63,546 nucleotides of DNA from Luteibacter yeojuensis. GTDB lineage: Bacteria; Pseudomonadota; Gammaproteobacteria; Xanthomonadales; Rhodanobacteraceae. Position numbers and translations under genes: made by a program. Below the pieces are notes generated by a model. The model saw nothing but the letters and a program-made list of their open reading frames with translations, had not been told where the DNA came from and made no database searches. Within the stretch, counting starts at the first letter, position 1. Each line of letters begins with the position of its first letter. Where the stretch lies: NCBI RefSeq assembly GCF_000964085.1, contig NZ_JZRB01000013.1, positions 1 to 63,546 of the forward strand, read 5' to 3'. Positions 1 through 63,546 of this stretch are shown here, piece by piece.

Positions 1-1314
1 ACCCACGCCACCCCCACCCGCCAGCGCGTAGCCCTTGCGGTAGCGCGCCGCCAGGCCCTCGCGCTCCGCCCATTGCGGGAACACCAGCAACGTGCCGCTG
101 TTGCCCGTGTCGATGCCGAAGATGCCGCGCCTGCCATCGAGCGCGCCCTCCACCACGGGCATATCGAACGTGAAACGCAGGGGTATCCGCTCGCCCTGCA
201 ACGGCAGGTGCTTCTGCAGATCGAACGGCACGAGGCCGAGCTGGCCGCGGTCGTAGTCGAACGTGACCACGAAGCGCTCGAAGACCTCCAGGCCCAGGAT
301 GCCGGCGATCGGTTCGCGCTCGCCACGGTCGGCGAAGCTGAAACCGAAGGGCATGACGAGGAAGGTCTGGTCGCGCAACTCGGCGTTGCCGAGCGCCAGC
401 GATTTCACAGGCGCGTAGGTGATCGCCATGGAGCCGGGCCCCGACCCCGTGCTTACGCCCTTGCCTTGCCCCTTGATGCCAAGCGCCTTGGCCGTCGTTT
501 CGGTGAGGATGGCATGGCCCCCGGTATCGAGGATGAAGGGCATCGGTTTCGATCCATTGATCGATGCCTCCACCAGCAGTGCGCCACCTTCGAGCAGCAG
601 GGGGGTGTTCGCGCCCTTCGCACCGTTGCGCATCGTGACGTCGCCGGGGAGTAGCGGCGGCCTTGCCAGCGCCTTCGCCATCGCGGGCCCCGCTGGTGTG
701 TCGTAGCGGGTGATGCGGATGCTCTCGCGGCTGTCCTCGGTGCCGCTATCGGTCTTCGCCAGCGTCTCCATGCGGTAAGGCAGCGCCGCGCCGTTCGTGT
801 CGCGGTAATCCGCGTAATCACGTGTCACCGTGAGGAACGACACGCGCCAGGTCGCCCGGACCAGGTGCCCGGTTGTCTGGTCGAACCACAGCGTGGCCTC
901 CCGGCCGCCGGGCGGCGTCGCCACGGTGCGGCGCAGGTCCATGCCACGCTCGCGCGTCACGACGGATGGCCCCATCACGGCGCTATCGGGGTCCAGCCAC
1001 CCAAAGCCGAGCAGCCAGGCCTCGGTGACCGCCACGGTCTTCGCCTCGGCCGAATCGAAGGGATGCAACGCACCCGAGACATCCTGGTGCCATCGGCCGG
1101 CGGCGTCGGCGCCATCGGCATAGCGGCGGGCCGGGTGCGCGACGCTGACGCGCCATGCGCCGGCGCGGGGGTCGACGGCCTCGGTCCAGGTGCTTTCGAG
1201 GCCCTCGCTCACCAGCGTTCCGTTGGCCACGAACGCGGCGGGCCGGGTGGCCTCCGCGGCAAGCGCGCCGCATGCGGCGGCAACGAGGGACAGGAACAGC
1301 AGGATCCGATGCAT
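1..1314 (-). CDS. Secreted retropepsin-like aspartyl protease (3' end outside window)
   Basis: The frame opens at an ATG (1312-1314) and stays open for 438 codons to the window edge, so the C-terminus is missing. The N-terminus MHRILLFLSLVAAACGALA is a signal peptide, so the protein acts in the periplasm or envelope. Two aspartyl-protease active-site motifs are visible: FILDTGGHAILT near residue 263 and FGIDTGNSGTLLVFPQW near residue 400. This matches the two-domain pepsin/retropepsin-like family (gag-polyprotein aspartyl protease type) common in Xanthomonadales. The first ~230 residues resemble the extra N-terminal domain such proteins carry. The substrate is unknown. The upstream neighbour is a 440-bp gap with no convincing gene. 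The family call is firm; the physiological role is not. Confidence 0.85.
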   Translation of the reverse strand, partial: MHRILLFLSLVAAACGALAAEATRPAAFVANGTLVSEGLESTWTEAVDPRAGAWRVSVAHPARRYADGADAAGRWHQDVSGALHPFDSAEAKTVAVTEAWLLGFGWLDPDSAVMGPSVVTRERGMDLRRTVATPPGGREATLWFDQTTGHLVRATWRVSFLTVTRDYADYRDTNGAALPYRMETLAKTDSGTEDSRESIRITRYDTPAGPAMAKALARPPLLPGDVTMRNGAKGANTPLLLEGGALLVEASINGSKPMPFILDTGGHAILTETTAKALGIKGQGKGVSTGSGPGSMAITYAPVKSLALGNAELRDQTFLVMPFGFSFADRGEREPIAGILGLEVFERFVVTFDYDRGQLGLVPFDLQKHLPLQGERIPLRFTFDMPVVEGALDGRRGIFGIDTGNSGTLLVFPQWAEREGLAARYRKGYALAGGGGVG

Positions 1315-1756
1315 GGGGCACGCCTCCGCCTGGGTTCCCCGGCATTCTAGGCGCCCCGCGATGCGCCGCCATCATCCGTTAGGACGGGGGTGCCTCAGGG
1401 CTTCGTTCATGGGAACACCCTACGCAACGTTGGCCACGCCCGATGCCAGCGGATTCGAGAGAACGCTGCGGAATCGGCACACGGCCGCCAGGTGCTCCCG
1501 CGCCTCGGGAGAAAGCCACCCAAGCAATTCCACCATCGCGCGGTGTCGCTCATACAGGTCGGGGCGCTGGACGATCGGCAATCGGTGCCATATCTGGACT
1601 TCCCGCTGTGCTCCCCTCCTCACACGCTCGACGTGAGTGATGGGCCCCGGGGTATCTTTTTGCGAAAGAGAATTCTAGGCACGCCGCCCTGGGCGGTAAG
1701 CCGGCTAATGCTTCAAGCCATGTGCGCCTGCGGCGCTACGTCATGTCAGGGAAAAC
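1315..1756. other. Intergenic region, no convincing gene
   Basis: This 442-bp stretch separates the protease gene from the thiamine-uptake operon; both neighbours are on the minus strand. The part around 1640-1700 is more AT-rich than its surroundings. The only protein-like frame is a 67-codon minus-strand GTG-initiated frame at 1420-1623, containing ERHRAMVELLGWLSPEAREH. It has no clear ribosome binding site and I recognise no family. It could be a small hypothetical gene or a remnant. No terminator hairpin with a T-run stands out. Confidence 0.3.
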
Positions 1757-2338
1757 TCACCCTGTGAGTTCTACCGCGCGCTCGCGCCGCCACGCGCGCC
1801 AGCCAAAGGCAGCAAGTACCACGAAGCCCGCATAAAGCACCGCCGTGATGGGCAGGGACTTGTACACATACTCGCCCACGTAGATCACGTCGACGGCGAT
1901 CCAAAGCCACCACGCCGCGGCGTGCCGCCGTGCCTGCCACCATTGCGCTACCAGGCTGAACGATGTCAGCGCAGCGTCGAGCCACGGAAGCGATGCATCG
2001 GTCCACCGATGCATGGCGTAGCCGAGCGCCAGCGCGGCCGCCGTGCCGACCGCCAGATGCAGCGTGGCGCTTCGCGTGCCCAGTGCCGCTACGCGCACAT
2101 GGCCACTGCCATCGAGGTTACGCATCCACCGGTGCCAGCCATAAACGATGAGCAGCGCGAACACCACCTGCAGCAGCGTATCGGAGTACAGCTTTGCGTC
2201 CACGAAGATCCACGCGTACGCCACCACCGATACCAGGCCCACGGGCCAGCACCACGGGCTGCGCCGCGCGGTCAGCCACACACCCGCCGCGCTGACCAGC
2301 GCGGCGGCTAGCTCGAAGAACGAGAGTTCAAAGTTCAT
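1757..2338 (-). CDS. pnuT: PnuC/PnuT-family permease, probably thiamine transporter
   Basis: The protein has 193 residues and about seven hydrophobic segments, with the W-x-x-W signature (YGWHRWM near residue 66) of PnuC vitamin transporters. Members of this fold move nicotinamide riboside (PnuC), riboflavin (PnuX) or thiamine (PnuT) by facilitated diffusion across the inner membrane, trapped by phosphorylation. The ATG lies inside the 3' end of the TonB-dependent receptor gene (11-bp overlap), so the two are co-transcribed and probably translationally coupled. A TPP riboswitch heads the operon, which points to thiamine as substrate. This is inference from regulation, not from substrate-site residues. 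A cognate thiamine kinase is not adjacent downstream, but an APH-fold kinase lies just upstream of the riboswitch. Confidence 0.85.
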   Translation of the reverse strand: MNFELSFFELAAALVSAAGVWLTARRSPWCWPVGLVSVVAYAWIFVDAKLYSDTLLQVVFALLIVYGWHRWMRNLDGSGHVRVAALGTRSATLHLAVGTAAALALGYAMHRWTDASLPWLDAALTSFSLVAQWWQARRHAAAWWLWIAVDVIYVGEYVYKSLPITAVLYAGFVVLAAFGWRAWRRERAVELTG

Positions 2339-4523
2339 AGGTCATCGACAGGCGGGCGAGCCGCGGCATGCCGGGGAACAGGTAGCTGTCACCGCCGGAT
2401 GAGCCGGTATCGCGCCAGTAGAAGTGGTTGAAGACGTTGTCGACGCTGAGGCGCCAAGTCATGGCGTGGCCGCCCACGGTGGTGGCGAAGCGAAGGCCTG
2501 CATCGAACACATGGTACGCCGGCACGCGCGTGGCACCATCGGGCGTGGCCACGTTGCTGCTGGCGTAGCGCCAGCCGCCCAGCACGGCAAGGCCCTGCGC
2601 GAACGGCAGGCTGTAGTCGGCGTACACGGCGGTGCGATAGCGTGGCACGTTGACCACCTGGTGGCCCTCGTACGCGGCCGTGCCGGTGTTGTCCGCACGC
2701 GCACGGATGACATTGGCGCTGGCGGTGAGGCGCAGGTTCTCGGTGACACGGCCGGCGAGGTTCACTTCCACGCCGGTATGCACTTCCTGGCCACGCTGGA
2801 CGAACGTGAAGCCGGCCTCCGTGTCATCGGGCTGGGCAAACTGGTAGGGCTGGCTGATGCGGTAGACCGCAGCCTGCACATCCAGCGCATCGTTGACCGC
2901 ATATTTCGCACCGGCTTCGAGCTGGCGCGAATGCAGGGGCGGCAAGGTGGTGCCATCGTTCGATGTCCAGTACGGCGCGGCGCGGCCCAGCGCGAGCCCT
3001 TCGCCGTAGCTCACGTACGTGGTCAGCGCGGTGGCCGGCTGCCACAGCACGGCGGCTTGCGGCAGCGTCTTCGTCATGCGCGTATCGCGCTCGAGCACGC
3101 CCGTGTCGTCATAGGCACGCTCGTGCAGCTTCACGAAACGCGCGCCGGCAAGCACCTGCCAGGTATCTGACAGGTGCACCCGATCGATCGCGAACAGCGT
3201 GCGCTGCCAGCTGGTGAGCCGGCGGGCGGATGGCCCCGGCTGGTTCGGCGATGGGGCGAACACGGGCACCACCGGGTCGTCGATGTTCGCCGTGCCCACG
3301 TAGTCGTATACGTCCGGCCGCTGGTCGACCGTGCGCCGGAACGACGTGGCACCCACGTTGAGCTCGTGGTCGATGGCGCCCGTGGCGAACGCACCGGTGA
3401 GCGAGGCGCGCACCTCGTCGTTCTGGCGGGTGTCGTCGGGGCTGCGGTAATCGTAGACGTCGTAATCGCCGTTTGGGGCGAAGAAATACCCTGGCGTGGC
3501 ACCGCTGGCGCACGACGGGGCATAGAAGCAGCCATACGCGAATGCGACGTTGTCGTCGATCACCGTGTGGCTGTGGCCGGCGGACAACTGCATGTTCCAC
3601 TGGTCGGTGAAACGGTAGTTGAAGCGCAGCGATGTGTTGCTGGAATCGATGCCGACGGGGCGCTGCCACGGCTGGTAGCCCAGCAGGCGCGTGCGGCTCG
3701 CGTGGCTGGGAATGGTCGTGCCGCCCAGCAGCTGGTAGCCCGATGCCGAACGCCCGCCGCTGGTCTGGTAGTCCGTATCCAGCAGCAGCGTGGCCTTGTC
3801 GGTGATCTTCCAGTCCGCGGCGAGGGAAAGGAAGCTGCGGCGTGCATCGGTATGCTCCACCACGCCGTGGGTTTCTTCATGCGCGGCGTTGACGCGCATG
3901 CCGAACGTCGGCGTGAACCATGTGCCGAGGTCGAGGGCTTCGTACGCCGAGCCGTGCGAATCGGTACCTAGCGTGACCTCATGGACCTCCGCGGGCCGCT
4001 TGCTCACGTAGTTCACCAGGCCACCCGGCTCGACGACGCCCGCCTCGAGGCCGCCCAGGCCTTTCAGCACTTCGACCCGCGCCTTGCCCTCCAGCGCCAG
4101 CAACTGCTCCGCCGACATGATCATGCCGTTGAAACGGAAGCCCGTGGCCAGGTCGAGGGGGAAGCCACGGATCGATACGTCCTGGTAGTAGCCTGCCGGC
4201 GCGTAGTTGTCGTTGATGGCGGCATCGCCGCGAACCAGTTCGCTGAGGGAACGCGGCTGGCGGTCATCGATCTGCGCGCGGGTGATCACCGTGATGGCGG
4301 CCGGCGTGTCGTGCAGCGGTGCGCTGCCAAAGCTCCCGAAGGTATCGAGCTGCGAGTCGGCGGCGCGGTAGCCTTCGCTGGTGGTGGCGCGCACGTCGAT
4401 GGACGGCAGCGTGCGGGCCTGCTGCGGCGCGTCGTCCGCGGCGCGCACGGCGGGGGCGAGGGCGAGCAGCAAGGCCAGGGCGATCGGGGTACGGTTCACG
4501 GTCATCTTCGTCATTGGGGGCAT
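2328..4523 (-). CDS. TonB-dependent outer-membrane receptor, TPP-controlled (thiamine uptake)
   Basis: This 731-residue protein has a cleavable signal peptide (LALLLALAPAVRA), a plug domain starting near residue 60 (DTPAAITVITRAQIDDRQP, then VSIRGF) and a beta-barrel ending in an aromatic-rich C-terminal strand (RLARLSMTYEL). It resembles siderophore-type TonB receptors of the FhuA/FcuA class. Its control by a TPP riboswitch argues that it imports thiamine or a precursor across the outer membrane, handing it to the overlapping PnuC-type permease. Several ATGs (4523, 4514, 4505) could start it. The first in-frame ATG is used here because no Shine-Dalgarno sequence discriminates. A GC hairpin lies just upstream at 4536-4553. 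The family call is sure; the ligand is inferred. Confidence 0.93.
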   Translation of the reverse strand: MPPMTKMTVNRTPIALALLLALAPAVRAADDAPQQARTLPSIDVRATTSEGYRAADSQLDTFGSFGSAPLHDTPAAITVITRAQIDDRQPRSLSELVRGDAAINDNYAPAGYYQDVSIRGFPLDLATGFRFNGMIMSAEQLLALEGKARVEVLKGLGGLEAGVVEPGGLVNYVSKRPAEVHEVTLGTDSHGSAYEALDLGTWFTPTFGMRVNAAHEETHGVVEHTDARRSFLSLAADWKITDKATLLLDTDYQTSGGRSASGYQLLGGTTIPSHASRTRLLGYQPWQRPVGIDSSNTSLRFNYRFTDQWNMQLSAGHSHTVIDDNVAFAYGCFYAPSCASGATPGYFFAPNGDYDVYDYRSPDDTRQNDEVRASLTGAFATGAIDHELNVGATSFRRTVDQRPDVYDYVGTANIDDPVVPVFAPSPNQPGPSARRLTSWQRTLFAIDRVHLSDTWQVLAGARFVKLHERAYDDTGVLERDTRMTKTLPQAAVLWQPATALTTYVSYGEGLALGRAAPYWTSNDGTTLPPLHSRQLEAGAKYAVNDALDVQAAVYRISQPYQFAQPDDTEAGFTFVQRGQEVHTGVEVNLAGRVTENLRLTASANVIRARADNTGTAAYEGHQVVNVPRYRTAVYADYSLPFAQGLAVLGGWRYASSNVATPDGATRVPAYHVFDAGLRFATTVGGHAMTWRLSVDNVFNHFYWRDTGSSGGDSYLFPGMPRLARLSMTYEL

Positions 4524-4535
4524 GGACGAAGCGAC

Positions 4536-4553
4536 GGCGGCCACGGGGCCGCC
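4536..4553 (-). promoter_or_regulatory. Hairpin in the riboswitch expression platform
   Basis: Between the TPP aptamer and the receptor start codon the minus-strand RNA can form a perfect 7-bp GGCGGCC/GGCCGCC stem with a 4-nt loop. There is no following U-run, so it is not an intrinsic terminator. It may be part of a translational or Rho-dependent expression platform. The role is inferred from position only. Confidence 0.45.
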
Positions 4554-4584
4554 ACCCAGGGAGACGGACGACGACCGTGGCTCT

Positions 4585-4665
4585 GCAAGCTCCCTACGCC
4601 GGTACTAACCGGGTCAGGTTCCAAGGGACTCTCTCAGCCCGGCAACGCCAGGCACCCCCGCTTCA
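4585..4665 (-). promoter_or_regulatory. TPP riboswitch (THI element)
   Basis: Read on the minus strand, the region carries the hallmark conserved blocks of the THI box in order: GGGGGTGCC, then CTGAGAGAG, then ACCTGACCCGGTTAGTACC, then GGCGTAGGGA. A short closing helix pairs AAGC (4660-4663) with GCTT (4587-4590). The TPP aptamer binds thiamine pyrophosphate and switches off downstream expression. Downstream lie the TonB-dependent receptor and the PnuC-type permease. The aptamer begins only a few bases after the stop of the upstream phosphotransferase gene, which itself is outside the switch. Confidence 0.95.
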
Positions 4666-4671
4666 AGACCC

Positions 4672-5823
4672 CTATTGAACCACGAAACCGCGGCGCGCGT
4701 GTCGAATCGTGGCCAGGAAGGCCTGGCCATGTGGCGTGGCGAACCAGGCGGCATGGCCGTGCAGGAAGGTATGCCATGCCACGTCGGCGTGGTCGCCACG
4801 GCGGGTGACCCCCTCGAAATACTCCACTTCCGAGAGGGCGAAATCGACGTGGACCAGGGGCAGCAGGCTCGCGATGGCGCGCAGGTCGTCGTCGCCGAGC
4901 GGCCGCACGGCGTGGTACCCGGCCAGCAGCGCGCAGGCCAGGTCGCCACGGCCGATGTCACCACGTGCGATATCGAGCCAGGCGATGGCATTGCGCTCGA
5001 TCGCCGTCGCGATGTCGAACCACGCGAACGTGGCTGCGCACAGCCCGGCGTCGAGGACCTCGGTGATGGCCGCATCGTCGGTGGCATCGCTCCAGCACAG
5101 GTTGGAGACGTGCCAGTCGCCGTGCGTCCAGAGGCGCGGTGGCTCGCCGATGGCGTCACGCATCGCGGCGTGCCATGGCGCCAGCGTGGCGTGCAGCGCC
5201 GCGTGCCAGTCGCGTGCGCGGAGGTAGGTGGCGAGCGCCGGGCGCTCGTCGAGCTGTGCTTCCAGCGCGGCGACGGGATCGCGCGCGCCCAGTATCTCGG
5301 CGCGGGCGACAAGGATATGCGTGCCGCGCTGGGGGGCGTCGAAGCCCTCGGCTGCGAGGTGCAACCGCGCAAGCATGGCACCCGCGGCTTCGGCATGCTG
5401 GCGCCCGCCGACTGGCGACCACGAGAACGCGTCGCGGTAGATATCCTGCCCGCGGGCGAGCGCGTGCACCTCATAAACCCAATCGCCCTCGGTGAACACG
5501 GTATGGCCAGCCGCGTCGGCGTAAGGCGCGGGCATGGGCACCCCGCCCGCGCGCAGGTGCGCCGCGTACGCGTGCTCCTCGGCCAGCGTGGCCACCGAAC
5601 GCACGGCCACATGGTGGCGTTTGACGAACACCACCCCCGTGGTGGTTTCGACCAGCGCGGCGGCCGACAGCGGGCGCGGCGAGCGCCATGGCATGCCGCG
5701 GAAGCCCCCCGCGCCGACAACGCGTTCGAGCACCGGCGCCACCTCGCTGGCGGCCAGCGGTGGCCAGTCTGGCGGTAGTTCATCGCCGGCAAGGCCATGC
5801 GCGAGGTGGGCGTCGTCGATCAT
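4672..5823 (-). CDS. Aminoglycoside phosphotransferase (APH)-family kinase
   Basis: The 383-residue protein has the APH/choline-kinase fold: an N-lobe lysine in GVVFVKRHHVAVR near residue 65, the catalytic Brenner loop THGDWHVSN near residue 224, and a metal-binding Asp in VLDAGLCAATFAWFD about 20 residues later. Substrates of this superfamily include antibiotics, choline, homoserine and thiamine. The gene starts 19 bp after bufC1 ends, so it could be read through from the bufferin operon. It ends 6 bp before the TPP aptamer, which makes a thiamine-salvage kinase tempting, but the gene is not under the switch. The ATG at 5821-5823 starts the conserved part. The substrate is unknown. Confidence 0.85.
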   Translation of the reverse strand: MIDDAHLAHGLAGDELPPDWPPLAASEVAPVLERVVGAGGFRGMPWRSPRPLSAAALVETTTGVVFVKRHHVAVRSVATLAEEHAYAAHLRAGGVPMPAPYADAAGHTVFTEGDWVYEVHALARGQDIYRDAFSWSPVGGRQHAEAAGAMLARLHLAAEGFDAPQRGTHILVARAEILGARDPVAALEAQLDERPALATYLRARDWHAALHATLAPWHAAMRDAIGEPPRLWTHGDWHVSNLCWSDATDDAAITEVLDAGLCAATFAWFDIATAIERNAIAWLDIARGDIGRGDLACALLAGYHAVRPLGDDDLRAIASLLPLVHVDFALSEVEYFEGVTRRGDHADVAWHTFLHGHAAWFATPHGQAFLATIRHARRGFVVQ

Positions 5824-5842
5824 CGCGCCAGTGTAGCCCGCG

Positions 5843-6580
5843 TCAGCCGTCGACGAGGCCCTGCACGATGCCATCGTCGACCCAGCTGCGCAGCAACGCG
5901 CCGGCCTGCCGCGCGGCGGTGTCGGGTTCGTGCAGGCGGGTCAGCGCTTCGCACATCTCGCCAAATGTGGCGCCGGCCAGCGCCAGGTCGAGGCAGGTGC
6001 ATTCCGGCGCCAGCATGCTGGTGAAGCGCGGGGAGAAATCACGCCGCCATACACGCACGCCGGCGTCCACGTCGAAGACCTCCGCGGCGGGCGGCATGGA
6101 CTCGTTGTTGAGCGCATGCCATATCGCCGTGGCGTTGGTGCGTGTCCAGCGGAACCGCAGCGTGGGCACGAAGCGGAAGCCCGTGGCCTCCCAATCCGCC
6201 GAGACGAGGCCATCGACGCCGATCGGCTCGGCGTCCGCGCCAGAGAACGCGCGGCGCAGGTGCCAGTCGAGCCAGGCAAGCTCCGCGATCTCGGGGTCGG
6301 CGGGGTAATGCGTGTCGAGCGACTCGATGAAGCTTTCGCCGTAGGCATCGAGTGTCCACGACGCGGGCGGCGTCGAGGCGACATAGGATTCCGCCAGCTC
6401 GTCGAAGACGCCATCGCCCAGCCACAAGCGTGTCTTCGCATACGTGTCGCGCAACGACGACACGAGTTGCGAACGGTAGTTGTTGGTGTAGACCGCCATG
6501 CCGCGACCATCGAGGCCGCTGATCGCGGGGGCACCCCGCAGCGTGGCGGCGAAACGTTCCTGGAGATCGCGCAGGTTCAT
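5843..6580 (-). CDS. bufC1: BufC-type partner protein of MNIO oxidase (DUF2063), cassette 1
   Basis: The 245-residue protein carries an N-terminal DUF2063 domain, with the typical opening LQERFAATLRG followed by YTNNYRSQLVSSLRDTYAKT. In bufferin and other MNIO-RiPP pathways this family binds the DUF692 oxidase and helps recruit the precursor peptide. The start ATG overlaps the stop of the upstream DUF692 gene (ATGA), showing translational coupling. Together with bufA1 and bufB1 it completes a full cassette. The assignment to a bufferin pathway rests on the gene order and on the precursor, and is strong. The name follows the bufferin nomenclature. Confidence 0.9.
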   Translation of the reverse strand: MNLRDLQERFAATLRGAPAISGLDGRGMAVYTNNYRSQLVSSLRDTYAKTRLWLGDGVFDELAESYVASTPPASWTLDAYGESFIESLDTHYPADPEIAELAWLDWHLRRAFSGADAEPIGVDGLVSADWEATGFRFVPTLRFRWTRTNATAIWHALNNESMPPAAEVFDVDAGVRVWRRDFSPRFTSMLAPECTCLDLALAGATFGEMCEALTRLHEPDTAARQAGALLRSWVDDGIVQGLVDG

Positions 6581-7416
6581 GCGGCCCTCCGCGATAGCGC
6601 CATGATGGCGCGGGCATGGTCCAGTTCGGCGAGCAGCTCCGCCAGCGGCGGGATATGGTCGTCGCGCTCGATCATCACGGCGACGGGCCCGAGGCGCGCG
6701 GCGAAGCGGGCGAACAGGGCCCAGACGGGGTCGGGCACGGGGGCGTCGTGGGTATCCACCAGCATTTCGCGGCCCTGGCTGTGGCCGGCGAGGTGCACCT
6801 GGCGCACGCGCTCGAGCGGCAGCCTGTCCACCCACGCGGCGGGGTCGAGTCCATGGTTGGTGGCGCTGACGAAGATATTGTTCACGTCGAGCAGAAGGTA
6901 ACACCCTGTTTGTTTACAAAGTGCGTCGAGGAACACGGCCTCGTCGAAGCCCGGCTCGGCCATGTGCAGGTACGTGGAGGGGTTTTCGAGCACCAGCGGC
7001 CTGCCGAGGATATCCTGCGCCTGGCGGACGTTCGCCGCGACCACGGCGAGAGCCTCCTCGGTGTAGGGCAGCGGCAGCAGGTCGTGGCTCTGGAAGCCGC
7101 CCACGGCTGTCCAGCAGAGGTGGTCGGAGACCCACAGCGGCTCGATGCGATCGGCAAGCCCGCGCAGGCGGCGCAGGTAGTCGGGATCCACGCCGTCGGT
7201 GGAACCGATGTTCATGGAGACGCCGTGCAGCGCCACCGGGTGGCGTTCACGGACGCGGGCGAGGATATCGAGCGGGCGCCCGCCCTCTACCATGAAGTTT
7301 TCCGAGATCACCTCGACGAAGTCGACGGGCTGCGTCGTGGAGATGAAGTCGGCGTAGTGAGGCACCCGCAGGCCAAGCCCGAAACCACCGAACGAGGGCA
7401 AGCCAGCCTGGGTCAT
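6577..7416 (-). CDS. bufB1: MNIO-family DUF692 oxidase, bufferin maturase, cassette 1
   Basis: The 279-residue DUF692 protein is a TIM-barrel multinuclear non-haem iron oxidative enzyme. Probable iron ligands are visible in the family motifs: LHGVSMNIGS, WVSDHLCW, VLENPSTYL, LLLDVNNIF, VHLAGH, VDTHDAP and MIERDDHIPP. The family modifies cysteines of ribosomal peptides, for example to thiooxazoles in bufferins or oxazolone/thioamide groups in methanobactin. Here the substrate should be the Cys-rich BufA1 encoded 61 bp upstream. A strong GC hairpin separates the two genes. It overlaps bufC1 by four bases. The enzyme acts in the cytoplasm before precursor export. Confidence 0.95.
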   Translation of the reverse strand: MTQAGLPSFGGFGLGLRVPHYADFISTTQPVDFVEVISENFMVEGGRPLDILARVRERHPVALHGVSMNIGSTDGVDPDYLRRLRGLADRIEPLWVSDHLCWTAVGGFQSHDLLPLPYTEEALAVVAANVRQAQDILGRPLVLENPSTYLHMAEPGFDEAVFLDALCKQTGCYLLLDVNNIFVSATNHGLDPAAWVDRLPLERVRQVHLAGHSQGREMLVDTHDAPVPDPVWALFARFAARLGPVAVMIERDDHIPPLAELLAELDHARAIMALSRRAA

Positions 7417-7435
7417 GGAAGGGCTCCGGGTGCAT

Positions 7436-7460
7436 GCCCGGCCGCACGCTGCGGCCGGGC
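7436..7460 (-). other. Intercistronic hairpin between bufA1 and bufB1
   Basis: A perfect 10-bp inverted repeat (7436-7445 with 7451-7460, all G/C, 5-nt loop) lies about 17 bases after the bufA1 stop and before bufB1. There is no T-run, so it is unlikely to be an efficient intrinsic terminator. It could stabilise the bufA1 transcript end or give partial attenuation, so that precursor is made in excess over maturase. The role is inference. Confidence 0.6.
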
Positions 7461-7477
7461 GGGATCATGATGCCAGC

Positions 7478-7747
7478 TTATTTCGCGGGCGGCGTGGTGC
7501 TGCCGCCCTGGGCCGTGCATTCGCTGGCCGAGACGGCCTTGAAGCCCTGGCCCTTGCAATCGTTCTGGCCCTTGCACGCGTGGTTGCCCGACTTGCAGTC
7601 GGAGGTGCCCTTGCAGCTGTTGATGCCGTAACAGTGCACGGTCTTGCCGGCGGGCTGCTCGGCCGCCTGGGCGGGTGCGCTGATGGCGGCGACGGAAACG
7701 GCGAACAGGGCGGCTGCGGCGGCGACGCTGTGGGTGGCGGTATTCAT
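7478..7747 (-). CDS. bufA1: Bufferin-type Cys-rich precursor peptide 1 (DUF2282-like)
   Basis: The 89-residue protein has a Sec-type signal peptide (MNTATHSVAAAAALFAVSVAAISAPAQA) followed by a short core with six cysteines in CYGINSCKGTSDC, HACKGQNDCKGQG and ASEC. The repeated C-K-G triplets are the hallmark of the bufferin/DUF2282 family, whose cysteines are modified by the neighbouring DUF692 enzyme and which bind copper in the periplasm. The start at 7747 follows a GGAGAA ribosome binding site. A GTAACC-N16-CGAA promoter element lies 43-68 bp upstream. Its Cys pattern differs from that of BufA2, so the two precursors probably receive different patterns of modification. Confidence 0.92.
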   Translation of the reverse strand: MNTATHSVAAAAALFAVSVAAISAPAQAAEQPAGKTVHCYGINSCKGTSDCKSGNHACKGQNDCKGQGFKAVSASECTAQGGSTTPPAK

Positions 7748-7789
7748 CGGGGTTCTCCAGGTGGTGGTGCCATGGGTGGCTTGGGTAAG

Positions 7790-7815
7790 TTCGCCGCGGG
7801 TGGCGCGGCGGTTAC
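7790..7815 (-). promoter_or_regulatory. ECF sigma promoter of bufA1 (GTAACC-N16-CGAA)
   Basis: On the minus strand GTAACC (7815-7810) and CGAA (7793-7790) are separated by exactly 16 bases, preceded by TTGT. The same bipartite element, with the same spacing, occurs before bufA2 and before the sigma gene. It fits the recognition sequence reported for the SigF-NrsF regulon of Caulobacter. It predicts a transcript start near 7783 and a leader of about 36 nt. It also implies that cassette 1 can be transcribed on its own and not only by read-through from cassette 2. Confidence 0.85.
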
Positions 7816-7828
7816 AACGCACGAACAA

Positions 7829-8266
7829 CTAGCGGATGCGCAGCGCGTGGTCGAGCGACACGCGGCCGCCACCGCGCGCGATGAGGTATAGCAGGATCGC
7901 GGCCCACGAAAGGTGCGTTGGCCACGCATCCGGATACACGAAGATCTCGATGATCGTGGTCATGCCCAGCAACACGGCCGCGGACAGGCGCGTGGCCAGG
8001 CCCAGCACCAACAACATGGGCACGAACGTTTCGACGTATGCGGCCATGTGCGCCGCGACCACGGGGGGCACGAGGGGCAAGCGGTATTCGTCCATGAACA
8101 ACTGGTAGGTGCTGTCGGTGAGGGTCAGGAAACCCTCGACCTTGGTCCGGCCTGACTGGAAGAAAATGGCGGCGATGGCGACGCGCGCGACGAGCGCAAG
8201 GACGTCGTGCGTCACGCATTGCTCGATGCGCTCGGCGAGGCTGTTCCAGCGGCTACGCAGGGGCAT
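7829..8266 (-). CDS. DoxX-family membrane protein of the bufferin locus
   Basis: The 145-residue protein has four predicted membrane segments and the DoxX-family opening [22 protein letters not shown]. DoxX proteins are found in DUF2282/DUF692/DUF2063 operons (for example gigT in the gold-induced gig operon of Cupriavidus, and some buf operons), where their job is not settled; electron transfer or membrane anchoring has been suggested. It lies 12 bp after bufC2 and before the internal bufA1 promoter, so it is the last gene of cassette 2. The ATG at 8264-8266 is the natural start. Confidence 0.9.
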
Positions 8267-8278
8267 GGTCGGGTTCCT

Positions 8279-8995
8279 TCAGGCAAGGGCCAGCGCGCCG
8301 GCGCCGAGGGCGGCCGCGATGGCGTGGTCGATGGGAAACGTGGGGAAGGCTTCGCACGCGTGGTCAGCGGCGGCGGCCAGCGGTTGGCCCGCGCCGCATG
8401 CCTCGAGGAAGCACAGGGTGGCGGGTGGCACGGGGGTAGCCAAGGGCTGGCTGCCCGGGCGCGTGAGCAGGATCGCTTCGGGCAGCCACGCGAGGTTGCG
8501 TGGGGCGACGCCATCGCGACTTGCCTGCCACAGGCTTGCGACGGGGAACGCGGAGGCCACCCAGCGCGTCGCGGGGTGGAGCCGCCAGCGGCGGCGGCCC
8601 TCCCAGGCGTCCAGCCAGGCATGGGCATCCAGCGGCTCGGCATCCGCCGCATCGTGGCACGCCGACCACGCGAGGTCGGTGTGTGCCACGTCAACGAGGT
8701 AAGGCATGTCGCCGTGCGTCGGCAGGCTTGCAAGGAACGCGGGAAAGCCTTGGCCGTAGCGCGCCATCCGTGCATCCACGGGCGGGGACGCCTCGGCGAA
8801 ATGCGCGGCGGCAGAGCGGAACCACGCCGCGCCGACCAGCGTGGCCACCGCCGGGAAGTTGGCTTCCAGCGCGTCGATGCAGCCCCGGCGCACCGTATTG
8901 CGATACACGTGGAAGCCGTCGTCATGCGCGCCCTCGCATGCACTGGCAAGCAAGGCGTCGGTGAAGGCCGCCTGGAAGGCGCCCAGCGTGCTCAC
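8279..8995 (-). CDS. bufC2: BufC-type partner protein of MNIO oxidase (DUF2063), cassette 2
   Basis: The 238-residue protein starts at a GTG (8993-8995) that overlaps the stop of bufB2 as GTGA. The N-terminal DUF2063 domain is recognised by FQAAFTDALL, then FHVYRNTVRRGCIDALEANF and ATLVG. It is only distantly similar to BufC1, so each cassette seems to keep its own partner. Known role of the family: complex with the DUF692 oxidase, presenting the precursor. The C-terminal half is rich in Ala and Trp and lacks further recognisable motifs. A longer upstream frame exists but would lie wholly inside bufB2 and is not expected. Confidence 0.9.
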   Translation of the reverse strand: MSTLGAFQAAFTDALLASACEGAHDDGFHVYRNTVRRGCIDALEANFPAVATLVGAAWFRSAAAHFAEASPPVDARMARYGQGFPAFLASLPTHGDMPYLVDVAHTDLAWSACHDAADAEPLDAHAWLDAWEGRRRWRLHPATRWVASAFPVASLWQASRDGVAPRNLAWLPEAILLTRPGSQPLATPVPPATLCFLEACGAGQPLAAAADHACEAFPTFPIDHAIAAALGAGALALA

Positions 8996-9807
8996 GCGGC
9001 CGCCGCTGATATAGCGAGCGCATGCTCGCGCTCGGCAAGCAGCTCGCCGAACGCTGGCACGTTGCCGTCCCGCTCCAGCAGCGTCGGCCGAGGGCCGGTG
9101 AGTCGCAGCAGGTCGGCGAACAGCGCCCATACGGGGGCTGCCACCGGTGCGTCATGCGAATCGACGAGCAGGCCCGTCGCGTCCGTGGCATGGCCCGCCA
9201 GGTGGACTTCGCGCACCGCGTGCAACGGAAGTGAGCCTAGCCACGCGCGTGCATCGGTGCCGAGGTTGTGCGCGCTCACGTGGATATTGTTGACGTCGAG
9301 CAACAGCCCGCAGCCCGTGCGGCGCACCAGCTCGGCGAAGAACTCCCCTTCGCTGTAATCGTGCCCGTCGATCGGCATGTAGTGCGTCGGGTTTTCAACG
9401 GCGATGGTGATGCCCAGCGCATCCTGCGTGCGGCCGATGTTATCCGCGACACGCTGCAAGGCCGCGTGTGAGCGCGGGAACGGCAGCAGGTCGGGAAGGT
9501 AGGTGCCGCGGCGCGTGGACCAGGCCAGGTGCTCGGACACCAGCACTGGCTGGACGCGATCGACCATGGCACGCAGGCGCGCCAGGTGCGCCGCATCGGG
9601 TGGCTCATCCGCGGCGAGCGACAGCGACACGCCATGCAGTGAAAGCGGGTAAGCCCCGGCCAGCGCGTCGAGCAACGCGAGGCGCGGGCCGCCATCCACC
9701 ATGTAGTTCTCCGGGTGGATCTCGAGCCATAACCCGGGCACGGCCTGGCCAAGCGCCGCTTCCGCGTGCGCGGGCTTGAAGCCAAGGCCGATGCCGGGCG
9801 CGGCCAT
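8992..9807 (-). CDS. bufB2: MNIO-family DUF692 oxidase, bufferin maturase, cassette 2
   Basis: The 271-residue DUF692 protein shares all metal-binding blocks with BufB1: LHGVSLSLAA, VSEHLAWS, VENPTHYMPI, LLLDVNNIHVSAHNLG, VHLAGHA, VDSHDAP and LLERDGNVP. It begins six bases after the bufA2 stop, without the hairpin seen in cassette 1, and overlaps bufC2 by four bases. The predicted reaction is O2-dependent oxidation of cysteines in BufA2. Differences from BufB1 (for example IHPENYMVDGG for VISENFMVEGG at the N-terminus) suggest an old duplication or separate acquisition rather than a recent copy. Confidence 0.95.
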   Translation of the reverse strand: MAAPGIGLGFKPAHAEAALGQAVPGLWLEIHPENYMVDGGPRLALLDALAGAYPLSLHGVSLSLAADEPPDAAHLARLRAMVDRVQPVLVSEHLAWSTRRGTYLPDLLPFPRSHAALQRVADNIGRTQDALGITIAVENPTHYMPIDGHDYSEGEFFAELVRRTGCGLLLDVNNIHVSAHNLGTDARAWLGSLPLHAVREVHLAGHATDATGLLVDSHDAPVAAPVWALFADLLRLTGPRPTLLERDGNVPAFGELLAEREHALAISAAAA

Positions 9808-9813
9808 GCGGGT

Positions 9814-10083
9814 TCAGCCCACCTTCGTCAGCGAGCCGTGGCCCTTCGGGGTCACGATGGAGGTGCAGGTGCCCGCCGGCACGTTCTTCCACGCGTTCTT
9901 CTGGTAATCGGCCTTGGCCGTGCCTGCGCACGTGGTCCCGGGGCCGGCGGCACAATCGTTCTGGCCCGCCTTGGCGACGCCCCAGCATTTCTCGACGGCG
10001 GGCTTCTTCGCCTCGTCGGCATGGGCTGCGCCGGCGACGAGCGCCGCGACGGCGAGGGCAAGGGATGCGGCGGTACGGTTCAT
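9814..10083 (-). CDS. bufA2: Bufferin-type Cys-rich precursor peptide 2 (DUF2282)
   Basis: The 89-residue protein opens with a signal peptide ([22 protein letters not shown]) and has four cysteines in [22 protein letters not shown] and PAGTC. This is the classic DUF2282 pattern K-C-x-G-x-A-x-x-G-x-N-D-C. Members are copper-sequestering RiPPs matured by DUF692 enzymes. The ATG at 10081-10083 follows GAAGGAGAG. A GTAACC-N16-CGAA promoter lies upstream and the 5' leader can form a short CCGGGC/GCCCGG hairpin (10101-10117). It heads the bufA2-bufB2-bufC2-doxX operon and is divergent from the sigma gene. Confidence 0.95.
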
Positions 10084-10130
10084 GGTCTCTCCTTCGGGTG
10101 CCGGGCCCTGTGCCCGGGGTCGAAGGGGGA

Positions 10131-10156
10131 TTCGCCGTGGCGCCACGTGCGGTTAC
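10131..10156 (-). promoter_or_regulatory. ECF sigma promoter of bufA2 (GTAACC-N16-CGAA)
   Basis: GTAACC at 10156-10151 and CGAA at 10134-10131 on the minus strand are spaced by exactly 16 bases. The predicted leader is about 40 nt with a good ribosome binding site. It faces the equivalent plus-strand element of the sigma gene across 34 bp. Confidence 0.87.
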
Positions 10157-10190
10157 AGTCGGCGCACACGGAATTTTTTTCATCCCCGCT

Positions 10191-10216
10191 GTAACCGGGG
10201 CCACCGCGCGCGCGAA
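10191..10216 (+). promoter_or_regulatory. ECF sigma autoregulatory promoter (GTAACC-N16-CGAA)
   Basis: GTAACC (10191-10196) and CGAA (10213-10216) are again exactly 16 bases apart. The start codon of the sigma gene follows only nine bases after CGAA, so the expected transcript would begin at or within a few bases of the ATG, giving a leaderless or nearly leaderless mRNA. Confidence 0.85.
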
Positions 10217-10225
10217 CTGGTAGAC

Positions 10226-10780
10226 ATGAGTGCCCTTGCCGCCGAACACGACCTGCGCACGCGCTTCATCGCTGGCTTGCGCGGCGATGCGGGCGCGTAC
10301 AGGCAATTCCTGGACGACCTGGCGGGTTACCTGCGCGGGTGGTTGCGGCGGCGCCTGCCGCGCGCCCACGCCGACGTGGAAGACATCCTCCAGGAAACCC
10401 TGCTGGCCATCCACAATGCCAGGCATACCTACCGCGAGGACCAGCCGCTCACCGCGTGGGTCCACGCCATCGTTCGATACAAGCTCATGGATTACTTCCG
10501 CGCCCACGCACGCCGCGAGGCGCTGCACGACCCCCTCGCCGACGACGGCCACCAGGTGTTCGTCGACGCCGAAACCGAACCCGCCGATGCCCGGCGCGAT
10601 GTCGGCCGCCTGCTCGAAGCCCTGCCCGACCGCCACCGCCTGCCCATCGTGTTCGTGAAGTTGCAGGGCCTGTCCGTGGCCGAAGCGGCACGCCGTTGCG
10701 GCATCTCCGAATCCGCCGTCAAGGTCGGCGTCCACCGCGGCCTCAAGGCACTGGCCGCCAGCATCCGGGAGGCCTCGTGA
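10226..10780 (+). CDS. sigF: ECF RNA polymerase sigma factor (SigF/NrsF type)
   Basis: This 184-residue sigma-70 family protein contains region 2 (VEDILQETLLAIHNARHTYR, then LTAWVHAIVRYKLMDYFR) and region 4 with its helix-turn-helix (LSVAEAARRCGISESAVKVGVHRGLKAL). It is followed, with a 4-base GTGA overlap, by a DUF1109 anti-sigma gene, the layout of the SigF-NrsF pair that controls copper/metal-responsive bufferin operons in Caulobacter. Its own promoter and those of both bufA genes share GTAACC-N16-CGAA. The ATG at 10226 has no Shine-Dalgarno sequence, consistent with a leaderless message. Confidence 0.92.
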   Translation: MSALAAEHDLRTRFIAGLRGDAGAYRQFLDDLAGYLRGWLRRRLPRAHADVEDILQETLLAIHNARHTYREDQPLTAWVHAIVRYKLMDYFRAHARREALHDPLADDGHQVFVDAETEPADARRDVGRLLEALPDRHRLPIVFVKLQGLSVAEAARRCGISESAVKVGVHRGLKALAASIREAS

Positions 10781-11418
10781 AGACCGACGACCTCATCAGC
10801 CTGCTCGCCACTGAAACGCCCGCGGTGGATCGCCGGGTACCTTCGCGACGCTTCGCCGCCGCCGTGCTGGTGGGCCTGGGTGCGGCCCTGCTCCTCATGG
10901 TGGCCGGCCTGGGCCTGCGCCCCGACCTCGGCCAGGCGATTCGCCTGCCCATGTTCTGGCTACGCCTCGCCTACCCCGTCGCCATCGCGGCCACCGCGTT
11001 CCTCGTCGTGCTGCGGCTGGCCCGGCCCGGTGCGCACGTCGGCGTGCGCTGGGTGGCGCTGGGCGCCGCGCCGCTGGGCGCCCTCGCGGCCATGGCTTGC
11101 GTACTCGCCGGCGCGCCCGAGGGCACGCGCATCGCGATGTGGCTTGGGCATACGTGGAAGGTGTGCCCCGTGTTGATCGCCGTGCTGTCGGCGCCCACGT
11201 TCGCCGCCATGCTGTGGGCCGTGCGTGGCATGGCGCCCGTGCGCCCGCGGCTCGCCGGCGCCGCCACGGGGCTGTTCGCGGGGGCCGTCGCCACCACGGC
11301 GTATTGCCTGCATTGCCCCGAGATGGCCCCGCCTTTCTGGGCGTTCTGGTATCTCGTTGGCATGCTGCTACCCACCGCGCTGGGTGCGCTGGCGGGGCCT
11401 CGCTGGTTGCGCTGGTAA
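10777..11418 (+). CDS. nrsF: NrsF-type anti-sigma factor (DUF1109)
   Basis: The 213-residue protein starts at a GTG overlapping the sigma stop. It has a short cytoplasmic N-terminus and about six membrane segments, the DUF1109 architecture. Two conserved cysteine positions are present, C130 in HTWKVCPVL and C180 in AYCLHCPEMAPPFW; these match the two cysteines implicated in metal sensing by Caulobacter NrsF. It should hold the ECF sigma factor at the membrane and release it when metal reacts with the thiols. C178 adds a third thiol in CLHC. Function by homology is strong; the inducing metal is inferred. Confidence 0.92.
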   Translation: MKTDDLISLLATETPAVDRRVPSRRFAAAVLVGLGAALLLMVAGLGLRPDLGQAIRLPMFWLRLAYPVAIAATAFLVVLRLARPGAHVGVRWVALGAAPLGALAAMACVLAGAPEGTRIAMWLGHTWKVCPVLIAVLSAPTFAAMLWAVRGMAPVRPRLAGAATGLFAGAVATTAYCLHCPEMAPPFWAFWYLVGMLLPTALGALAGPRWLRW

Positions 11419-11566
11419 ACGCCGCACTGACCCATCCGCAATTCTGGCAAATTTGAGTAATCCTCCTGTATTCGCTCGTCTGGATGCCGCTATATCATTT
11501 ATCCAGAAAGCGTCAGCTGTAACGGGACTTCATCCCCGTGCGGCGAGAATCAGTCGAGGGCGGCCC

Positions 11567-12532
11567 GTGGGCAAGGCAAACAAGGATCCGTTGGCGTGGG
11601 GCCGGTACCTTGCGGTCGCGGCCGCGTATGCCGCGTGTTACGAGCTCACGCGCAATATTTCGTTCTCGCATTGGCTGCTGCCCGCCGGCCTTCGCCTTGC
11701 GTGCCTGCTGCTGGTGCCGCGCCGCTTCTGGCCCGCGCTGGCCGTCGGCGAAACCCTGCCTATCGCTGAAATGGCGCTGCTGCACGCGCATCTCTACGGC
11801 ACCGTGTGGGCCATCGCGGCGTCGGTGCCACCCATTCTCTTCTGCATGCCCGCCTTCGCCTGGCTGCGCCGCCGCTTCGCCGTCGTGGCCAGCGACGGCA
11901 CGCTGAACATCGGGGTTATCCTCGCGGCAACGCTGGTGTGCGCCATCGTGAACACGGCGGATAACGCCCTTGTGCTCTCGCTCGTGGAACTGGGCGACGG
12001 CACGCCCGCACCCGTGCCCACGGTGCCGGTGCTGCTCGCGTGGGTCCTCGGTGCCTACCTCGGCGCCCTGACGCTCACCCCCGTGATCCTCGCCATCCGC
12101 GAGCGCATCGCCGCATTGCCCGGCGGCGTCGTCACGTGGCGCACGGTGAAGGAAAGCCCGCTGCTTCGCGATGCGCTGCTATTCGCGGTGCCGTGCCTTG
12201 CGCTGCTGCTGCTCGTCGCCGACGGCACCGATGATGGCGACAGCCTGCTTACCTGGATACGCGTCGCCATGGCCGTGCCGGTGGTGGCGCTGACCCTGCG
12301 CCACGGCTGGCACGGCGCGGCGGTGGGCGGCATGCTGGCCAGCGTGGCCCAGGCCAGCACCTCGTTCCAGTTGCAGGACCCGGCCATGATCCGCTCGCAG
12401 GCCGTGCTGGCCTTCGTGGCTTCCACCGCGTTGATCTTCGGGGTGCGCGTGGCCCAGCGCGTCGCCGCGGCGCAACGCGCCGCGCGTGCCGGCATGCCCG
12501 TGCCCGCGCCAGCGCCCGTGCGCCGCCACTGA
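11567..12532 (+). CDS. MASE1-domain integral membrane protein
   Basis: The 321-residue protein is made of eight to ten hydrophobic segments and matches the MASE1 sensory membrane domain (ITRNISFSHWLLPAGLRLA near the start; later WIRVAMAVPVVALTLRHGWHGAAVGG). MASE1 is usually fused to histidine kinases or GGDEF domains, but here there is no output domain, only a short basic Pro-rich tail. It may be a stand-alone sensor partner or a remnant of a larger receptor. A GTG at 11567 is the likely start. It ends just before a strong bidirectional hairpin. It lies downstream of, but 148 bp away from, the anti-sigma gene. Confidence 0.8.
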   Translation: MGKANKDPLAWGRYLAVAAAYAACYELTRNISFSHWLLPAGLRLACLLLVPRRFWPALAVGETLPIAEMALLHAHLYGTVWAIAASVPPILFCMPAFAWLRRRFAVVASDGTLNIGVILAATLVCAIVNTADNALVLSLVELGDGTPAPVPTVPVLLAWVLGAYLGALTLTPVILAIRERIAALPGGVVTWRTVKESPLLRDALLFAVPCLALLLLVADGTDDGDSLLTWIRVAMAVPVVALTLRHGWHGAAVGGMLASVAQASTSFQLQDPAMIRSQAVLAFVASTALIFGVRVAQRVAAAQRAARAGMPVPAPAPVRRH

Positions 12533-12535
12533 AAA

Positions 12536-12569
12536 CGCGGGGTGCCGGGCCATCACCCGGCACCCCGCG
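12536..12569. terminator. Strong 14-bp GC hairpin between convergent genes
   Basis: A perfect 14-bp inverted repeat (12536-12549 with 12556-12569, 6-nt loop) separates the MASE1 gene (+) and the exported hypothetical gene (-). An A-run (GAAAA) lies on the minus-strand exit side, giving TTTTC for the minus transcript. It is placed to terminate transcription from both sides. Confidence 0.75.
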
Positions 12570-12586
12570 ATGGCGGTGCGTTCAAC

Positions 12587-13033
12587 TCATGGCCCGCGCG
12601 TGGAGCACTCCAGCGGGTTCTTGCACTCCACCGGTGCCGCCGCCACGCGCATGCTGCCGTTGGGCTGGGGTGCTACGAACACCTGCACCGCATCGTCCTT
12701 GTAGACGGTTTCGCCTACCGAACTGACAGGCGCGGCCATCGGCTCGTCGGGCGTCGCCACGTTTGCCGCGTCCACGCCGACGGGTGAGCCCAGCAGGCTC
12801 GTGGGCGTTCGCACGACGGCGGCACGGACGTTACCTCCTGCGTCGTTCACCTGGATGTATTTCAGGCTGCCGCGCTGGAACACGTAGACATGGTAGTTGG
12901 GGCTGGTGCTGACATCGGTGGCATTGGGCCAGGACTGGCCGAGGCCCGTGATGGCGGTCTGCGCGTGCGCCGCGCCGACACCGAGGGTTGCGACGGATAA
13001 CGCAAGGACAAGCGAGCGGAGCGAGCTGGACAT
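12587..13033 (-). CDS. Exported hypothetical protein
   Basis: The 148-residue protein has a clear signal peptide (MSSSLRSLVLALSVATLGVGAAHA) and a mature part of about 124 residues with two cysteines near the end (VECKNPLECSTRG) that could form a disulphide. I recognise no family. It is the last gene of the minus-strand cluster 12587-16757 and is separated by 132 bp from the small membrane-protein pair. The start at 13033 gives the signal peptide its natural length. Periplasmic or secreted location is inferred. Confidence 0.75.
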   Translation of the reverse strand: MSSSLRSLVLALSVATLGVGAAHAQTAITGLGQSWPNATDVSTSPNYHVYVFQRGSLKYIQVNDAGGNVRAAVVRTPTSLLGSPVGVDAANVATPDEPMAAPVSSVGETVYKDDAVQVFVAPQPNGSMRVAAAPVECKNPLECSTRGP

Positions 13034-13165
13034 GGCGGAATCCCCATATGGGTGCTTGCCAGGCGCGCCACCCCACGTGGCGGTTGCCGGCCTGCCGACT
13101 CTCCCGCAATGGCCCGGGCCCAAGGGGCCCGGGTGCCGATTCCGCACAGTGATGCCGCGGGCCAT

Positions 13166-13462
13166 TCAGGGACACGTCGATTCCCGGGGCGCGCGGTGGA
13201 GGCGTACCGCCCAGCGCAGCAGCAGCGAGGCCACGCCGACATCCACCAGGACTTCGCTCGGCCACACATCGCCGTAGAAGAAGCCATCCAGCGCCGCCAG
13301 CATGCCGTAGATCCCAATGGTGTTGACGCATGCGCCCGCCACGATGGCCGCGCAACACACGCGGGCTGCCCGTGATAGCTGCCGGTCGGTCACGAGCCAG
13401 CCCGCGGTAAGCGTGACGAGGCCACAGGCCGCGAGGTCGACGACGAGAAGCCCGCCACTCAC
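13166..13462 (-). CDS. Small three-helix membrane protein, holin-like
   Basis: The 98-residue protein starts at a GTG (13460-13462) that overlaps the stop of the upstream gene as GTGA. It has three predicted membrane helices (LLVVDLAACGLVTLTAGWLV, VCCAAIVAGACVNTIGIYGM, VLVDVGVASLLLRWAV). Paired small membrane proteins with overlapping frames are typical of phage holin/antiholin modules. No endolysin or other phage gene is nearby, so a phage origin is not shown. It may instead be a membrane part of the uncharacterised DUF2589 cluster. Confidence 0.7.
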   Translation of the reverse strand: MSGGLLVVDLAACGLVTLTAGWLVTDRQLSRAARVCCAAIVAGACVNTIGIYGMLAALDGFFYGDVWPSEVLVDVGVASLLLRWAVRLHRAPRESTCP

Positions 13463-13782
13463 TTGCCACCTCCCGCGATGCGCTGGATGAAACGCTCGGC
13501 AAGGCCTTCGCCGTGCCGGTCGAGCAGGTGCTGCGCGATCACCGTCACCTTGAGGCCAAACGCGCCGACAAGGAACGCGACGCCTGCCTGCACCTCCGGC
13601 AGGGCGTCGGGCAGGAACTGGCGCAGGAACGCGGGGGCCAGGAACACGGCGATGAGCGTACCGCACACCACTTGAACCATGGCGCGGCGGCGTGAGCCCG
13701 AATCGCTCATCGCGACCGGGAGGACGGCGCCGCCCACGGCGGCGAGCAATAGCCAGAAACGGGCAAGCAACAAGGTATCCAT
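13459..13782 (-). CDS. Small membrane protein, holin-like (phage holin family resemblance)
   Basis: The 107-residue protein has three hydrophobic segments (WLLLAAVGGAVLPVAM, VQVVCGTLIAVFLAPAFL, VQAGVAFLVGAFGLKVTVI) and a short charged tail, a layout seen in class I holins. It begins at an ATG (13780-13782) and overlaps the next small membrane gene by four bases. It lies 10 bp after the stop of the 116-residue gene upstream. Whether it makes membrane pores or is a structural membrane partner cannot be told from sequence. Resemblance to holins is by size, topology and the G-T-L-[IS]-A-[IV]-F core and is tentative. Confidence 0.7.
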   Translation of the reverse strand: MDTLLLARFWLLLAAVGGAVLPVAMSDSGSRRRAMVQVVCGTLIAVFLAPAFLRQFLPDALPEVQAGVAFLVGAFGLKVTVIAQHLLDRHGEGLAERFIQRIAGGGK

Positions 13783-13792
13783 GGCACGCTCC

Positions 13793-14143
13793 TCATGGGC
13801 CCGGCGTGGCCGACAGCACGCCTTCCCAGGTACGGCCCGCCCGCACGAAGGTGACGCGCACGCCACCACCCGCCCTCGCCATGCGCATCTCGCCAGGGTA
13901 CAGGCCCTGGCAAAACGGGCCGCCGTTCGGCGGCGGGTTGAACGTCAGGCGTGTTTCGTTGCCGTCCTCCACGAGTACCTCGGCAGGTATGTGGCATTTG
14001 TGCGGCTCGCCGATCGCCATGCGCAATGCGTCGCCGCGGCGCGTGATGGATGTGCGCACCAAGGCATCACCCGATGCCAGGGTGCCCGTCCACTGCCCCT
14101 CCATGCCCGCCAGTAACATGATCGCCAACATTCCGTGTGACAT
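13793..14143 (-). CDS. Hypothetical protein, possibly exported
   Basis: The 116-residue protein begins at an ATG (14141-14143) preceded by GGAGAG. Its first 14 residues (MSHGMLAIMLLAGM) are hydrophobic and could be a short export signal. The rest is soluble, with a pair of cysteines (HKCHIP and PFCQGLYPG) and the phrase GQWTGTLASGDALVRTS, typical of small beta-barrel proteins. I recognise no family. It is in the middle of the DUF2589 cluster and overlaps the preceding minus-strand frame (14067-14459) by 77 bp. Confidence 0.65.
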   Translation of the reverse strand: MSHGMLAIMLLAGMEGQWTGTLASGDALVRTSITRRGDALRMAIGEPHKCHIPAEVLVEDGNETRLTFNPPPNGGPFCQGLYPGEMRMARAGGGVRVTFVRAGRTWEGVLSATPGP

Positions 14144-14459
14144 ACCGCTCTCCTTCATTCGGGGATGGCATCCCCGTCGGCACGACGGCGACGCCGTCGA
14201 TGGATAACCGCGGTACCCAGCCGTCATCGGCTGCGCACCGCACGTTGATTCGCCGCACGGCGTGCCGGCGGGGCCACGTGAACCCGGGGCGCCCCGGCAC
14301 GACGTGCCATGCACCGTCGACATAGCGTGTCGTCGCATCGAAAGCGAAGCACAATGCCTCGATCGAGGCGGCCCGCCGTGTCGCCGCCCGCCGCATGGCC
14401 CCGGCCACGACCTCCAGCTTCGCCACGAGCGTGGCAAGCGGCAGACTGGCGCTGCGCAC
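14067..14459 (-). CDS. Hypothetical protein, 130 aa
   Basis: The frame starts with a GTG placed directly after the stop codon of the upstream 85-residue gene (TAA-GTG), which suggests translational reinitiation. The N-terminal half has a helical, Ala/Arg-rich part (ATLVAKLEVVAGAMRRAA), followed by FAFDATTRYVDGAWHVVPGRPG and INVRCAADDGWVPRLSIDGV, which look like a genuine folded domain. The last 25 residues overlap the next gene in another frame, so the end of the natural protein may be imperfect. No family is recognised. Its place in the cluster supports it being real. Confidence 0.55.
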   Translation of the reverse strand: MRSASLPLATLVAKLEVVAGAMRRAATRRAASIEALCFAFDATTRYVDGAWHVVPGRPGFTWPRRHAVRRINVRCAADDGWVPRLSIDGVAVVPTGMPSPNEGERYVTRNVGDHVTGGHGGAVDGHPGIG

Positions 14460-14717
14460 TTATTCAGTGACCCACGCAGGCTTGCGCGTGAACGCCACGT
14501 GGTAACAGATCCACTGCAGCACGACCTGGTGCTCGCCCACCTGCAGGATGGTGAAGCTTTTCTCCGTCGCGAGCAGGTGCCCGCGCGGCGAATCGTTGAG
14601 GCACCGGTTCAGCAGGGCGCGCGCTTCTTCGATCTGTGCTTCGGCAGCCATCTGGTTCGGGTTGCTGCTACCAACCACGATGCGTTTGACGAAGCGGGTA
14701 TCGGTGAGTTCGAACAT
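14460..14717 (-). CDS. Small conserved hypothetical protein, 85 aa
   Basis: The 85-residue soluble protein has an alternating charged/hydrophobic pattern (FELTDTRFVKRIVVGSS, then QIEEARALLNRCLND, then GEHQVVLQWICYHVAFTRKP). It looks like a compact alpha/beta domain. The ATG at 14715-14717 follows AAGGAGTGG, a strong ribosome binding site. It lies 59 bp after the DUF2589 gene and directly before the 130-residue gene. I do not know a function for this family; its regular appearance beside a DUF2589 gene is the best clue to follow. Confidence 0.75.
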   Translation of the reverse strand: MFELTDTRFVKRIVVGSSNPNQMAAEAQIEEARALLNRCLNDSPRGHLLATEKSFTILQVGEHQVVLQWICYHVAFTRKPAWVTE

Positions 14718-14776
14718 GGGCCACTCCTTGGGTGTCGTGGCGCGGCGGGCCGCGCCACGACGGTGGGCTGCGCGCG

Positions 14777-15370
14777 TTACGGCGTCGGCGTCGGTGCCGG
14801 CGTCGATGCCGCGGTGGTCTTCGGCACGACGGCCGTCTGCAGGATATCCATGACGCGTGCGAGGCCTTCGGGCATGCCCGTGTCACGCGCCTGGACGTTC
14901 ACGTGGTACTTCGCCGAGTTATCCGACGTCCGCGTGTTCTCCTTGTGCGTGCTGACCGACCCCGAGACCGCCACCTTCGCCCCGAAGCCGCCCCACGAGG
15001 CACTGAAATCGGTCTTGGAGTCCACGGCGTTCTTGTCGTTCGTGGATGTCTTCACCTCCATGTCGAACGTGATGTTGACGTCCTCGACGGCCAGGGTCGG
15101 CACCTTGACGATGGCCAGCAGCGGTACGCTCATCGACACCTGCTCTTCCTTCCACGTACCATCGTCCTGCTGCACGGGGCGCATGAACTTGAAGTCGGAG
15201 GTGCGCGATTTATCCGTTGCGACGCCGTTGGCATCGTGCTCGAAGCCCACCTTGTTGATGAAGTCGGCCGTGGACTGCGCGAGCCGCACCTGTGCTTCGC
15301 ACGCCGCCATCAGCGGTGCGCCTACCAGGTCGCCCATGGGCAGGCCGCGGAATTGGTCGGAAATAGTCAT
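14777..15370 (-). CDS. DUF2589-domain protein
   Basis: The 197-residue protein matches DUF2589, with the signature opening DQFRGLPMGDLVGAPLMAAC, then VPLLAIVKVPTLAVEDVNITFDMEV in the middle and KYHVNVQARDTGMPEGLARV towards the end. It is probably beta-rich. The C-terminus is a Pro/Thr-rich tail. The ATG at 15370 has AAGGAG seven bases upstream; a GTG one codon earlier is less likely. DUF2589 has no established function. A second, diverged DUF2589-like protein is encoded immediately upstream, so the two may form a heteromeric assembly. Confidence 0.85.
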   Translation of the reverse strand: MTISDQFRGLPMGDLVGAPLMAACEAQVRLAQSTADFINKVGFEHDANGVATDKSRTSDFKFMRPVQQDDGTWKEEQVSMSVPLLAIVKVPTLAVEDVNITFDMEVKTSTNDKNAVDSKTDFSASWGGFGAKVAVSGSVSTHKENTRTSDNSAKYHVNVQARDTGMPEGLARVMDILQTAVVPKTTAASTPAPTPTP

Positions 15371-15438
15371 CACATCACTCCTTGCGTATGGACATCGACC
15401 CTGTACACCTCATGTGCGCAGGGGTTCGGCCGGTGTGT

Positions 15439-15975
15439 TCAGTCACCTGGCCTGAACGTCTGGAAGACCCCTTGGGTCATCGCTAATTGGTTGGTAAGCC
15501 GCGCCAGGCCATCGGTCGGCTCGGTGCCTTCGACGCGCAGCTTCACCTGCACCTTGCCTGCACCGCCTTCGCCGCGGCGAGCATGGGTGTCGAGGGCGAC
15601 CGAGCGCCTGCGCAGCCTGGAAAGGAAAGCCCAGCGATCACCGAAGCCGCCCGGTGACGCCCCGGCGTCGGCATCGTCGTCGCCCGGCTCGAAGAAAGCA
15701 CCCAGTTCGGCGTCGAACTCGATCTCCACGTCCCTGATGCGCAACGAGGTGCTCGGCACGAGGGGCAGCAGGGGAACGCGGTAGAGGTCTTCGTCGTTCT
15801 CCGTGGCGCCGGGTTGCATGGAAGGCATGCGTATCACCACGCTCTTGGGCCGGTTGTCGTCGTCGAAGTATTCGCCCAGGTGGGCGACCTGGGCTTGCTC
15901 TATCCGTGCCTGCGCTTCGACCACGGCACCTGCCATGGCTTCGATCAGGCCCTCGAGCGGTGCTGTTCCCGTCAC
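15439..15975 (-). CDS. Diverged DUF2589-like protein
   Basis: The 178-residue protein starts at a GTG (15973-15975) after AAGGAG. The order of segments follows the neighbouring DUF2589 protein: a helical start (LEGLIEAMAGAVVEAQARIEQAQ), the core VPLLPLVPSTSLRIRDVEIEFD, an acidic loop (EPGDDDADAGAS) and the closing KVQVKLRVEGTEPTDGLARL. This indicates a distant paralogue. The function is unknown. It is the second gene of the cluster, 86 bp after the response regulator. Assignment to the family is by pattern comparison with the adjacent gene. Confidence 0.75.
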   Translation of the reverse strand: MTGTAPLEGLIEAMAGAVVEAQARIEQAQVAHLGEYFDDDNRPKSVVIRMPSMQPGATENDEDLYRVPLLPLVPSTSLRIRDVEIEFDAELGAFFEPGDDDADAGASPGGFGDRWAFLSRLRRRSVALDTHARRGEGGAGKVQVKLRVEGTEPTDGLARLTNQLAMTQGVFQTFRPGD

Positions 15976-16061
15976 GCGATCTCCTTGTTCATGTGTTGCT
16001 CCGTGGGGTCACTATCGCGCGCCCGCCGACGCCTGGGTATCGGCGATCGCCTGATTCGGTG

Positions 16062-16757
16062 TCACTGGCCAAGCGTGACCCAGCCCTCGCGCAGCGCGTG
16101 GCGTGTCACGTCGGCGATGCTTTCGCCGTCGAGTTTCGAGAGGATGTGCTCGCGGTGGGTCCCCACCGTTTTCATGCTTATGTGCAGGGTTTCGGCGATC
16201 TGCCGCGTCGAGAGGCCCTTGGCGTAGAGCGTCGCCACTTCACGTTCGCGGTTCGACAAGGCGGGTGCCGATGCACGGCGGCCATCGTCGTCGAGCAGTG
16301 CGTGGGCCAGCCCGGGGCTAACGTGGTACCGCGCCGACAGCACGTTGTCTATGCCGTCGATGAGGTGGGCGAACGTGCAGCGTTTCAGGACGTAACCGTG
16401 TGCACCCGCGTCGAAAGCAGCCCGCACGCACGGCCTGTCGCCGTGCTCGGCGAGGCACAGCATGCGCGTGGACGGGCAATGCGCCGCGACGTGCCGTACC
16501 GCCTCTGCACCCGTGAAACCGGGCATCGCATCGTTGAACACCAGCAAGTCGGGCTGCGTGTCGACGCAAAGGCGCAGGCAAGCGTGCCCATCGCCTGTTG
16601 TTCCCACCACGTCGAAACGCGGCTGGGCCGCGAGCAATGCGGCAAGGCCCTCGCGCATCAGGGCCTGGTCGTCCGCGAGCACCACGCGGACCGGATACGG
16701 TGCACCGTGTGACAGAATGCCGCCCGCCCGGCGGCTGTTCGTAGCGTTCCCTTGCAT
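16062..16757 (-). CDS. NarL/FixJ-type response regulator with degenerate receiver
   Basis: The 231-residue protein has a receiver domain (residues 23-140) and a C-terminal LuxR-type helix-turn-helix (LSNREREVATLYAKGLSTRQIAETLHISMKTVGTHREHIL split over residues 170-208). The acidic pair D29-D30 and the lysine K125 are kept. The phospho-acceptor position reads N75 in PDLLVFNDAMPG, where the family has PDVVLLDxxMPG, and the conserved Thr/Ser is A103. It is therefore unlikely to be switched by ordinary aspartyl phosphorylation. The 22-residue N-terminal extension is unusual. It lies at the head of the DUF2589 cluster and probably controls it. Confidence 0.88.
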   Translation of the reverse strand: MQGNATNSRRAGGILSHGAPYPVRVVLADDQALMREGLAALLAAQPRFDVVGTTGDGHACLRLCVDTQPDLLVFNDAMPGFTGAEAVRHVAAHCPSTRMLCLAEHGDRPCVRAAFDAGAHGYVLKRCTFAHLIDGIDNVLSARYHVSPGLAHALLDDDGRRASAPALSNREREVATLYAKGLSTRQIAETLHISMKTVGTHREHILSKLDGESIADVTRHALREGWVTLGQ

Positions 16758-16889
16758 CCCACTGCTCCTCGGTTGCTTGAGAAGCTAACGTCGGCGAGGA
16801 AAATTCTCACGTCCTTCCGGCAACCTTACGGAATGACTATTTTTCGTTGAATCAAAGCGTTGCCTGAACAGGCGCGCGCTGCTGGCCGC

Positions 16890-17483
16890 ATGCAGGACCC
16901 ACTCACCTCTTCTCTTTTTCTCATTGGTGACTGGGTCGTGGATGTCCGCCGCCGTGAAATCACGCGCAGCGGGCTCACGCGCGTGCTTGAGCCGCGCCAC
17001 ATCGACGTGCTGTGCGCACTCGCAAGGCGCGCGGATGGCGTGGTCAGCACGACTGAGCTACTCGATGTGTGCTGGCAAGGCGGCTACTTCGGCGATAACC
17101 CCGTGCACAAAGCCGTGGCGATGTTGCGCAGGGCCCTGGGTGACGATGCCAAGGTGCCGCGGTATATCGCCACGGTGCGCAAGCGCGGCTATCGGCTGGT
17201 CGCACGGGTGCGTGCGCATCGCGCCGTCGGCGAGCGGCTGGAGCGGGCGATCATCCGCTGGGGGCACTCAGGCAAGTTCCAGCGACGCGTGCGCGCCCTC
17301 GGGCCCGTCGACGAGCGGGACTGGCATGTGCTGGTGGCCGTGCTGCTGCGCGTGGCGTCGTCGCTGGTGGAACGGGGCGCCTATGCCGATGCCCTTGGCA
17401 CGATGGACGACGCCCGCGGCTGGCTGCTGCGGCTGGGGCCGGGTCAGTCGACGAAGAACGCCTGCGTTTCGCCGTCGACATAG
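16890..17483 (+). CDS. Winged-helix (OmpR/CadC-type) DNA-binding regulator without receiver
   Basis: The 197-residue protein begins with a Trans_reg_C winged helix (FLIGDWVVDVRRREITRSG, then EPRHIDVLCALARRADGVVS, WQGGYFGDNPVHKAVAMLRRALGDD and YIATVRKRGYRLVA, residues 9-110). Unlike CadC it has no membrane segment, and unlike OmpR no receiver. The remaining 80 residues are a soluble helical tail. It is divergent from the response regulator (133-bp spacing), so it is a second candidate regulator of the DUF2589 cluster. The ATG at 16890 is preferred over a TTG ten codons upstream. It overlaps the convergent methyltransferase gene by 40 bp. Confidence 0.8.
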   Translation: MQDPLTSSLFLIGDWVVDVRRREITRSGLTRVLEPRHIDVLCALARRADGVVSTTELLDVCWQGGYFGDNPVHKAVAMLRRALGDDAKVPRYIATVRKRGYRLVARVRAHRAVGERLERAIIRWGHSGKFQRRVRALGPVDERDWHVLVAVLLRVASSLVERGAYADALGTMDDARGWLLRLGPGQSTKNACVSPST

Positions 17484-19822
17484 CCGGCCAATGCGGCAAG
17501 CACCACCCGCCGGGTGTGCGCAAGGCGCGCCTCGACCCAGGCTTCCAGTACCGGATCACCCGGCAGGGCGAACGCCGCGATGCGCGCCGGGGTGAGCTTG
17601 CGGCCATAGGAGAAGCGCCATTTCTCTTCATGCAGGCACGCCGCGGCAATGACGAGCATGGCTTCGCTCATGGGCTTGCGCGGCAGCAGCACCAGGCAAT
17701 CGTCGTTGACGGCGCACGGCTCGAACTGCACGAAGGCCTCGCCAATGCTGCCGGTCTGCGCCACGGTGACGAAGGGTGGCCGCATGGCCTGGCCGAATTC
17801 CAGCCAGCCATAGCAGCCGTTGTAGGCCTCGGTGGGTGAGATGACGAGTGTCTCGCCGTCGGCGATGCCATCGCGGCTGTGCAGCTCCTTCATGCCATAG
17901 ACGATGTCGAAGGCGTCGCCGATGCTTCCGGGCCGCGCCGCATCGCTCAGCGCCCTGGCGTTGTCTTTCTTCGCCTGCGAAATGAGGCCACGGTAATCGG
18001 CCATGCGCAGCGCGCCCTGGCGTACCTGCTCGCGCTGTACGGTGACTTCGCGCGCGTAGCGGATGTAGAACGACGCGAGGCGGCGCAGGTGGACGTCCAC
18101 GGCCTCCTGCACTTCCTCGCGGCTAGGGGGCGCGGAATCGACGTAGGCACCCGCGGCCCACTCGCGCTCGCCCGAGACCTTGCCCAGGCCCGAGAACCCG
18201 GGGATGGCCTGCTTGTTGACGATGGCATCCACCGCCTTCGGGATGTGGTTGGGCTCCGTCGGGCGCTCGACGCGGATGCCCTTGCGCAGCGTCAGCCCAT
18301 CGTGGTGCAGGCGCACGAACACGGTTGCGACGCCCGGATCGTGCTTCACGCCCTTCTCGAGCAGCACCACCGACGTGGTAGCCGAGGCGTAGGGCTGGAA
18401 CAGTTCATCGGGCAGCTGGCATACCGCCAGCAGGCGGTTGTGCTTCAGGATCTTCTGCCGCCACGCGCCCTTGCTCTTTTTCACGATGAGGCTGGTCGGC
18501 AGCACCACGGCGAGCTTGCCACGCTGCTTGAGCGCATCGAGCGCACGGTCGACGAAATCCTCCGACGGCGTATCGGAGGCCTTGTGCGGGAACGGCGGGT
18601 TCATCAGCACGACGTCCACCTCGCCCTCGGGGAAATCCGGCGCGGTGAAGCAGTCTTCCTGGTGGATCCGCGTGGCCCCATCGCCGCGCAGGATCATGTT
18701 GGCGACGCACAGGGCCGCCGTGACCGGCTCGGTCTCGAAACCGTACAACTGCTTGCGCGCCACCTTGACCATCTCGGCGCGGCTGAGCTCGTGCGCGCGT
18801 AGCAGGCGGTCCATGGCGGCAACGAGGAAGCCGCCCGTGCCGCAGGCCGGGTCGAGCACGTGGTCGCGCGGGCCCACTTCGCATACATCGGCCATGAACT
18901 GGGCGATGTGGCGGGGCGTGAAATACTGCCCGATGGTGTTGCCGCCGGTGTAGCGGAAGAAGGTTTCGTAGAGCTGGCCGAGGTAGTCGTGCTCGGCCGT
19001 CAGCACGCTGACGTTGAGCTTTTCGAGGATGCGTGCGATCTCGACCGCGCGCGTGGCCAGCTTCGCGTTCGCCTCTTCCACGTGCAGGCTGCGGCCGAGC
19101 GCGGGCTTGCCCGCTTTCTCAAACGCGCGCAGGCACTCGGCGTTGATGTCGGCGAGGATGTGATCCTCGTCGCGCCGGATGCGGCCCTTGGAGCTGGCCA
19201 GCGCCAGCATGATGGCGGCCACCACCGCAGGGCGGAACTCATCCTTGATCTTGGCCTCGCGCAGCAGGCGGTTGATCTCCTCCGCGCGGCGCGCCAGCAC
19301 CTCGGGCGGCGGGATGGTGGGGCGTAGCTCCGGCCGGCCGTGCGGCGAGGCAATACGTTCGAGATCGGCGCGGTTGGGGATCCACGACACCGGCTTGCCA
19401 CCATAGGTGACGATGGCCCACTCACCATCGGCGAAGCGCGATACACGCAGCTCGAAGCTATCGTCGGACGTGCCGGCAAGGCCGATGGCCAGCGGCGCGT
19501 AGCCCTTGCGCTGGAACCGCTCCGCGTAGTGCTGCGCTTCGCGCAACGCCTTGCCATGTTCGCTGCTGAATTTCTTCGCCTCGATGACAGCGAGCACTTT
19601 CTCGCTCACCTTGTCGACCAGCAGGGCTTCCGGGTAACCGCTGCCGGTGCCGGTCTTGCTGGCCTGCTTAAGCGCTTTTTCGATGAGGGGGTAGGCCGCG
19701 TACTCGTTCTGCAGAAGGACATCGCCCACCGGTGGCTTCCGCGGGTTCCACCCCTGGGCGCTGAGCAGCTCGTCGAGCAACTTCTCGCTGCGCCGTTCGG
19801 AGATTCCCTTGGACTTGCTCAT
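17444..19822 (-). CDS. Fused PD-(D/E)XK nuclease - N6-adenine DNA methyltransferase
   Basis: This 792-residue single-chain protein has three parts. Residues 30-150 form an HsdR_N-like nuclease domain with D70 and E81-x-K83 (VIEAKKF) in PD-(D/E)XK layout. Residues 190-520 are an HsdM-like methyltransferase with motif I DPACGTGG (324-331) and motif IV NPPF (408-411). The C-terminal 250 residues may carry target recognition. No helicase is present and no separate hsdS or hsdR gene lies nearby, so this resembles a type IIG-like system or a solitary modification enzyme. The neighbouring tRNA-Gln gene is a classic insertion site. The ATG at 19822 is preferred to the GTG one codon earlier. Confidence 0.85.
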   Translation of the reverse strand: MSKSKGISERRSEKLLDELLSAQGWNPRKPPVGDVLLQNEYAAYPLIEKALKQASKTGTGSGYPEALLVDKVSEKVLAVIEAKKFSSEHGKALREAQHYAERFQRKGYAPLAIGLAGTSDDSFELRVSRFADGEWAIVTYGGKPVSWIPNRADLERIASPHGRPELRPTIPPPEVLARRAEEINRLLREAKIKDEFRPAVVAAIMLALASSKGRIRRDEDHILADINAECLRAFEKAGKPALGRSLHVEEANAKLATRAVEIARILEKLNVSVLTAEHDYLGQLYETFFRYTGGNTIGQYFTPRHIAQFMADVCEVGPRDHVLDPACGTGGFLVAAMDRLLRAHELSRAEMVKVARKQLYGFETEPVTAALCVANMILRGDGATRIHQEDCFTAPDFPEGEVDVVLMNPPFPHKASDTPSEDFVDRALDALKQRGKLAVVLPTSLIVKKSKGAWRQKILKHNRLLAVCQLPDELFQPYASATTSVVLLEKGVKHDPGVATVFVRLHHDGLTLRKGIRVERPTEPNHIPKAVDAIVNKQAIPGFSGLGKVSGEREWAAGAYVDSAPPSREEVQEAVDVHLRRLASFYIRYAREVTVQREQVRQGALRMADYRGLISQAKKDNARALSDAARPGSIGDAFDIVYGMKELHSRDGIADGETLVISPTEAYNGCYGWLEFGQAMRPPFVTVAQTGSIGEAFVQFEPCAVNDDCLVLLPRKPMSEAMLVIAAACLHEEKWRFSYGRKLTPARIAAFALPGDPVLEAWVEARLAHTRRVVLAALAGYVDGETQAFFVD

Positions 19823-19922
19823 CACGACTCCGCTGCCGTCCGCTGCGCGGCAGGAACTAGATACGGTAGGGGGCGGATGTCGCAGATCGCGAGATTACCC
19901 GGGCGCCCATGATAGCCGAGCG

Positions 19923-19957
19923 CAAAAAGAAAGGGCCTTGATTGCTCAAGGCCCTTT
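19923..19957 (-). terminator. Rho-independent terminator after tRNA-Gln
   Basis: An 11-bp inverted repeat (19930-19940 with 19947-19957) reads on the minus strand as AAAGGGCCTTG, a loop, CAAGGCCCTTT, followed by CTTTTTGCG. It lies seven bases after the CCA end of the tRNA gene and is a textbook intrinsic terminator for it. Confidence 0.9.
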
Positions 19958-19963
19958 CCGGTT

Positions 19964-20037
19964 TGGCTGGGAGACTAGGATTCGAACCTAGATAAACGGA
20001 GTCAGAGTCCGTTGTCCTACCGTTAGACGATCTCCCA
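19964..20037 (-). tRNA. tRNA-Gln (anticodon CUG)
   Basis: The minus strand folds as a complete tRNA of 74 nt. The acceptor stem TGGGAGA pairs with TCTCCCA, followed by discriminator G and an encoded CCA. The anticodon stem-loop ACGGA-CTCTGAC-TCCGT presents CUG, which reads the glutamine codon CAG. The T-arm contains GGTTCGAATCC. The gene stands alone between rpsI and the methyltransferase gene and has its own terminator. No truncated integrase or duplicated 3' end was seen near it. Confidence 0.97.
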
Positions 20038-20088
20038 AAAACCTGTTCGAAGCGCTCTGACCGTCGTGCTTCGAAGTGTAGCGCGTGA

Positions 20089-20481
20089 TTAGCGCTTGGA
20101 GAACTGGGTAGCGCGGCGGGCCTTGTGGAGACCGACCTTCTTACGCTCGACTTCGCGGGCATCGCGGGTCATGAAACCCGCCTTGCGCAGCGGCGACTTC
20201 AGCGCTTCGTCGTACTCGACGAGGGCGCGGGCGATGCCGAGGCGGATGGCGCCGGCCTGGCCGGTGATACCACCGCCGGCGACCGTGACCATGATGTCGA
20301 ACTTCTCGCTGTTCTCGGTCAGCTCAAGCGGCTGGCGAACGATCATGCGCGAGGTTTCGCGACCGAAGAAGACGTCGAGCGGCTTGCCGTTGACGACGAT
20401 GCCGCCGGTGCCCTTGCGGAGGAACACGCGAGCTGCCGAGGTCTTGCGACGGCCGGTGCCGTAATTCTGCTGGATAGCCAT
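20089..20481 (-). CDS. rpsI: 30S ribosomal protein S9
   Basis: The 130-residue protein matches S9 over its full length: [19 protein letters not shown] at the start, [10 protein letters not shown], then [20 protein letters not shown], and the invariant basic end [11 protein letters not shown], whose final Lys-Arg contacts the P-site tRNA. It follows rplM by 9 bp, the universal bacterial rplM-rpsI order, so both are one transcript. The start is the ATG at 20479-20481. Confidence 0.99.
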
Positions 20482-20490
20482 GGCGATTCC

Positions 20491-20919
20491 TTAGATGTCC
20501 AGCTGCTGCGGCTGCTGGGCGGTGTGCGGGTGCTCGGCACCGCCGTACACCTTGAGCTTGCGGTACATGGCGCGACCCAGCGGGTTCTTCGGCAGCATGC
20601 CCTTGACGGCGATCTCGATCACGCGCTCCGGATGGGTGGCGAGCAGATCCTTCAGACTCGTGGTCTTCAGGTTGCCGACGTAACCCGTGAAGCGGTGGTA
20701 CATCTTGTCGTCCAGCTTGGCACCGGTGACCGCGACCTTCTCGGCGTTGATGACGACGATGTAATCGCCGGTATCAACGTGCGGGGTGAACTCGGGCTTG
20801 TGCTTGCCGCGGAGACGGCGCGCGACCTCGGTCGACAGGCGACCCAGGGTCTTGTTCGTGGCGTCGATCACGAACCAATCGCGCTTGACGCTCTCCGGCT
20901 TGGCGCTGAACGTTTTCAT
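20491..20919 (-). CDS. rplM: 50S ribosomal protein L13
   Basis: The 142-residue protein has the L13 landmarks: [49 protein letters not shown] and [20 protein letters not shown]13 is an early assembly protein of the large subunit. The ATG at 20917-20919 gives the canonical length; a longer frame upstream is not expected in this family. The leader to the divergent coq7 gene is about 270 bp, room for a promoter and the L13-type autoregulatory 5' UTR, though no specific structure was identified. Confidence 0.99.
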
Positions 20920-21193
20920 TTCGAAAATACCTGGTTTGCCGCCCTGAAACAGGCGGAACACGGAATCGGTGAAAGCAAAGACGCGAGAGAATACCTGACT
21001 CATCGCGCTTCACGCAAGCCCACCGGACAGGTGAGCTTCGGGCCGACAATCATAGCATGATGACGGCGCCTTAACACAAGCCCTGCCAGTAGGCAGGTGC
21101 GCCGGGCGCGACAAGCGACCACGGCACGGTTCACCCCCTGGGGGTGGCCGCACATTGTAACGTATGCAGGTCCCCCGTTCAAAGGAGCCGCCC

Positions 21194-21835
21194 GTGTCCG
21201 TCCGCACCCTGACCCCGCTCGACCGCCTGCTTGCGGGCGTGGAGCGCGCCATGGAGGCCGTGGCCGGCTCGCCCGAGCCCAGCCGCCGCTCGCCGGGCGA
21301 TATCGTGCCGGACGCCCCCATGGACGACGCCGAGCGCCGCCATGCCGCCGGCCTGATGCGAATCAACCACGTGGGCGAGGTCTGCGCCCAGGCCCTCTAC
21401 ATGGGCCAGGCCGCCCTGGCCCGCACGGACGACACCCGGCAGCACCTGCTGCACGCCGCGCAGGAAGAGACCGACCATCTGGCGTGGTGCGCGGCGCGCC
21501 TGAAGCAGCTCGACAGCCGGCCCAGCCTGCTCAACCCCGTGTGGTACGCCGGCAGCTATGCCATCGGCGTGGCCGCGGCAGCCGTGGGCGACCCGATCAG
21601 CCTGGGGTTCGTGGTGGAGACCGAGCGCCAGGTGGAGGCGCACCTCGCCGAGCATCTCGAGCGCCTGCCGGCCAAAGACGACCGTTCGCGGGCCATCCTG
21701 CGGCAGATGCAGGAGGATGAGGTGCGGCATGCGGACGCGGCGGAGGCGCGGGGTGGCATCGACCTGCCCTTCCCCATACCCGGCCTCATGCACGCTGCAT
21801 CGGCGGTCATGAAGGCCGTGGCTTACCGCATCTAG
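21194..21835 (+). CDS. coq7: Coq7-type 2-polyprenyl-3-methyl-6-methoxy-1,4-benzoquinol monooxygenase
   Basis: The 213-residue protein is a diiron hydroxylase of ubiquinone synthesis that adds the C6 hydroxyl. Diiron ligands are seen in [37 protein letters not shown] and QEDEVRHAD. The GTG at 21194 lies eight bases after AAAGGAG and is preferred to an ATG ten codons upstream that has no ribosome binding site. The protein is peripheral to the inner membrane. It is divergent from rplM. Confidence 0.96.
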
Positions 21836-22512
21836 CGGCAATAGCCGAAGCCACTGCCCTGCGCGTGGAAGTGCGTGCGGTGCGCGGCGTTGTAGTCCGG
21901 GCCGAAGAGCGCGCCAAAGTAGTGGCAGCCGTCAGCCTGCACGCCCCGCAGGAACCCCGCCTCGTCGCTCCAGTCCTTTTCCACGCTGATGCGCCGGCCA
22001 TTTGCCAGGCGGAACCCAGTGATGTCCAGTGCGTCCGCCCGCGCATGCCGACTGAGCGGTGCCTCGTCTCGATGGTAGATGTTGCGACAGGCGTAGCTGC
22101 CCACGTGGTCGATGGTCCGTACCGGGCTACCGAATGCGGCCTCGGCGTGCGGCTGGAGCACGTTACGCTCCCACATCGCCAGCGAAGCCGCGAGGGGGCA
22201 GGTGAGCATGACCGGAGAAGCGAGCCTCGCGCCATTCAGCGCGCTAACGCGCAAGGCGTCATGCCAGCCACAACCACTCGCCTCCTCGCGGTCAGCCACC
22301 GGCGTGAAGGCCACGCGCGCGCCTTCCAGGGCCGCGTGGCACACGGCGGGGTCGTCGCCCAGCCGCGAGAGTTTGAAGCGCAGGAACATGTCGGGCGCCG
22401 CCGCCAGATCCAATGGGGCCCATGGGTTATAGCGATCCGGCGGCCGCCAGCCACCCAGCCACGCGGCGGCAACGAGCGTGATGATGGCGAGGACGATCAG
22501 CAGGGGGCGCAT
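21832..22512 (-). CDS. Extensin-like (DUF3455-type) family protein with N-terminal membrane anchor
   Basis: The 226-residue protein starts with an uncleaved or cleaved hydrophobic segment ([19 protein letters not shown]). The body matches the bacterial extensin-like C-terminal domain: [47 protein letters not shown] and [16 protein letters not shown]. The conserved Cys, His and Asp residues suggest a zinc D-Ala-D-Ala-peptidase-like fold, but catalysis is unproven. Its stop overlaps the coq7 end convergently by four bases. The ATG at 22512 is preferred to a TTG three codons earlier. Confidence 0.85.
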
Positions 22513-22556
22513 GGCGCGCAAGCTAGCTGCGGGCGCGTGACGGCGCGGCGACGCCC

Positions 22557-22584
22557 AAAAAAAACCCCGCTTTCGCGGGGCTTT
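22557..22584 (-). terminator. Rho-independent terminator after speD
   Basis: On the minus strand a GCCCCGC/GCGGGG stem with a GAAA loop is followed by a run of eight T, just after the speD stop. It also separates speD from the extensin-like gene downstream on the same strand. Confidence 0.93.
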
Positions 22585-22588
22585 TCAG

Positions 22589-23374
22589 TTACATCAGGTT
22601 GCGGCCGTGGAAGAGTTCCTCGATCTCGCGGCGGAGCAGCGATTCGATGCGCTGGCGCTCCTTGAAGCTGAGGTCGTCGGCCTGGGCTTCGAACAGGTAG
22701 GTATCGAGGTCGAAGTCCTTGATGTGCATCTTCGTGTGGAAGATGTTTTCCTGGTAGACGTTGACGTCGAACATCTCGTACTTCTGGCGGATGTGCTTCG
22801 CCAGGTAATCCTGCACCGAGTTGATCTTGTGGTCGATGAAGTGCTTCTTGCCCTTCACGTCGCGGGTGAATCCACGGACGCGGTAATCGGCGATGACGAT
22901 ATCGGACTCGAAGCTGTCGATCAGGTAGTTCAGGGCCTTCAGCGGCGAGATGACGCCGCAGGTGGCCACGTCGATATCGGCGCGGAACGTGGCGATACCG
23001 TTGTGCGGGTGCGTTTCCGGGTAGGTATGGACGGTGATGTGGCTCTTGTCCATGTGCGCCACCACGGCACCGGAGATGGTGTCGCGGCCCAGCTTCTCGA
23101 CCACCGGCTCCTCGGAGATGAGGATGGTGACCGACGCGCCCTGCGGGTCGTAGTCCTGGCGCGCGATGTTCAGGATGTTGGCACCGATGATCTCGGCCAC
23201 GTCCGTGAGGATCTGGGTCAGGCGATCGGCGTCGTACTGTTCATCGATGTACTCGATGTAGTTCTGGCGCTGCTGCTCCGAGACGGCGTAGCAGATGTCG
23301 TAGATGTTGAAGCTCAGCGCCTTGGTGAGGTTGTTGAAACCCTGGAGGCGAAGGCGGGGAAGCGGTTTGACCAC
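22589..23374 (-). CDS. speD: S-adenosylmethionine decarboxylase proenzyme
   Basis: The 261-residue protein is the class 1a (Escherichia coli-type) AdoMetDC, which supplies aminopropyl groups for spermidine. It self-cleaves before the serine in [16 protein letters not shown] to make the pyruvoyl cofactor. Other landmarks are [20 protein letters not shown] at the start and [16 protein letters not shown] [17 protein letters not shown] in the middle. The GTG at 23374 is chosen because CGGAGAG precedes it and it gives the family length; the longer frame begins 14 codons earlier. It is divergent from clp. Confidence 0.97.
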
Positions 23375-23713
23375 AGCGACTCTCCGAGGCCGGTAATGAC
23401 GGCCAGCAGCAGACACGGGTTAGCAGCAAGGGTCCCCGCAACGGATAAGAATGTAAGGGCAACAGCCAGACGGCCAGTCTGGACGCCTCGTATGAACGGC
23501 GTAAGACATAGGGGCCGCCGCCGAGGGGGTAAAATTATGGGGCAAAGTGGCGAGGATTTGAACAACTTGGGCCCAATCGTCATTTATGGTGGATTTTGTC
23601 CGGCCTTTGTCTGCAATAATCCGGTCGGGGACATGGCAAGCCAGCGTCGCCCGACGGAAAACCGTCGGCACCTGGAGGGGGCGCCATGCCATTGAGGCTC
23701 AACGGAATCTGCT
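23375..23713. promoter_or_regulatory. speD-clp divergent intergenic region with leader ORF
   Basis: The 339-bp space should hold promoters for both genes. On the clp side a perfect 7-bp hairpin (23651-23657 with 23662-23668, AAAA loop) is followed by GGAGGGGGCGCC and an ATG at 23686, which opens a 13-codon frame (MPLRLNGICCGST) ending at 23727. The strongest ribosome binding site of the region thus serves this mini-ORF and not clp. No TGTGA-N6-TCACA-type site was recognised. Confidence 0.5.
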
Positions 23714-24409
23714 GTGGCTCAACTTAAATACATGTTGCAACAGGCATTCGAACGGTCGCAGGCTCCGCTGAGCTTCGCGCCCGACCCGGCGTCGATGAGC
23801 CGCTTCCTCGATGCCTGCCACCGCCGCCGTTACCCGGGGAAAACGGCCATCATCCGCCCGGGCGACCCGGCCAACACGCTCTATTACGTGGTCGAAGGCT
23901 CCCTGGCCGTCTGCACCGAGGACGAGGAAGGCCGCGAGCTAATCCTTGCCTATATCAACCGCGGCCAGTTCATCGGCGAAATGGGCATGTTCGTCGAACA
24001 GGCCCAACGCGAATCGCTCGTGCGCACCCGCACGGCGGTCGAAATGGCCGAAATCAGCTACGAGCGCCTGTTCCAGCTCCTGGAAGGCCCGTTGGCGGCG
24101 GAATGCCCCAAGCTGCTGTTCGCCATCGGCTCGCAACTCACGCACCGCCTGCTGCGCACGTCGCGCCAGGTCAGCCGCATGGCGTTCATGGACGTGACCA
24201 ACCGCGTCTCGCGCACCCTGCTCGATCTCTGCCAGGAGCCGGATGCCATGACGCACCCGGACGGCACCCAGATCCGCATCTCCCGCCAGGAAGTGAGCCG
24301 CATCGTCGGTTGCTCCCGCGAGATGGTCGGCCGCGTCCTGAAGCAGCTCGAGGAAGAGCGCATGATCGACGTCTCGGGCAAGACCATCGTGGTGCGCGGC
24401 ACCCGCTAG
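23714..24409 (+). CDS. clp: Clp/CRP-family global regulator
   Basis: The 231-residue protein has an N-terminal cyclic-nucleotide-binding fold (IIRPGDPANTLYYVVEGSLAV, GQFIGEMGMFVEQ) and a CRP-type helix-turn-helix (ISRQEVSRIVGCSREMVGRV). It is closest to Clp of xanthomonads, which is regulated negatively by cyclic di-GMP rather than activated by cAMP and controls virulence, exoenzymes and motility. The start is uncertain: GTG at 23714 or ATG at 23732. Neither has a good Shine-Dalgarno sequence, while a leader ORF with a strong one ends at 23727, so coupling to the ATG at 23732 is possible. Confidence 0.95.
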   Translation: MAQLKYMLQQAFERSQAPLSFAPDPASMSRFLDACHRRRYPGKTAIIRPGDPANTLYYVVEGSLAVCTEDEEGRELILAYINRGQFIGEMGMFVEQAQRESLVRTRTAVEMAEISYERLFQLLEGPLAAECPKLLFAIGSQLTHRLLRTSRQVSRMAFMDVTNRVSRTLLDLCQEPDAMTHPDGTQIRISRQEVSRIVGCSREMVGRVLKQLEEERMIDVSGKTIVVRGTR

Positions 24410-24424
24410 GCCGCGCAGGCCCCA

Positions 24425-25375
24425 TCAGGGGCCCTCGAACACCATGTACACATCCGCCCGCTCGTAATGCGAGCCCGGGCGGATGGCCTGCTGGCGAACG
24501 AAGCCCGCGCGCTCGTACATGCCCAACGCACGACCGAGCCGGCTGTTCGATTCCAGGAACAGGCGCACGCCCTTGCGCTCGCGCCACGCCGCGATGGCGG
24601 CATCAAGCAGCTTCCGGCCAGCGCCCAGGCCGCGGAAGTTCTCGTCCACGCCCATCTTCGAAAGCTCGTACACGCCCGCGCCCTCGTGCAGCAGCGCGCA
24701 CGTGCCGATGACCTCGCCCGCATAAAGGGCGAAAAAAATGGCACCGCCCGGCGCGATCACCAGGCTCTCGGGGTCGGCGAACAGGGTACGGTCGAGGTCC
24801 TCCACCCGGAAGTGGCGCTCCAGCCACTGCTGGTTGAGGCGGCGGAAATGGTCGGCGTAGGCCGCGTCCCAGGGCACGACCTGCACCGCCTCGCGCGCCA
24901 GCGACGCACGCTGCTCGAGTACCGACGCCACCAGGGGCTTATCGGCCAGCGCCTGCTCGCAGCCATCGATGGCGTCGAGCAGGTCGAGCATGCGCGGGCC
25001 CAGCGATTCAGCCATGCCCCGTCGCAGCGCCAGCCACACGGGGCCGAGCGCCCCCAGGGCCCGTTCACCCGCGTCGGTCAGGGCCAGGACACTGCGACGC
25101 CCGTCACCCGGGTCGCGCTGGCGAACCACCATGCCGGCCTCGACCAGGCGATCTGCCAGCTGGCTCACGGCCGAATGGGTCTGGCCAATGGCCACGGCCA
25201 CCTCGGTCACCGTCGTGGGGCCCACGTCGCGCAGGAAGCGCATGACCGGGAACCAGCGTGACTCGATACCCGCCCCACTGGCGCGGTAGACCTCGTCCAC
25301 GGCCTGGTAGAAGTAGTCGCTCAGGGCCTTGAGGCGGCTGCCGATGGCAAGCTCGCGCAGGGAGGTGAGGTACAT
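24425..25375 (-). CDS. MarR - GNAT fusion protein (transcriptional regulator/N-acetyltransferase)
   Basis: The 316-residue protein combines a MarR winged helix (residues 15-150; VTEVAVAIGQTHSAVSQLADRLVEAGMV, then DPGDGRRSVLALTDAGERAL) with a C-terminal GNAT acetyltransferase (residues 165-316; VYELSKMGVDENFRGLGAGRKLLDAAI with the acetyl-CoA loop, FLESNSRLGRALGMYERAGF). Such fusions occur widely in proteobacteria; the acetylated substrate is unknown. The ATG at 25375 is preferred to a TTG two codons earlier. It converges with clp with only 15 bp between them. Confidence 0.9.
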   Translation of the reverse strand: MYLTSLRELAIGSRLKALSDYFYQAVDEVYRASGAGIESRWFPVMRFLRDVGPTTVTEVAVAIGQTHSAVSQLADRLVEAGMVVRQRDPGDGRRSVLALTDAGERALGALGPVWLALRRGMAESLGPRMLDLLDAIDGCEQALADKPLVASVLEQRASLAREAVQVVPWDAAYADHFRRLNQQWLERHFRVEDLDRTLFADPESLVIAPGGAIFFALYAGEVIGTCALLHEGAGVYELSKMGVDENFRGLGAGRKLLDAAIAAWRERKGVRLFLESNSRLGRALGMYERAGFVRQQAIRPGSHYERADVYMVFEGP

Positions 25376-25448
25376 CGGCAATCCATTCGGGGACGGGACT
25401 CAGAAACGGCAGGCTAGCCGTGGCGGGAGCCCCCGCGCAAGCGATGCG

Positions 25449-26153
25449 TCAGTACCAGCCGAGGATCTCGAGTTTCCCGCCCAGCGGCTTGCGCATCTTC
25501 TTCAGCGTACGCGCGCTCGGGTTGACCAGCTTCGCTGCATCGGCCGCCTTCAGCATCGCGAGATCGGACGTGGAGTCGCCGTAGGCCATGGCGAAGGGGC
25601 GCGCCACGCCCGCGCGCTCGACGGCCTTCACCTTCATACCGTCGACGTTCTGCCGCGTGAAATGGACGCCGAACGGGCCACCGCGCACCTGCGACGCGAT
25701 GAGCTCGGGGCCGCGCAGGTTCACTTCGTCGAGGATGGCCTCGACCAGCGCAGGCACGTTGCCCGTCACAATGATGACGCGATCGCCCGCCTCGATATGC
25801 CGGCGCATCGCGGCCACGCCATCGCGGACGAAAACGCCGGGACGGCGCGCGTAGGCACGGCCGAACGCGGCGACGACGCGCTGGAAGTTCTTCTCCGTGC
25901 GGCCGAACGTCACCACGCGCAGGAACACGCGCCCCAGGATGCGGGTACCCGCGTTGCTGCGGATGATGAACGGCACGACGGGCAGCCACGGCAGGGCCAG
26001 CAGCAGGCGCCAGCGGCCCAGGCCTTTCAGCCGTTCGCGGAAGAACAGTTCCAGCGTCTGGTGGCGCACGATGACGCCATCGAAATCAAACAGGATGACG
26101 CGTCGTGCGTCGGCGGCGGTGCCAGGCATCGCCGCGTCGTTCCCCTGGTCCAT
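25449..26153 (-). CDS. HAD-IB family phosphatase
   Basis: The 234-residue protein carries haloacid dehalogenase motif I (ILFDFDGVIVRHQTLELFF), a motif II region (GDRVIIVTGNVPALVEAIL), a lysine in VDGMKVKAVE and motif IV (AYGDSTSDLAML). It belongs to subfamily IB, which includes phosphoserine and phosphatidylglycerophosphate phosphatases. A hydrophobic cap segment (WRLLLALPWLPVVPFII) suggests membrane association. It begins 7 bp after trpC ends and may be co-transcribed with the trp genes. The substrate cannot be told from sequence. Confidence 0.88.
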   Translation of the reverse strand: MDQGNDAAMPGTAADARRVILFDFDGVIVRHQTLELFFRERLKGLGRWRLLLALPWLPVVPFIIRSNAGTRILGRVFLRVVTFGRTEKNFQRVVAAFGRAYARRPGVFVRDGVAAMRRHIEAGDRVIIVTGNVPALVEAILDEVNLRGPELIASQVRGGPFGVHFTRQNVDGMKVKAVERAGVARPFAMAYGDSTSDLAMLKAADAAKLVNPSARTLKKMRKPLGGKLEILGWY

Positions 26154-26160
26154 GGCCTGC

Positions 26161-27012
26161 TCAGTGCTTCGGTGGGTGGGTTGGCACATGGGTGCCAAAC
26201 AGCTTCTGCAGTTCCGCGCCCGGGTCGGCCGCGCGCATGAAGGCCTCGCCCACCAGGAACGTGTGGATGCCCTTCTCGCGCAGGGTGCGCACGTCTTCCG
26301 TCGTGTGGATGCCTGATTCCGCGACGATGGCGGTATCGGGGCCGACACGATCCTTCAGCTTCAGCGACGTGCCGAGCGAGGTCTCGAAGGTGCGCAGGTT
26401 GCGGTTGTTCACGCCGATCAGCGGCGCGGGCATGCCCAGCGCGATCTCGAGCTCTTCTTCGTTGTGCACCTCGACCAGCACGTCGAGGTCGAGCTCGGCC
26501 GCGAGCAGCGACAGTTCGGTGAGGCGGCTTTCGTCGTACACCACCTCGCCATCGCCGTACTTCGACCCGAAGGCGGACACGATGAGCAGGATGCAGTCGG
26601 CGCCGATGACACGCGCCTCGTACACCTGGTACTCGTCGATGATGAAGTCCTTGCGCAGGATCGGCAGGTTGCACGCCGCACGCGCCTGGCCGACGTAATC
26701 CTCGTGGCCCTGGAAGAAATCGGCGTCGGTGAGCACGGAAAGGCAGGTGGCGCCGCCGGCTTCGTAACTGCGCGCGATGGCCGCCGGGTCGAAGTCGGCG
26801 CGGATGAGGCCTTTCGACGGGCTGGCCTTCTTCACCTCGGCGATGACCGCGGGCTTGTTCTCGTACAGGCGCGCATCGATGGCGGCGACGAAGCCACGGG
26901 TTTCGCCGAGGTCGGCGATCTGCGCGGCCATGTCGTCCATCGTGCGCTTGCGGCTGCGCTCGGCGATCTCTTCCAGCTTGCGGTCGAGAATGCGGTGGAG
27001 GATATCGGGCAT
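26161..27012 (-). CDS. trpC: Indole-3-glycerol phosphate synthase
   Basis: The 283-residue TIM-barrel enzyme closes the indole ring in tryptophan synthesis. Catalytic and binding motifs are present: AVIAEVKKASPSKGLIR, LPILRKDFIIDEYQVYEA, LIGVNNRNLRTFE and AIVAESGIHT. It is monofunctional, without the TrpF domain seen in E. coli. The ATG at 27012 follows GGAAGC, 19 bp after trpD. Gene order is trpG-trpD-trpC. Confidence 0.98.
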   Translation of the reverse strand: MPDILHRILDRKLEEIAERSRKRTMDDMAAQIADLGETRGFVAAIDARLYENKPAVIAEVKKASPSKGLIRADFDPAAIARSYEAGGATCLSVLTDADFFQGHEDYVGQARAACNLPILRKDFIIDEYQVYEARVIGADCILLIVSAFGSKYGDGEVVYDESRLTELSLLAAELDLDVLVEVHNEEELEIALGMPAPLIGVNNRNLRTFETSLGTSLKLKDRVGPDTAIVAESGIHTTEDVRTLREKGIHTFLVGEAFMRAADPGAELQKLFGTHVPTHPPKH

Positions 27013-27031
27013 CGTTGTCGCTTCCTTGGGG

Positions 27032-28063
27032 TCAGGCGCCAAGCCGCTGCGTCGCGGCCACGAAGGCGTCCATTTTTGCACGAGCCGCGCCGCTTGCGAT
27101 GGTGGCCCGCGCCAGGTCGATCCCGGCCTGGATGGAAGGCGCCACGTCGGCGGCATAGAGGGCCGCGCCGGCGTTCAGGCAGACGATATCGTGCGGCACA
27201 CCGGGCACGCCCGAAATGGCGTCGAGCAGCATGGCCTTTGATTCTTCGGCGTTTTCCACCCGCAGGTTGCGGCTGGAAGCCATGGAAAGACCGAAATCCT
27301 CCGGCTCGATCTCGTATTCGGTGACCTTGCCGTTACGCAGCTCACCGACCAGGGTGGCCGCGCCCAGCGAGATTTCGTCCATGTTGTCGCGGCCCCACAC
27401 CACGAGGGCATGGTGGGCGCCAAGCGCCTGCAGCACGCGGACCTGGATGCCGACGAGATCGGGATGGAACACGCCCATGAGGATATTCGGGGCGCCGGCC
27501 GGATTCGTGAGCGGGCCCAGGATATTGAAGATCGTGCGCACGCCCATCTCGCGGCGCACCGGTGCCACCACCTTCATGGCGGGGTGGTGGTTCGGCGCGA
27601 ACATGAAGCCGATATCGGCCTCCTCCATGCACACTGCCACCTGGGCCGGCAGCAGGTCGATGCGGGCACCCAGGGCCTCGAGCACATCGGCGCTGCCGGA
27701 TTTGGACGATACGCTGCGGCCACCGTGCTTGGCGACGCGCGCACCCGCCGCGGCGGCCACGAACATCGACGCCGTGGAGATGTTGAACGACGAGGCGCCA
27801 TCGCCACCCGTGCCCACGATATCGACGAAGTGGGGGTGCGGCGCCACGTCCACCTTCGCCGAGAGGTCGCGCATGACACGCGCGGCACCCGTGATCTCGC
27901 CGATGGTTTCCTTCTTGACGCGCAGGCCCGTGAGGATGGCCGCGGTCATCAACGGGCTGACATCACCGCGCATGATCTGGTGCATCAGCTCGATCATCTC
28001 GTCATGGAAGATCTCGCGGTGTTCGATCGTGCGCTGCAGCGCCTCGGAGGGGGTGATCGGCAT
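27032..28063 (-). CDS. trpD: Anthranilate phosphoribosyltransferase
   Basis: The 343-residue protein is full length and joins anthranilate to PRPP. Motifs seen are the PRPP/pyrophosphate loop [36 protein letters not shown] and [18 protein letters not shown]. It starts at the ATG 28061-28063, 20 bp after trpG. Monofunctional TrpD separate from TrpG is the Xanthomonas and Pseudomonas layout. Confidence 0.98.
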
Positions 28064-28083
28064 GGAGCGTCCCGGCGGGGTGG

Positions 28084-28680
28084 TCAGGCGGCGAGCGGCA
28101 GCGGCATGCCGAGGAAGTTACGCAGCAGGTCGTGGCCGTGCTGGGTGAGGATGGACTCGGGATGGAACTGCACGCCCTCGATATCGAGCGTGCGGTGGCG
28201 CAGGCCCATGATCTCGTCGAGGGAGCCGTCCTCGCGTTCCGTCCATGCGGTGACCTCGAGGCAATCGGGCACCGACTCTTTTTCAACCACCAGCGAGTGG
28301 TAGCGCGTGGCTTCGAAGGGATTGGGCAGGCCCGCGAACACGCCCTTGCCGAGGTGCTTCACCGGCGAGGTCTTGCCGTGCATGATCTCGCGCGCCCGGA
28401 CCACCTTGCCGCCGAACACCTGGCCAATGGCCTGGTGGCCGAGGCAAACGCCGAAGATGGGCAGCTCGCCCGCCAGTTCCTTCAGGATATCGACGGAGAC
28501 GCCCGAATCATCCGGCGTGCCCGGCCCCGGCGAGATCATGATGCGCGAGGGCTTCAGCGCGCGTATATCGGCCACGGTGAGCGCATCGTTGCGCACCACC
28601 TTCACCTCCTGCCCCAGCTCGCCGAGGTACTGGACGAGGTTGAAGGTGAAGCTGTCGTAGTTATCGATCATCAAGAGCAT
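28084..28680 (-). CDS. trpG: Anthranilate synthase component II (glutamine amidotransferase)
   Basis: The 198-residue class I amidotransferase supplies ammonia to anthranilate synthase; it may also serve aminodeoxychorismate synthase. The nucleophile cysteine is in [16 protein letters not shown] and the His-Glu pair in VQFHPESIL. It heads the trpG-trpD-trpC run. The partner trpE is not in the window; a LysR gene lies upstream instead. The ATG at 28678-28680 begins the canonical [19 protein letters not shown]. Confidence 0.97.
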
Positions 28681-28713
28681 GGTGGGGAACCGTGGCGCTC
28701 GGGGGTTGGCCGG

Positions 28714-29607
28714 TCATTGTATGCCAGCATGAGCTTGCAGGCAGGCTACCAGGGCATCGAACACCACTTTGTGCCGCCGGCTGGTGCGCAGGTTGCCGTG
28801 CATGGCCACCCACGTCTCGAGGGGGAACACCATGGCCGGCAGCACGCGGACCAGCCGCGGGTCGCGGCGCGCAAGCGCTACCTGGCAGGCACCGATGCCG
28901 GCACCCGCCCGCACGAGGGCAAGCTGCACGAGATCGCTATCGGCGCGGAACGTGAACGCGTCGCGCCGCCAGCTCGGCCACGCCTTGCGGGCTTCGCGGA
29001 TGAAAGGCGTCTCGCGGTCGTAGCCGATGAGGGCATGCCGGGCGAGGTCGTCCTCGCTCGACGGGGTACCCGCCCGCGCCAGGTAGTCGTCGCGCGCGAA
29101 CAGCGCCACCGCCACGGTCCCCACGTGGCGCGCCACCAGCACCCCCTGTTTCGGGGGCGCCATGCGGACGGCGATATCCACCTCGCGCTGCGTCAGGTCC
29201 TGCACCGCATTGCTCGCATCCACCTCGATACGCAAGCCGGGGTGGCGCTGGTGCAGCGCGGCCAGTGCCGGCGGCAGCACTTCCATGCTGATGACCTCGC
29301 TTGCCGAAACGCGGACCGTGCCGGTGGCCTCCCCCTCCCTGAAACCGGTGCCCGTGCGCCGCAGCGAGGCCGCCACGCTCTCCATCGCTTCGGCGTGGCC
29401 CTGCAGCGCCGTTGCCGCCTCGGTGGGTTTGAGGCCGGTCTGCGTCCGGGTGAAGAGCGGCTGGCCGAAGGCGTCTTCCAGCAGGGCCACGTGCCGCCCG
29501 GCCGTTGGCTGGGTGATGCCCAGGCGCCTTGCGGCACCCGATAGCGAGCCCTCGCGGAGCACGGCGAGGAAGGTGCGGTAGAGCTCCCAGCTGATGTCGT
29601 CGGCCAT
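28714..29607 (-). CDS. LysR-family transcriptional regulator
   Basis: The 297-residue protein has the N-terminal LysR helix-turn-helix (LYRTFLAVLREGSLSGAARRLGITQPTAGRHVALLE) and a substrate-binding-like effector domain (VDIAVRMAPPKQGVLVARHV). It is divergent from an NmrA-like reductase gene, with 95 bp between the start codons, the usual layout of a LysR regulator and its target. It is transcribed in the same direction as trpG, 34 bp before it, but a role in trp control is not implied. Confidence 0.93.
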   Translation of the reverse strand: MADDISWELYRTFLAVLREGSLSGAARRLGITQPTAGRHVALLEDAFGQPLFTRTQTGLKPTEAATALQGHAEAMESVAASLRRTGTGFREGEATGTVRVSASEVISMEVLPPALAALHQRHPGLRIEVDASNAVQDLTQREVDIAVRMAPPKQGVLVARHVGTVAVALFARDDYLARAGTPSSEDDLARHALIGYDRETPFIREARKAWPSWRRDAFTFRADSDLVQLALVRAGAGIGACQVALARRDPRLVRVLPAMVFPLETWVAMHGNLRTSRRHKVVFDALVACLQAHAGIQ

Positions 29608-29702
29608 GCATAAATGTATAGCAGCTTGGCTGTGCTAGATAATTCCTTTCGTATCCACCGGCGTGGAGACTCTGTCTGCACCCCCTTGGCTGGAGCCGCC
29701 AC

Positions 29703-30698
29703 ATGACGACTACCCCTTCCCTCCGGGACCGCACTGCCCTCGTCCTTGGCGCCACCGGTGGCGTCGGCGGCGAGGCCGCGCGCCAGCTCGTGGCTGCCGG
29801 CTGGCACGTCCGTGCCCTGACCCGCCGCGACCCGCTGGCAGGCAAGACCGTGGACGGCATCGAATGGCGCCGGGGCAATGCGATGCGCGCCGACGACGTT
29901 GCCAGCGCCGCCGAGGGCGTCGCCGTGATCGTCCACGCCGTGAACCCACCTGGGTACCAGCACTGGGCCGAACAGGTCGTGCCGATGATCGACAACACCA
30001 TCGCGGCGGCGGTGGCGGAAGGGGCAACCGTGGTCCTCCCCGGTACGGTCTACAACTTCGGCCCCGACGCGTTCCCGGTGCTCCGCGAAGGCGCCCCGCA
30101 ACACCCGGTGACGCGCAAGGGCGCCATCCGCGTCGAACTCGAGAAGCGGCTGCGCGAGGCCGCCACGCGCGGCGCCCGCGCCATCGTCGTGCGGGCGGGT
30201 GATTTCTTCGGCCCGCAGCCGGGCAACAGCTGGTTCTCGCAAGGCCTGGTGGCGCCGGGCAAGCCGGTGACCGTGATCCGCTCGCCTGCCCGCCGCGGCG
30301 TCGGGCACCAGTGGGCGTATCTGCCCGACGTGGCGCGCACGATGGTGGCGCTGCTCGAACGCCGCGACACGCTTCCCGCGTTCTGCGACGTGCATTTCAA
30401 AGGCCATTGGGACAACGACGGCACGGAGATGCCGCGGGCGATCCAGCGCGTCGCGGCACGCCACGGCCAAAAGGCCACGATCAAGGCGTTCCCGTGGTGG
30501 GCGATGCCGTTGATCGCGCCGTTCGTGCCGACGATTCGCGAGCTGCTGGAGATGCGTTACCTGTGGAAGACGCCGGTGCGGATGACTAACGACGTGTTGC
30601 TGGGGTTGCTTGGCGAGGAGCCGCATACGCCGTTGGACAGGGCGGTCGAGGCGACGCTGGCAGGGCTCGGCTGCCTCCCGGGCCGCCAGGCGGGCTGA
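29703..30698 (+). CDS. NAD(P)-dependent epimerase/NmrA-like reductase
   Basis: The 331-residue protein has an N-terminal Rossmann fold with LVLGATGGVGGEAARQLVAAGW (residues 13-34; the NAD(P)-binding G-x-x-G-x-x-G), and a PGTVYNFGPDAFP segment in the position of the active-site Tyr of extended short-chain dehydrogenases. It resembles the atypical NmrA/NAD-epimerase group. Substrate unknown. The divergent LysR gene is the likely regulator. The ATG at 29703 follows the weak site GGAGCC. Confidence 0.85.
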   Translation: MTTTPSLRDRTALVLGATGGVGGEAARQLVAAGWHVRALTRRDPLAGKTVDGIEWRRGNAMRADDVASAAEGVAVIVHAVNPPGYQHWAEQVVPMIDNTIAAAVAEGATVVLPGTVYNFGPDAFPVLREGAPQHPVTRKGAIRVELEKRLREAATRGARAIVVRAGDFFGPQPGNSWFSQGLVAPGKPVTVIRSPARRGVGHQWAYLPDVARTMVALLERRDTLPAFCDVHFKGHWDNDGTEMPRAIQRVAARHGQKATIKAFPWWAMPLIAPFVPTIRELLEMRYLWKTPVRMTNDVLLGLLGEEPHTPLDRAVEATLAGLGCLPGRQAG

Positions 30699-30751
30699 CC
30701 TGCAAGCGCGGGCTCACGTCGGCTTCGCCACGCTGGCGCCAGGATCCGCCC

Positions 30752-31450
30752 ATGCGCAACCTCGACTTCAGCTCCTGGCAGGCCCTGCTCTCCACCCTCC
30801 TCGGGCTGGCGGTCATCACGCTCATCGGCGTCGGCATCCGCCTGGTGGCGATGCAGACGGTGCAGCAGCGGCGCGAGCGTGCGAACCGGCAGATCAACGA
30901 GCGGCTGCGCACCCTGATCGCCGCGTACAAGACGCTGGGCGGGTCGTTCACGGGAAACCTCGCCGTCGACCCCACGCACTTGCGTCAGCTGCGCGAGCGC
31001 GGCGAAGCCGATCCAGCCGCGGCGTTGCTCCTTGCCGCTGCGACAGGCAACGACCGGGCGCGCCGCGTGCGCGATGCGGTGGAAGCCGCGCTATCGGACA
31101 TCGTGCTGCTGGGCACGGAGAAGCAGGTGGAACTGGCAGCCCACGCGGCCAATGAACTTGTCGCCGGGCGGCCCGTCCACACCCACGAACTCGTCGTCTC
31201 GCTGCGCGACTTCATCCGCGAAGTGCTCGACCTCGATCCGATTCCGTCAACGGTCGCCATTCCCAACCAGGGGCCCGCGCGCATCAGCGGTGCGGGTGGC
31301 AAGGGCCAGGGTGGCGCCAAGGGCGACGGTGCCGGTGGCGGAGGTGGCGGAGGCGGTGGTGGCGGCATGGGCGGCATGGCCGCGGGTGCCGGTGCCGGCA
31401 TCGGCCTTGGTGGCCATCTCGCCAGCGACGAGGACGAAGCCCACCACTGA
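30752..31450 (+). CDS. Single-pass membrane protein with glycine-rich C-terminus
   Basis: The 232-residue protein has one N-terminal membrane helix (LLSTLLGLAVITLIGVGIRLV), then a charged helical domain (residues 38-165; RANRQINERLRTLIAAYKTL, EKQVELAAHAANELVAG) and a disordered tail with a run of about eleven glycines, ending in DEDEAHH. No domain is recognised. It lies 53 bp after the reductase gene, and a 48-bp perfect palindrome follows its stop. A scaffold or membrane-associated role is possible, but function is unknown. Confidence 0.75.
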   Translation: MRNLDFSSWQALLSTLLGLAVITLIGVGIRLVAMQTVQQRRERANRQINERLRTLIAAYKTLGGSFTGNLAVDPTHLRQLRERGEADPAAALLLAAATGNDRARRVRDAVEAALSDIVLLGTEKQVELAAHAANELVAGRPVHTHELVVSLRDFIREVLDLDPIPSTVAIPNQGPARISGAGGKGQGGAKGDGAGGGGGGGGGGGMGGMAAGAGAGIGLGGHLASDEDEAHH

Positions 31451-31460
31451 GTGGCCTTAA

Positions 31461-31508
31461 CTGTGGGAGCGCGCTTGCGCGCGATCGCGCGCAAGCGCGC
31501 TCCCACAG
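31461..31508. repeat. REP-type perfect palindrome, 48 bp
   Basis: The two 24-base halves (31461-31484 and 31485-31508) are exact reverse complements, built around GGGAGCGCGCTTGCGCGCGA. The same unit occurs at 58365-58430 and 61917-61950. It is the repetitive extragenic palindrome type of Pseudomonas and Xanthomonadales. It lies between convergent genes and may also act as a terminator. Confidence 0.9.
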
Positions 31509-31513
31509 GGTTA

Positions 31514-32065
31514 TCAGCCGATCTTCGCCAGCAGCGCTTCCGCCGTCGTGGTTTCACCCAGGCGCGGGAAGATGTTCTTGATGCTGTTCTCGTGGGCGTC
31601 GGCCTTCAGGTCGGCCATGGCGTCGGTGACGAGCACCACGTTGTAGCCGAGCTCGCTGGCGTAACGTGCAGTGGATTCCACACCGATGCTCGTGGCGATG
31701 CCGAGGATCACCACCTGCTCGACATTGAGACCACGCAGGTGCGCGTCGAGGTCGGTTGTCTGGAACGCGCCCCAACGCTTCTTCGTCACGACGTAATCCG
31801 TCGGCGCCTGGCCGAGTTCCGGTGCGAAGGCCTTGAACGCCGCATCCTGCGGCACCTGCGGCACGCCGCCATCGGTGCGGCCCGGTGCGCCGGCATCGAC
31901 GTTCACGAGGACGACGTGGCGGCCACTTTGGCGGAACGCGCGGGCGATCGCGGCGGCCTTCTCAACGACCGGGCCGGCGGGCGACGCCACGGGCAGGCTG
32001 ATGATGCCCTGCTGCAGGTCGATGACAATGAGGGCGGCGTTGGCGTCGAGTTGGGTGAGTGCCAT
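31514..32065 (-). CDS. Isochorismatase-like hydrolase lacking the catalytic cysteine
   Basis: The 183-residue protein matches the isochorismatase/cysteine-hydrolase fold: D16 in LIVIDLQQGI, the catalytic lysine region VTKKRWGAFQTTDLD, and the cis-peptide loop LGIATSIGVESTARYA. Amidase members have Cys where this protein has Gly128 (GVATxxCVExTA), so thiol chemistry is not possible. True isochorismatases also lack it. It is 12 bp after an MFS transporter gene with a MarR regulator ahead, so it may handle a substrate linked with that exporter. Confidence 0.85.
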   Translation of the reverse strand: MALTQLDANAALIVIDLQQGIISLPVASPAGPVVEKAAAIARAFRQSGRHVVLVNVDAGAPGRTDGGVPQVPQDAAFKAFAPELGQAPTDYVVTKKRWGAFQTTDLDAHLRGLNVEQVVILGIATSIGVESTARYASELGYNVVLVTDAMADLKADAHENSIKNIFPRLGETTTAEALLAKIG

Positions 32066-32077
32066 GGGGATGCTCCT

Positions 32078-33478
32078 TCAGGGGTGGGCTTTGGAAAGCG
32101 CGCCCGCGCGCGGCAGCGTGCGGTCGAAAAGCGTGGCGACAAGCAGCAAGGCCGACATCACGCCCATGCCGATGGCCAGCGAGTGCAGGCTCTGGTCGGT
32201 GGGGCGGTGGCCGTAACAGATGCCGATGACGACGGTGGCCGCCATCGCGCCGACATAACTGAACGTGCGTTGCAGGCCCGACGCGGCGCCTAGCTGCTCG
32301 GCGGGTGCCTGCATGTATACCGCCGCCTGCGTGGTGACGGAGACCAGCCCTTGCGGGATGCCGAACAGCGCCACGGCCGCGGCCATCATCCACAAGGGCG
32401 ACGTGGCATCGATGCAAAGCAACGCGACGGCACCCGCGATGGAGCAGGCGAAGGCAAGCAGGAAGGGTCCGCGCAGGCCGCGTGTCCGCGCGCCCGCCAT
32501 GGATGCGATGCCCGCGAGCAGGGAGAGGGGCACCGTAGCGATACCCGCCTGCGCCGATGAATAGCCACCGGCGCCTTCCACCCACTGCGCAAAGCCATAG
32601 AACACGCAGTAGACGACGGTGAACGCCACGGCGGCGCGCACATACGTGAGGCTGAGCGGCACGTGCTTCGCAAGCATCCGCAGATCGATGAAGGGATCCA
32701 CGCGCCGCAGCGAATGCCACGCCAGCAAGGCGCCGGAGATAGCCGCCACCGGCAGTGCCATCCACAGGCGGTGCCCGATGTCGAGCAGGAACACCATGAC
32801 CGCCAGCAGCATGCCGGAGAAAAACAGCATGCCCGGCACATCCAGTTCCTGCCACAACGGGCGCCGCGCGCGACGCGGGGGATCCTTCGGGATCCACGCC
32901 AGCGCCAACAGCAAGGTGATAAGCGCCAGCGGCATGTTGACGGTGAAGATGGCATGCCAACCGAACACACCGGTCAGCACGCCGCCGAGCACGGGCCCCA
33001 CCGCCGCCGTGGCCACGCCCGTCAGCGACAACATGCCCATGGCGGTACGCGGCGGCGGGCTGCCCGTCGCATCCGCGCGTTCGCGGAACAACCGCATGGC
33101 CGAGGGGTACGCACCGGAGGTGCCAATACCCAGCAGCACGCGCACGCCTACCAGCCAGCCGAGCGACGGCGCGATGCGGCCCATCACGCCAGCGATCATC
33201 ACGAGCACCAGCGACGCGAGGTACACGCGCCGCGCACCAAGCAGGTCAGCGAGGCGGCCAAGCGTCGGCTGCGCGACGGCACAGCAGAGGTATAGGGCAG
33301 CGATAAGCCAGCCAGTCTCCGCGACGCCCGCGTGGAACTCCGTCGCGATGGGCACCAGCGCCGTCGCGATCATGGTGGAGTTGATGGGGTTGAGGCAGGA
33401 GCCCAGCGCGATAGGCAGCAGGAAGCGCACGCCGAACGGTTTGCTCGCCACGCCACGGCCCTCGGCCGCGGCGCTCAC
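32078..33478 (-). CDS. MFS multidrug exporter (DHA2-like)
   Basis: The 466-residue protein has about 14 hydrophobic segments, with the MFS motif A-like LGRLADLLGARRVYLASLV and motif C-like LTGVATAAVGPVLGGVLTG of drug/H+ antiporters. It starts at a GTG that overlaps the stop of the MarR gene as GTGA, so the two are translationally coupled. A MarR-MFS pair of this kind normally makes an inducible efflux operon. Substrates are unknown. Confidence 0.92.
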   Translation of the reverse strand: MSAAAEGRGVASKPFGVRFLLPIALGSCLNPINSTMIATALVPIATEFHAGVAETGWLIAALYLCCAVAQPTLGRLADLLGARRVYLASLVLVMIAGVMGRIAPSLGWLVGVRVLLGIGTSGAYPSAMRLFRERADATGSPPPRTAMGMLSLTGVATAAVGPVLGGVLTGVFGWHAIFTVNMPLALITLLLALAWIPKDPPRRARRPLWQELDVPGMLFFSGMLLAVMVFLLDIGHRLWMALPVAAISGALLAWHSLRRVDPFIDLRMLAKHVPLSLTYVRAAVAFTVVYCVFYGFAQWVEGAGGYSSAQAGIATVPLSLLAGIASMAGARTRGLRGPFLLAFACSIAGAVALLCIDATSPLWMMAAAVALFGIPQGLVSVTTQAAVYMQAPAEQLGAASGLQRTFSYVGAMAATVVIGICYGHRPTDQSLHSLAIGMGVMSALLLVATLFDRTLPRAGALSKAHP

Positions 33479-33930
33479 GGCGTATCCTGCGTGCTCATTT
33501 CCGCCAGGTTGCGGATGACTCGCGCGGCCACGGCGAGGTCGTCGCGATCGTGCGGCGACAGGCGCGAAATGGCCTCCGCCAGCCACGCGTGTTTCGCCGC
33601 CTTGACACGACGCCGCGCCTCCATGCCCTCCTCGGTCAGCCCGTAGAGGAACTGTCGGCCATCGGTCGGGTGCGGCTCACGCGCCACCAGCCCGTCCTGC
33701 TCCATCGTCGCGAGCGTGACACCCATGGATTGCGGCTTCACCGCCTCGGCACGCGCGAGGTCGGCCGTCGAGAGCGGGCCACTCACCTCCAGCCGGCCAA
33801 GCACAGCCGCCTGTGACCACGTAAGGCCTAGATTGTTGGACTCAGCACGCACGCGGCGCACCAGCAAGCCGCACGCCGTGAGCAGGTCACTGGCGGCGAC
33901 ATCGACAGGGGAAGGCGCGTTCTTTGGCAT
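33475..33930 (-). CDS. MarR-family transcriptional regulator
   Basis: The 151-residue protein has the MarR winged helix (LTWSQAAVLGRLEVSGPLSTADLARAEAVKPQ split around residues 40-70) and wing DGLVAREPHPTDGRQFLYGLTEEG. It leads the operon marR-MFS-isochorismatase-like and probably represses it. The ATG at 33930 is preferred to a TTG three codons upstream. Confidence 0.93.
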   Translation of the reverse strand: MPKNAPSPVDVAASDLLTACGLLVRRVRAESNNLGLTWSQAAVLGRLEVSGPLSTADLARAEAVKPQSMGVTLATMEQDGLVAREPHPTDGRQFLYGLTEEGMEARRRVKAAKHAWLAEAISRLSPHDRDDLAVAARVIRNLAEMSTQDTP

Positions 33931-34106
33931 GCCTGCCAATCTAGGGCCGGGCCACGAACATTACAAGGCAAACTTCCAAGTTTGGCTTCGAAAGTTTTTG
34001 CGCCGATGTAGGTGCATGCCGACAGACGCATCCCTCATTGTCGAGGAGAATGCACGTCCCAGACATCAGAGCGCACGACGGGGTATCACGAATACATGGA
34101 AGTACG

Positions 34107-35027
34107 ATGGACGAGATGACTGAATTCCGCCTCACCTACGATGGCCCTGCCCTTGCGAACCACGAGATGGATCCGCGCGAATTGGCGCCTGCGCTGATGG
34201 CCATGGCAGACCTGCTGGAGGCATCGGCCCGGGTCCTCTATGGCGACGATGCCAGGATCAAGGTAAGCGTCAAAGGATCGTTCAAGACCGGCAGTTTCAA
34301 TATCGACTTCGTCACGAGCTTCCAGTGGCTTCAGTCGGTCAGGGATATGTTCGCCGGGCAAAGCGCCACCGCTACCGCAAATGCCCTCGCCATTCTGTCC
34401 GCCGTGGGCGTTATCGGCAGAGGTGCCATTTCCCTTTTGAAATGGCTCAAAAACCGCACGCCCGATCGCACTGAGCTCATCGAGCCCGGCTCGGACGGCA
34501 AGCCTCGCGTACGGATCTTCGTTGGCGACGACTTCTACGACGTCGAGAAAGGGGCACTGGATCTTCTGCGCGACGTTGACGTACGAAGGGCGCTTGACAG
34601 AACACTCGCTCCGCTCGCCAAGCCGGGTATCGACACATTTGCCCTTGGCCGGGGCACGTCCGTCAATGTCATCATCGAGGACGACGAACGAGAATACTTC
34701 CTGGCACCAGGCAGCCCGGAAGATCGCCTGCTGATCGACGACGTGCGAACAATGGCATTCTCGATCGTGTCCCTCGCCTTCAAGGAGGACAACAAGTGGC
34801 GCCTGTCGGATGGCTCATCCACGATCAGTGCGACGATTTCCGACGAACAGTTCCTGCACGGCGTCAACACCAATGCCGCGTCGTTTGCCAAAGGTGACGC
34901 GCTCGTGTGCACCGTCAGGGTACGGCAATGGCAAACGGTGAATGGCACGCGGACTGAATACGACGTCGTGCGCGTCAACGATCATCTGCACGCCGCCCGG
35001 CAGATCGAGCTGCCGTGGCTGTCATGA
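34107..35027 (+). CDS. Uncharacterised protein with lower G+C, possible acquired gene
   Basis: The 306-residue protein begins FRLTYDGPALANHEMDPREL and contains one hydrophobic stretch (ATANALAILSAVGVIGRGAISLLKWL, residues 92-118), then a soluble C-terminal half (VRIFVGDDFYDVEKGALDLL, REYFLAPGSPEDRLLIDDV). I recognise no Pfam family. Codons are visibly richer in A and T at third positions than in the neighbours, suggesting horizontal transfer. It is a single gene with its own spacer on either side, between a MarR operon and an exported protein of unknown function. A defence role is possible but unsupported. Confidence 0.75.
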   Translation: MDEMTEFRLTYDGPALANHEMDPRELAPALMAMADLLEASARVLYGDDARIKVSVKGSFKTGSFNIDFVTSFQWLQSVRDMFAGQSATATANALAILSAVGVIGRGAISLLKWLKNRTPDRTELIEPGSDGKPRVRIFVGDDFYDVEKGALDLLRDVDVRRALDRTLAPLAKPGIDTFALGRGTSVNVIIEDDEREYFLAPGSPEDRLLIDDVRTMAFSIVSLAFKEDNKWRLSDGSSTISATISDEQFLHGVNTNAASFAKGDALVCTVRVRQWQTVNGTRTEYDVVRVNDHLHAARQIELPWLS

Positions 35028-35069
35028 CACGCATGCCGGTGCCCGTCCGCCCTGCGCTACGCCGGCCTT

Positions 35070-35789
35070 CTACATGCTGCCGTGCATCGCCGGCGTCCCA
35101 TCGGCATACGCGCTGGTCGGCTGCAGGAAGACGGAGATTGGCGGCAGCGTGGCGGCTTCGGCTTCATGCCCTGGCATGAGGTACCAGTAGTTTCCGCCCA
35201 TCAGCGGCGAACCCTTCTCGTTCGCGCCCCACGTTGCGCCGTCCTTCACCGGCACATAGAACATGATGTGCGCCATGTTGTGTTCGCCCTGTGCCGAGAG
35301 GTAGGCGTTCTTCGACATCATGTAGCACATGGCACCCGCCTGCAGCGGCGGAATTTCTTTACTGCGCAGGGCGGCCTTGATGCGGTCCATGACTTCGGCA
35401 TCGGTCTTTCCCGCGAGCGTCAACGCGGTCCGCAGTTTGATTAGCGCCGTCATGGTGGGTGCTGCCTGCGGGTTGTCGCAGGCTGCGGCACGAATCGACG
35501 GATCCCACCGCTCCGGCCAGTCAGGTGCGCCACCGAAGCCCCGGCCCACGTAGCAGACGAACCCATTGGTGCCCTTCACCGCCGTTTCGTAGCCCGTGCG
35601 CGTCAGTATCAGGACGGTCGCATGGTCGGATATCGCCGCGGGCGCGGCGCTCTTCGCCAGGGCGATCTCCGCGGTGCGGTCCATCAGGTACGAAGCCACC
35701 GGGGCCATGTGGGCATGGTCGTCGGCGCGCGCCGGCGTGCCGATGGAGCCGATCAAGAACAGTGCTGCCAACGCATTCAAAGTCTTCAT
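35070..35789 (-). CDS. Exported hypothetical protein
   Basis: The 239-residue protein has a signal peptide (MKTLNALAALFLIGSIGTPARA) and a mature part with several cysteines (NGFVCYVGRGF, RAAACDNPQ, GAMCYMMSKNAY). Motifs GNYWYLMPGHEAEAATLPPI and FLQPTSAYADG are distinctive but match nothing I can name. The start at 35789 has GGGGAGGG at good distance; another ATG two codons upstream is too close to it. It lies downstream of a LysR gene on the same strand. Confidence 0.8.
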   Translation of the reverse strand: MKTLNALAALFLIGSIGTPARADDHAHMAPVASYLMDRTAEIALAKSAAPAAISDHATVLILTRTGYETAVKGTNGFVCYVGRGFGGAPDWPERWDPSIRAAACDNPQAAPTMTALIKLRTALTLAGKTDAEVMDRIKAALRSKEIPPLQAGAMCYMMSKNAYLSAQGEHNMAHIMFYVPVKDGATWGANEKGSPLMGGNYWYLMPGHEAEAATLPPISVFLQPTSAYADGTPAMHGSM

Positions 35790-35881
35790 GTGCATTCCCT
35801 CCCCAGATGGCGGACGTTGCCATACCCAGACGTCGAACGAAGCCCGCGCGATTCGACAGGCAGCCGAGGATAAAGGTACGG

Positions 35882-36826
35882 CTATTTCCAGGGCTGGGTG
35901 GCCAGCCCTGCCACGAGGTATTCGACAAAGGCCCGGGCGGCGGCGGTCTCGTCCCGGGCCGAGGGGGTGACCACGTAGATGGCACCTGCATCGGGCGTGC
36001 GCCAACCGTCCAGCACGCGCCGCAGCCGCCCGTCCGCCAGGGCGTCGGCGGCGGCCCACTCGGACGTGAGGAGGATGCCGTGGCCGTCGCACGCGGCGGC
36101 GACCAGGGCCTCCACGTCGTCGCTGCGCACCGGCCCGCGCACGTCCACCCGGTGCACGCGGCCCTTGCCGTCGCGCAGCTCCCAGCGCGGCCCCGGCGTG
36201 CCAGGGAAAACGAGGCAGGCATGGTCCACCAGGCTTGCCGCCGTCGCCGGCTCGCCATGGGCCGCGAGGTAGGCAGGCGAAGCGCAGAGGACACGAGGCC
36301 TTGGCGCGACCTTGCGCGCCACCAGCCGCGCGTCGGTCACGTCGCCGAGCCTCACGGCGGCATCGAACCGCTCGGCCACCATGTCCACGAAGCGGTTCTC
36401 GAACGTGGCCTCCACCGTGACGTGCGGGTGCGCGGCCAGGAACCGGCTGATGAGCGGCCACACCCAGCGGCGCCCGAAGGAACCGGGAAGCGCCACGCGC
36501 AGGTGGCCGTGCGGCTCGCCGCTGGCAAGGCCCGCTGCCTCGCGGTCGGCATGCGCCATGGCGCCGAGGATGGCACGGGCCCGGCCGAGGTAGGTGCGCC
36601 CGGCGTCGGTGAGCGACACGGCCCGGGTGGTCCGGCGAAGCAGTTTCACGCCAAGGCGCGCTTCGAGCGCCGCGACCCGCCGGGACAGGACGGTGGCATC
36701 GCGGCCCATGCGCTGGCCAGCGCGGGTGAACGAGAGCTCCTCGGCCACGGCCACGAAGGCCATGAGCTCCGCGAGGGCGGCGCCATCGCCGGATTGCTGT
36801 GCTGGTGGCAGGACTGTTTTGGCCAT
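35882..36826 (-). CDS. LysR-family transcriptional regulator
   Basis: The 314-residue protein has the LysR helix-turn-helix (LMAFVAVAEELSFTRAGQRMGRDATVLSRRVAALE) and an effector domain (FDAAVRLGDVTDARLVARKV). The start codons of this gene and of a Gfo/Idh/MocA oxidoreductase gene are divergent and 65 bp apart, so the latter is the probable target. The chosen ATG (36824-36826) gives the usual LysR length. Confidence 0.93.
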   Translation of the reverse strand: MAKTVLPPAQQSGDGAALAELMAFVAVAEELSFTRAGQRMGRDATVLSRRVAALEARLGVKLLRRTTRAVSLTDAGRTYLGRARAILGAMAHADREAAGLASGEPHGHLRVALPGSFGRRWVWPLISRFLAAHPHVTVEATFENRFVDMVAERFDAAVRLGDVTDARLVARKVAPRPRVLCASPAYLAAHGEPATAASLVDHACLVFPGTPGPRWELRDGKGRVHRVDVRGPVRSDDVEALVAAACDGHGILLTSEWAAADALADGRLRRVLDGWRTPDAGAIYVVTPSARDETAAARAFVEYLVAGLATQPWK

Positions 36827-36891
36827 GGGCAGGTTTTTCCGACGAAGCAACAGCAATAACGTAGCCGAACCTTCCCCACGGAGCATCCCCC

Positions 36892-37950
36892 ATGGCAACT
36901 CCCCTCCGCGTTGGCCTCATCGGTGCCTCGGCCAAGGGTGGCTGGGCCCGCGAGTCGCATGTCCCCGCCATCCAGGGCACGGCTGGCCTCACCCTCGAGG
37001 CCGTGGCCACCAGCCACGCGGCGAGCGCCGAAGAAGCCGCGCAGGCGTTCGGCGCCCGCCGCGCGTTTGGCGACGCACACGCCATGATCCAGTCGCCCGA
37101 CATCGATATCGTCGCCGTGTCGGTGCGCGTGCCGCTGCACCGCGCGCTGGTGGTCGCCGCGCTGGATGCCGGCAAGCACGTCCTGAGCGAATGGCCACTG
37201 GGTACCGACGTGGACGACGCCGCGGCGATGGCCACCGCGGCGGCACGCACGGGCCGGCATGTCGCTGTCGGCCTGCAAGCGCGCTTCGCACCGGCGGTAC
37301 GCGTGGCCCGCGACATGCTCGCCGCCGGCCGCCTTGGCCGCATCCTCAGCGCGCGCGTGCTGTCCACGACGATTGCACTCAGCCCGGACGTCACGCCTGA
37401 TGCTGCCTATATGGAAGACCCGACCACGGGCGTCACCGTCTACACCATCCACGGGGGGCACACGTTCGACCTCGTCGAAGCGTTGCTGGGCCCCATCGCG
37501 CTGGCGAACGTGCAGCTGTCGACGCTGTACCCCGACGTGACGTTGCCTGGTGGCCGCCAGGGCCACCGCGTGGTGCCGGAGCATGCGCTGTTCACCGGCC
37601 GCCTTGTGCAGGGCGCGCCGTTTTCGATCGAAGTGGCCGGTGCGCGAACGAACGCATGGCCGTTCGAGTTCGAGGTGACCGGCACCGAAGGTACGCTGGT
37701 GCTGCACGGCGGCGGCCCGCGTGGCTTCCAGGCCACACGGCTTTCGCTGGCCCTCGACGGCGTCGAGGTACCCGTCCCGGCATGCACCCTTCCGGCGCCG
37801 GCGGTCAACGTCGCCGGTGTCTACGCCGCGCTACGCGACGATATCCTCGGCGGCACGCACCATGCGCCGGGTTTCGGGCATGCACTCGCGCTGACGAAAG
37901 CCCTCGATGGCATGGCGGGAGGCGCGACGGTCGCGTACGCGGCGGGGTAA
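36892..37950 (+). CDS. Gfo/Idh/MocA-family oxidoreductase
   Basis: The 352-residue protein has the N-terminal NAD(P)-binding fold (PLRVGLIGASAKGGWARESHVPAI) and the family's EKP-like motif as LSEWPLGTDVDDA near residue 100, where the lysine is replaced by Trp. The second domain follows with TVYTIHGGHTFDLVEALLG, in which the His residues can act in catalysis. Substrates are usually sugars or inositols. The EKP to EWP change is unusual and may affect catalysis. It is divergent from a LysR regulator. Confidence 0.9.
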   Translation: MATPLRVGLIGASAKGGWARESHVPAIQGTAGLTLEAVATSHAASAEEAAQAFGARRAFGDAHAMIQSPDIDIVAVSVRVPLHRALVVAALDAGKHVLSEWPLGTDVDDAAAMATAAARTGRHVAVGLQARFAPAVRVARDMLAAGRLGRILSARVLSTTIALSPDVTPDAAYMEDPTTGVTVYTIHGGHTFDLVEALLGPIALANVQLSTLYPDVTLPGGRQGHRVVPEHALFTGRLVQGAPFSIEVAGARTNAWPFEFEVTGTEGTLVLHGGGPRGFQATRLSLALDGVEVPVPACTLPAPAVNVAGVYAALRDDILGGTHHAPGFGHALALTKALDGMAGGATVAYAAG

Positions 37951-38022
37951 CGCACGGCGCCAAACACTGGTAAACAGTCGGTCGTTGCCCACCAGCCTGG
38001 CGGGCGGTCCCGAGGAATGGTC

Positions 38023-38865
38023 ATGCCCGACATCACCCTAGTCAGCCATGCTGGCGCGCCTGCAGGCGTGGCCGACGACTTGGCCCTCGCGGCAGCGATC
38101 GCTGACGCAGGTGGCACCGCGCGCATCCTCGCGTGGAGCGACCCTGCGGCCAACTGGTCAGCCAGCCCGGTCGCCGTCGTGCGCTCGACGTGGGATTACC
38201 ATCTGCGCGGCGCCGAATGGGCCGCGTGGCTTGATCAAGCCGGCGCGCGGACCCGCCTCGTCAACGCGCCGGAACTGATTCGCTGGAACAGCGTGAAGAC
38301 CTACCTGCTGGAGCTGGCCGGCAAGGGCGTGTCGGTGATTCCCACTGCCCTCTACGACGCCGACCTTGGGCTGGATGCGCTTTGCCGCCAGCGCGGCTGG
38401 GTCGACATCGTCGTGAAGCCAGCGGTGGGGGCGAGCTCCCACGGTGCCAGGCGCTTTGAAGGTGATGCCATCGCACGCGACGGCGATGCGCATGCGCGCA
38501 CGCTTGCCGCGCACAACCCGGTGCTGGTGCAGCCCTACCAGGCCGCCATCGAGACGGAACGGGAGCGTTCGCTCGTCTACATCGACGGCGCGTTCAGCCA
38601 TGCCTTCAGCAAGCCGGGCTTCTACGCCGGGGGTGCCGCGAACGTGCTTGAGCGGCACGACCCACCCGAGGCCGAGCTTGCCCTTGCCCGCGACACGCTG
38701 GCCGCCCTACCCGTCCAACCGGTGTTCGCGCGCATCGACATGCTGCCAGGCGCGAACGGCCCCATGCTCATGGAGGCCGAGCTGATCGAACCGTTGCTGG
38801 CGTTCCAGTTCGGCCAGGCGGGGCTGGCGCGGCTCGCCGCCGCGTTGCTTCGGGTCATTCGATAA
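38023..38865 (+). CDS. ATP-grasp domain protein
   Basis: The 280-residue protein looks like a compact ATP-grasp ligase: VAVVRSTWDYHLRGAEWAAW, then NSVKTYLLELAGKGVSVIPT, VDIVVKPAVGASSHGARRF with the ATP-binding lysine, VLVQPYQAAIETERERSLVY, FSHAFSKPG, and the metal-binding end RIDMLPGANGPMLMEAELIEP. Similar stand-alone proteins are annotated as glutathione synthetase-like. Its substrates are unknown. The second ATG (38023) has GAGGA at proper distance, better than the ATG two codons before. Confidence 0.85.
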   Translation: MPDITLVSHAGAPAGVADDLALAAAIADAGGTARILAWSDPAANWSASPVAVVRSTWDYHLRGAEWAAWLDQAGARTRLVNAPELIRWNSVKTYLLELAGKGVSVIPTALYDADLGLDALCRQRGWVDIVVKPAVGASSHGARRFEGDAIARDGDAHARTLAAHNPVLVQPYQAAIETERERSLVYIDGAFSHAFSKPGFYAGGAANVLERHDPPEAELALARDTLAALPVQPVFARIDMLPGANGPMLMEAELIEPLLAFQFGQAGLARLAAALLRVIR

Positions 38866-38891
38866 AGGCCGGGGCGTTGCCGCCCCGGCCT
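38866..38891 (+). terminator. GC-rich terminator between convergent genes
   Basis: A perfect 10-bp AGGCCGGGGC/GCCCCGGCCT stem with a 6-nt loop follows the ATP-grasp stop directly and precedes the end of the S53 gene on the other strand. It has no long T-run but is well placed as a bidirectional terminator. Confidence 0.65.
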
Positions 38892-38910
38892 CATGCACAC
38901 GAACGACGCT

Positions 38911-41900
38911 TTACTTCGCCGCCAGGCGGTGGCTGCCCTGGAAGCGGTTGGCCGGGAGGATCGCCGAGGCTGCCACGGTGAGCGGCGTGCCGAAGGCATC
39001 CGCCACGTTAGCGGCGGTGAACCCGCTGCCGGTGCCCTGCCAGTCGACGATACGGTTGTTCGCACCACGCCACAGGATGTCGACCACGCCGTCGCCGTCG
39101 TAATCGCCGATACCTGCGAGCGTCGCGCCCGCTGGGATCGCCTGGCTCTTCGTGCCCGTCACCGCGAAGCCCTGCATGGTCCACCACGAGAGCTGCGTGC
39201 CCGCGCTGTTGGTCCACAGCAGATCCGTGGTGCCATTGCCATCGACATCGCCGACGCCCTGCAGCACCGCACCCGCCGGGTGGTCGGGCAGCGCGTGGGC
39301 GACATAGCCGTCGCGACGGTCGTCCACCCACACCGCGGTGCCGTTGGAGTTGCTGCGGGTCCAGACGATATCCGTGTAGCCATCGCCATCCACGTCGGCC
39401 AGTACCGGCTTGCCGCCGGCGATACCCTGTTTCGGGTACGACTGGCCGGTCACGATGATGTCGTTCTGCGTGACCGGATCGAGGTCGAGCGCCCACCACA
39501 CGATCTGCGAGGTGGCGGTGTCGAACCACACCAGCTTCTGCTGGCCGCTGGCGTCATGCACGCCCACGCCAAGCAGTGTCCACGTGGCCGGCACATCGCG
39601 GTTCACCACGAACGGGAAGTAACCGCCACCGCCCGTCGACACCCAGACGTTGAGCTTGTGGTTGCCGTCCATCAGCAGCACCTCGCCCGATTGCAGCGAC
39701 AACGCGTCCAGGCCTGGCACCACGTCGCCGTAGCCGATCACCTTGAGCGACGGATCGATCGCCGCGGCCTGGTCGTACAGGTCAACGGCACCCTTCATCG
39801 ATACCGAGTGGAACGAGCCGCCATCGATATAGGCAAAGTCGCTGTAGCCGTCATTGGCGAAGAGGTCGTTCAGTGACAGGAAATCCGCCGGCACGGCGTA
39901 ATGCCGCTTGCCAGGCGCGCTCCACGCCGTCACCGCGTCGGCGAGGTTGCTGGCGTTGATCGAACCAAGGCCCGTGGCCAGGCTGTAGCCGACATTGGCT
40001 TTCCACGCCGGCACCAGCGTATGCGTGGTGGTATCGCCGCCTTCCACGATGCCGACGAGGTTGTTGAGCTTGGTGCCGGTATCGCAGTTGGGCGAACCCG
40101 TGCCGCAGGGCTGCACGATGTCGCCTTCGACCACGTTGTTGAACACGCACGACGAGGCGATGGTGTTGCCGGTGTTGGCGTTGCACGCCGTCAGCACCTT
40201 GGTGTTCGGCGCACCCACCGTGCCGTACTGCCGCGCGGCGATGCCATAGAACGCGTTCAACGGGTTGCCGACGCGCTCACCATTCACCTGGTTGAGCAGC
40301 GCCTGCACGCCGGCCATGGCGGGCGCGGCGAACGACGTGCCACCCGCGGAGTTGGCGAAGACGGAATCCGGGTCACGGAAATCGCATGCCGTGCCGCCGT
40401 TGTCGCTATCGGACATGCAGAACACCAGCGCGTGGCCATACAGGCCATTGGCCGAGAACAGCGACACATCGGGGATGGTGCGCGACGTGTGGTTGATCGA
40501 ACCGCGGATGCCGATCTGCGCTTCCGGCTGGGTGAACAGCGAGCTCGGCCCACCGCCACCGCCGCCCACCTGCAGGAAGTCCTGCCCGCGGCCCACGCTG
40601 TCGTTGCACGCCGTGATGCCATCGCTGTAACCAAGCAGCGTGTAGAGATGGCTGCTGGCGCAGCTGTTGTTCCAGGTCATCTCGGGGATGTACGTCACCG
40701 CCGACTGGTACTTCGGCAGGTTAGTCGACGTCCAGTAGGTGGATTCCTTGCCGAGGTCGTTGAAGTCGGTACCACCGATGGCCACCGCGGACGTCGACGC
40801 CGCCAGCCCGTTGATCTGCGCACCGCCCGTCGAGTAGAACAGCGCGTTCTGGTCGCATTGCGTCGAGCCGCCATCGCCTGTCGACACATACACCGAGACG
40901 CCCTGCGCGGCCGCGTCGGACCAGATGATGTCGGCAAGGTAGGCATCGGACGAATCGGCGCTCTCGCAGGCGCCGTAGCTCAGGCTGAAGATCGGCGGCG
41001 GCAGGCCCGTCGTGGTGTCGAGCAGCCGGATGGCGGCGATGAATGGCCCGAACGTCGCCCCCGTATCGGCGCAGGACGCCAGCACGATGTCGGCATCCGG
41101 TGCCGCCGCACCAGCCCACTCGGCATCGAGCGCGGCTTCGCCCTCGTCGCCGTTCAGGCCCGGGTCCGTGCACGGTGCACTCTCCTGGCCGGTCGGGTGC
41201 ACGGTCGAGAACGTACCTTTCGAATTGTTCGGAAGGAACGCCGCGCGGAAGTGCGCGACGTCGGCTGGCAGTACGTTGGTGCGCTCCAGCACCACCACGG
41301 TCTGCCCCGCGCCACGCACCGGCGTCGGCCGCTGCCAGAGCGGGTTCACGTTGTACACGGTGTTGAAGTCGGCCGGCACCAGGTCATACGACGTGGCGGT
41401 GTTGATCGTGCCCGGCGGCACCGTGAAATCCGGGTTATCCGCGGCCGCCGTGGTGAACTTGCCCCGCTTCGCGTCGAGGCGGGCCTTGGCGATCGGCGTG
41501 TGCTGTGGCGTCGGGAAGAAGTTGTGCAGCGAAACACCCTGCACCAGCGGCGCGACAGCAGCGGGCACATGGGCATCAGTGGTGTTCGCGAAGCGCGTGC
41601 CGCCGCCATCCACGGTGTAACTGTGCAGCGACGTGGCGAACGCCCGCGATACGGCATCGGCGCTGCCGGACAGGGATAGCGTCATGCGGTCTTGCGACAC
41701 GCTGTCGACGGTGATGCCCTGGCCTTGCAGCCACTGGCGCAGCGTGTCGATGTCCTTGGTGGCTGGCCCGAAGCGGTCACCCAGTTGCTTGCCTGTGAGC
41801 CAATGGTGGAAGTCTGGCGACGCCGGGTTGGTCTGCCGCGCCAGCAAGGCGCGGAACGCCTTCTCATGGTCGGCATCGCGCTTGAGCGTGAGTGTGATGT

Positions 41901-42141
41901 TGGTGATGGCCTGGCTGCCCGGCACCACGCCCGCGTCCTTCGCCGCCACGGCCTGGCGCGGATGCGAGCCCACCAGCGTGCTGGTGCTCGCGCCGCCGGC
42001 GTTGGCGGTGAGGCGTGGCGTGGCCGGGTTGGCCATGGATTTCACGGATGTGCCGAGATCGGCGGCCGCGACGGTGGACGACAAGGCACAGCCTGCCGCC
42101 AGGCTCGCCAACGCGAGCCATGCTGAAAACCTGCAAGACAT
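38911..42141 (-). CDS. S53 family (sedolisin/kumamolisin) serine-carboxyl peptidase with VCBS/FG-GAP C-terminus
   Basis: The 1076-residue preproprotein has a signal peptide (LALASLAAGCALSSTVAAA), a pro-kumamolisin activation domain (residues 75-215; LTLKRDADHEKAFRALLARQ, FHHWLTGKQLGDRFG), and an S53 catalytic domain with E335 and D339 in GDEGEAALDAEW, the oxyanion Asp in VSTGDGGS (D423) and Ser603 in AGGTSFAAPAM. The last ~300 residues carry repeats of the type DVDGDGYTDIVW, DVDGNGTTDLLW and DYDGDGVVDILW, an FG-GAP/VCBS beta-propeller. It is secreted and acid-active by family analogy. It is the downstream member of three tandem S53 genes. Confidence 0.95.
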   Translation of the reverse strand: MSCRFSAWLALASLAAGCALSSTVAAADLGTSVKSMANPATPRLTANAGGASTSTLVGSHPRQAVAAKDAGVVPGSQAITNITLTLKRDADHEKAFRALLARQTNPASPDFHHWLTGKQLGDRFGPATKDIDTLRQWLQGQGITVDSVSQDRMTLSLSGSADAVSRAFATSLHSYTVDGGGTRFANTTDAHVPAAVAPLVQGVSLHNFFPTPQHTPIAKARLDAKRGKFTTAAADNPDFTVPPGTINTATSYDLVPADFNTVYNVNPLWQRPTPVRGAGQTVVVLERTNVLPADVAHFRAAFLPNNSKGTFSTVHPTGQESAPCTDPGLNGDEGEAALDAEWAGAAAPDADIVLASCADTGATFGPFIAAIRLLDTTTGLPPPIFSLSYGACESADSSDAYLADIIWSDAAAQGVSVYVSTGDGGSTQCDQNALFYSTGGAQINGLAASTSAVAIGGTDFNDLGKESTYWTSTNLPKYQSAVTYIPEMTWNNSCASSHLYTLLGYSDGITACNDSVGRGQDFLQVGGGGGGPSSLFTQPEAQIGIRGSINHTSRTIPDVSLFSANGLYGHALVFCMSDSDNGGTACDFRDPDSVFANSAGGTSFAAPAMAGVQALLNQVNGERVGNPLNAFYGIAARQYGTVGAPNTKVLTACNANTGNTIASSCVFNNVVEGDIVQPCGTGSPNCDTGTKLNNLVGIVEGGDTTTHTLVPAWKANVGYSLATGLGSINASNLADAVTAWSAPGKRHYAVPADFLSLNDLFANDGYSDFAYIDGGSFHSVSMKGAVDLYDQAAAIDPSLKVIGYGDVVPGLDALSLQSGEVLLMDGNHKLNVWVSTGGGGYFPFVVNRDVPATWTLLGVGVHDASGQQKLVWFDTATSQIVWWALDLDPVTQNDIIVTGQSYPKQGIAGGKPVLADVDGDGYTDIVWTRSNSNGTAVWVDDRRDGYVAHALPDHPAGAVLQGVGDVDGNGTTDLLWTNSAGTQLSWWTMQGFAVTGTKSQAIPAGATLAGIGDYDGDGVVDILWRGANNRIVDWQGTGSGFTAANVADAFGTPLTVAASAILPANRFQGSHRLAAK

Positions 42142-42363
42142 GCAACGGACTCCCTTAAGCCAAGTGAAGGATCTGGATCTCCACCGACCTCCCTGCTCCC
42201 CATCCGGGCTCCCCCAAAACAAGGCCTGGCGTCAGGGTGTTCAGCCGCGCCAACGTACGCCCGCGACCGTGACGAAGGTATGACGCAGTTCACATTTGGC
42301 CGTCCAAATAAGCAAATTCGGGCAGGTTCGCAACTTCGTGCGATTCGCAAAAGTATCCATTGA

Positions 42364-44691
42364 CTACCTTATGCCCACGAACTTGCGCCACGCCCTGGCG
42401 AGGTTTGCCGCGTCCACCGAGCCAAGCCCACTGGCGAAGCTCCAGCCCGGCTGGGCCATGTAGGCGGCAGTCTCCGGTGAATAAGGTACGGCCGCGTTGG
42501 TGGTCGTGAGGCCTACCCTCACCGGATAGCCCCCGTAGTTCGCCGAACCGTAGAACGCGCAGTCGGGTGTCACGATGGGTACGCCGTGCTCGTCGACAAG
42601 GTCGTCGACCTCGACGCATTGTGTCGAGATGGATCCACGCGTGATGTTGTGGAATACGCAGCTAGCCGCGGGATCGTTGGCGTTGCAATCGGCGAGCGTC
42701 GGTGGCGCCCTGCCGCCCGGGGCGCCATAGGCTTCTTGCGCCAGCGCGTACAGGGTCGGTGCCGCATTGCCCTGTTTCATCGGCAGGCCACGGGTGGCCA
42801 GTGACTGGTTGATGAGCGCCTGGATCCCCGCGAACATCGGGGCTGCCAACGATATGTCGGTATCAACGTAGACCGATGTCGTAAGGCCCTTGTTGCACGG
42901 ATAGGCCTCGAGGCACATCACGAGGCCCGTGGCCTGCGCATACGAGCCGCCGAACAGCGCCACGTCGGGCACGTCGCGCGACTGGTCAAGCGGTGCGTTG
43001 TGCACCAGGCGCTGCCATGCAGGCTTGGCGTTGACGACCGAAGGCCCACCGCTGCCACCCACGGATGTCACGTAGTGCGCGTACGGGTCAAGCAGCAGGA
43101 GCATCTTGCAGAACGCCACCACATCCTTGAACCCGTTGGCCCTGGCGGCGACGGGGTTGCCGCACGAGGCGTTCCATGGGATTTCCGGCACGTACCCTTT
43201 GGCGGTGCCATAGACGGCATTTTGCTTCTTGCGGAAGTACTGCGCCGTGGTTCCGTCGAGTTCGTCGGCCAGGTCGGTACCGCCCACGGCCGTCACGTTG
43301 GGCGAACTGGCCAGCGACCCCGCGCTGATTCCTGCGCCATTGATCGGCACGCGGTAGAAGCTGGGATTGACGCTGTCGTCGCCGGCCCCCGCGAACACGG
43401 AGATGCCCTCGGCATCGGCCTGGGCCATCACGAGGTCCATGCCTGCCTTGCTGGCCGCGTCCGTCAGGTCTTCGCCATACGAAACCGTGAAGCTCATGAT
43501 GTCGGGACGCTCGTCGCCATTGACGATATTCGTCGCTGCGATGAAGAAGCCCTGATAGATGTTGGTGCTCGCGTCGCTGTAATCGTCCTTGACGGCAGAG
43601 CAATCGGCCACCTCGATGTGCGCGCCCGGGGCCATGGCCGTTGCCCATTCGGCATCCTGCGCACTCTCATCGTCCTCGATCAGCTCACCGTTGACCGTGT
43701 TGGTGTCGTAGCAGTTATCCAGGCCACCCAGCCGCGGGTTGAACTGCCGGAAATCGCCACCGTATTTCGCAAGGTCGAACGTCTCGACGAAATTGCTCCA
43801 GTCATGGGGCAACGCGGTGCCGAGCTCCACCAGCGCGATGGTCACGCCCTTCCCCGTGATGCCCTGTTTGTGCAACCTGGCGGCGCCGTACATCTGCGCG
43901 AGGTCATCGGGCACGAGGCCGCGCAGCCCGAGCAGATCGCTCGTGCCGATCGCCATGGGCCGGGCGCCGCCAGCACCCACCGTCGGGCTGGTGTCACGCA
44001 TGAAGCGGCCCGTCGACGCGTCGCGCTTCGCAGGTACGAGCGGGGCGCGCACGGGTGCAGGCCGGCCGTTCAGGCCAACGACCCCTGCGACGACATCGCG
44101 CAGGGCCGAGGGTATGGCCATGTCGCCTGACAGGACCGTACCCCTGCGCCCGCCGACGTCGTACTGCATCGGTTGCGCATGGAAGGCGCCGCCCACCTGC
44201 GCCGCGGTGGCCGTGATGTCCATCAGCGACTGGTTGGGATACACGGCATTGACCGTGACGCCCTGGCTGCGCAGCCACGACGCGACCGCGCTGATGTCGG
44301 CATCCGCGGCGCCAAAGGCCTTGCCGTACTCGGCGGGGGTCAGCCATTGGTGGAAGCGTGGCGAGGCAGGGTCGTGCTGGTCGGCCACGAGCTGCTGCAA
44401 GCGTGCCAGGCGCACCGCGCTGGGCTTCAGTACCAGTTGCAGATGGGCCAGCCGCGTGCCGGCGGCCATCGGCACCGGTTTCGACGCACCCACGGGAACG
44501 GCAGCCCGTGAGCCGACCAACGCTACGAGGTGGCGGCTGTCGATTGGTTGCGTTATCCGCGGCACTTCGGCCCCATCCTGGGTAGGGAGCGTGGCCGCCT
44601 GGCCGTGCACCGGTGCGGCGCAGAGCGCGGCCAGGGCGGTCGAGGCCAGCCCGGCGGCCGCCAGGCGTGCGATGAAAGCGTGAGAAGCCAT
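42364..44691 (-). CDS. S53 family peptidase homologue with altered Ser motif
   Basis: The 775-residue protein has a signal peptide (LAAAGLASTALAALCAAPVHG), a prodomain (FHQWLTPAEYGKAFG) and an S53 domain. Acidic residues E342 and D346 (DDESAQDAEW) and D438 (AGAGDDS) are kept. The nucleophile motif, SGTS or GGTS in the family, reads T611-D-I-S614 in VDTDISLAAPMF; serine remains but the invariant Gly-Thr is gone. It has no C-terminal propeller. It may be a weak enzyme or a pseudo-peptidase. It lies 15 bp after the next S53 gene and probably shares its transcript. Confidence 0.93.
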   Translation of the reverse strand: MASHAFIARLAAAGLASTALAALCAAPVHGQAATLPTQDGAEVPRITQPIDSRHLVALVGSRAAVPVGASKPVPMAAGTRLAHLQLVLKPSAVRLARLQQLVADQHDPASPRFHQWLTPAEYGKAFGAADADISAVASWLRSQGVTVNAVYPNQSLMDITATAAQVGGAFHAQPMQYDVGGRRGTVLSGDMAIPSALRDVVAGVVGLNGRPAPVRAPLVPAKRDASTGRFMRDTSPTVGAGGARPMAIGTSDLLGLRGLVPDDLAQMYGAARLHKQGITGKGVTIALVELGTALPHDWSNFVETFDLAKYGGDFRQFNPRLGGLDNCYDTNTVNGELIEDDESAQDAEWATAMAPGAHIEVADCSAVKDDYSDASTNIYQGFFIAATNIVNGDERPDIMSFTVSYGEDLTDAASKAGMDLVMAQADAEGISVFAGAGDDSVNPSFYRVPINGAGISAGSLASSPNVTAVGGTDLADELDGTTAQYFRKKQNAVYGTAKGYVPEIPWNASCGNPVAARANGFKDVVAFCKMLLLLDPYAHYVTSVGGSGGPSVVNAKPAWQRLVHNAPLDQSRDVPDVALFGGSYAQATGLVMCLEAYPCNKGLTTSVYVDTDISLAAPMFAGIQALINQSLATRGLPMKQGNAAPTLYALAQEAYGAPGGRAPPTLADCNANDPAASCVFHNITRGSISTQCVEVDDLVDEHGVPIVTPDCAFYGSANYGGYPVRVGLTTTNAAVPYSPETAAYMAQPGWSFASGLGSVDAANLARAWRKFVGIR

Positions 44692-44706
44692 GGTGTTCTC
44701 CCGTTG

Positions 44707-47010
44707 TCAGTGCGTCGCAGGCGGAACGCCGTCGAAGGCGGCCCACGCGTTAAGGAGGTTTGCGGCATTGACCGAACCCAGGCCCGAGGCGAAGCTCCAG
44801 CCGGGTTGGGCGACATAGGCCGCTGTCCTGTCGTTGTATTTCTTCGCATCGGTGGACGAGAGGCCGATCTGTATGTCGCCGTGATCGATCGTGCCGATGA
44901 AATAGCACTGGCTGGTGGCCACGCCACTGGGGATCGATTGGAGGCACTCCGTGGCGATGGAGCCGCGCGTGATGTTGTGGAAGACGCACGCCTGCGTGCC
45001 GTCACGGCCGTTGTCGGCGCTGCACCGTGCCAGCGACGCCGGTGCCTTGCCGGATGGCCCGCCATACTCCGCCTGCGCAAGCGCATACAGCGTGGGTGCC
45101 GCATTGCCCTGCCTGGATGGAACACCGCGCTTGGCGAGCCCCTGCTCAACCAGTGCCTGGAGCCCCGCGAACAGGGGCGAGGACAGCGACGTGCCACCCG
45201 TCACCTCGATCGGCGTGGTGAAGCCCGGCGTGCACGGATACTGGGCCGTGCACACCACCGCATAGGTATGCTCGCCATACGAGCCGGCGAACAGCGCCAC
45301 GTCAGGGATATCACGGCTCTGGTCCTTCGCGGCGCCATGGACGATGCGCTGCCACGCAGGCTTGCCGTCCACGATGGAAGGCCCGCCGCTGGCGCCCTCA
45401 GATGTCACATACCACCCCTGCTGGTCGTACTTGATGAGGTACTTGCAGAAGGCCACCGCGCCTGGGAACCCGCCAAACTGCGTCGCGGCCGCGACTTCAT
45501 TGCCGCATGACTGGTTCCACGGTATCTCCGGGACATACCCCGTCAGCGTGCCGTAATTTGGCCCGGCCTTCCTGGAGAAATACTTTGCCGTCGTGCCATC
45601 GAGCACGTCGGCCGTGTCGGTACCACCCACGGCGGTGACGTGGGGCGACGTAGCGACGGCGTTGGCGTTGATGCCGTAGCCGCGGATCACGGCGCCGTTC
45701 CAGCTCGCGTTCGCGCCCGAATCACCCGTGGAGACGAACACCGCGATGCCTTCCGCATCCGCCTGCGCCCACATCAGATCGAACGCCGTCTTGCTCGCGG
45801 CATCCACGTCGTGCTCGCCAAAGCCGTAGCTGGCGCTGATGATGTCCGGTCGCGCCGACCCATTCACCAGGTTGCTTGCCGCCATGTAGACGCCACCGAA
45901 GAAGTTGTCGTTCACCGGCTTGCCCGCGGCATCCGCGTCGGCGCACGTGGCAACCTCGATGTGCGCGCCGGGCGCCATCGCCGTCGCCCACTCCGCGTCG
46001 AGCAGCGTCTCTTCGTCGTCGGCCTGGATGCCGCTGACGGCGTTGCCATCCAGGCAGTTCGCCATGCCGTCAACCTGCGGCTGGAACTGGGTGAACGTCC
46101 CGCCGTACCCATCAAGGTGGAACTGCTTCGTGAAGTTCGACCAATCCGCCGGCACCATGTCGTTGTCTTCCACCACCGCGATCGTCACGCCCTTGCCCGT
46201 GATGCCCTGCGCGCGCAGGCCATCGGCGCCGTACATCTTGATGAGGTCATCGGGTACCAACCCGCGTGTGCCGCTTTCGAACGTGACCGCCATGGGGCTG
46301 GCCGCCATCGCGGCGCGCGACGCGTCCGTCGGCCGCAGTCGCGCACCGGGCGCGCCAGGCGCGCCGTCTAGCACACGCGCCTTCAGGTGTTGCGGCACAG
46401 GGTGGAAATCGTGCAGGCCGAGGACACCGGCGATCACGGGCGAGAGTGCCGCCGGCACGGCTATGTCGTTTGCGTTCGCGATATGCTTTGCCGCCCCATC
46501 GGCATAGACGCGCAGCGGCGCCCGAAAGGCCTTCCGCACCAACCCGGCGTCGCCGCTGAAATCGATCTGCGTCTTGTTCGGGTACACGGCATGGACCGTG
46601 AAGCCTTCCGACACCAACCACGCGCGCACGGCGTCGATGTCGCTATCGGCAAGCCCGAACCGCTTGCCGTACTGTTCGGGTGTCAGCCAATGGTGGAACG
46701 TTGGCGAGGCCGGGTCGTGCTGGGCGGCCACGAGCGTCTCAAGCCGCGCCAGCTGGTCATCGCTCGGCTTCAGCACGACCTGGAGATGCATGACACGCAT
46801 CGTGTCGGGGACGTCGCCGGTGGTTTTTAGCCCCGCGATGAGCGCGGGGTGGCTGTTCGGCACCGTGGCCCGCTGGGCAGCGTTCACCGCGTGCAACACA
46901 CGGGGTGGCGCGGGCGCCGTATCGTCGGCGGGGGCCTGGGCAGCGCGGCTTGCACCGCCTGCGCTGGCTAGTGCAACGAACACGGAGGAAAGGAGAAGAC
47001 GCCTGGACAT
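44707..47010 (-). CDS. S53 family (sedolisin/kumamolisin) peptidase
   Basis: The 767-residue preproprotein has a signal peptide (LLLSSVFVALASAGGASRA), the activation domain (MHLQVVLKPSDDQLARLETL, FHHWLTPEQYGKRFG) and an intact catalytic set: E and D in DDEETLLDAEWA, Asp in VSTGDSGA, Ser in VTGGTSLSSPLF. It is the upstream, first-transcribed gene of three S53 genes and is closest to the middle one (shared WATAMAPGAHIEVA, VPEIPWNxSCGN, FHNITRGSI). Predicted to be exported and autoprocessed. Substrate proteins are unknown. Confidence 0.95.
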   Translation of the reverse strand: MSRRLLLSSVFVALASAGGASRAAQAPADDTAPAPPRVLHAVNAAQRATVPNSHPALIAGLKTTGDVPDTMRVMHLQVVLKPSDDQLARLETLVAAQHDPASPTFHHWLTPEQYGKRFGLADSDIDAVRAWLVSEGFTVHAVYPNKTQIDFSGDAGLVRKAFRAPLRVYADGAAKHIANANDIAVPAALSPVIAGVLGLHDFHPVPQHLKARVLDGAPGAPGARLRPTDASRAAMAASPMAVTFESGTRGLVPDDLIKMYGADGLRAQGITGKGVTIAVVEDNDMVPADWSNFTKQFHLDGYGGTFTQFQPQVDGMANCLDGNAVSGIQADDEETLLDAEWATAMAPGAHIEVATCADADAAGKPVNDNFFGGVYMAASNLVNGSARPDIISASYGFGEHDVDAASKTAFDLMWAQADAEGIAVFVSTGDSGANASWNGAVIRGYGINANAVATSPHVTAVGGTDTADVLDGTTAKYFSRKAGPNYGTLTGYVPEIPWNQSCGNEVAAATQFGGFPGAVAFCKYLIKYDQQGWYVTSEGASGGPSIVDGKPAWQRIVHGAAKDQSRDIPDVALFAGSYGEHTYAVVCTAQYPCTPGFTTPIEVTGGTSLSSPLFAGLQALVEQGLAKRGVPSRQGNAAPTLYALAQAEYGGPSGKAPASLARCSADNGRDGTQACVFHNITRGSIATECLQSIPSGVATSQCYFIGTIDHGDIQIGLSSTDAKKYNDRTAAYVAQPGWSFASGLGSVNAANLLNAWAAFDGVPPATH

Positions 47011-47207
47011 GGTCACCTCTGCGTGGACGGTGGAAGACACGCCCCCTCCCGGTGGCGCGAATGCGCCGCCGGGTCCGTGTCGGTCAGGAATACCCTGTGG
47101 CATGCCGGATAAGCGCATGCGCTTGCAGTTGAAGTCTTTCGATACGCAAGCACAAGGCGGTGGGCTGGAAATTGTTTCCAGTGGAACGAACGGCCATCCG
47201 AGGCACC

Positions 47208-47621
47208 ATGGCCACCAGCATCCATGGAAACCAGACGATGAATGAAACCGACGAGGTGCTCGCCGTGGCCGGCCGGCGCGCGACAGCCATGATGGCAGCC
47301 GATGTGGAAGGCGTTGCCCTCCTGCTTGACGAGCGTTGTGTCTACACGCACTCCAGCGGGCTTACCGATACCAAGGAAAGTTACATCGCCGCGCTACGCA
47401 AGCAGGCGTACATCTACCATGCCGTGGAAACGGTGGCCGTCGAGCATGCGGTGATCATCGGCCACCTTGTCATCCTCAACAGCGTCATGCGTGTATCGAT
47501 GACCGTGAAGGCCACGGGGACCTCCGTCGATAGGAAGATCAAGGTGACCGAAATGTGGGTCCGCGACCAGGAAGGGCCTGGCTGGAAGCTACTGATCAGC
47601 CACTCGACGAACCTGGCGTAA
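47208..47621 (+). CDS. NTF2-like (DUF4440/SnoaL) protein
   Basis: The ~137-residue protein matches the NTF2-like fold: EVLAVAGRRATAMMAADVEGVALLLDER at the helical start, YTHSSGLTDTKESYIAALRK, and the strand end GWKLLISHSTNLA. Family members bind small ligands or act as isomerases. The start could be 47208 or 47238; GAGG precedes the former. It is divergent from the S53 genes and overlaps the convergent AraC gene by 26 bp. The function is not specified by the sequence. Confidence 0.85.
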   Translation: MATSIHGNQTMNETDEVLAVAGRRATAMMAADVEGVALLLDERCVYTHSSGLTDTKESYIAALRKQAYIYHAVETVAVEHAVIIGHLVILNSVMRVSMTVKATGTSVDRKIKVTEMWVRDQEGPGWKLLISHSTNLA

Positions 47622-48546
47622 GCCGGCGGTACGCCAGCGGCGGCATCGCATACCGCTTCAGGAAGGCGGCGCTGAACGCCGCATGGCGCGCGTACCCACA
47701 CGCCGCGGCGACGTCGGCCACGGGCATGCTGGTGGTGCGCAGCATCGCACTCGCCATGCGCATCCGTTCTTCGGTGAGGTAGCGCTGCGGCGACATGCCA
47801 ACGGCGCGGTGGAACAGGCGCGCGAAATGGAACGGGCTTACGCTGGCCACTCGGGCCATGTCCGCAAGGGTGATGTGCTGCTCGAGGTTTGCCTGCATGA
47901 ATTCGATGACGCGGGCGAGGCGGCGATCCGTGATGCCGCCCACGCGGCGATCATCCTCCGCGGGATCGAACGCACGTCCATGGGCATGCACCAGGTGCAT
48001 GGCAAGCCACCGCGCGCCTTGCTCCGCATACAGTTCACCAGCGCCTTGCTTGTTCGCCTTCACCAGCGCGGCGAGGGTGCCACCGATGGCCATGTCGTTG
48101 AGTACGAGCGACGAACCCACGTCCGTGTGCAGGTGTTGCCCCGGACGACGCAAGGCATCGGCCGCCTCCTCGAGGAATAGCCGGGGCAGATAGATGGCAG
48201 CCAGGCGGAAGGGCTGCTCGGGATGGCGGTTGCGCCAGCGCAGGCGCATGGCCTGGCCGCCGTCGTTGACGGCCACCGAACCCGCGTGCAGGATCGCGCG
48301 GCTGGTGCGACGGCCGTAATGCGCCGTGATGTCCCAGGCCCCGGCAAGCGCAACAACGAGGCGGATATCGGGAGTCAAGCGCCGCTCATAGTCGTCGCTG
48401 GCACCCGTGGCCTCGAAGTGGTCGAGCAACAATGACGACCACCCAAGCTGGCGGCTGGATGCCACCAGTGTCGCGTTCGCCGGCTCGACATCCTTGGCTT
48501 CGAGGCTTTCGCGGGCGAAAACGGGGGTACGCGCTTGGTGCGTCAT
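47596..48546 (-). CDS. AraC-family transcriptional regulator
   Basis: The 316-residue protein has a cupin-like N-terminal sensing domain and a C-terminal AraC pair of helix-turn-helices (ITLADMARVASVSPFHFARLFHRAVGMSPQRYL split over residues 225-260, then PVADVAAACGYARHAAFSAAF). It is 59 bp downstream of an FMN reductase gene on the same strand and may be part of that operon. The ATG at 48546 is preferred over an in-frame start 42 codons upstream that would overlap the neighbour. Confidence 0.9.
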   Translation of the reverse strand: MTHQARTPVFARESLEAKDVEPANATLVASSRQLGWSSLLLDHFEATGASDDYERRLTPDIRLVVALAGAWDITAHYGRRTSRAILHAGSVAVNDGGQAMRLRWRNRHPEQPFRLAAIYLPRLFLEEAADALRRPGQHLHTDVGSSLVLNDMAIGGTLAALVKANKQGAGELYAEQGARWLAMHLVHAHGRAFDPAEDDRRVGGITDRRLARVIEFMQANLEQHITLADMARVASVSPFHFARLFHRAVGMSPQRYLTEERMRMASAMLRTTSMPVADVAAACGYARHAAFSAAFLKRYAMPPLAYRRLTPGSSSG

Positions 48547-48605
48547 GCCAGGGCCGCCGTGATGCACGAATTCGGCCCGATAGTGCGCCCGCGGGGCCGC
48601 CGCGT

Positions 48606-49211
48606 CTAGGTCGATCGATGCGCGGCGTCGGTTTCCAGCAGCTTGCGCCCACGCACGATCAGGTCGATCCACCCGGCAAACGCGTGGCCAACCTGCACCA
48701 CCAGGTCTTTCAGGGGGCCATCGACCAGGCAGCCTTCCGCGTCGAAGCTCTCATCGGTGACCCTTGCGAGGTAGGCCTCGGGTTGCTGCATCAGCGGCAT
48801 GTTGAGGAACACGCAGTACTGGCGCAGGTGGTGGTTCGCACCGAACCCGCCGATGGAACCCGGCGCCGCCGTGACGATGGCGGCAGGCTTCTTGTCCCAC
48901 ACGCTTTGCCCATAGGGCCGAGACCCGGTATCGATCGCGTTTTTCAGGAAGCCGGGTACGCCACGGTTATATTCCGGGGTGACGAAAAGCACGCCATCCA
49001 TCGGGCGCACCTGGTCACGGAAGCGAACCACCGACGGCGGCGGGTCCGCCTCTTCGTCCTGGTTGTAGTGAGGCAAGCCGCCAATGTCGATGATTTCGCA
49101 GTCCAGCCATTCCTGTGTGAACGCGGCAAGCGAGTTGGCGATGCGCCGGTTGATGCTGTCGCGGCGAAGGCTGCCTACGAGGATGGCGATGCGGTGCCTG
49201 GGGAGTGCCAT
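48606..49211 (-). CDS. NADPH-dependent FMN reductase (ArsH/ChrR/YieF-like)
   Basis: The 201-residue flavodoxin-like protein has the flavin-binding loop ILVGSLRRDSINRRIANSLA and the signature LFVTPEYNRGVPGFLKNAIDTGSRP, then APGSIGGFGANHHLRQ. This family (quinone or chromate reductase, for example ChrR/YieF) performs two-electron reduction of quinones and protects from redox stress. The gene lies 17 bp after a small XapX gene, with which it appears co-transcribed. A LysR gene is divergent. Confidence 0.93.
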   Translation of the reverse strand: MALPRHRIAILVGSLRRDSINRRIANSLAAFTQEWLDCEIIDIGGLPHYNQDEEADPPPSVVRFRDQVRPMDGVLFVTPEYNRGVPGFLKNAIDTGSRPYGQSVWDKKPAAIVTAAPGSIGGFGANHHLRQYCVFLNMPLMQQPEAYLARVTDESFDAEGCLVDGPLKDLVVQVGHAFAGWIDLIVRGRKLLETDAAHRST

Positions 49212-49228
49212 GCGGAAACCTCAATAAC

Positions 49229-49405
49229 CTAGGTTGTGAACCAGCGGACCAGGTATCGGCCCAGGATCTCGCCCACCAGGATGCCGAGGAGCCCTAGCAG
49301 CGCGACGGCGGGTGGTGCCGGCGATTTGACCCGGAACACCGCATAGAGCACGCCGACAAGAAGGCCCATGGCAAGCGACAGCGCGTACGGCTTGAGCAGC
49401 ATCAT
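49229..49405 (-). CDS. XapX-domain small membrane protein, 58 aa
   Basis: The 58-residue protein is short and easily missed. It has two hydrophobic helices (YALSLAMGLLVGVLYAVFRV and VALLGLLGILVGEILG) joined by KSPAPPA, the XapX domain pattern. XapX proteins are often beside FMN reductase or xanthosine-transport genes, usually under LysR control. It starts at ATG 49403-49405 and ends 17 bp before the FMN reductase start. The divergent LysR gene lies 197 bp away. Confidence 0.9.
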   Translation of the reverse strand: MMLLKPYALSLAMGLLVGVLYAVFRVKSPAPPAVALLGLLGILVGEILGRYLVRWFTT

Positions 49406-49514
49406 GGTCCAGGGTATCGCCGGGGATGGACCGTTGGGAATGTACCGGCGCCTCGCTCGCCAGCCTACCGCGCGTGGCGGATTCAGTTTCCGGCATGCCG
49501 GATTGTCGCCATAT

Positions 49515-49589
49515 TGCGCAGTGGTATCGCCACCGTGCCGTCACGCTTCCTTGCCCGGCCACGAGCCGGAACACTGCGCATGCGCAGTG
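49515..49589. promoter_or_regulatory. Perfect 18-bp palindrome and repeated half-site before a LysR gene
   Basis: CACTGCGCATGCGCAGTG (49572-49589) is a perfect palindrome, ending 13 bp before the LysR start codon. Its half TGCGCAGTG recurs at 49515-49523, 66 bp from the second half. The layout suits an operator for autoregulation and for control of the divergent XapX-FMN reductase operon. This is inferred; other proteins could bind it. Confidence 0.6.
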
Positions 49590-49602
49590 GTGGAGGTGGG
49601 GC

Positions 49603-50517
49603 ATGCTTGACCTGAACGACTTTCGTTTTTTCGTCGAAGTGGTGGATCGCGGCGGCTTCTCAGCGGCCGGCCGGGCGCTGGAACGCTCCACGTCGACCAT
49701 CAGCTACCGGATCCAGCAGCTCGAGCGCGCACTGGGCCTGGTGCTGCTGGCGCGCTCGACGCGGCAACTGAACATGACCCCCGCTGGCGAGGAGTTCTAC
49801 CAGCACGCCCAGTCGATGCTCGAACGCGCCGCGCAGGCCGAGCATGCGATGCGCGGCCGGCGGGCGGCGCCGGACGGCATCGTGCGCTTTACCGTGGGTG
49901 TCGCCGTCGCACAGTTCGCCATGCCCGAGATGCTGATGCGCTTCATGGCGGCGTACCCGGGCGTGGAGCTGGTGCAACACACCACGGACACCGCCGTGGA
50001 CGTGGTGGCGGAGGGGTATGACATCGCCATTCGCGCCCACTCCACGCCGCTGCCCGACTCCGGCCTCGTTCAGCGGCCGCTGGCGGAGGTGCCATGGCAC
50101 CTCTTCGCCGCGCCGGGCTACGTTGCGCAGGCCACCATGCCGACCAGGCCAGGTGACCTCGGCGCGCACCCCGCCTTGTTCATGCGCCGCGACCACGTCA
50201 CCCCTGCGTGGCACCTGCGGCGCGAGGACGACCGGCACGCGGTGGCGCACGTTCCGCTGCACCCGCGCATGTTGGCCAGCTGCGTCGCCACGCTAAAGCG
50301 TGCCGCCGTCCACGGCATGGGCATCGTCGCGCTGCCTGCCTACCATTGCCGGGACGAAATCCGAGAGGGCACGTTGGTGCGCGTGCTTCCGGACTGGGTC
50401 GCGGCGGACGCCAGCATCACCGCGCTGATGCCGAGCCGCTGGGGCCTGAGTGCCGCCGCGCGCGCGTTCGTCGACCACCTGGTGGAGGAGTTCCCGGGTG
50501 CCGTGCGCATCGATTGA
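49603..50517 (+). CDS. LysR-family transcriptional regulator
   Basis: The 304-residue protein has the N-terminal helix-turn-helix (FRFFVEVVDRGGFSAAGRALERSTSTISYRIQQLE in two segments) and the effector domain (YDIAIRAHSTPLPDSGLVQRPLAEVPWHLFA). It belongs to the CrgA/DsdC-like group with a short arm. It starts at ATG 49603 after GGAGGTGGGG, a strong site, and is divergent from xapX. The palindrome directly upstream suggests autoregulation. Confidence 0.94.
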   Translation: MLDLNDFRFFVEVVDRGGFSAAGRALERSTSTISYRIQQLERALGLVLLARSTRQLNMTPAGEEFYQHAQSMLERAAQAEHAMRGRRAAPDGIVRFTVGVAVAQFAMPEMLMRFMAAYPGVELVQHTTDTAVDVVAEGYDIAIRAHSTPLPDSGLVQRPLAEVPWHLFAAPGYVAQATMPTRPGDLGAHPALFMRRDHVTPAWHLRREDDRHAVAHVPLHPRMLASCVATLKRAAVHGMGIVALPAYHCRDEIREGTLVRVLPDWVAADASITALMPSRWGLSAAARAFVDHLVEEFPGAVRID

Positions 50518-50575
50518 GCACGCAACGTCGCGCAAGGCGCGGCATACTGGCGCATCCCCATTCCAAGGAATGCCC

Positions 50576-50968
50576 ATGCCCTCCCTCGGCGCCATCACCT
50601 TCCTCGTCCACGACTACGACGAAGCCATCGCCTTCTTCACCGGCGCGCTACGGTTCGATCTGGTTGAAGACTCGCCGCAAGGCGAAGGCAAGCGCTGGGT
50701 CACCGTCACGCCGCGCGGCGGCGCCGGTGGCACGAAGCTGCTGCTGGCGCGCGCGGCGGACGATGCGCAGCGTGCGCACGTGGGCAAGCAAGGCGGTGGC
50801 CGCGTGTTCCTGTTCCTCGAAACGGACGATTTCGCCGCCGACCACGCGCACATGCTTGCCCACGGCGTGCACTTCCGCGAGCCGCCGCGGCACGAGCCGT
50901 ACGGCACGGTGGCCGTCTTCGACGACATCTACGGCAACGGCTGGGATCTTATCCAGCCCAAGCGCTGA
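50576..50968 (+). CDS. VOC-family (glyoxalase/extradiol dioxygenase fold) protein
   Basis: The 130-residue protein has a single beta-alpha-beta-beta-beta pair (LGAITFLVHDYDEAIAFFTG, then GRVFLFLETDDFAADHAHML, and FDDIYGNGWDLIQPK). Metal-ligand positions (H14, E87-like, D/N near the end) are partly present. Functions range from lactoylglutathione lyase to antibiotic resistance; none can be assigned. The second of two ATGs (50576) is preferred because AAGGA lies six bases ahead. It is followed by a dehydrogenase gene nine bases on. Confidence 0.88.
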   Translation: MPSLGAITFLVHDYDEAIAFFTGALRFDLVEDSPQGEGKRWVTVTPRGGAGGTKLLLARAADDAQRAHVGKQGGGRVFLFLETDDFAADHAHMLAHGVHFREPPRHEPYGTVAVFDDIYGNGWDLIQPKR

Positions 50969-50977
50969 GGGCATGCC

Positions 50978-51925
50978 ATGACCGGACGCCTGCGCATCGC
51001 GGTTCTCGATGACTACCAGGGTGTCGCGCGCGGTAGCGCTGACTGGTCGCCACTCGACGCCGTGGCCGATGTCGTGGTTTTCCACGACCATGTGGCGGAT
51101 GAAGGGGCGCTTGCGCGGCGCCTCGCCCCGTTCGACGCGGTATGTGTCATGCGCGAGCGCACGCCCATGACGGCGTCGCTCATCGCCGCGCTTCCCCGGC
51201 TGCGGCTCATTGCATCGACGGGGCGCGCCAACGCCGCCATCGACCTCGACGCCGCCGCCGCGCACGGCATCGAGGTGGCGCACACGAACTACGCCTCCAC
51301 GCCCACCATCGAATTCACGTGGGCGGCCATCCTGGGGCTGGCGCGCAACCTGGCCAACGAGACGGCCTCGGTTCGCGCCGGGGGCTGGCAGCAAGGCATC
51401 GGTATCGAACTGGCAGGCAAGACCCTGGCCCTGCTCGGCCTGGGCCGCATCGGCTCGGCGGTGGCACGTATCGGCCAGGCCTTTGGCATGCCGGTCATCG
51501 CGTGGAGCCAGAACCTCACCCCGGGGCAGGCGGCGGAGCATGGCGTCACCCGCGTCGAGAAGCGCGACCTCTTCGCACGCGCCGATATCCTCAGCATCCA
51601 CACGCGGCTGAGCGAACGCACGCTCGGGTTGGTGGGCGCGACGGAACTGGCGCTGATGAAGCCCACGGCGCGCCTGGTGAACACATCACGCGGGCCCATC
51701 GTCGACGAGGCCGCGCTGGTCGATGCGTTGACGCACGGCAGGCTGGCGGGTGCCGCGATCGACGTGTTCGACCCCGAGCCGCTCGCGGCCGACCACCCGT
51801 TCCGAAGGCTGCCCAACGTCCTCGCCACGCCGCACATCGGCTACGTCAGCGAGGAGATGTACCGCACCTTCTACGGCGACACGGTGCGCAACGTGCGCGA
51901 CTGGGCGGCGCGCGTCAGAAGCTGA
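50978..51925 (+). CDS. D-2-hydroxyacid dehydrogenase
   Basis: The 315-residue protein has the NAD-binding motif LALLGLGRIGSAVARIGQAF and the catalytic triad environment: Arg in LINTSRGPIVDEAAL-like VNTSRGPIVDEAALV, Glu in IDVFDPEPLA, and His in VLATPHIGYVSEEMY. Similar to glyoxylate/hydroxypyruvate and phosphoglycerate dehydrogenases but short of regulatory domains. It lies nine bases after the VOC gene and its 3' end overlaps the convergent DUF2884 gene by 11 bp. Confidence 0.92.
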   Translation: MTGRLRIAVLDDYQGVARGSADWSPLDAVADVVVFHDHVADEGALARRLAPFDAVCVMRERTPMTASLIAALPRLRLIASTGRANAAIDLDAAAAHGIEVAHTNYASTPTIEFTWAAILGLARNLANETASVRAGGWQQGIGIELAGKTLALLGLGRIGSAVARIGQAFGMPVIAWSQNLTPGQAAEHGVTRVEKRDLFARADILSIHTRLSERTLGLVGATELALMKPTARLVNTSRGPIVDEAALVDALTHGRLAGAAIDVFDPEPLAADHPFRRLPNVLATPHIGYVSEEMYRTFYGDTVRNVRDWAARVRS

Positions 51926-52748
51926 CGACGTGGTCGCCGTTCTCGTCGTGGTCGTCCTTCGTCGAGCCCTTCGGCTTGATCGCCATGAGCTCGAGCGGTT
52001 TGCCGTCGACGGTGTGGATCTTCCAGCCCTGCTGGATATCCGCAAGGTCGTTCAGGCGCGGGCAGATGGCATTGGCGCGCGCATCGAGATCCTTCGAGCG
52101 CTTGTTCATCTCGGCGTTGATGCTCTTGTCGAGGGCGTTGGCCCGCGCCGTCAGCGCCTCCATCTTCGCGCTGTCGCCGGATAACGCGGCGGTGACGGCG
52201 CTCGACGTCACTGAACCGACGAGTTCGCCGACCGAGTCGGACACCGAGCCTGCCACCGTTTCTGTCATCCGATCGGACGACCAGTGGCCGCTGCCCACGC
52301 CTTCGTCGATCTCCTTCATGGCCTGCGCCTGTTTGCGCTTCAGCTTGGCGAGGATCTCGTCGCGCTGGCCGGCCTCGGCGAAGGTCATGGTCACCGTCGT
52401 CATGGCATCGAAGCCCATCTGGATGCCCATCCGCGACACCGTGGCCACCTCGGGCAACAGCTTGCGGACGGTATCCTCGTAGCGACGCAAGGCCGCGGCG
52501 TCGGCGGCGGAAACCGCGACATCGCGGCCATCGACCTTGAGTGCGCCGTCGTGGAGGAACACCTTCGACGGCGTACCGTCCTTGCGGTGGAAGCTGAGCC
52601 CACCCGCGGTGACGTCAACATCGTAGAGGGTCGAGTAATCGTGCTTGCAGCTATCGGTGCTGAAGTTGAAGCCGCTGGACGCGGCGGCGTGGCCCGCGCC
52701 CAGCGCGAGGGCGGCGGCGAGGCCGGCGGTGGCAAGCAGGTGGCGCAT
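51915..52748 (-). CDS. DUF2884 (YggN-like) exported protein A
   Basis: The 277-residue protein has a signal peptide (LLATAGLAAALALGAGHAAA), a Cys near the start of the mature part (FNFSTDSCKHDY) and another close to the end (AICPRLNDLADIQQGW). It shares the layout of DUF2884/YggN: VFLHDGALKVDGRDVAVS, then a helical domain. A related gene lies at 54421-55173, so the window holds two paralogues. The function in the periplasm is unknown. Confidence 0.85.
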   Translation of the reverse strand: MRHLLATAGLAAALALGAGHAAASSGFNFSTDSCKHDYSTLYDVDVTAGGLSFHRKDGTPSKVFLHDGALKVDGRDVAVSAADAAALRRYEDTVRKLLPEVATVSRMGIQMGFDAMTTVTMTFAEAGQRDEILAKLKRKQAQAMKEIDEGVGSGHWSSDRMTETVAGSVSDSVGELVGSVTSSAVTAALSGDSAKMEALTARANALDKSINAEMNKRSKDLDARANAICPRLNDLADIQQGWKIHTVDGKPLELMAIKPKGSTKDDHDENGDHVVSF

Positions 52749-52862
52749 GGTCCTTCTCCCCAGGGTGGTCGCCGGCTCAGATGCCGCACGCCTGGGGATG
52801 GTTTAAGCCCTTGGGGCGCCGGTGGCATGGGCGCTTCGTCACGCCATGACTTCCGGCAGGGG

Positions 52863-53498
52863 TCAGGACGACATGCCCTGTTCGCGGGCGTACTCCGAGA
52901 GGCGGCTATCGTGGTCGATGCCCAGCTTGCGCATCGCATCGCGCTTCTGCCGGCTCACGGTCTTGACGCTGCGGCTCAGCCGGTCGGCGATCTGGGTGAT
53001 GGACATGCCACCCACGTAGAGGCGCACCACCTCTATTTCCCTGCTGGAAAGCCGCGCGTCGCCAAACGTATCGACCACGCTGGTCTTTTCGATTTCACGG
53101 CGTATGGTCTCGCTGATGAACCCGCGGCCCGCCGCGGCGTTGCGCAAGGCGGTGACCACCTCGCGCAAGGGTGAGCGCTTGTCGCAGAGGCAATTGGCGC
53201 CACGGAAGCGCATGGTCTGCAGCACGGCAACGTTCGACACCATGGTGAGCACGATGATGGGCAGGCGCGGGTACTTGCGGCGGATGGCGTCGAGCAACAG
53301 CAGGCCATCGCCGTTGCTGCCGTCGGGCATCGAGAAATCGGTGACCACCGCATCGCATGGCCGTGTGGCCAGCAATTCGAGCAGCTGGTCGCCGTTGGCC
53401 GCCTCGCCCACCACCTTGATATCCGTCGTCTCCAGCGCGGCGCGCAGGCCCATCAACACGACGGGGTGGTCGTCCGCAATGATCGTTCTCAAAAGCAT
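52863..53498 (-). CDS. RcsB-like LuxR-type response regulator
   Basis: The 211-residue protein has an intact receiver: acidic pair in TIIADDHPVVLMG, phospho-Asp in VVTDFSMPDGSNGDGLLLL, Thr in IIVLTMVSN and Lys in CDKRSPL. The GDG insertion and VLTM motif are typical of RcsB-like regulators. The C-terminal LuxR helix-turn-helix contains LSSREIEVVRLYVGGMSITQIADRL. No histidine kinase gene is adjacent, so it is an orphan. The 202-bp spacer upstream holds an inverted repeat before a small plus-strand gene. Confidence 0.93.
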   Translation of the reverse strand: MLLRTIIADDHPVVLMGLRAALETTDIKVVGEAANGDQLLELLATRPCDAVVTDFSMPDGSNGDGLLLLDAIRRKYPRLPIIVLTMVSNVAVLQTMRFRGANCLCDKRSPLREVVTALRNAAAGRGFISETIRREIEKTSVVDTFGDARLSSREIEVVRLYVGGMSITQIADRLSRSVKTVSRQKRDAMRKLGIDHDSRLSEYAREQGMSS

Positions 53499-53640
53499 AG
53501 GTACGGCTGCCCTCCGTGAGCCTGTGGCGTGGAAGGCGCGGAGAGTAGCGCAAAGGAAATGCGTACGCGGAAGTGGCCGTGAATCGTGCCGCGAATGCGT
53601 GGGTGCGCGGCAAAATGCTTACGAAACACCTCAAATTTCG

Positions 53641-53664
53641 GTCTGATTTTTCAGACTAGTCTGA
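53641..53664. promoter_or_regulatory. 14-bp perfect palindrome with direct half-site repeat
   Basis: TCAGACTAGTCTGA at 53651-53664 is a perfect palindrome, and GTCTGA also occurs at 53641-53646. The site is in an AT-richer part of the spacer, 36 bp before a small plus-strand gene and 152 bp after the RcsB-like start. It may be an operator; the factor is unknown. Confidence 0.45.
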
Positions 53665-53700
53665 TTCCATCGCCACGTTCCGACACGCCATGCTTTGCGC

Positions 53701-53922
53701 ATGGACGAGCCATACATCGAATACCACATCGCGCGCGTCGGCGACGCATGGGGTGTCTTTCGTGACGCCACGCAGATTGCCACGCGCCACGACGCGGCGG
53801 ATGCGATCGCCTTCGCGAACTTCTTTGCCGACAGGGAGACCTTGGTCGCGCCGCTACCCGTGCGGGTCACGGCGGATGCGCACCTGCACCGCGCGTTGCA
53901 TGACTGGCGCCGGGCCGCCTAG
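53701..53922 (+). CDS. Small conserved hypothetical protein (DUF2188-like)
   Basis: The 73-residue soluble protein has the pattern of small DUF2188-type domains: EYHIARVGDAWGVFRDATQIATRHD then AADAIAFANFFADRE, with RVTADAHLHRALHDWRR to finish. The start is ATG 53701; a TTG two codons earlier is less likely. It converges with the DUF2383 gene, the two stop codons sharing their last bases. The function is unknown. Confidence 0.7.
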   Translation: MDEPYIEYHIARVGDAWGVFRDATQIATRHDAADAIAFANFFADRETLVAPLPVRVTADAHLHRALHDWRRAA

Positions 53923-54353
53923 CGCCCGGTGGCACCGCCGAGGTTCGTCATGTCGAGGTGCAACAAGCGGAGCCGTGCGATATGGCGGCCAACGACGGCG
54001 CGATCCGTGGAAGAAGCCTCGAGTTTGAGGAAGGCATCGAGCAGGCGGCGCTCCATCTGCTCCAGCGTACGGATGTAAGTCACGTCGGGGTCGCTGGAAA
54101 GTTTGACCGAGGCCTCCATGAGGCCGCGGCGGACGCTGCCCATGGCGCCGCCCGCGGTGGCGGGGCGGCCGCCGGTGGCCTCCACGTCATGCTGGAGATC
54201 GCCGGCAATGGCCGTGAGGGAATCGGCGGATTCAGCAAGGATGGCCCGGAGGCCGGGCTCCCGGACCCCCTTGGCGGCCTGCAGGTACAGGTCGCGGTCC
54301 GCTATGACTCGGCGGATAAGGCCATTCACGACACGGATCGAACTGCGTTCCAT
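53919..54353 (-). CDS. DUF2383-type four-helix bundle protein (PA2169 family)
   Basis: The 144-residue protein is wholly helical with the PA2169-family pattern: VVNGLIRRVIADRDLYLQAA, REPGLRAILAESADSLTAIAGDLQ, then RGLMEASVKLSS and EQMERRLLDAFLKLEA. The fold is ferritin-like, but metal ligands are poorly kept. The ATG at 54351-54353 is preferred. Found in many proteobacteria, often stress-induced; no function is established. Confidence 0.75.
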   Translation of the reverse strand: MERSSIRVVNGLIRRVIADRDLYLQAAKGVREPGLRAILAESADSLTAIAGDLQHDVEATGGRPATAGGAMGSVRRGLMEASVKLSSDPDVTYIRTLEQMERRLLDAFLKLEASSTDRAVVGRHIARLRLLHLDMTNLGGATGR

Positions 54354-54420
54354 GGCAGAAACGTTAGCCCTGCCGGACTTACCCTTACCTAAACGGAGCG
54401 CACGCCGGGTTAGTTGCCGG

Positions 54421-55173
54421 TCAGTTCCCGGACTCGAGCAGCACCAGGGGACGGCCCGAGGCGTCGTGCAGCCCGGATTGCAGCTCGCCCAGCTGGCGAA
54501 CCTGGGGGCACAGGGCCTGCACCCGCGGCCGCAGGGCGGCCGTGACCTTGGCGGCCACCCGCTCCTGCGCGCCATTGGAGACCCCTGCCACGCGGTCGCG
54601 CAGGGCCGCGGCGCCTTGCAGGTCGCCGTTCATGGCCAGCTGCATTGCCTCGCCCCCTACGTCCTGGGTAAGGATCGGCATGATGTCGGAGACGATCTCC
54701 TGCGCGTACTCGCGCATGGCGTCTTCCTGCCAATCCTTCGTGCTCTGGCTGGCGGCGATGCGCCGCTTGATATCGGCCACCCGGCTATTGAGCGCCTGGT
54801 CGAGTTCACCGCTGGAGGCGGCCCCCGGCGCGGCCGTGGCGGCCTCCTGGCGTACGGCGCGCGCGGCAATGTCGACGCCATCGCTGGCCAGGGCCTTCAC
54901 CTTGGGCAGCAAGGTGCGCACCTGGCTTTCGAACAGGGCCACGCGATCCTGCTCATCGGGCCGCAGCGAAACAGCGCTGCCATCGGTGGTGAGGTTGCCA
55001 TCGTGCATGCGGACGCTGCGCGGCGCCACATCGGCCCGGTCGAAGGCCAGGCCCTCGGGCCGCACCGTAAGGTCGTACGTGCTTGCGAGGTTGCAGGTGG
55101 TGCCCAGGTCCTGGGCAGCCGCCCCGCCCGCGAAGCAGGCGGCGACGACGAAGGCAAGCGAGGCAGCTCTCAT
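54421..55173 (-). CDS. DUF2884 (YggN-like) exported protein B
   Basis: The 250-residue protein has a signal peptide (ASLAFVVAACFAGGAAA) and shares layout with the DUF2884 protein at 51915: Cys in TTCNLASTYDLTVRPEGL, SVRMHDGNLTTDGSAVSLR, a long helical region and Cys in QALCPQVRQLGELQ. Identity to the first paralogue is low. It lies 17 bp after a four-helix membrane protein gene, probably in one operon with it and bcp. Function unknown. Confidence 0.85.
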   Translation of the reverse strand: MRAASLAFVVAACFAGGAAAQDLGTTCNLASTYDLTVRPEGLAFDRADVAPRSVRMHDGNLTTDGSAVSLRPDEQDRVALFESQVRTLLPKVKALASDGVDIAARAVRQEAATAAPGAASSGELDQALNSRVADIKRRIAASQSTKDWQEDAMREYAQEIVSDIMPILTQDVGGEAMQLAMNGDLQGAAALRDRVAGVSNGAQERVAAKVTAALRPRVQALCPQVRQLGELQSGLHDASGRPLVLLESGN

Positions 55174-55190
55174 GGGCGGTCCCGGGGTGG

Positions 55191-55727
55191 TCAGAGGGCG
55201 GGCGCGGCGAACTGCTGGCGGACGCGCACCGTGCCGAGCGCCCAGGCCAGCCAGGCGAGCACGGGGACCGACACCACCTTCGCCATCAGGCCAACGAACA
55301 GGATGGTGCGGTGCTTGGTGCCAGCGGCCAGCAGGTCGGGCGGCAGGCCGGCCTGGCCCAGCACCACGCCCAGCTGCTGCCATTGGCCGAAGGCGATCCA
55401 GGCCGTCCATGCCGCCCACGCCGCCAGCAGCAGCGCGATGGGCCGCATGGCGCGGCGGGCGCCTTCGCGCCAGCGCAGGGTGGCCAGGGCCACGGCCATG
55501 GTGACGAACGCCGCCAGCGCGTAGCCGACCGACCACGCCATGGCGATGCGCGGGTTGATCTCCGCGGCCGCGGCGTCGGACAGGGTGGCCATCGCTTGCG
55601 CGATCACCACCGAGGCATAACCGTTGATGACGAAGCCAACGGCCGCGAGCAGCATCACGAGCCACACGACGATGCGCCACGGCGCGAACGGGCGCCCCTG
55701 CGGGGGGGCCTTCTTGGCTTCGAACAT
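55191..55727 (-). CDS. Four-helix inner-membrane protein, hypothetical
   Basis: The 178-residue protein has four clear membrane helices (IVVWLVMLLAAVGFVINGYA, IAMAWSVGYALAAFVTMAVA, PIALLLAAWAAWTAWIAF, VGLMAKVVSVPVLAWLAW). It has no recognised domain. It begins two bases before the end of the Bcp gene region and shares strand and close spacing with bcp and DUF2884-B, so the three look like one operon. Confidence 0.75.
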   Translation of the reverse strand: MFEAKKAPPQGRPFAPWRIVVWLVMLLAAVGFVINGYASVVIAQAMATLSDAAAAEINPRIAMAWSVGYALAAFVTMAVALATLRWREGARRAMRPIALLLAAWAAWTAWIAFGQWQQLGVVLGQAGLPPDLLAAGTKHRTILFVGLMAKVVSVPVLAWLAWALGTVRVRQQFAAPAL

Positions 55728-55729
55728 GC

Positions 55730-56254
55730 TCAGGCGCCCTTGCCCTTCAGCTCAGCGAGGTCGGCGAGGACCTGGCCGGAGTTCTTTTCCGGGTCCACAT
55801 CCTTGTAAACCTTGACGATCTTGCCCGAGGGGTCGATGAGGAAGGTCTCGCGGCGGGCGTACTTCATGCCCATCTTGTCGGTGAGCACGCCGTACTTCGA
55901 CGCCACCGAGCTGTCGGCATCCGAGAGCAGCGGGAACGGCACGTGGTACTTCTCGGCGAACTCGGCATGCGACTTCACGTCGTCAAGGCTGACACCCAGT
56001 ACTTCGGCGCCAGCGCGGTGCAGCTTGACCGTATCGTCGCGATAGGTGCAGACCTCGGTGGTGCAGCCGGCGGTGAAATCCTTCGGGTAGAAATACAGCA
56101 CCAGCCACTGGCCCTTGTGGGTGTCGAGCGTGTGCCACTCACCCTTTTGGTCCTGCAGCTTGAAATCCGGGGCCTTGTCGCCGACGGCGGGCGAGCCAGC
56201 CCAGGCGGCGACGGAGACGAGGCAGAGTGCGGTGAGGGTAAATAGGCGGCGCAT
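55730..56254 (-). CDS. bcp: Exported peroxiredoxin of the Bcp/PrxQ family
   Basis: The 174-residue protein has a signal peptide (LFTLTALCLVSVAAWA), which is unusual for Bcp and places it in the periplasm. The active site FYPKDFTAGCTTEVCTYRD holds the peroxidatic Cys and, five residues later, the resolving Cys, the atypical two-Cys PrxQ arrangement. It should reduce peroxides with electrons from a thioredoxin-like protein. It lies two bases before the membrane-protein gene downstream. The ATG at 56254 is chosen for the signal peptide. Confidence 0.92.
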   Translation of the reverse strand: MRRLFTLTALCLVSVAAWAGSPAVGDKAPDFKLQDQKGEWHTLDTHKGQWLVLYFYPKDFTAGCTTEVCTYRDDTVKLHRAGAEVLGVSLDDVKSHAEFAEKYHVPFPLLSDADSSVASKYGVLTDKMGMKYARRETFLIDPSGKIVKVYKDVDPEKNSGQVLADLAELKGKGA

Positions 56255-56327
56255 GGGGACAACCTCAATGGGTAGAGTCGCGGTGAGTGTACTCGCCATG
56301 GGGCACGGGTTGCCCCCGGGCAAGCAA

Positions 56328-56353
56328 AAGGGCGCCCCTTGCAGGGCGCCCTT
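56328..56353 (-). terminator. Hairpin terminator
   Basis: A perfect 10-bp AAGGGCGCCC/GGGCGCCCTT stem with a 6-nt loop follows the end of the exported hypothetical gene (56378-56830). On the minus strand it is followed by TTTTGC, consistent with intrinsic termination. Confidence 0.75.
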
Positions 56354-56377
56354 CGGCAGACCGGAGCAGGCCGGTTC

Positions 56378-56830
56378 TTATTTCAGCTTTTCGATCTCGA
56401 AGTTGCTGAGGTCGACGCCGAGGTTGAAGCCACGGCCAGTGCCGGTGACGGCGAGCGACACCTCGCCCTTGGTCATGGCGGCGCTTTCGGCGCTCTTGAC
56501 CACACCGGCGTTGGCGCCACCGCTGGCATACGAGCCGTAGATCTCGCTGATGCCCTTGACGTTGGTGAACTCGCCCTTGCCGCCTTCGATGCTGAACTTG
56601 CCGGCCGTGAGGCCGCCACCGCGGACATGGATGATGACGTCGGCGCTCTGGCCGTTATCGCAGCGGACGTGGCCGCGGCCATCGGCCTTCTTGTAGATGG
56701 CCGCCCAGCCCGTGGTGCTGAAGGTCATGTGGCACTTCGTCGCCGCCTCGGCCGCCTGGGCCGGCTGGGCCACGAACGAACCTGCCGCCGCGAGGGCCAG
56801 GACAGCCAGACCGGTGATGCGCTTGATCAT
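56378..56830 (-). CDS. Exported hypothetical protein
   Basis: The 150-residue protein has a signal peptide (MIKRITGLAVLALAAAGSFVAQPAQA) and a beta-rich mature part with two cysteines (ATKCHMTFSTTGW, GHVRCDNGQ) and Gly-rich strands (FSIEGGKGEFTNVKGISEIYG), ending in LGVDLSNFEIEKLK. It is probably periplasmic or surface-exposed. No family is recalled with confidence. It has its own promoter space upstream (194 bp to the UspA gene, divergent) and a terminator below. Confidence 0.78.
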   Translation of the reverse strand: MIKRITGLAVLALAAAGSFVAQPAQAAEAATKCHMTFSTTGWAAIYKKADGRGHVRCDNGQSADVIIHVRGGGLTAGKFSIEGGKGEFTNVKGISEIYGSYASGGANAGVVKSAESAAMTKGEVSLAVTGTGRGFNLGVDLSNFEIEKLK

Positions 56831-57024
56831 TTTTGTTCTCCGTGTGTGAGGTGGCAGGAACTGCGGTGGGGGGGATTCTCTACTCACGAATGTGAAGAAA
56901 CACGGAGGCCCGCAAGCGGTGTTCAGGAATGAAACGGTTTGGTATATCCGCCGTGAATCCACTCGCCGCCCACACCCGCCGGGCCTAAGATCAGCGCCAG
57001 TCTCACGAAAACAGGGATCGCGCC

Positions 57025-57438
57025 ATGCCCAAGCATGTCCTCGTCGGGTACGACGGCTCGGAAACCGCCCGCCGCGCCTACCTCTTCGCCCTGGAACTGG
57101 GCGCCTGCGCCCGGGCCAGGGTCTCGGTGGTCTCGGTCTACCAGATGGAAAACGGGGCCGATACGGCGGCCCTCATGATGGCCGACAACGGCCGCGACCG
57201 CCTCGCGGCCATCCGCGCGGAGCTCGCGGCGCTGAGCGCCGAGCCGGGCGTCGAGGTCGACGTCCAGCTGGTCCACGGCAGCCCGGGCGATGCGTTGCTC
57301 TCGTACGTGGCCCGGCACGGCGCCGACCACATCGTCATCGGCCATACCGAGCGAGGCGCCCTCGCCCGCTGGCTGGTCGGTTCCACCGCCACGGATGTGC
57401 TTGCCAAGGCAAGGGTGCCGGTCACCGTCGTCCGTTGA
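57025..57438 (+). CDS. Universal stress protein UspA family
   Basis: The 137-residue protein has the Usp fold: HVLVGYDGSETARRAYLFALELG at the start, and the nucleotide loop IVIGHTERGALARWLVGSTATDV followed by VPVTVVR. The G-x2-G-x9-G(S/T) ATP-binding motif is nearly complete. It lies 104 bp before the ferritin-like gene on the same strand. Role in stress survival is by family. Confidence 0.92.
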   Translation: MPKHVLVGYDGSETARRAYLFALELGACARARVSVVSVYQMENGADTAALMMADNGRDRLAAIRAELAALSAEPGVEVDVQLVHGSPGDALLSYVARHGADHIVIGHTERGALARWLVGSTATDVLAKARVPVTVVR

Positions 57439-57541
57439 GGCCCTTTGACGCAATGCAATAGCCACGTTCGCGTGGCTTTGTCACAATTCGGTCAGACGCC
57501 CCCCAGAGGGCGACCCAGCTAAAGATCGAGGACCACCCGAA

Positions 57542-58363
57542 GTGAGCTACGTCGCCACCTTGCCATGGACGCTCGAAAACCTGGACCTGTCGCGCATCGA
57601 CGTCGCGAAGGTCAGGCACAACGAGGACCTTTTCTTCCTCCTGTGCAGCTCGTCCTTCGTCGAAAGCGGTTCGGATCTCTATACGCACAACCTCGTCGAC
57701 CACTTCGCCGGCGATGACGAACTCCAGGGCTGGTTGCGCGACCACTGGGAGCACGAGGAAATGCAGCACGGGCGCGCGCTCGCAGCGTACGTGCGCCATG
57801 TGTGGCCCGAGTTCGACTGGGAAGCGGGGTTCCAGAACTTCTTCGCGCATTACGGCTCGGTGTGCACCGCCGAGGAACTCGAGCCCAACCGTGGCCTCGA
57901 GCTCGCCGCCCGCTGCGTGGTCGAGACCGGCACCGCCAGCCTTTACCGTGCGTTGAACGACGTGACCGACGAGCCCGTGCTGCGCGAGCTCACCAACCTC
58001 ATCAAGAGCGATGAGGTGCGCCATTACAAACATTTCTACCAGGCGTTCCGCGTCTACCGCGAGCGCGACCGCATCAGCCGCTTCAGCACGCTGCGCACGC
58101 TGGTCAAACGCCTAAGCGAAATCAAGAACGAGGACAGCGACATCGCGCTGCGCCACGTCTTCAACACGCGCTACCCCGAGAAGGCCCACGACGACGCGGA
58201 GTTCCGCCGCGTCACGACCAAGGCCGAGGGCATGCTGAAGCGGCACATCCCCGCCGAGATGACGGTGAAGATGCTGCTGCGGCCGCTGGATTTGCCGGCG
58301 CGGGTGAATAACTTTCTTGAGAAGCCACTTACCCGCATTACCGAGAAGCTGTTCCTGCATTGA
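57542..58363 (+). CDS. Ferritin-like diiron protein
   Basis: The 273-residue helical protein carries two E-x-x-H diiron motifs, HWEHEEMQHGRALAAYV and SDEVRHYKHFYQAF, plus likely bridging glutamates in SSFVESGSDLYTHNL and VVETGTASLYRAL. It matches the ferritin-like/acyl-ACP-desaturase-related diiron family often annotated as iron-containing redox enzyme. The substrate is unknown. A GTG start at 57542 follows GAGGACCACC. A REP element follows its stop at two bases. Confidence 0.87.
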   Translation: MSYVATLPWTLENLDLSRIDVAKVRHNEDLFFLLCSSSFVESGSDLYTHNLVDHFAGDDELQGWLRDHWEHEEMQHGRALAAYVRHVWPEFDWEAGFQNFFAHYGSVCTAEELEPNRGLELAARCVVETGTASLYRALNDVTDEPVLRELTNLIKSDEVRHYKHFYQAFRVYRERDRISRFSTLRTLVKRLSEIKNEDSDIALRHVFNTRYPEKAHDDAEFRRVTTKAEGMLKRHIPAEMTVKMLLRPLDLPARVNNFLEKPLTRITEKLFLH

Positions 58364-58364
58364 G

Positions 58365-58430
58365 ATAAGAGCATCGCGCGCAAGCGCGCTCCTACAGGGT
58401 GGGAGCGCGCTTGCGCGCGATGGCTCTTAT
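58365..58430. repeat. REP-type inverted pair
   Basis: ATAAGAGC..GCGCGC units of about 28 bases face each other around a TACAGGGT spacer, and the outer ends ATAAGAGC and GCTCTTAT also pair. The core GGGAGCGCGCTTGCGCGCGAT is the same as at 31461 and 61917. It lies between convergent genes. Confidence 0.88.
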
Positions 58431-59140
58431 TTCTTCTTCTTCGGCAGATCCTGCCACTTCGCCGGATCGAACCCGCCGGTTTCGAATGTCAGCGTCGTCT
58501 CGCCGCGCGATACCGTCACAACATCGATCGTGAGGCGCTTCGTCTTGGCCAGGTCTTTGAGGAACTGGGCATCGTTGCGGAACAGCAGCGCCGGTTCACC
58601 GGTGGGCGGGCGGAATGCCTTGATCACCTTGGCCTTGCCATCGAAGTTCGCCTTCAGCGAGCAATCGCCCTTGCAGACGAAGCCCTTGCCGGCCACGGCA
58701 TAGAGGAACACGCTCTGGCCCCAGTCGGTGTGGCGGCGCAGGATGAGCCGCACCTGCTCCTCGCCCGTGGGGCGGGTGGACTGGAGGGTAGCCGTACTCT
58801 GCGTGCCGCCCTGCATGGGCGAGACCTGGTAAAGCCACAGCGCCGCCAGCCGGTTCTTCTCGGAGCTCTCCTTGAACGCCTGCTCCATCGGGTCGAGGGT
58901 TTTCTTCACCTCGGCGGCGGCCGGCGAATCCGGGTACTGGTCGACAATTTCGTGGCCAATCTGCACCGCCGGGCCATCGTTGTGCAGTTTCACCAGCTGC
59001 TGGTAGATCTCCAGCTTCTTCGCCGCCTCGGCGTTCGTATCGGTGGCCGCAGCCTGCGGCTGCGCGGCTTGCTGGTCCGGCTGCTGCGAGCAGGCGGTGG
59101 CGAGGGCGGAGAGGGCGAGCAAGGCGACGATACGGCGCAT
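58427..59140 (-). CDS. Lipoprotein, hypothetical
   Basis: The 237-residue protein has a lipobox (LSALATACSQQ; Cys17) and a Gln/Ala-rich linker, then a helical part (KKLEIYQQLVKLHNDGPAVQ, YPDSPAAAEVKKTLD) and a beta part with two cysteines (GFVCKGDCSLKANFDGK). It ends in a Lys-rich tail. No family is recognised; it may be a periplasmic envelope protein. Its 3' end touches the REP element, and it is divergent from the MFS gene (91 bp). Confidence 0.82.
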   Translation of the reverse strand: MRRIVALLALSALATACSQQPDQQAAQPQAAATDTNAEAAKKLEIYQQLVKLHNDGPAVQIGHEIVDQYPDSPAAAEVKKTLDPMEQAFKESSEKNRLAALWLYQVSPMQGGTQSTATLQSTRPTGEEQVRLILRRHTDWGQSVFLYAVAGKGFVCKGDCSLKANFDGKAKVIKAFRPPTGEPALLFRNDAQFLKDLAKTKRLTIDVVTVSRGETTLTFETGGFDPAKWQDLPKKKK

Positions 59141-59231
59141 GATCTTTCGATCCCGGGGCTTAAAGGCCGTAGCTTCGCGCGCGGATGCCGCCAATGGCAA
59201 GGCGCGCGGCAAAACGGGCGTAAAATGGGGG

Positions 59232-60476
59232 ATGACCGAGACTTCCCTCCTCCGCTACCCCGCGTTCCTGCAGTACTGGTTCGCCAAGAACGCCTCCAGC
59301 TTCGGTTTCCAGATGATGTCGGTGGCCGTTGGCTGGCAGATCTACTCGATCACCGGCAGGGCGTTCGACCTCGGCCTCATCGGCCTCGTGCAGTTCGTCC
59401 CCTCCGTGTTGCTGGCCTTGCCGGCCGGCCACGTGGCCGACCAGTTCGACCGCCGCGCCATCGTGCGGGTGTGCCAGGCCATCGAATGGGTGGCCATCGC
59501 CCTGCTGGCCGGGTTCACGCTCAGCGGGCACATCAACGAGGCGGGCATCCTGGCCCTCGTGTTCGTCGTCGGCGTGGCCAAGGCCTTCGAATTCCCGGCC
59601 ATGAGCTCGATGCTGCCGGCGCTGGTGCCGCTCGCCATCCTGCCCCGCGCCACGGCCTCCAGCGCCGCGGCGGGCCAGGCGGCGATGATCGCCGGCCCGG
59701 CCCTTGGCGGCCTGCTTTACGTGGCGGGCCCGGGCATCGTGTATGGCGTCTCGGCGGTGCTCTACCTTGCCGCCCTTGGCCTCATGTCGCGCCTGCGCTA
59801 CGACCACGCGCCGCCGAAACGCGAGCCCGCCACGCTGAAGACGCTCTTCGCCGGTGTGCATTTCATCCGCAGCCGCCCGGCCGTCCTTGGCGTCATCTCG
59901 CTCGACCTGTTCGCCGTGCTGCTGGGTGGCGCCACGGCGCTGCTGCCCATCTTCGCCAAGGACATCCTGCACACGGGCCCATGGGGCCTGGGCCTGCTGC
60001 GCGCCGCGCCGGCCGTGGGCGCCCTGCTTATGTCGATCTGGCTGTCGTCGCACAGCCTTAAGCGCCGCGTAGGGCCCATCATGTTCGCCTCCGTGGCGGG
60101 CTTTGGCGTCGCCACGCTGGTGTTCGCGGTGTCCACGTCGATCTGGCTGTCCATGGCCGCCCTGTTCGCACTGGGCGCCTTCGACATGGTGAGCATGGTG
60201 ATCCGCGGCGCCCTGGTGCAGTTGGAGACGCCGGACGACATGCGCGGCCGGGTCAGCGCGGTGAACGCCATTTTCATCAATACCTCCAACCAGCTCGGCG
60301 AGTTCGAGTCCGGGCTGCTGGCCGCGGCGCTGGGCGCGGTCAACGCCACCCTCATCGGCGGCGTGGGCACCCTCGTCGTGGTGGGCCTGTGGATGTGGTG
60401 GTTCCCGTCGCTGCGCCGGCGCCAGGCCCTCATCGAGGAACCCGCGCCCGTGGAGGGCGCCAGCAGCACGATCTGA
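59232..60476 (+). CDS. MFS transporter (enterobactin/EntS-like exporter family)
   Basis: The 414-residue protein has about twelve hydrophobic segments and the EntS/MFS_3-type pattern: LRYPAFLQYWFAKNASSFGFQMMSVAVGWQIY, FVPSVLLALPAGHVADQFDRRAIVRVCQ, MSSMLPALVPLAILPRATAS and LETPDDMRGRVSAVNAIFINTSNQLGEFESG, given here in segments of their regions. EntS-like carriers export siderophores or drugs; the substrate is not known. The ATG at 59232 follows GGGGG. Confidence 0.9.
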   Translation: MTETSLLRYPAFLQYWFAKNASSFGFQMMSVAVGWQIYSITGRAFDLGLIGLVQFVPSVLLALPAGHVADQFDRRAIVRVCQAIEWVAIALLAGFTLSGHINEAGILALVFVVGVAKAFEFPAMSSMLPALVPLAILPRATASSAAAGQAAMIAGPALGGLLYVAGPGIVYGVSAVLYLAALGLMSRLRYDHAPPKREPATLKTLFAGVHFIRSRPAVLGVISLDLFAVLLGGATALLPIFAKDILHTGPWGLGLLRAAPAVGALLMSIWLSSHSLKRRVGPIMFASVAGFGVATLVFAVSTSIWLSMAALFALGAFDMVSMVIRGALVQLETPDDMRGRVSAVNAIFINTSNQLGEFESGLLAAALGAVNATLIGGVGTLVVVGLWMWWFPSLRRRQALIEEPAPVEGASSTI

Positions 60477-60531
60477 CGCGGCGGCGGAAACGTGGTATGA
60501 ATTGGACGTCTATACCGCCAGGGGTTCCACC

Positions 60532-61830
60532 ATGAAGCACCTGCTAGCCGCCGCACTCCTTGCCGCCGTCGCGCCCGCGTGGGCCGCGCACGAAGGCCCC
60601 GCCAGCCTCGATGCCGCGCTTGCCCAGGGCAAGCGCGAGCACAAGCCGGTACTGGTCGATTTCCAGGCGGTGTGGTGTTACTCGTGCTACTTCATGGCCA
60701 GCCACGTGCTCAACGGCAAGGAGTTCGACGACCTCTCGTCCAAGGTCGTCTTCTACGAGGCCGACGCGGACAAACCCGCCGACCAGGCCTACATGAAGAA
60801 GTGGACCGTGCACTTCCTCCCCACGTACGTGGCCATCGGCCCCGATGGCGAGGAGCTGGGCCGCATCCTGGCCGAGCGCCCGCGCGAGACGTTCTACCCC
60901 GAGATCAACGGCATCCTCAGTGGCGATGCGAAGCTGTCGAAGCTGAAGGCCGACGCCACCAAGGGCTCCATGGCCGCCGTGGCCGAGGTGCTGGAAACCT
61001 ATAACGCACGCTACGCAGGCACCGAGGGCATGGCGTGGTTCAACACGCTGCCGCCCATGGTCCGCAACGTCTCCGACAAGGACAAACGCGTGGCCGTGGC
61101 CAAGCAGCGCCTGGCGCTGCTGCAGGCCAAGGATACGAAGCAGGACACGGCCATCCGCGATGCCGCGGTGAAGCTGCTGGCCAGCGACATCGGCTGCGAC
61201 CGCCCCTACGTGCTCGACGACCTGCTCGGTGCCACCGAATCGCAGCACCCGGATTCGCGCCAGGGCGTGCTGGAACCGCAAAAAGCCGCCTACGACCAGT
61301 TCCTTTCGACGCAGGTGTTCACCGCCACCCCGGCGTGCGCCGACCAGCGTAGCGCGGTGCTCGCCGGTGCCGACCTCGAGGCAGGCCTGCGCGACCCGGC
61401 CGCGGAGCAGGCCATACTGCGCAAGGGCATCGAATCCAGCCGCGGGAAACTGCACGGCGACCTGAAGAGCGATCGCAACGCGGCGGATAACCTGCGTGTA
61501 TACCTCGTGCGCGCGAAGGCCGGCGACGAGCTGGATACGCTCGAGAAGCAGCTCATCGCCGCGTACCCCGACGATTACGTCTACAACTACCGCTACGGCC
61601 GACGCCTGGTCGAGAGTGGCAAGGCTGCCGAAGGCCTGCCGTACCTCGAAGCGGCAGCGAAGAAGGCATATGGCGCGAACACGCTTTCCGTCGCCACGTA
61701 CCGCGTCAAGGCGCTGCGTGCGCTCAAGCGCGATGACGAGGCGAAGAAGCTTGTCGCGCAGGCCGTGGCATCGGAAGGCAAGGCGTTCCCGGAGCAGGCC
61801 AGGAAGCTGCAGGACACCTTGAAGTCCTGA
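60532..61830 (+). CDS. Exported thioredoxin-fold protein with helical repeats
   Basis: The 432-residue protein has a signal peptide (LLAAALLAAVAPAWA), a thioredoxin-like domain (residues 30-140) with the redox motif VWCYSCYFM, and a cis-Pro-like loop VHFLPTYVAIGPDG. Residues 150-432 are helical and resemble TPR repeats (VYNYRYGRRLVESGKAAEGLPYLEAA, YRVKALRALKRDDEAKKLVAQA). It may reduce periplasmic disulphides or deliver electrons to the exported Bcp. The ATG 60532 gives the signal peptide. Confidence 0.85.
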   Translation: MKHLLAAALLAAVAPAWAAHEGPASLDAALAQGKREHKPVLVDFQAVWCYSCYFMASHVLNGKEFDDLSSKVVFYEADADKPADQAYMKKWTVHFLPTYVAIGPDGEELGRILAERPRETFYPEINGILSGDAKLSKLKADATKGSMAAVAEVLETYNARYAGTEGMAWFNTLPPMVRNVSDKDKRVAVAKQRLALLQAKDTKQDTAIRDAAVKLLASDIGCDRPYVLDDLLGATESQHPDSRQGVLEPQKAAYDQFLSTQVFTATPACADQRSAVLAGADLEAGLRDPAAEQAILRKGIESSRGKLHGDLKSDRNAADNLRVYLVRAKAGDELDTLEKQLIAAYPDDYVYNYRYGRRLVESGKAAEGLPYLEAAAKKAYGANTLSVATYRVKALRALKRDDEAKKLVAQAVASEGKAFPEQARKLQDTLKS

Positions 61831-61833
61831 GCT

Positions 61834-61950
61834 AAGAGCGTCGCCCACGGGTGTGGGCTCCTACAAGGTCATACCAACCCCGTAGGAGCCCACACCCGTG
61901 GGCGATGCTCTTGTCGTCTGTGGGAGCGCGCTTGCGCGCGATGCTCTCAG
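61834..61950. repeat. REP cluster with two sequence variants
   Basis: An almost perfect inverted pair (61834-61864 with 61882-61912) uses the core GTCGCCCACGGGTGTGGGCTCC, a different variant from the GCGCGCTTGCGCGC type. A single unit of the latter follows at 61917-61950. Both have the same ends, GGAGC...GATGCTCTT. The element lies between convergent genes. Confidence 0.88.
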
Positions 61951-62255
61951 GTCTGCGACGTACCGTAAACGACGCTATCCAAATGCTCCACGCGAGCAAT
62001 CGTATCGAGCGAGACGGTAGCCGACCAATCCGGCCTGTCGTTATCGATCAGCTTTACGACACCGTTGACGCCTTCCACGCCGTTGGCGTCGACGAAGTTC
62101 TGCACCGTCGGCACGACGGTCACGATGCCTTTCACGACGGACCCATCGCGCAGGTGCAGGCGAACCTTCGCGTTATCGGGTAGCTCCTTCACCAACCCCT
62201 GCAGGCGGGCGATGGAACCCTGGTCGGTACGGACGGTGTCGGCTTCGCGGCCCAT
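61947..62255 (-). CDS. DUF3247 family protein
   Basis: The 102-residue protein follows the DUF3247 pattern: GSIARLQGLVKELPDNAKVRLHLRDGSVVKGIVT (in segments), VVPTVQNFVDANGVEGVNGVVKL and DTIARVEHLD. The fold is likely an Sm-like barrel. The family is limited mainly to Xanthomonadales, which supports the taxonomic guess. Function unknown. Its 3' end runs into the REP cluster. Confidence 0.88.
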   Translation of the reverse strand: MGREADTVRTDQGSIARLQGLVKELPDNAKVRLHLRDGSVVKGIVTVVPTVQNFVDANGVEGVNGVVKLIDNDRPDWSATVSLDTIARVEHLDSVVYGTSQT

Positions 62256-62366
62256 GGCGGGTCTCCCGTTGGCGGCTTGGCCCCCGACACTACGCCCGTG
62301 GCGTCGATGGTATGTGGACGTTATGCACTGGTACGCTGCATGCTTCTCCACGTGCCGGCCAAAGCC

Positions 62367-63044
62367 ATGATCGTTGTCCACCACCTGAACAACTCCCGCT
62401 CGCAGCGCGTGCTGTGGCTGCTCGAGGAGCTGGGCCTGCCGTACGACATCAAGCGCTACGAGCGCGACCCGAAGACGATGCTGGCGCCGAAGGCCTTGCG
62501 CGACATCCATCCGCTGGGCAAATCACCCGTGCTGGTCGACGGCGACCTCGTGCTTGCCGAATCCGGCGCCATCGTCGAATACCTCGTGGGCCGCTATGGC
62601 AACGGCCGGTTCAAGCCGGCGCCGGGCACGCCCGAGGCACTGCGTTACACGTACTTCCTGCACTATGCCGAAGGCTCGGCCATGCCGCCGCTGCTGCTGA
62701 AGCTGGTGTTCGTCCGCATGGAATCGGCGCCCGTGCCGTTCTTCGCCAAGCCGGTGGCGCGCATGCTGGCGCGCGGTGCGCAAAAGGCGTTTGTCGATCC
62801 GCAGCTGAAGACCCACCTTGATTACCTGGAAGGGGAAATCGGCAAGACGGGCTGGTTCGCCGGCACGGAGTTCAGCGCGGCCGATATCCAGATGAGTTTC
62901 CCGCTTGAGGCGGCCGCCAGCCGCGGTGGGCTCGATGCCTCGCGGCCGCATTTGTGGGCCTGGCTGCAGAAAATCCACGCCCGCCCTGCGTGGCAGGCGG
63001 CGCTGGAGCGGGGTGGCGAGTACGCGTTCGCCACCACGCCCTGA
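62367..63044 (+). CDS. Glutathione S-transferase family protein
   Basis: The 225-residue protein has the N-terminal thioredoxin-like domain (VVHHLNNSRSQRVLWLLEELGLPYDI; HPLGKSPVLVDGDLVLAESGAIVEYL with the cis-Pro and ESGA glutathione site) and the helical C-terminal domain (FSAADIQMSFPLEAAA). It belongs to a bacterial branch close to yeast Gtt1. Likely detoxification of electrophiles. The ATG at 62367 gives the natural start; an upstream in-frame start is in the spacer. Confidence 0.95.
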   Translation: MIVVHHLNNSRSQRVLWLLEELGLPYDIKRYERDPKTMLAPKALRDIHPLGKSPVLVDGDLVLAESGAIVEYLVGRYGNGRFKPAPGTPEALRYTYFLHYAEGSAMPPLLLKLVFVRMESAPVPFFAKPVARMLARGAQKAFVDPQLKTHLDYLEGEIGKTGWFAGTEFSAADIQMSFPLEAAASRGGLDASRPHLWAWLQKIHARPAWQAALERGGEYAFATTP

Positions 63045-63148
63045 CGCTGAATCCCTGCTCAATCGGGCCTTTGCGTGTTTACACCGCGCTCACGGGGGGC
63101 GTCGCAAAGTCGTTACCCATCCGTAACGCTTGCAGAGGGAGCCATCCG

Positions 63149-63472
63149 ATGAGCAGAAACCGCGAATTCGCGCGTCAGGTCGAGAGCGCCGTCAACGGTG
63201 TATCGGGTCGCGTCCGCCACTACGCCGACGAAGGCTACGACCAGGGCCGCGACCTGCTCGATCGCACCCGCCGGGTCACCAACAAGATCGCCAGCCGCCG
63301 CAACAGCCAGAAGATCCGCTACATGGCGGAAGACCTGGCCGACGAGGCCACGTACCAGTACCGCAAGCTGCGCAAGCAGGTCCGCCGCAACCCGGGCGTC
63401 ACCATCGGTATCGCCGCGGCCGCCATCGGCACGTTCCTGCTTATCCGCCACGCGCTGCGTGACGACGATTAA
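63149..63472 (+). CDS. YqjD/ElaB-like (DUF883) membrane-anchored protein
   Basis: The 107-residue protein has a charged, coiled-coil N-terminus (VESAVNGVSGRVRHYADEGYDQGRDLLDRTRR in two parts) and a single C-terminal membrane helix (PGVTIGIAAAAIGTFLLIRHAL), as in YqjD/ElaB. Such proteins bind ribosomes at the membrane in stationary phase. The ATG at 63149 follows GAGGGAG. A good intrinsic terminator is 21 bases downstream. Confidence 0.87.
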   Translation: MSRNREFARQVESAVNGVSGRVRHYADEGYDQGRDLLDRTRRVTNKIASRRNSQKIRYMAEDLADEATYQYRKLRKQVRRNPGVTIGIAAAAIGTFLLIRHALRDDD

Positions 63473-63492
63473 ACCTGTCGCTAGGGACGGGG

Positions 63493-63522
63493 AAAGGCCG
63501 GGAGCGATCCCGGCCTTTTTTT
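63493..63522 (+). terminator. Rho-independent terminator
   Basis: AAGGCCGGG pairs with CCCGGCCTT around an AGCGAT loop, followed by a run of seven T. It is a textbook terminator for the YqjD-like gene. Confidence 0.93.
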
Positions 63523-63546
63523 AGGTTCATCGCGGATTACCGGGGA

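Follow-up and report, generated by a model that had tools for sequence, protein, structure and literature searches.

A probable linked double captophorin/bufferin locus with a common SigF-type promoter motif in Luteibacter yeojuensis

A close described counterpart of the locus reported here is the SigF regulon of Caulobacter vibrioides, whose Buf1 (CC3254-3257) and Buf2 (CC2907-2905) sets contain the same precursor families, MNIO and DUF2063 genes; as in Luteibacter, DoxX ends Buf1, sigF-nrsF adjoins Buf1 and the promoters carry GTAACC-N16-CGAA (PMC3511200, PMC12452194). SigF controls both Caulobacter sets through an identical motif, and residues C131 and C181 of NrsF matter there (PMC3511200). 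The two sets are unlinked in Caulobacter, whereas they form one locus in Luteibacter. The Caulobacter regulon also takes in msrPQ (PMC8224329). Captophorins (fontiphorin FonABC, oxazolin and gonophorin) likewise combine an MNIO with a conserved base Asp, a DUF2063-RRE partner and a signal-bearing, Cys-rich precursor. Their precursors are of the Lys-Cys (EGKCG) kind and their MNIOs have Phe after the base, whereas Luteibacter has the DUF2282 type with Gly and the Cys-Lys type with Asp at that position. The MNIO fold and a partner protein also occur in the systems for methanobactin (MbnABC) and pearlin (TglHI), but their precursors are without Sec signal peptides and receive other modifications (PMC12452194). 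It has been suggested that a single MNIO-partner pair may act on more than one related precursor, with a call for further studies (PMC12452194).

In the window, a 63,546-nt stretch of Luteibacter yeojuensis DNA (NZ_JZRB01000013.1), all nine genes of the locus were found at 5843-11418 (Table 1). The minus strand is transcribed in the order bufA1-bufB1-bufC1-doxX (Buf1, with a DUF2282 precursor), then bufA2-bufB2-bufC2 (Buf2, with a six-Cys precursor), and sigF-nrsF is divergent. This agrees with the initial annotation, which had described two full tandem cassettes, each with its own MNIO and DUF2063 partner. It had listed doxX with the set that it numbered 2, however. We find doxX as the final gene of the DUF2282 cassette, in keeping with the named relatives, most of whose Buf1 clusters have it directly after bufC1, so we place it outside the six-Cys cassette. 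The earlier placement may stem from an opposite numbering of the two sets.

Table 1. Genes and SigF-type promoter sites of the locus (positions in the window)
Feature	Position	Strand	Assignment and evidence
bufC2	5843..6580	-	DUF2063-RRE partner protein of BufB2; Pfam DUF2063 E 5e-20
bufB2	6577..7416	-	Buf2-type MNIO maturase; PF05114 E 7e-107; NF050167 366 bits; Asp253 after base Asp252
bufA2	7478..7747	-	Six-Cys Buf2 precursor; NF050166 107 bits, cut-off 60; N-terminal signal-like stretch by eye
SigF-type promoter, bufA2 operon	7790..7815	-	GTAACC-N16-CGAA motif
doxX	7829..8266	-	Final gene of Buf1 cassette; Pfam DoxX E 1e-15
bufC1	8279..8995	-	DUF2063-RRE partner protein of BufB1; Pfam DUF2063 E 1e-20 (query with upstream extension)
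bufB1	8992..9807	-	Buf1-type MNIO maturase; PF05114 E 1e-93; NF050167 334 bits; Gly248 after base Asp247
bufA1	9814..10083	-	DUF2282 Buf1 precursor, four Cys; PF10048 E 2e-24
SigF-type promoter, bufA1 operon	10131..10156	-	GTAACC-N16-CGAA motif
SigF-type promoter, sigF-nrsF (autoregulation)	10191..10216	+	Motif
sigF, ECF sigma factor	10226..10780	+	Sigma70 r2 and r4 (Pfam); NF009188 281.6 bits, cut-off 250
nrsF, anti-sigma factor	10777..11418	+	PF06532 238 bits, E 1e-70; Cys130, Cys180, extra Cys177

Pfam matches above cut-off were DUF2282 for bufA1, MbnB_TglH_ChrH for bufB1 and bufB2, DUF2063 for bufC1 and bufC2, DoxX for doxX, NrsF for the anti-sigma factor and sigma-70 regions 2 and 4 for sigF. 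The Pfam search gave no match for bufA2, which belongs to the NCBIfam family NF050166, 'BufA2 family bufferin-type metallophore'; the NCBIfam search gave none for bufA1. Both MNIOs exceed the cut-off of 310 bits of the bufferin maturase model NF050167 and fall far below that of the MbnB model (71 and 80 of 325). Other NCBIfam scores lay under their cut-offs: NrsF 171/300 (NF042994), doxX against HvfX 53.6/80, and bufC1 and bufC2 against HvfC 26.4/142 and 22.7/142. As NF009188 is an unnamed sigma subfamily, we use the name SigF because of the NrsF partner and the promoter motif. Cys130 and Cys180 of this PF06532 protein correspond to Caulobacter C131 and C181 in a cysteine table, Cys177 being additional. 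The Buf1 set thus has a four-Cys DUF2282 precursor, its signal stretch judged by eye, and the bufABC order with MNIO, DUF2063 partner and doxX; the Buf2 set has a BufA2-family six-Cys precursor with its own Cys-Lys-type MNIO (Asp after the base) and partner. In sequence, bufC1 has a GTG start and overlaps the bufB1 stop, and the bufC2 start overlaps the bufB2 stop.

BLASTP between the sets gave identities of 44% over 264 (B), 26% over 155 (C) and 31% over 51 (A; E 0.039, not significant), against 43%, 23% and 36% for the Caulobacter paralogues (PMC3511200), consistent with the earlier description of the enzymes as diverged. Single-chain AlphaFold models of BufC1 (pLDDT 93.2) and BufC2 (93.6) gave full-length matches with TglI (8hci_A, E 2e-5 and 7e-6), pointing to a DUF2063 domain followed by an RRE-type domain, as in PME-type 1 partner proteins. 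BufC2 also matches NGO1945 (3dee, E 3e-5), which was absent among the 50 matches listed for the BufC1 model. Separate RRE matches to TbiB1 were weak (E 0.097 for BufC2, 4.1 for BufC1).

A scan permitting spacers of 15-18 found three SigF-type sites in the window, upstream of sigF, bufA1 and bufA2, all with a spacer of 16; 0.15 were expected. By motif alone, three sites are retained in each of 19/19 SigF loci, 40-47 bases upstream of bufA2 and 44-63 bases upstream of bufA1 in all of them, and their spacer letters vary among genomes. This excess over expectation and the conservation led us to reject a chance origin. The sites ahead of both bufA genes, retained throughout, strengthen the initial proposal that one SigF/NrsF pair is common to both cassettes. 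The third site precedes sigF in 14/19 and an extra nrsF before sigF in 4/19 (L040, L041, L142, L146); in L144 it and the modelled start of sigF overlap by some 20 bases, the true start probably lying further in. Among 80 named Buf1 loci, two of them without a detected bufA1, the site occurs at bufA1 in 13/19 with sigF nearby (the other six having no exact site there) versus 6/59 without, where many contigs end early and sigF may be missed. The Luteibacter genome has nine exact sites. We read the ORFs downstream of the six outside the locus by eye. One site precedes an unlinked doxX gene, unlike in Caulobacter, and is the one of the six that was checked in relatives; msrP was not recognised among the ORFs behind the nine. 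Some of the fetched loci contain an orphan bufA1 that likewise has a SigF site. These motif positions suggest that the SigF regulon extends to the unlinked doxX and enzyme-free precursor genes.

The initial annotation had proposed a synteny comparison across Rhodanobacteraceae. The full locus is present in 15/23 genomes of the genus and at least one genome of a second genus, and three more loci are without bufB1. The 19 SigF loci thus comprise 16 with both enzymes and both partners and three without bufB1; figures outside the genus, from a family listing of linked pairs, are minimum counts. Cys spacings of 11-8-21 in BufA1 and 6-6-7-6-13 in BufA2 are found in 19/19. Buf2 clusters have been reported without sigma/NrsF genes, as a tendency and not a definition (PMC12452194); Buf2 departs from it here, lying in one locus with sigF-nrsF in 19/19. 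Twelve fetched loci, nine in the genus and at least three elsewhere in the family, combine the two types of precursor with just one MNIO and one partner, arranged bufA1-doxX-...-bufA2-bufB2-bufC2. Because of these and the three bufB1 losses, enzymes may not be strictly dedicated in every genome. A Caulobacteraceae MAG locus (L072) resembles the Luteibacter arrangement in its adjacent Buf1 and Buf2 sets and SigF-type sites at bufA1, bufA2, sigF and an nrsF, but the sets are divergent and not tandem, sigF lies about 3 kb beyond doxX, and there is an extra nrsF. A second MNIO was also sought in Caulobacter OR37, which gave only one match. Protein sets exclude L001, L002, L133-L141 and L162-L191.

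BufB1 and BufB2 form separate groups in a quick tree (SH-aLRT 100 each) with different nearest kin, and a local duplication of one cassette was rejected on this ground. The catalytic base is Asp in 16/16 BufB1 and 16/16 BufB2, and the selectivity position after it is Gly in all 16 BufB1 and Asp in all 16 BufB2. This matches the pattern reported for MNIO classes (Gly for DUF2282, Asp for Cys-Lys), in which the residue after the base was linked to substrate class and not to reaction (PMC13097082). The solved structure 3bww reads ERDF at the base and selectivity position. Across the 32 enzymes, 25 polar residues are invariant and 27 type-specific columns, one adjoining the base, separate the two types.

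Three genomes (G112, G147, G157) have lost bufB1 and retain bufA1 and bufC1. Where the start is clear, in two of them, bufA1 ends about 10 bases before bufC1, and tblastn with BufB1 in these loci returned only BufB2 itself and short chance matches. An assembly artefact is unlikely given three genomes, two of them single-contig, the closed-up junction and the tblastn result. BufB2 shows no wholesale conversion toward BufB1 after the loss: BufB1 residues occur at 3 of the 27 type-specific columns, namely Leu at 218 (3/3, also 8/12 dual loci), Phe at 258 (2/3 vs 0/12) and Gly at 253 (1/3 vs 1/12). In the stretch that follows the base, BufB2 of each genome carries a single BufB1-type residue (Phe258 twice, Gly253 once). 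Nor was decay of BufC1 seen, with pN/pS of 0.40-0.55 in three pairs versus 0.33-0.60 in 14 full-locus pairs, values that are rough because some rows carry an N-terminal extension from the overlap. Of the BufC1 columns conserved in 15 of the 16 full loci (L038, a near copy of L036, was left out of both BufC alignments), the trio changed 8/65, versus 4/70, 2/67, 0/67 and 6/77 in control trios, one of which is not a clade; this shift is suggestive only. The nearly universal Asn of the BufC1 YxN motif is replaced by Ser, Ser and Gly, and by eye the motif resembles neither BufC2 nor unlinked BufC. It is possible, if doubtful, that BufB2 serves both BufC1 and BufC2 in this lineage, each partner bringing in its own precursor family, so that the partner and not the enzyme chooses the substrate, or alternatively that BufC1 acts as an MNIO-free precursor-binding protein.

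From the observed genes, families, promoter motifs, conservation and selectivity residues we derive a model in which regulation, chemistry, metal, export and enzyme dedication follow the known systems. NrsF would hold SigF at the membrane until a metal, most likely copper, on its periplasmic cysteines causes release. SigF would then transcribe three operons with the same two promoter hexamers: its own, bufA1B1C1-doxX and bufA2B2C2. In the cytoplasm, the RRE domain of BufC would let each BufB-BufC pair bind the precursor of its own set and oxidise Cys to 5-thiooxazoles, which would remove four hydrogens per modified Cys. Sec would export the products, which would chelate surplus periplasmic copper. 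The chemistry would be common and the substrate pockets different, BufB1 acting on the DUF2282 peptide and BufB2 on the six-Cys peptide of Cys-Lys type. Between the mature peptides there is probably a difference in the number of coppers bound, in affinity or in kinetics. We give a probability of roughly 0.77 to this reading of a linked double captophorin/bufferin locus, with one SigF regulon, two dedicated enzyme pairs and two copper buffers.

The initial annotation had suggested two mature peptides of different chemistry, perhaps serving different metals or oxidation states; on this reading each enzyme pair installs its own modification. The 44% identity of the enzymes, their separate groups, the type-specific columns and the retention of both sets in 16 loci are compatible with this, but the shared base and 25 invariant polar residues point to one chemistry, and a change at F250 of FonB affected which substrates were tolerated, yet the 305 nm band of the product persisted (PMC13097082). 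We regard different chemistries as highly improbable. Largely interchangeable enzymes, either pair modifying either precursor and the second set serving mainly dose or redundancy, would account for the twelve single-MNIO loci, the three genomes with bufA1 and bufC1 but not bufB1, and the orphan bufA1 genes. Such cross-processing is nonetheless unlikely: the 16 dual loci retain both enzymes and both partners with the residue after the base fixed by type, FonBC did not work on sequences of the Cys-Lys type, for example NACKG (PMC13097082), and each bufB1-less genome holds an unlinked BufB1-type MNIO (L047, L149, L153).

A response mainly to chromate, cadmium, gold or silver in place of copper would fit the induction of Caulobacter SigF genes by chromate and cadmium (PMC3511200) and the upregulation of a related Cupriavidus metallidurans cluster by gold, silver and copper (PMC8224329). 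The same source describes the Caulobacter regulon as copper-induced and the sigF mutant as copper-sensitive with chromate and cadmium sensitivity like that of the wild type, and Buf1 thiooxazoles bind copper both as Cu(I) and as Cu(II) (PMC12452194), which makes another principal metal improbable. One thiooxazole chemistry, two dedicated enzymes and two copper buffers is the most likely reading.

Both kinds of gene set, which probably encode small peptides that trap copper, were already known, and the idea that a double set is unusual in itself is not supported, since Caulobacter has both under one SigF (PMC3511200). Relative to the literature compared, the following are new: 1) the linked locus; 2) SigF sites at an unlinked doxX and at orphan bufA1 genes; and 3) natural bufB1 losses with bufA1 and bufC1 persisting. 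The locus bears on how MNIO-partner pairs select among signal-bearing precursors, as a single organism here has a Buf1 set and its Buf2 counterpart behind one promoter type. With these matched sets and the bufB1-less sister species, dedication, cross-processing and partner swapping become directly testable.

The initial annotation gave correct coordinates for the locus, and the ORF list and family searches bear out its nine genes: two full cassettes, each with its own MNIO maturase (BufB) and DUF2063 partner (BufC), and the sigF-nrsF pair. It had listed doxX with bufA2-bufB2-bufC2; the gene instead stands last in the DUF2282 (Buf1) cassette, an order shared by most of the 80 named Buf1 clusters. 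The bufC start codons overlap the bufB stops in both sets. Both BufB1 and BufB2 score above the cut-off of the NCBIfam bufferin maturase model, and bufA2, which has no Pfam family, exceeds the cut-off of NF050166, the NCBIfam model for BufA2 bufferins. NrsF, DoxX, BufC1 and BufC2 pass their Pfam cut-offs, with NCBIfam equivalog scores below cut-off. Of the 18 other SigF loci as fetched, some of them on stretches that end early, 10 have the same two genes downstream of bufC2 as neighbours.

Genes of the bufferin locus and its downstream neighbours (window coordinates)
Gene	Position	Strand	Basis or location
bufA1	10083-9814	minus	ORF list, sequence, family searches
bufB1	9807-8992	minus	ORF list, sequence, family searches
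bufC1	8995-8279	minus	ORF list, sequence, family searches
doxX	8266-7829	minus	ORF list, sequence, family searches
bufA2	7747-7478	minus	ORF list, sequence, family searches
bufB2	7416-6577	minus	ORF list, sequence, family searches
bufC2	6580-5843	minus	ORF list, sequence, family searches
sigF	10226-10780	plus	ORF list, sequence, family searches
nrsF	10777-11418	plus	ORF list, sequence, family searches
TonB-dependent siderophore receptor	2328-4544	minus	downstream of bufC2
APH-fold kinase	4672-5829	minus	downstream of bufC2

PF05114 was searched in 147 genomes of the family, at least 108 of which have a match, and in 23 of the genus, of which 21 do; the fetched loci (L-numbers) were scored with HMMs built from the host locus. 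The double set is kept linked in 15 of the 23 genus genomes and in one genome of a second genus (G011); three further genus genomes (G112, G147 and G157) carry the locus without bufB1, and five have no NrsF match. In a search of 398 genomes across the order, NrsF matches of more than 220 bits were limited to members of this genus plus G011; after those, the top score is 138. Linkage of Buf1 and Buf2 is not unique to the genus, because a Caulobacteraceae MAG (L072) has linked, divergent sets with SigF-type sites at both. Two of the 80 named loci (L118, L131) contain both sets about 4 kb apart.

The Caulobacter SigF site is described as GTAACC-N16-CGAA in PMC3511200. Searching the window for GTAACC/CGAA with spacers of 15-18 allowed revealed three sites, before sigF, bufA1 and bufA2, all with a 16-base spacer (0.15 expected); genome-wide, the 16-base form occurs 9 times vs 5 for a reversed control pattern. 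Each of the 19 SigF-buf loci has three such sites with this spacer, with the bufA1 and bufA2 sites present in all 19. The third precedes sigF in 14 and an extra nrsF ahead of sigF in four, and overlaps the modelled sigF start in L144. Since spacer letters vary from genome to genome, selection likely acts on the hexamers. When two of the 80 named Buf1 loci, which lack a detectable bufA1, were left out, a site at bufA1 was found in 13 of 19 with sigF nearby vs 6 of 59 without. NrsF retains both cysteines that matter in Caulobacter (C131 and C181, according to PMC3511200), and a third Cys makes a CxxC in the main copy at all 19 loci. Second nrsF copies between site and sigF (L040:8582-9220, L041:3919-4557, L142:8623-9261, L146:3669-4307) lack Cys177, and that of L142 also Cys130; here one sigma factor may be flanked by two anti-sigma factors.

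The initial annotation suggested two chemically different mature peptides. This is possible but disfavoured, as 25 polar residues are invariant across 16 BufB1 and 16 BufB2. Among them is the ERD Asp, which aligns (through the ERD motif and the solved MNIO structure 3bww) with Asp249, the catalytic base of the fontiphorin MNIO FonB in PMC13097082. The same paper describes the FonB Phe250 position as Phe in Lys-Cys enzymes, Asp in Cys-Lys enzymes and not conserved in DUF2282 enzymes. The residue after the base is Asp in all 16 BufB2 and Gly in all 16 BufB1; 11 residue types occur across the 80 named BufB1, and 3bww has Phe. Models of BufC1 and BufC2 (pLDDT 93) match the pearlin-system partner TglI, that of BufC2 also matching NGO1945. 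Together, the shared residues and base, the type-fixed neighbour and the BufC models point to the same reaction in a different pocket.

Local duplication of one cassette is ruled out by a tree of 90 MNIOs (quick method) that separates B1 and B2 with full support. All 16 linked BufB1 cluster together (SH-aLRT 96) within a set (98) including Buf1 enzymes of Burkholderiales, Caulobacteraceae and Maricaulis; the locus therefore joins two old families. Linked BufB2 likewise make up a single group, inside which the three B1-less members are nested (98), and G011, which has bufB1, lies outside those three, so that absence of bufB1 is most simply read as a loss. As G112, G147 and G157 belong to one group, the loss is a single event rather than three.

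In this trio, bufB1 is gone from between bufA1 and bufC1, and a search there for a remnant found none. The four Cys of bufA1 and the three SigF-type sites are kept, and BufC1 is under similar constraint; its YxN Asn, which 15 of the 16 BufC1 from full loci and 77 of the 80 named ones have, is replaced by Ser, Ser and Gly. Behind the base, every BufB2 of the trio has a single residue of the BufB1 type: two have Phe258 and one has Gly253, where at least 15 of the 16 full loci have Leu258 and Asp253. Each genome also has a second, unlinked Buf1 cluster, which includes an MNIO of its own and a ~1-kb insert before bufC (L047, L149, L153), a type found in none of the 15 full-locus genus genomes among the matches listed; one of these (G151) has a different unlinked Buf1 set. 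BufA1 of the trio may now be modified by the unlinked enzyme, by BufB2 or by none.

Beyond the locus, an unlinked gene, named DoxX by eye, is a likely further SigF target: an exact SigF-type site lies just upstream in the host and its four closest genus homologues, making five of six genus hits (L140/L193, G000:C101 minus strand; L194-L197), the weakest being without. A lone bufA1-like gene in G123, G076 and G089 has a site in all three fetched loci (L159, L160, L161), with no MNIO or partner gene within the 10 kb fetched; these genomes also hold the full locus. In the host, a 394-codon ORF whose start looks signal-like has an exact SigF-type site 26 bases ahead of it (L137; G000:C59, minus strand).

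Another cluster type, bufA1-doxX-insert-bufA2-bufB2-bufC2, has one MNIO for two precursor families and no SigF-type site at bufA1 or bufA2 in twelve loci (L042, L043, L044, L045, L049, L050, L052, L150, L151, L155, L156, L157). By eye, the gene in the three inserts read (L042, L045 and L050) resembles a secreted alpha/beta hydrolase. L036 and L038 have a ~0.7-kb insert between doxX and bufA2; that of L036 contains an ORF (L036:6312-6830) resembling a small membrane protein by eye. MNIO genes of L154 (G154) and L048 (G143) score low against both BufB models.

Linked Buf1-Buf2 sets go unmentioned in the available parts of PMC12452194, PMC13097082, PMC3511200, PMC8224329 and PMC12538549, and full-text searches covering the main text of open papers gave no title or abstract on this arrangement among the matches listed. 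The locus presents two copper-buffering systems already known as a pair, here in a linked form that is conserved: the kind of system is not new; the arrangement and the natural loss series are.
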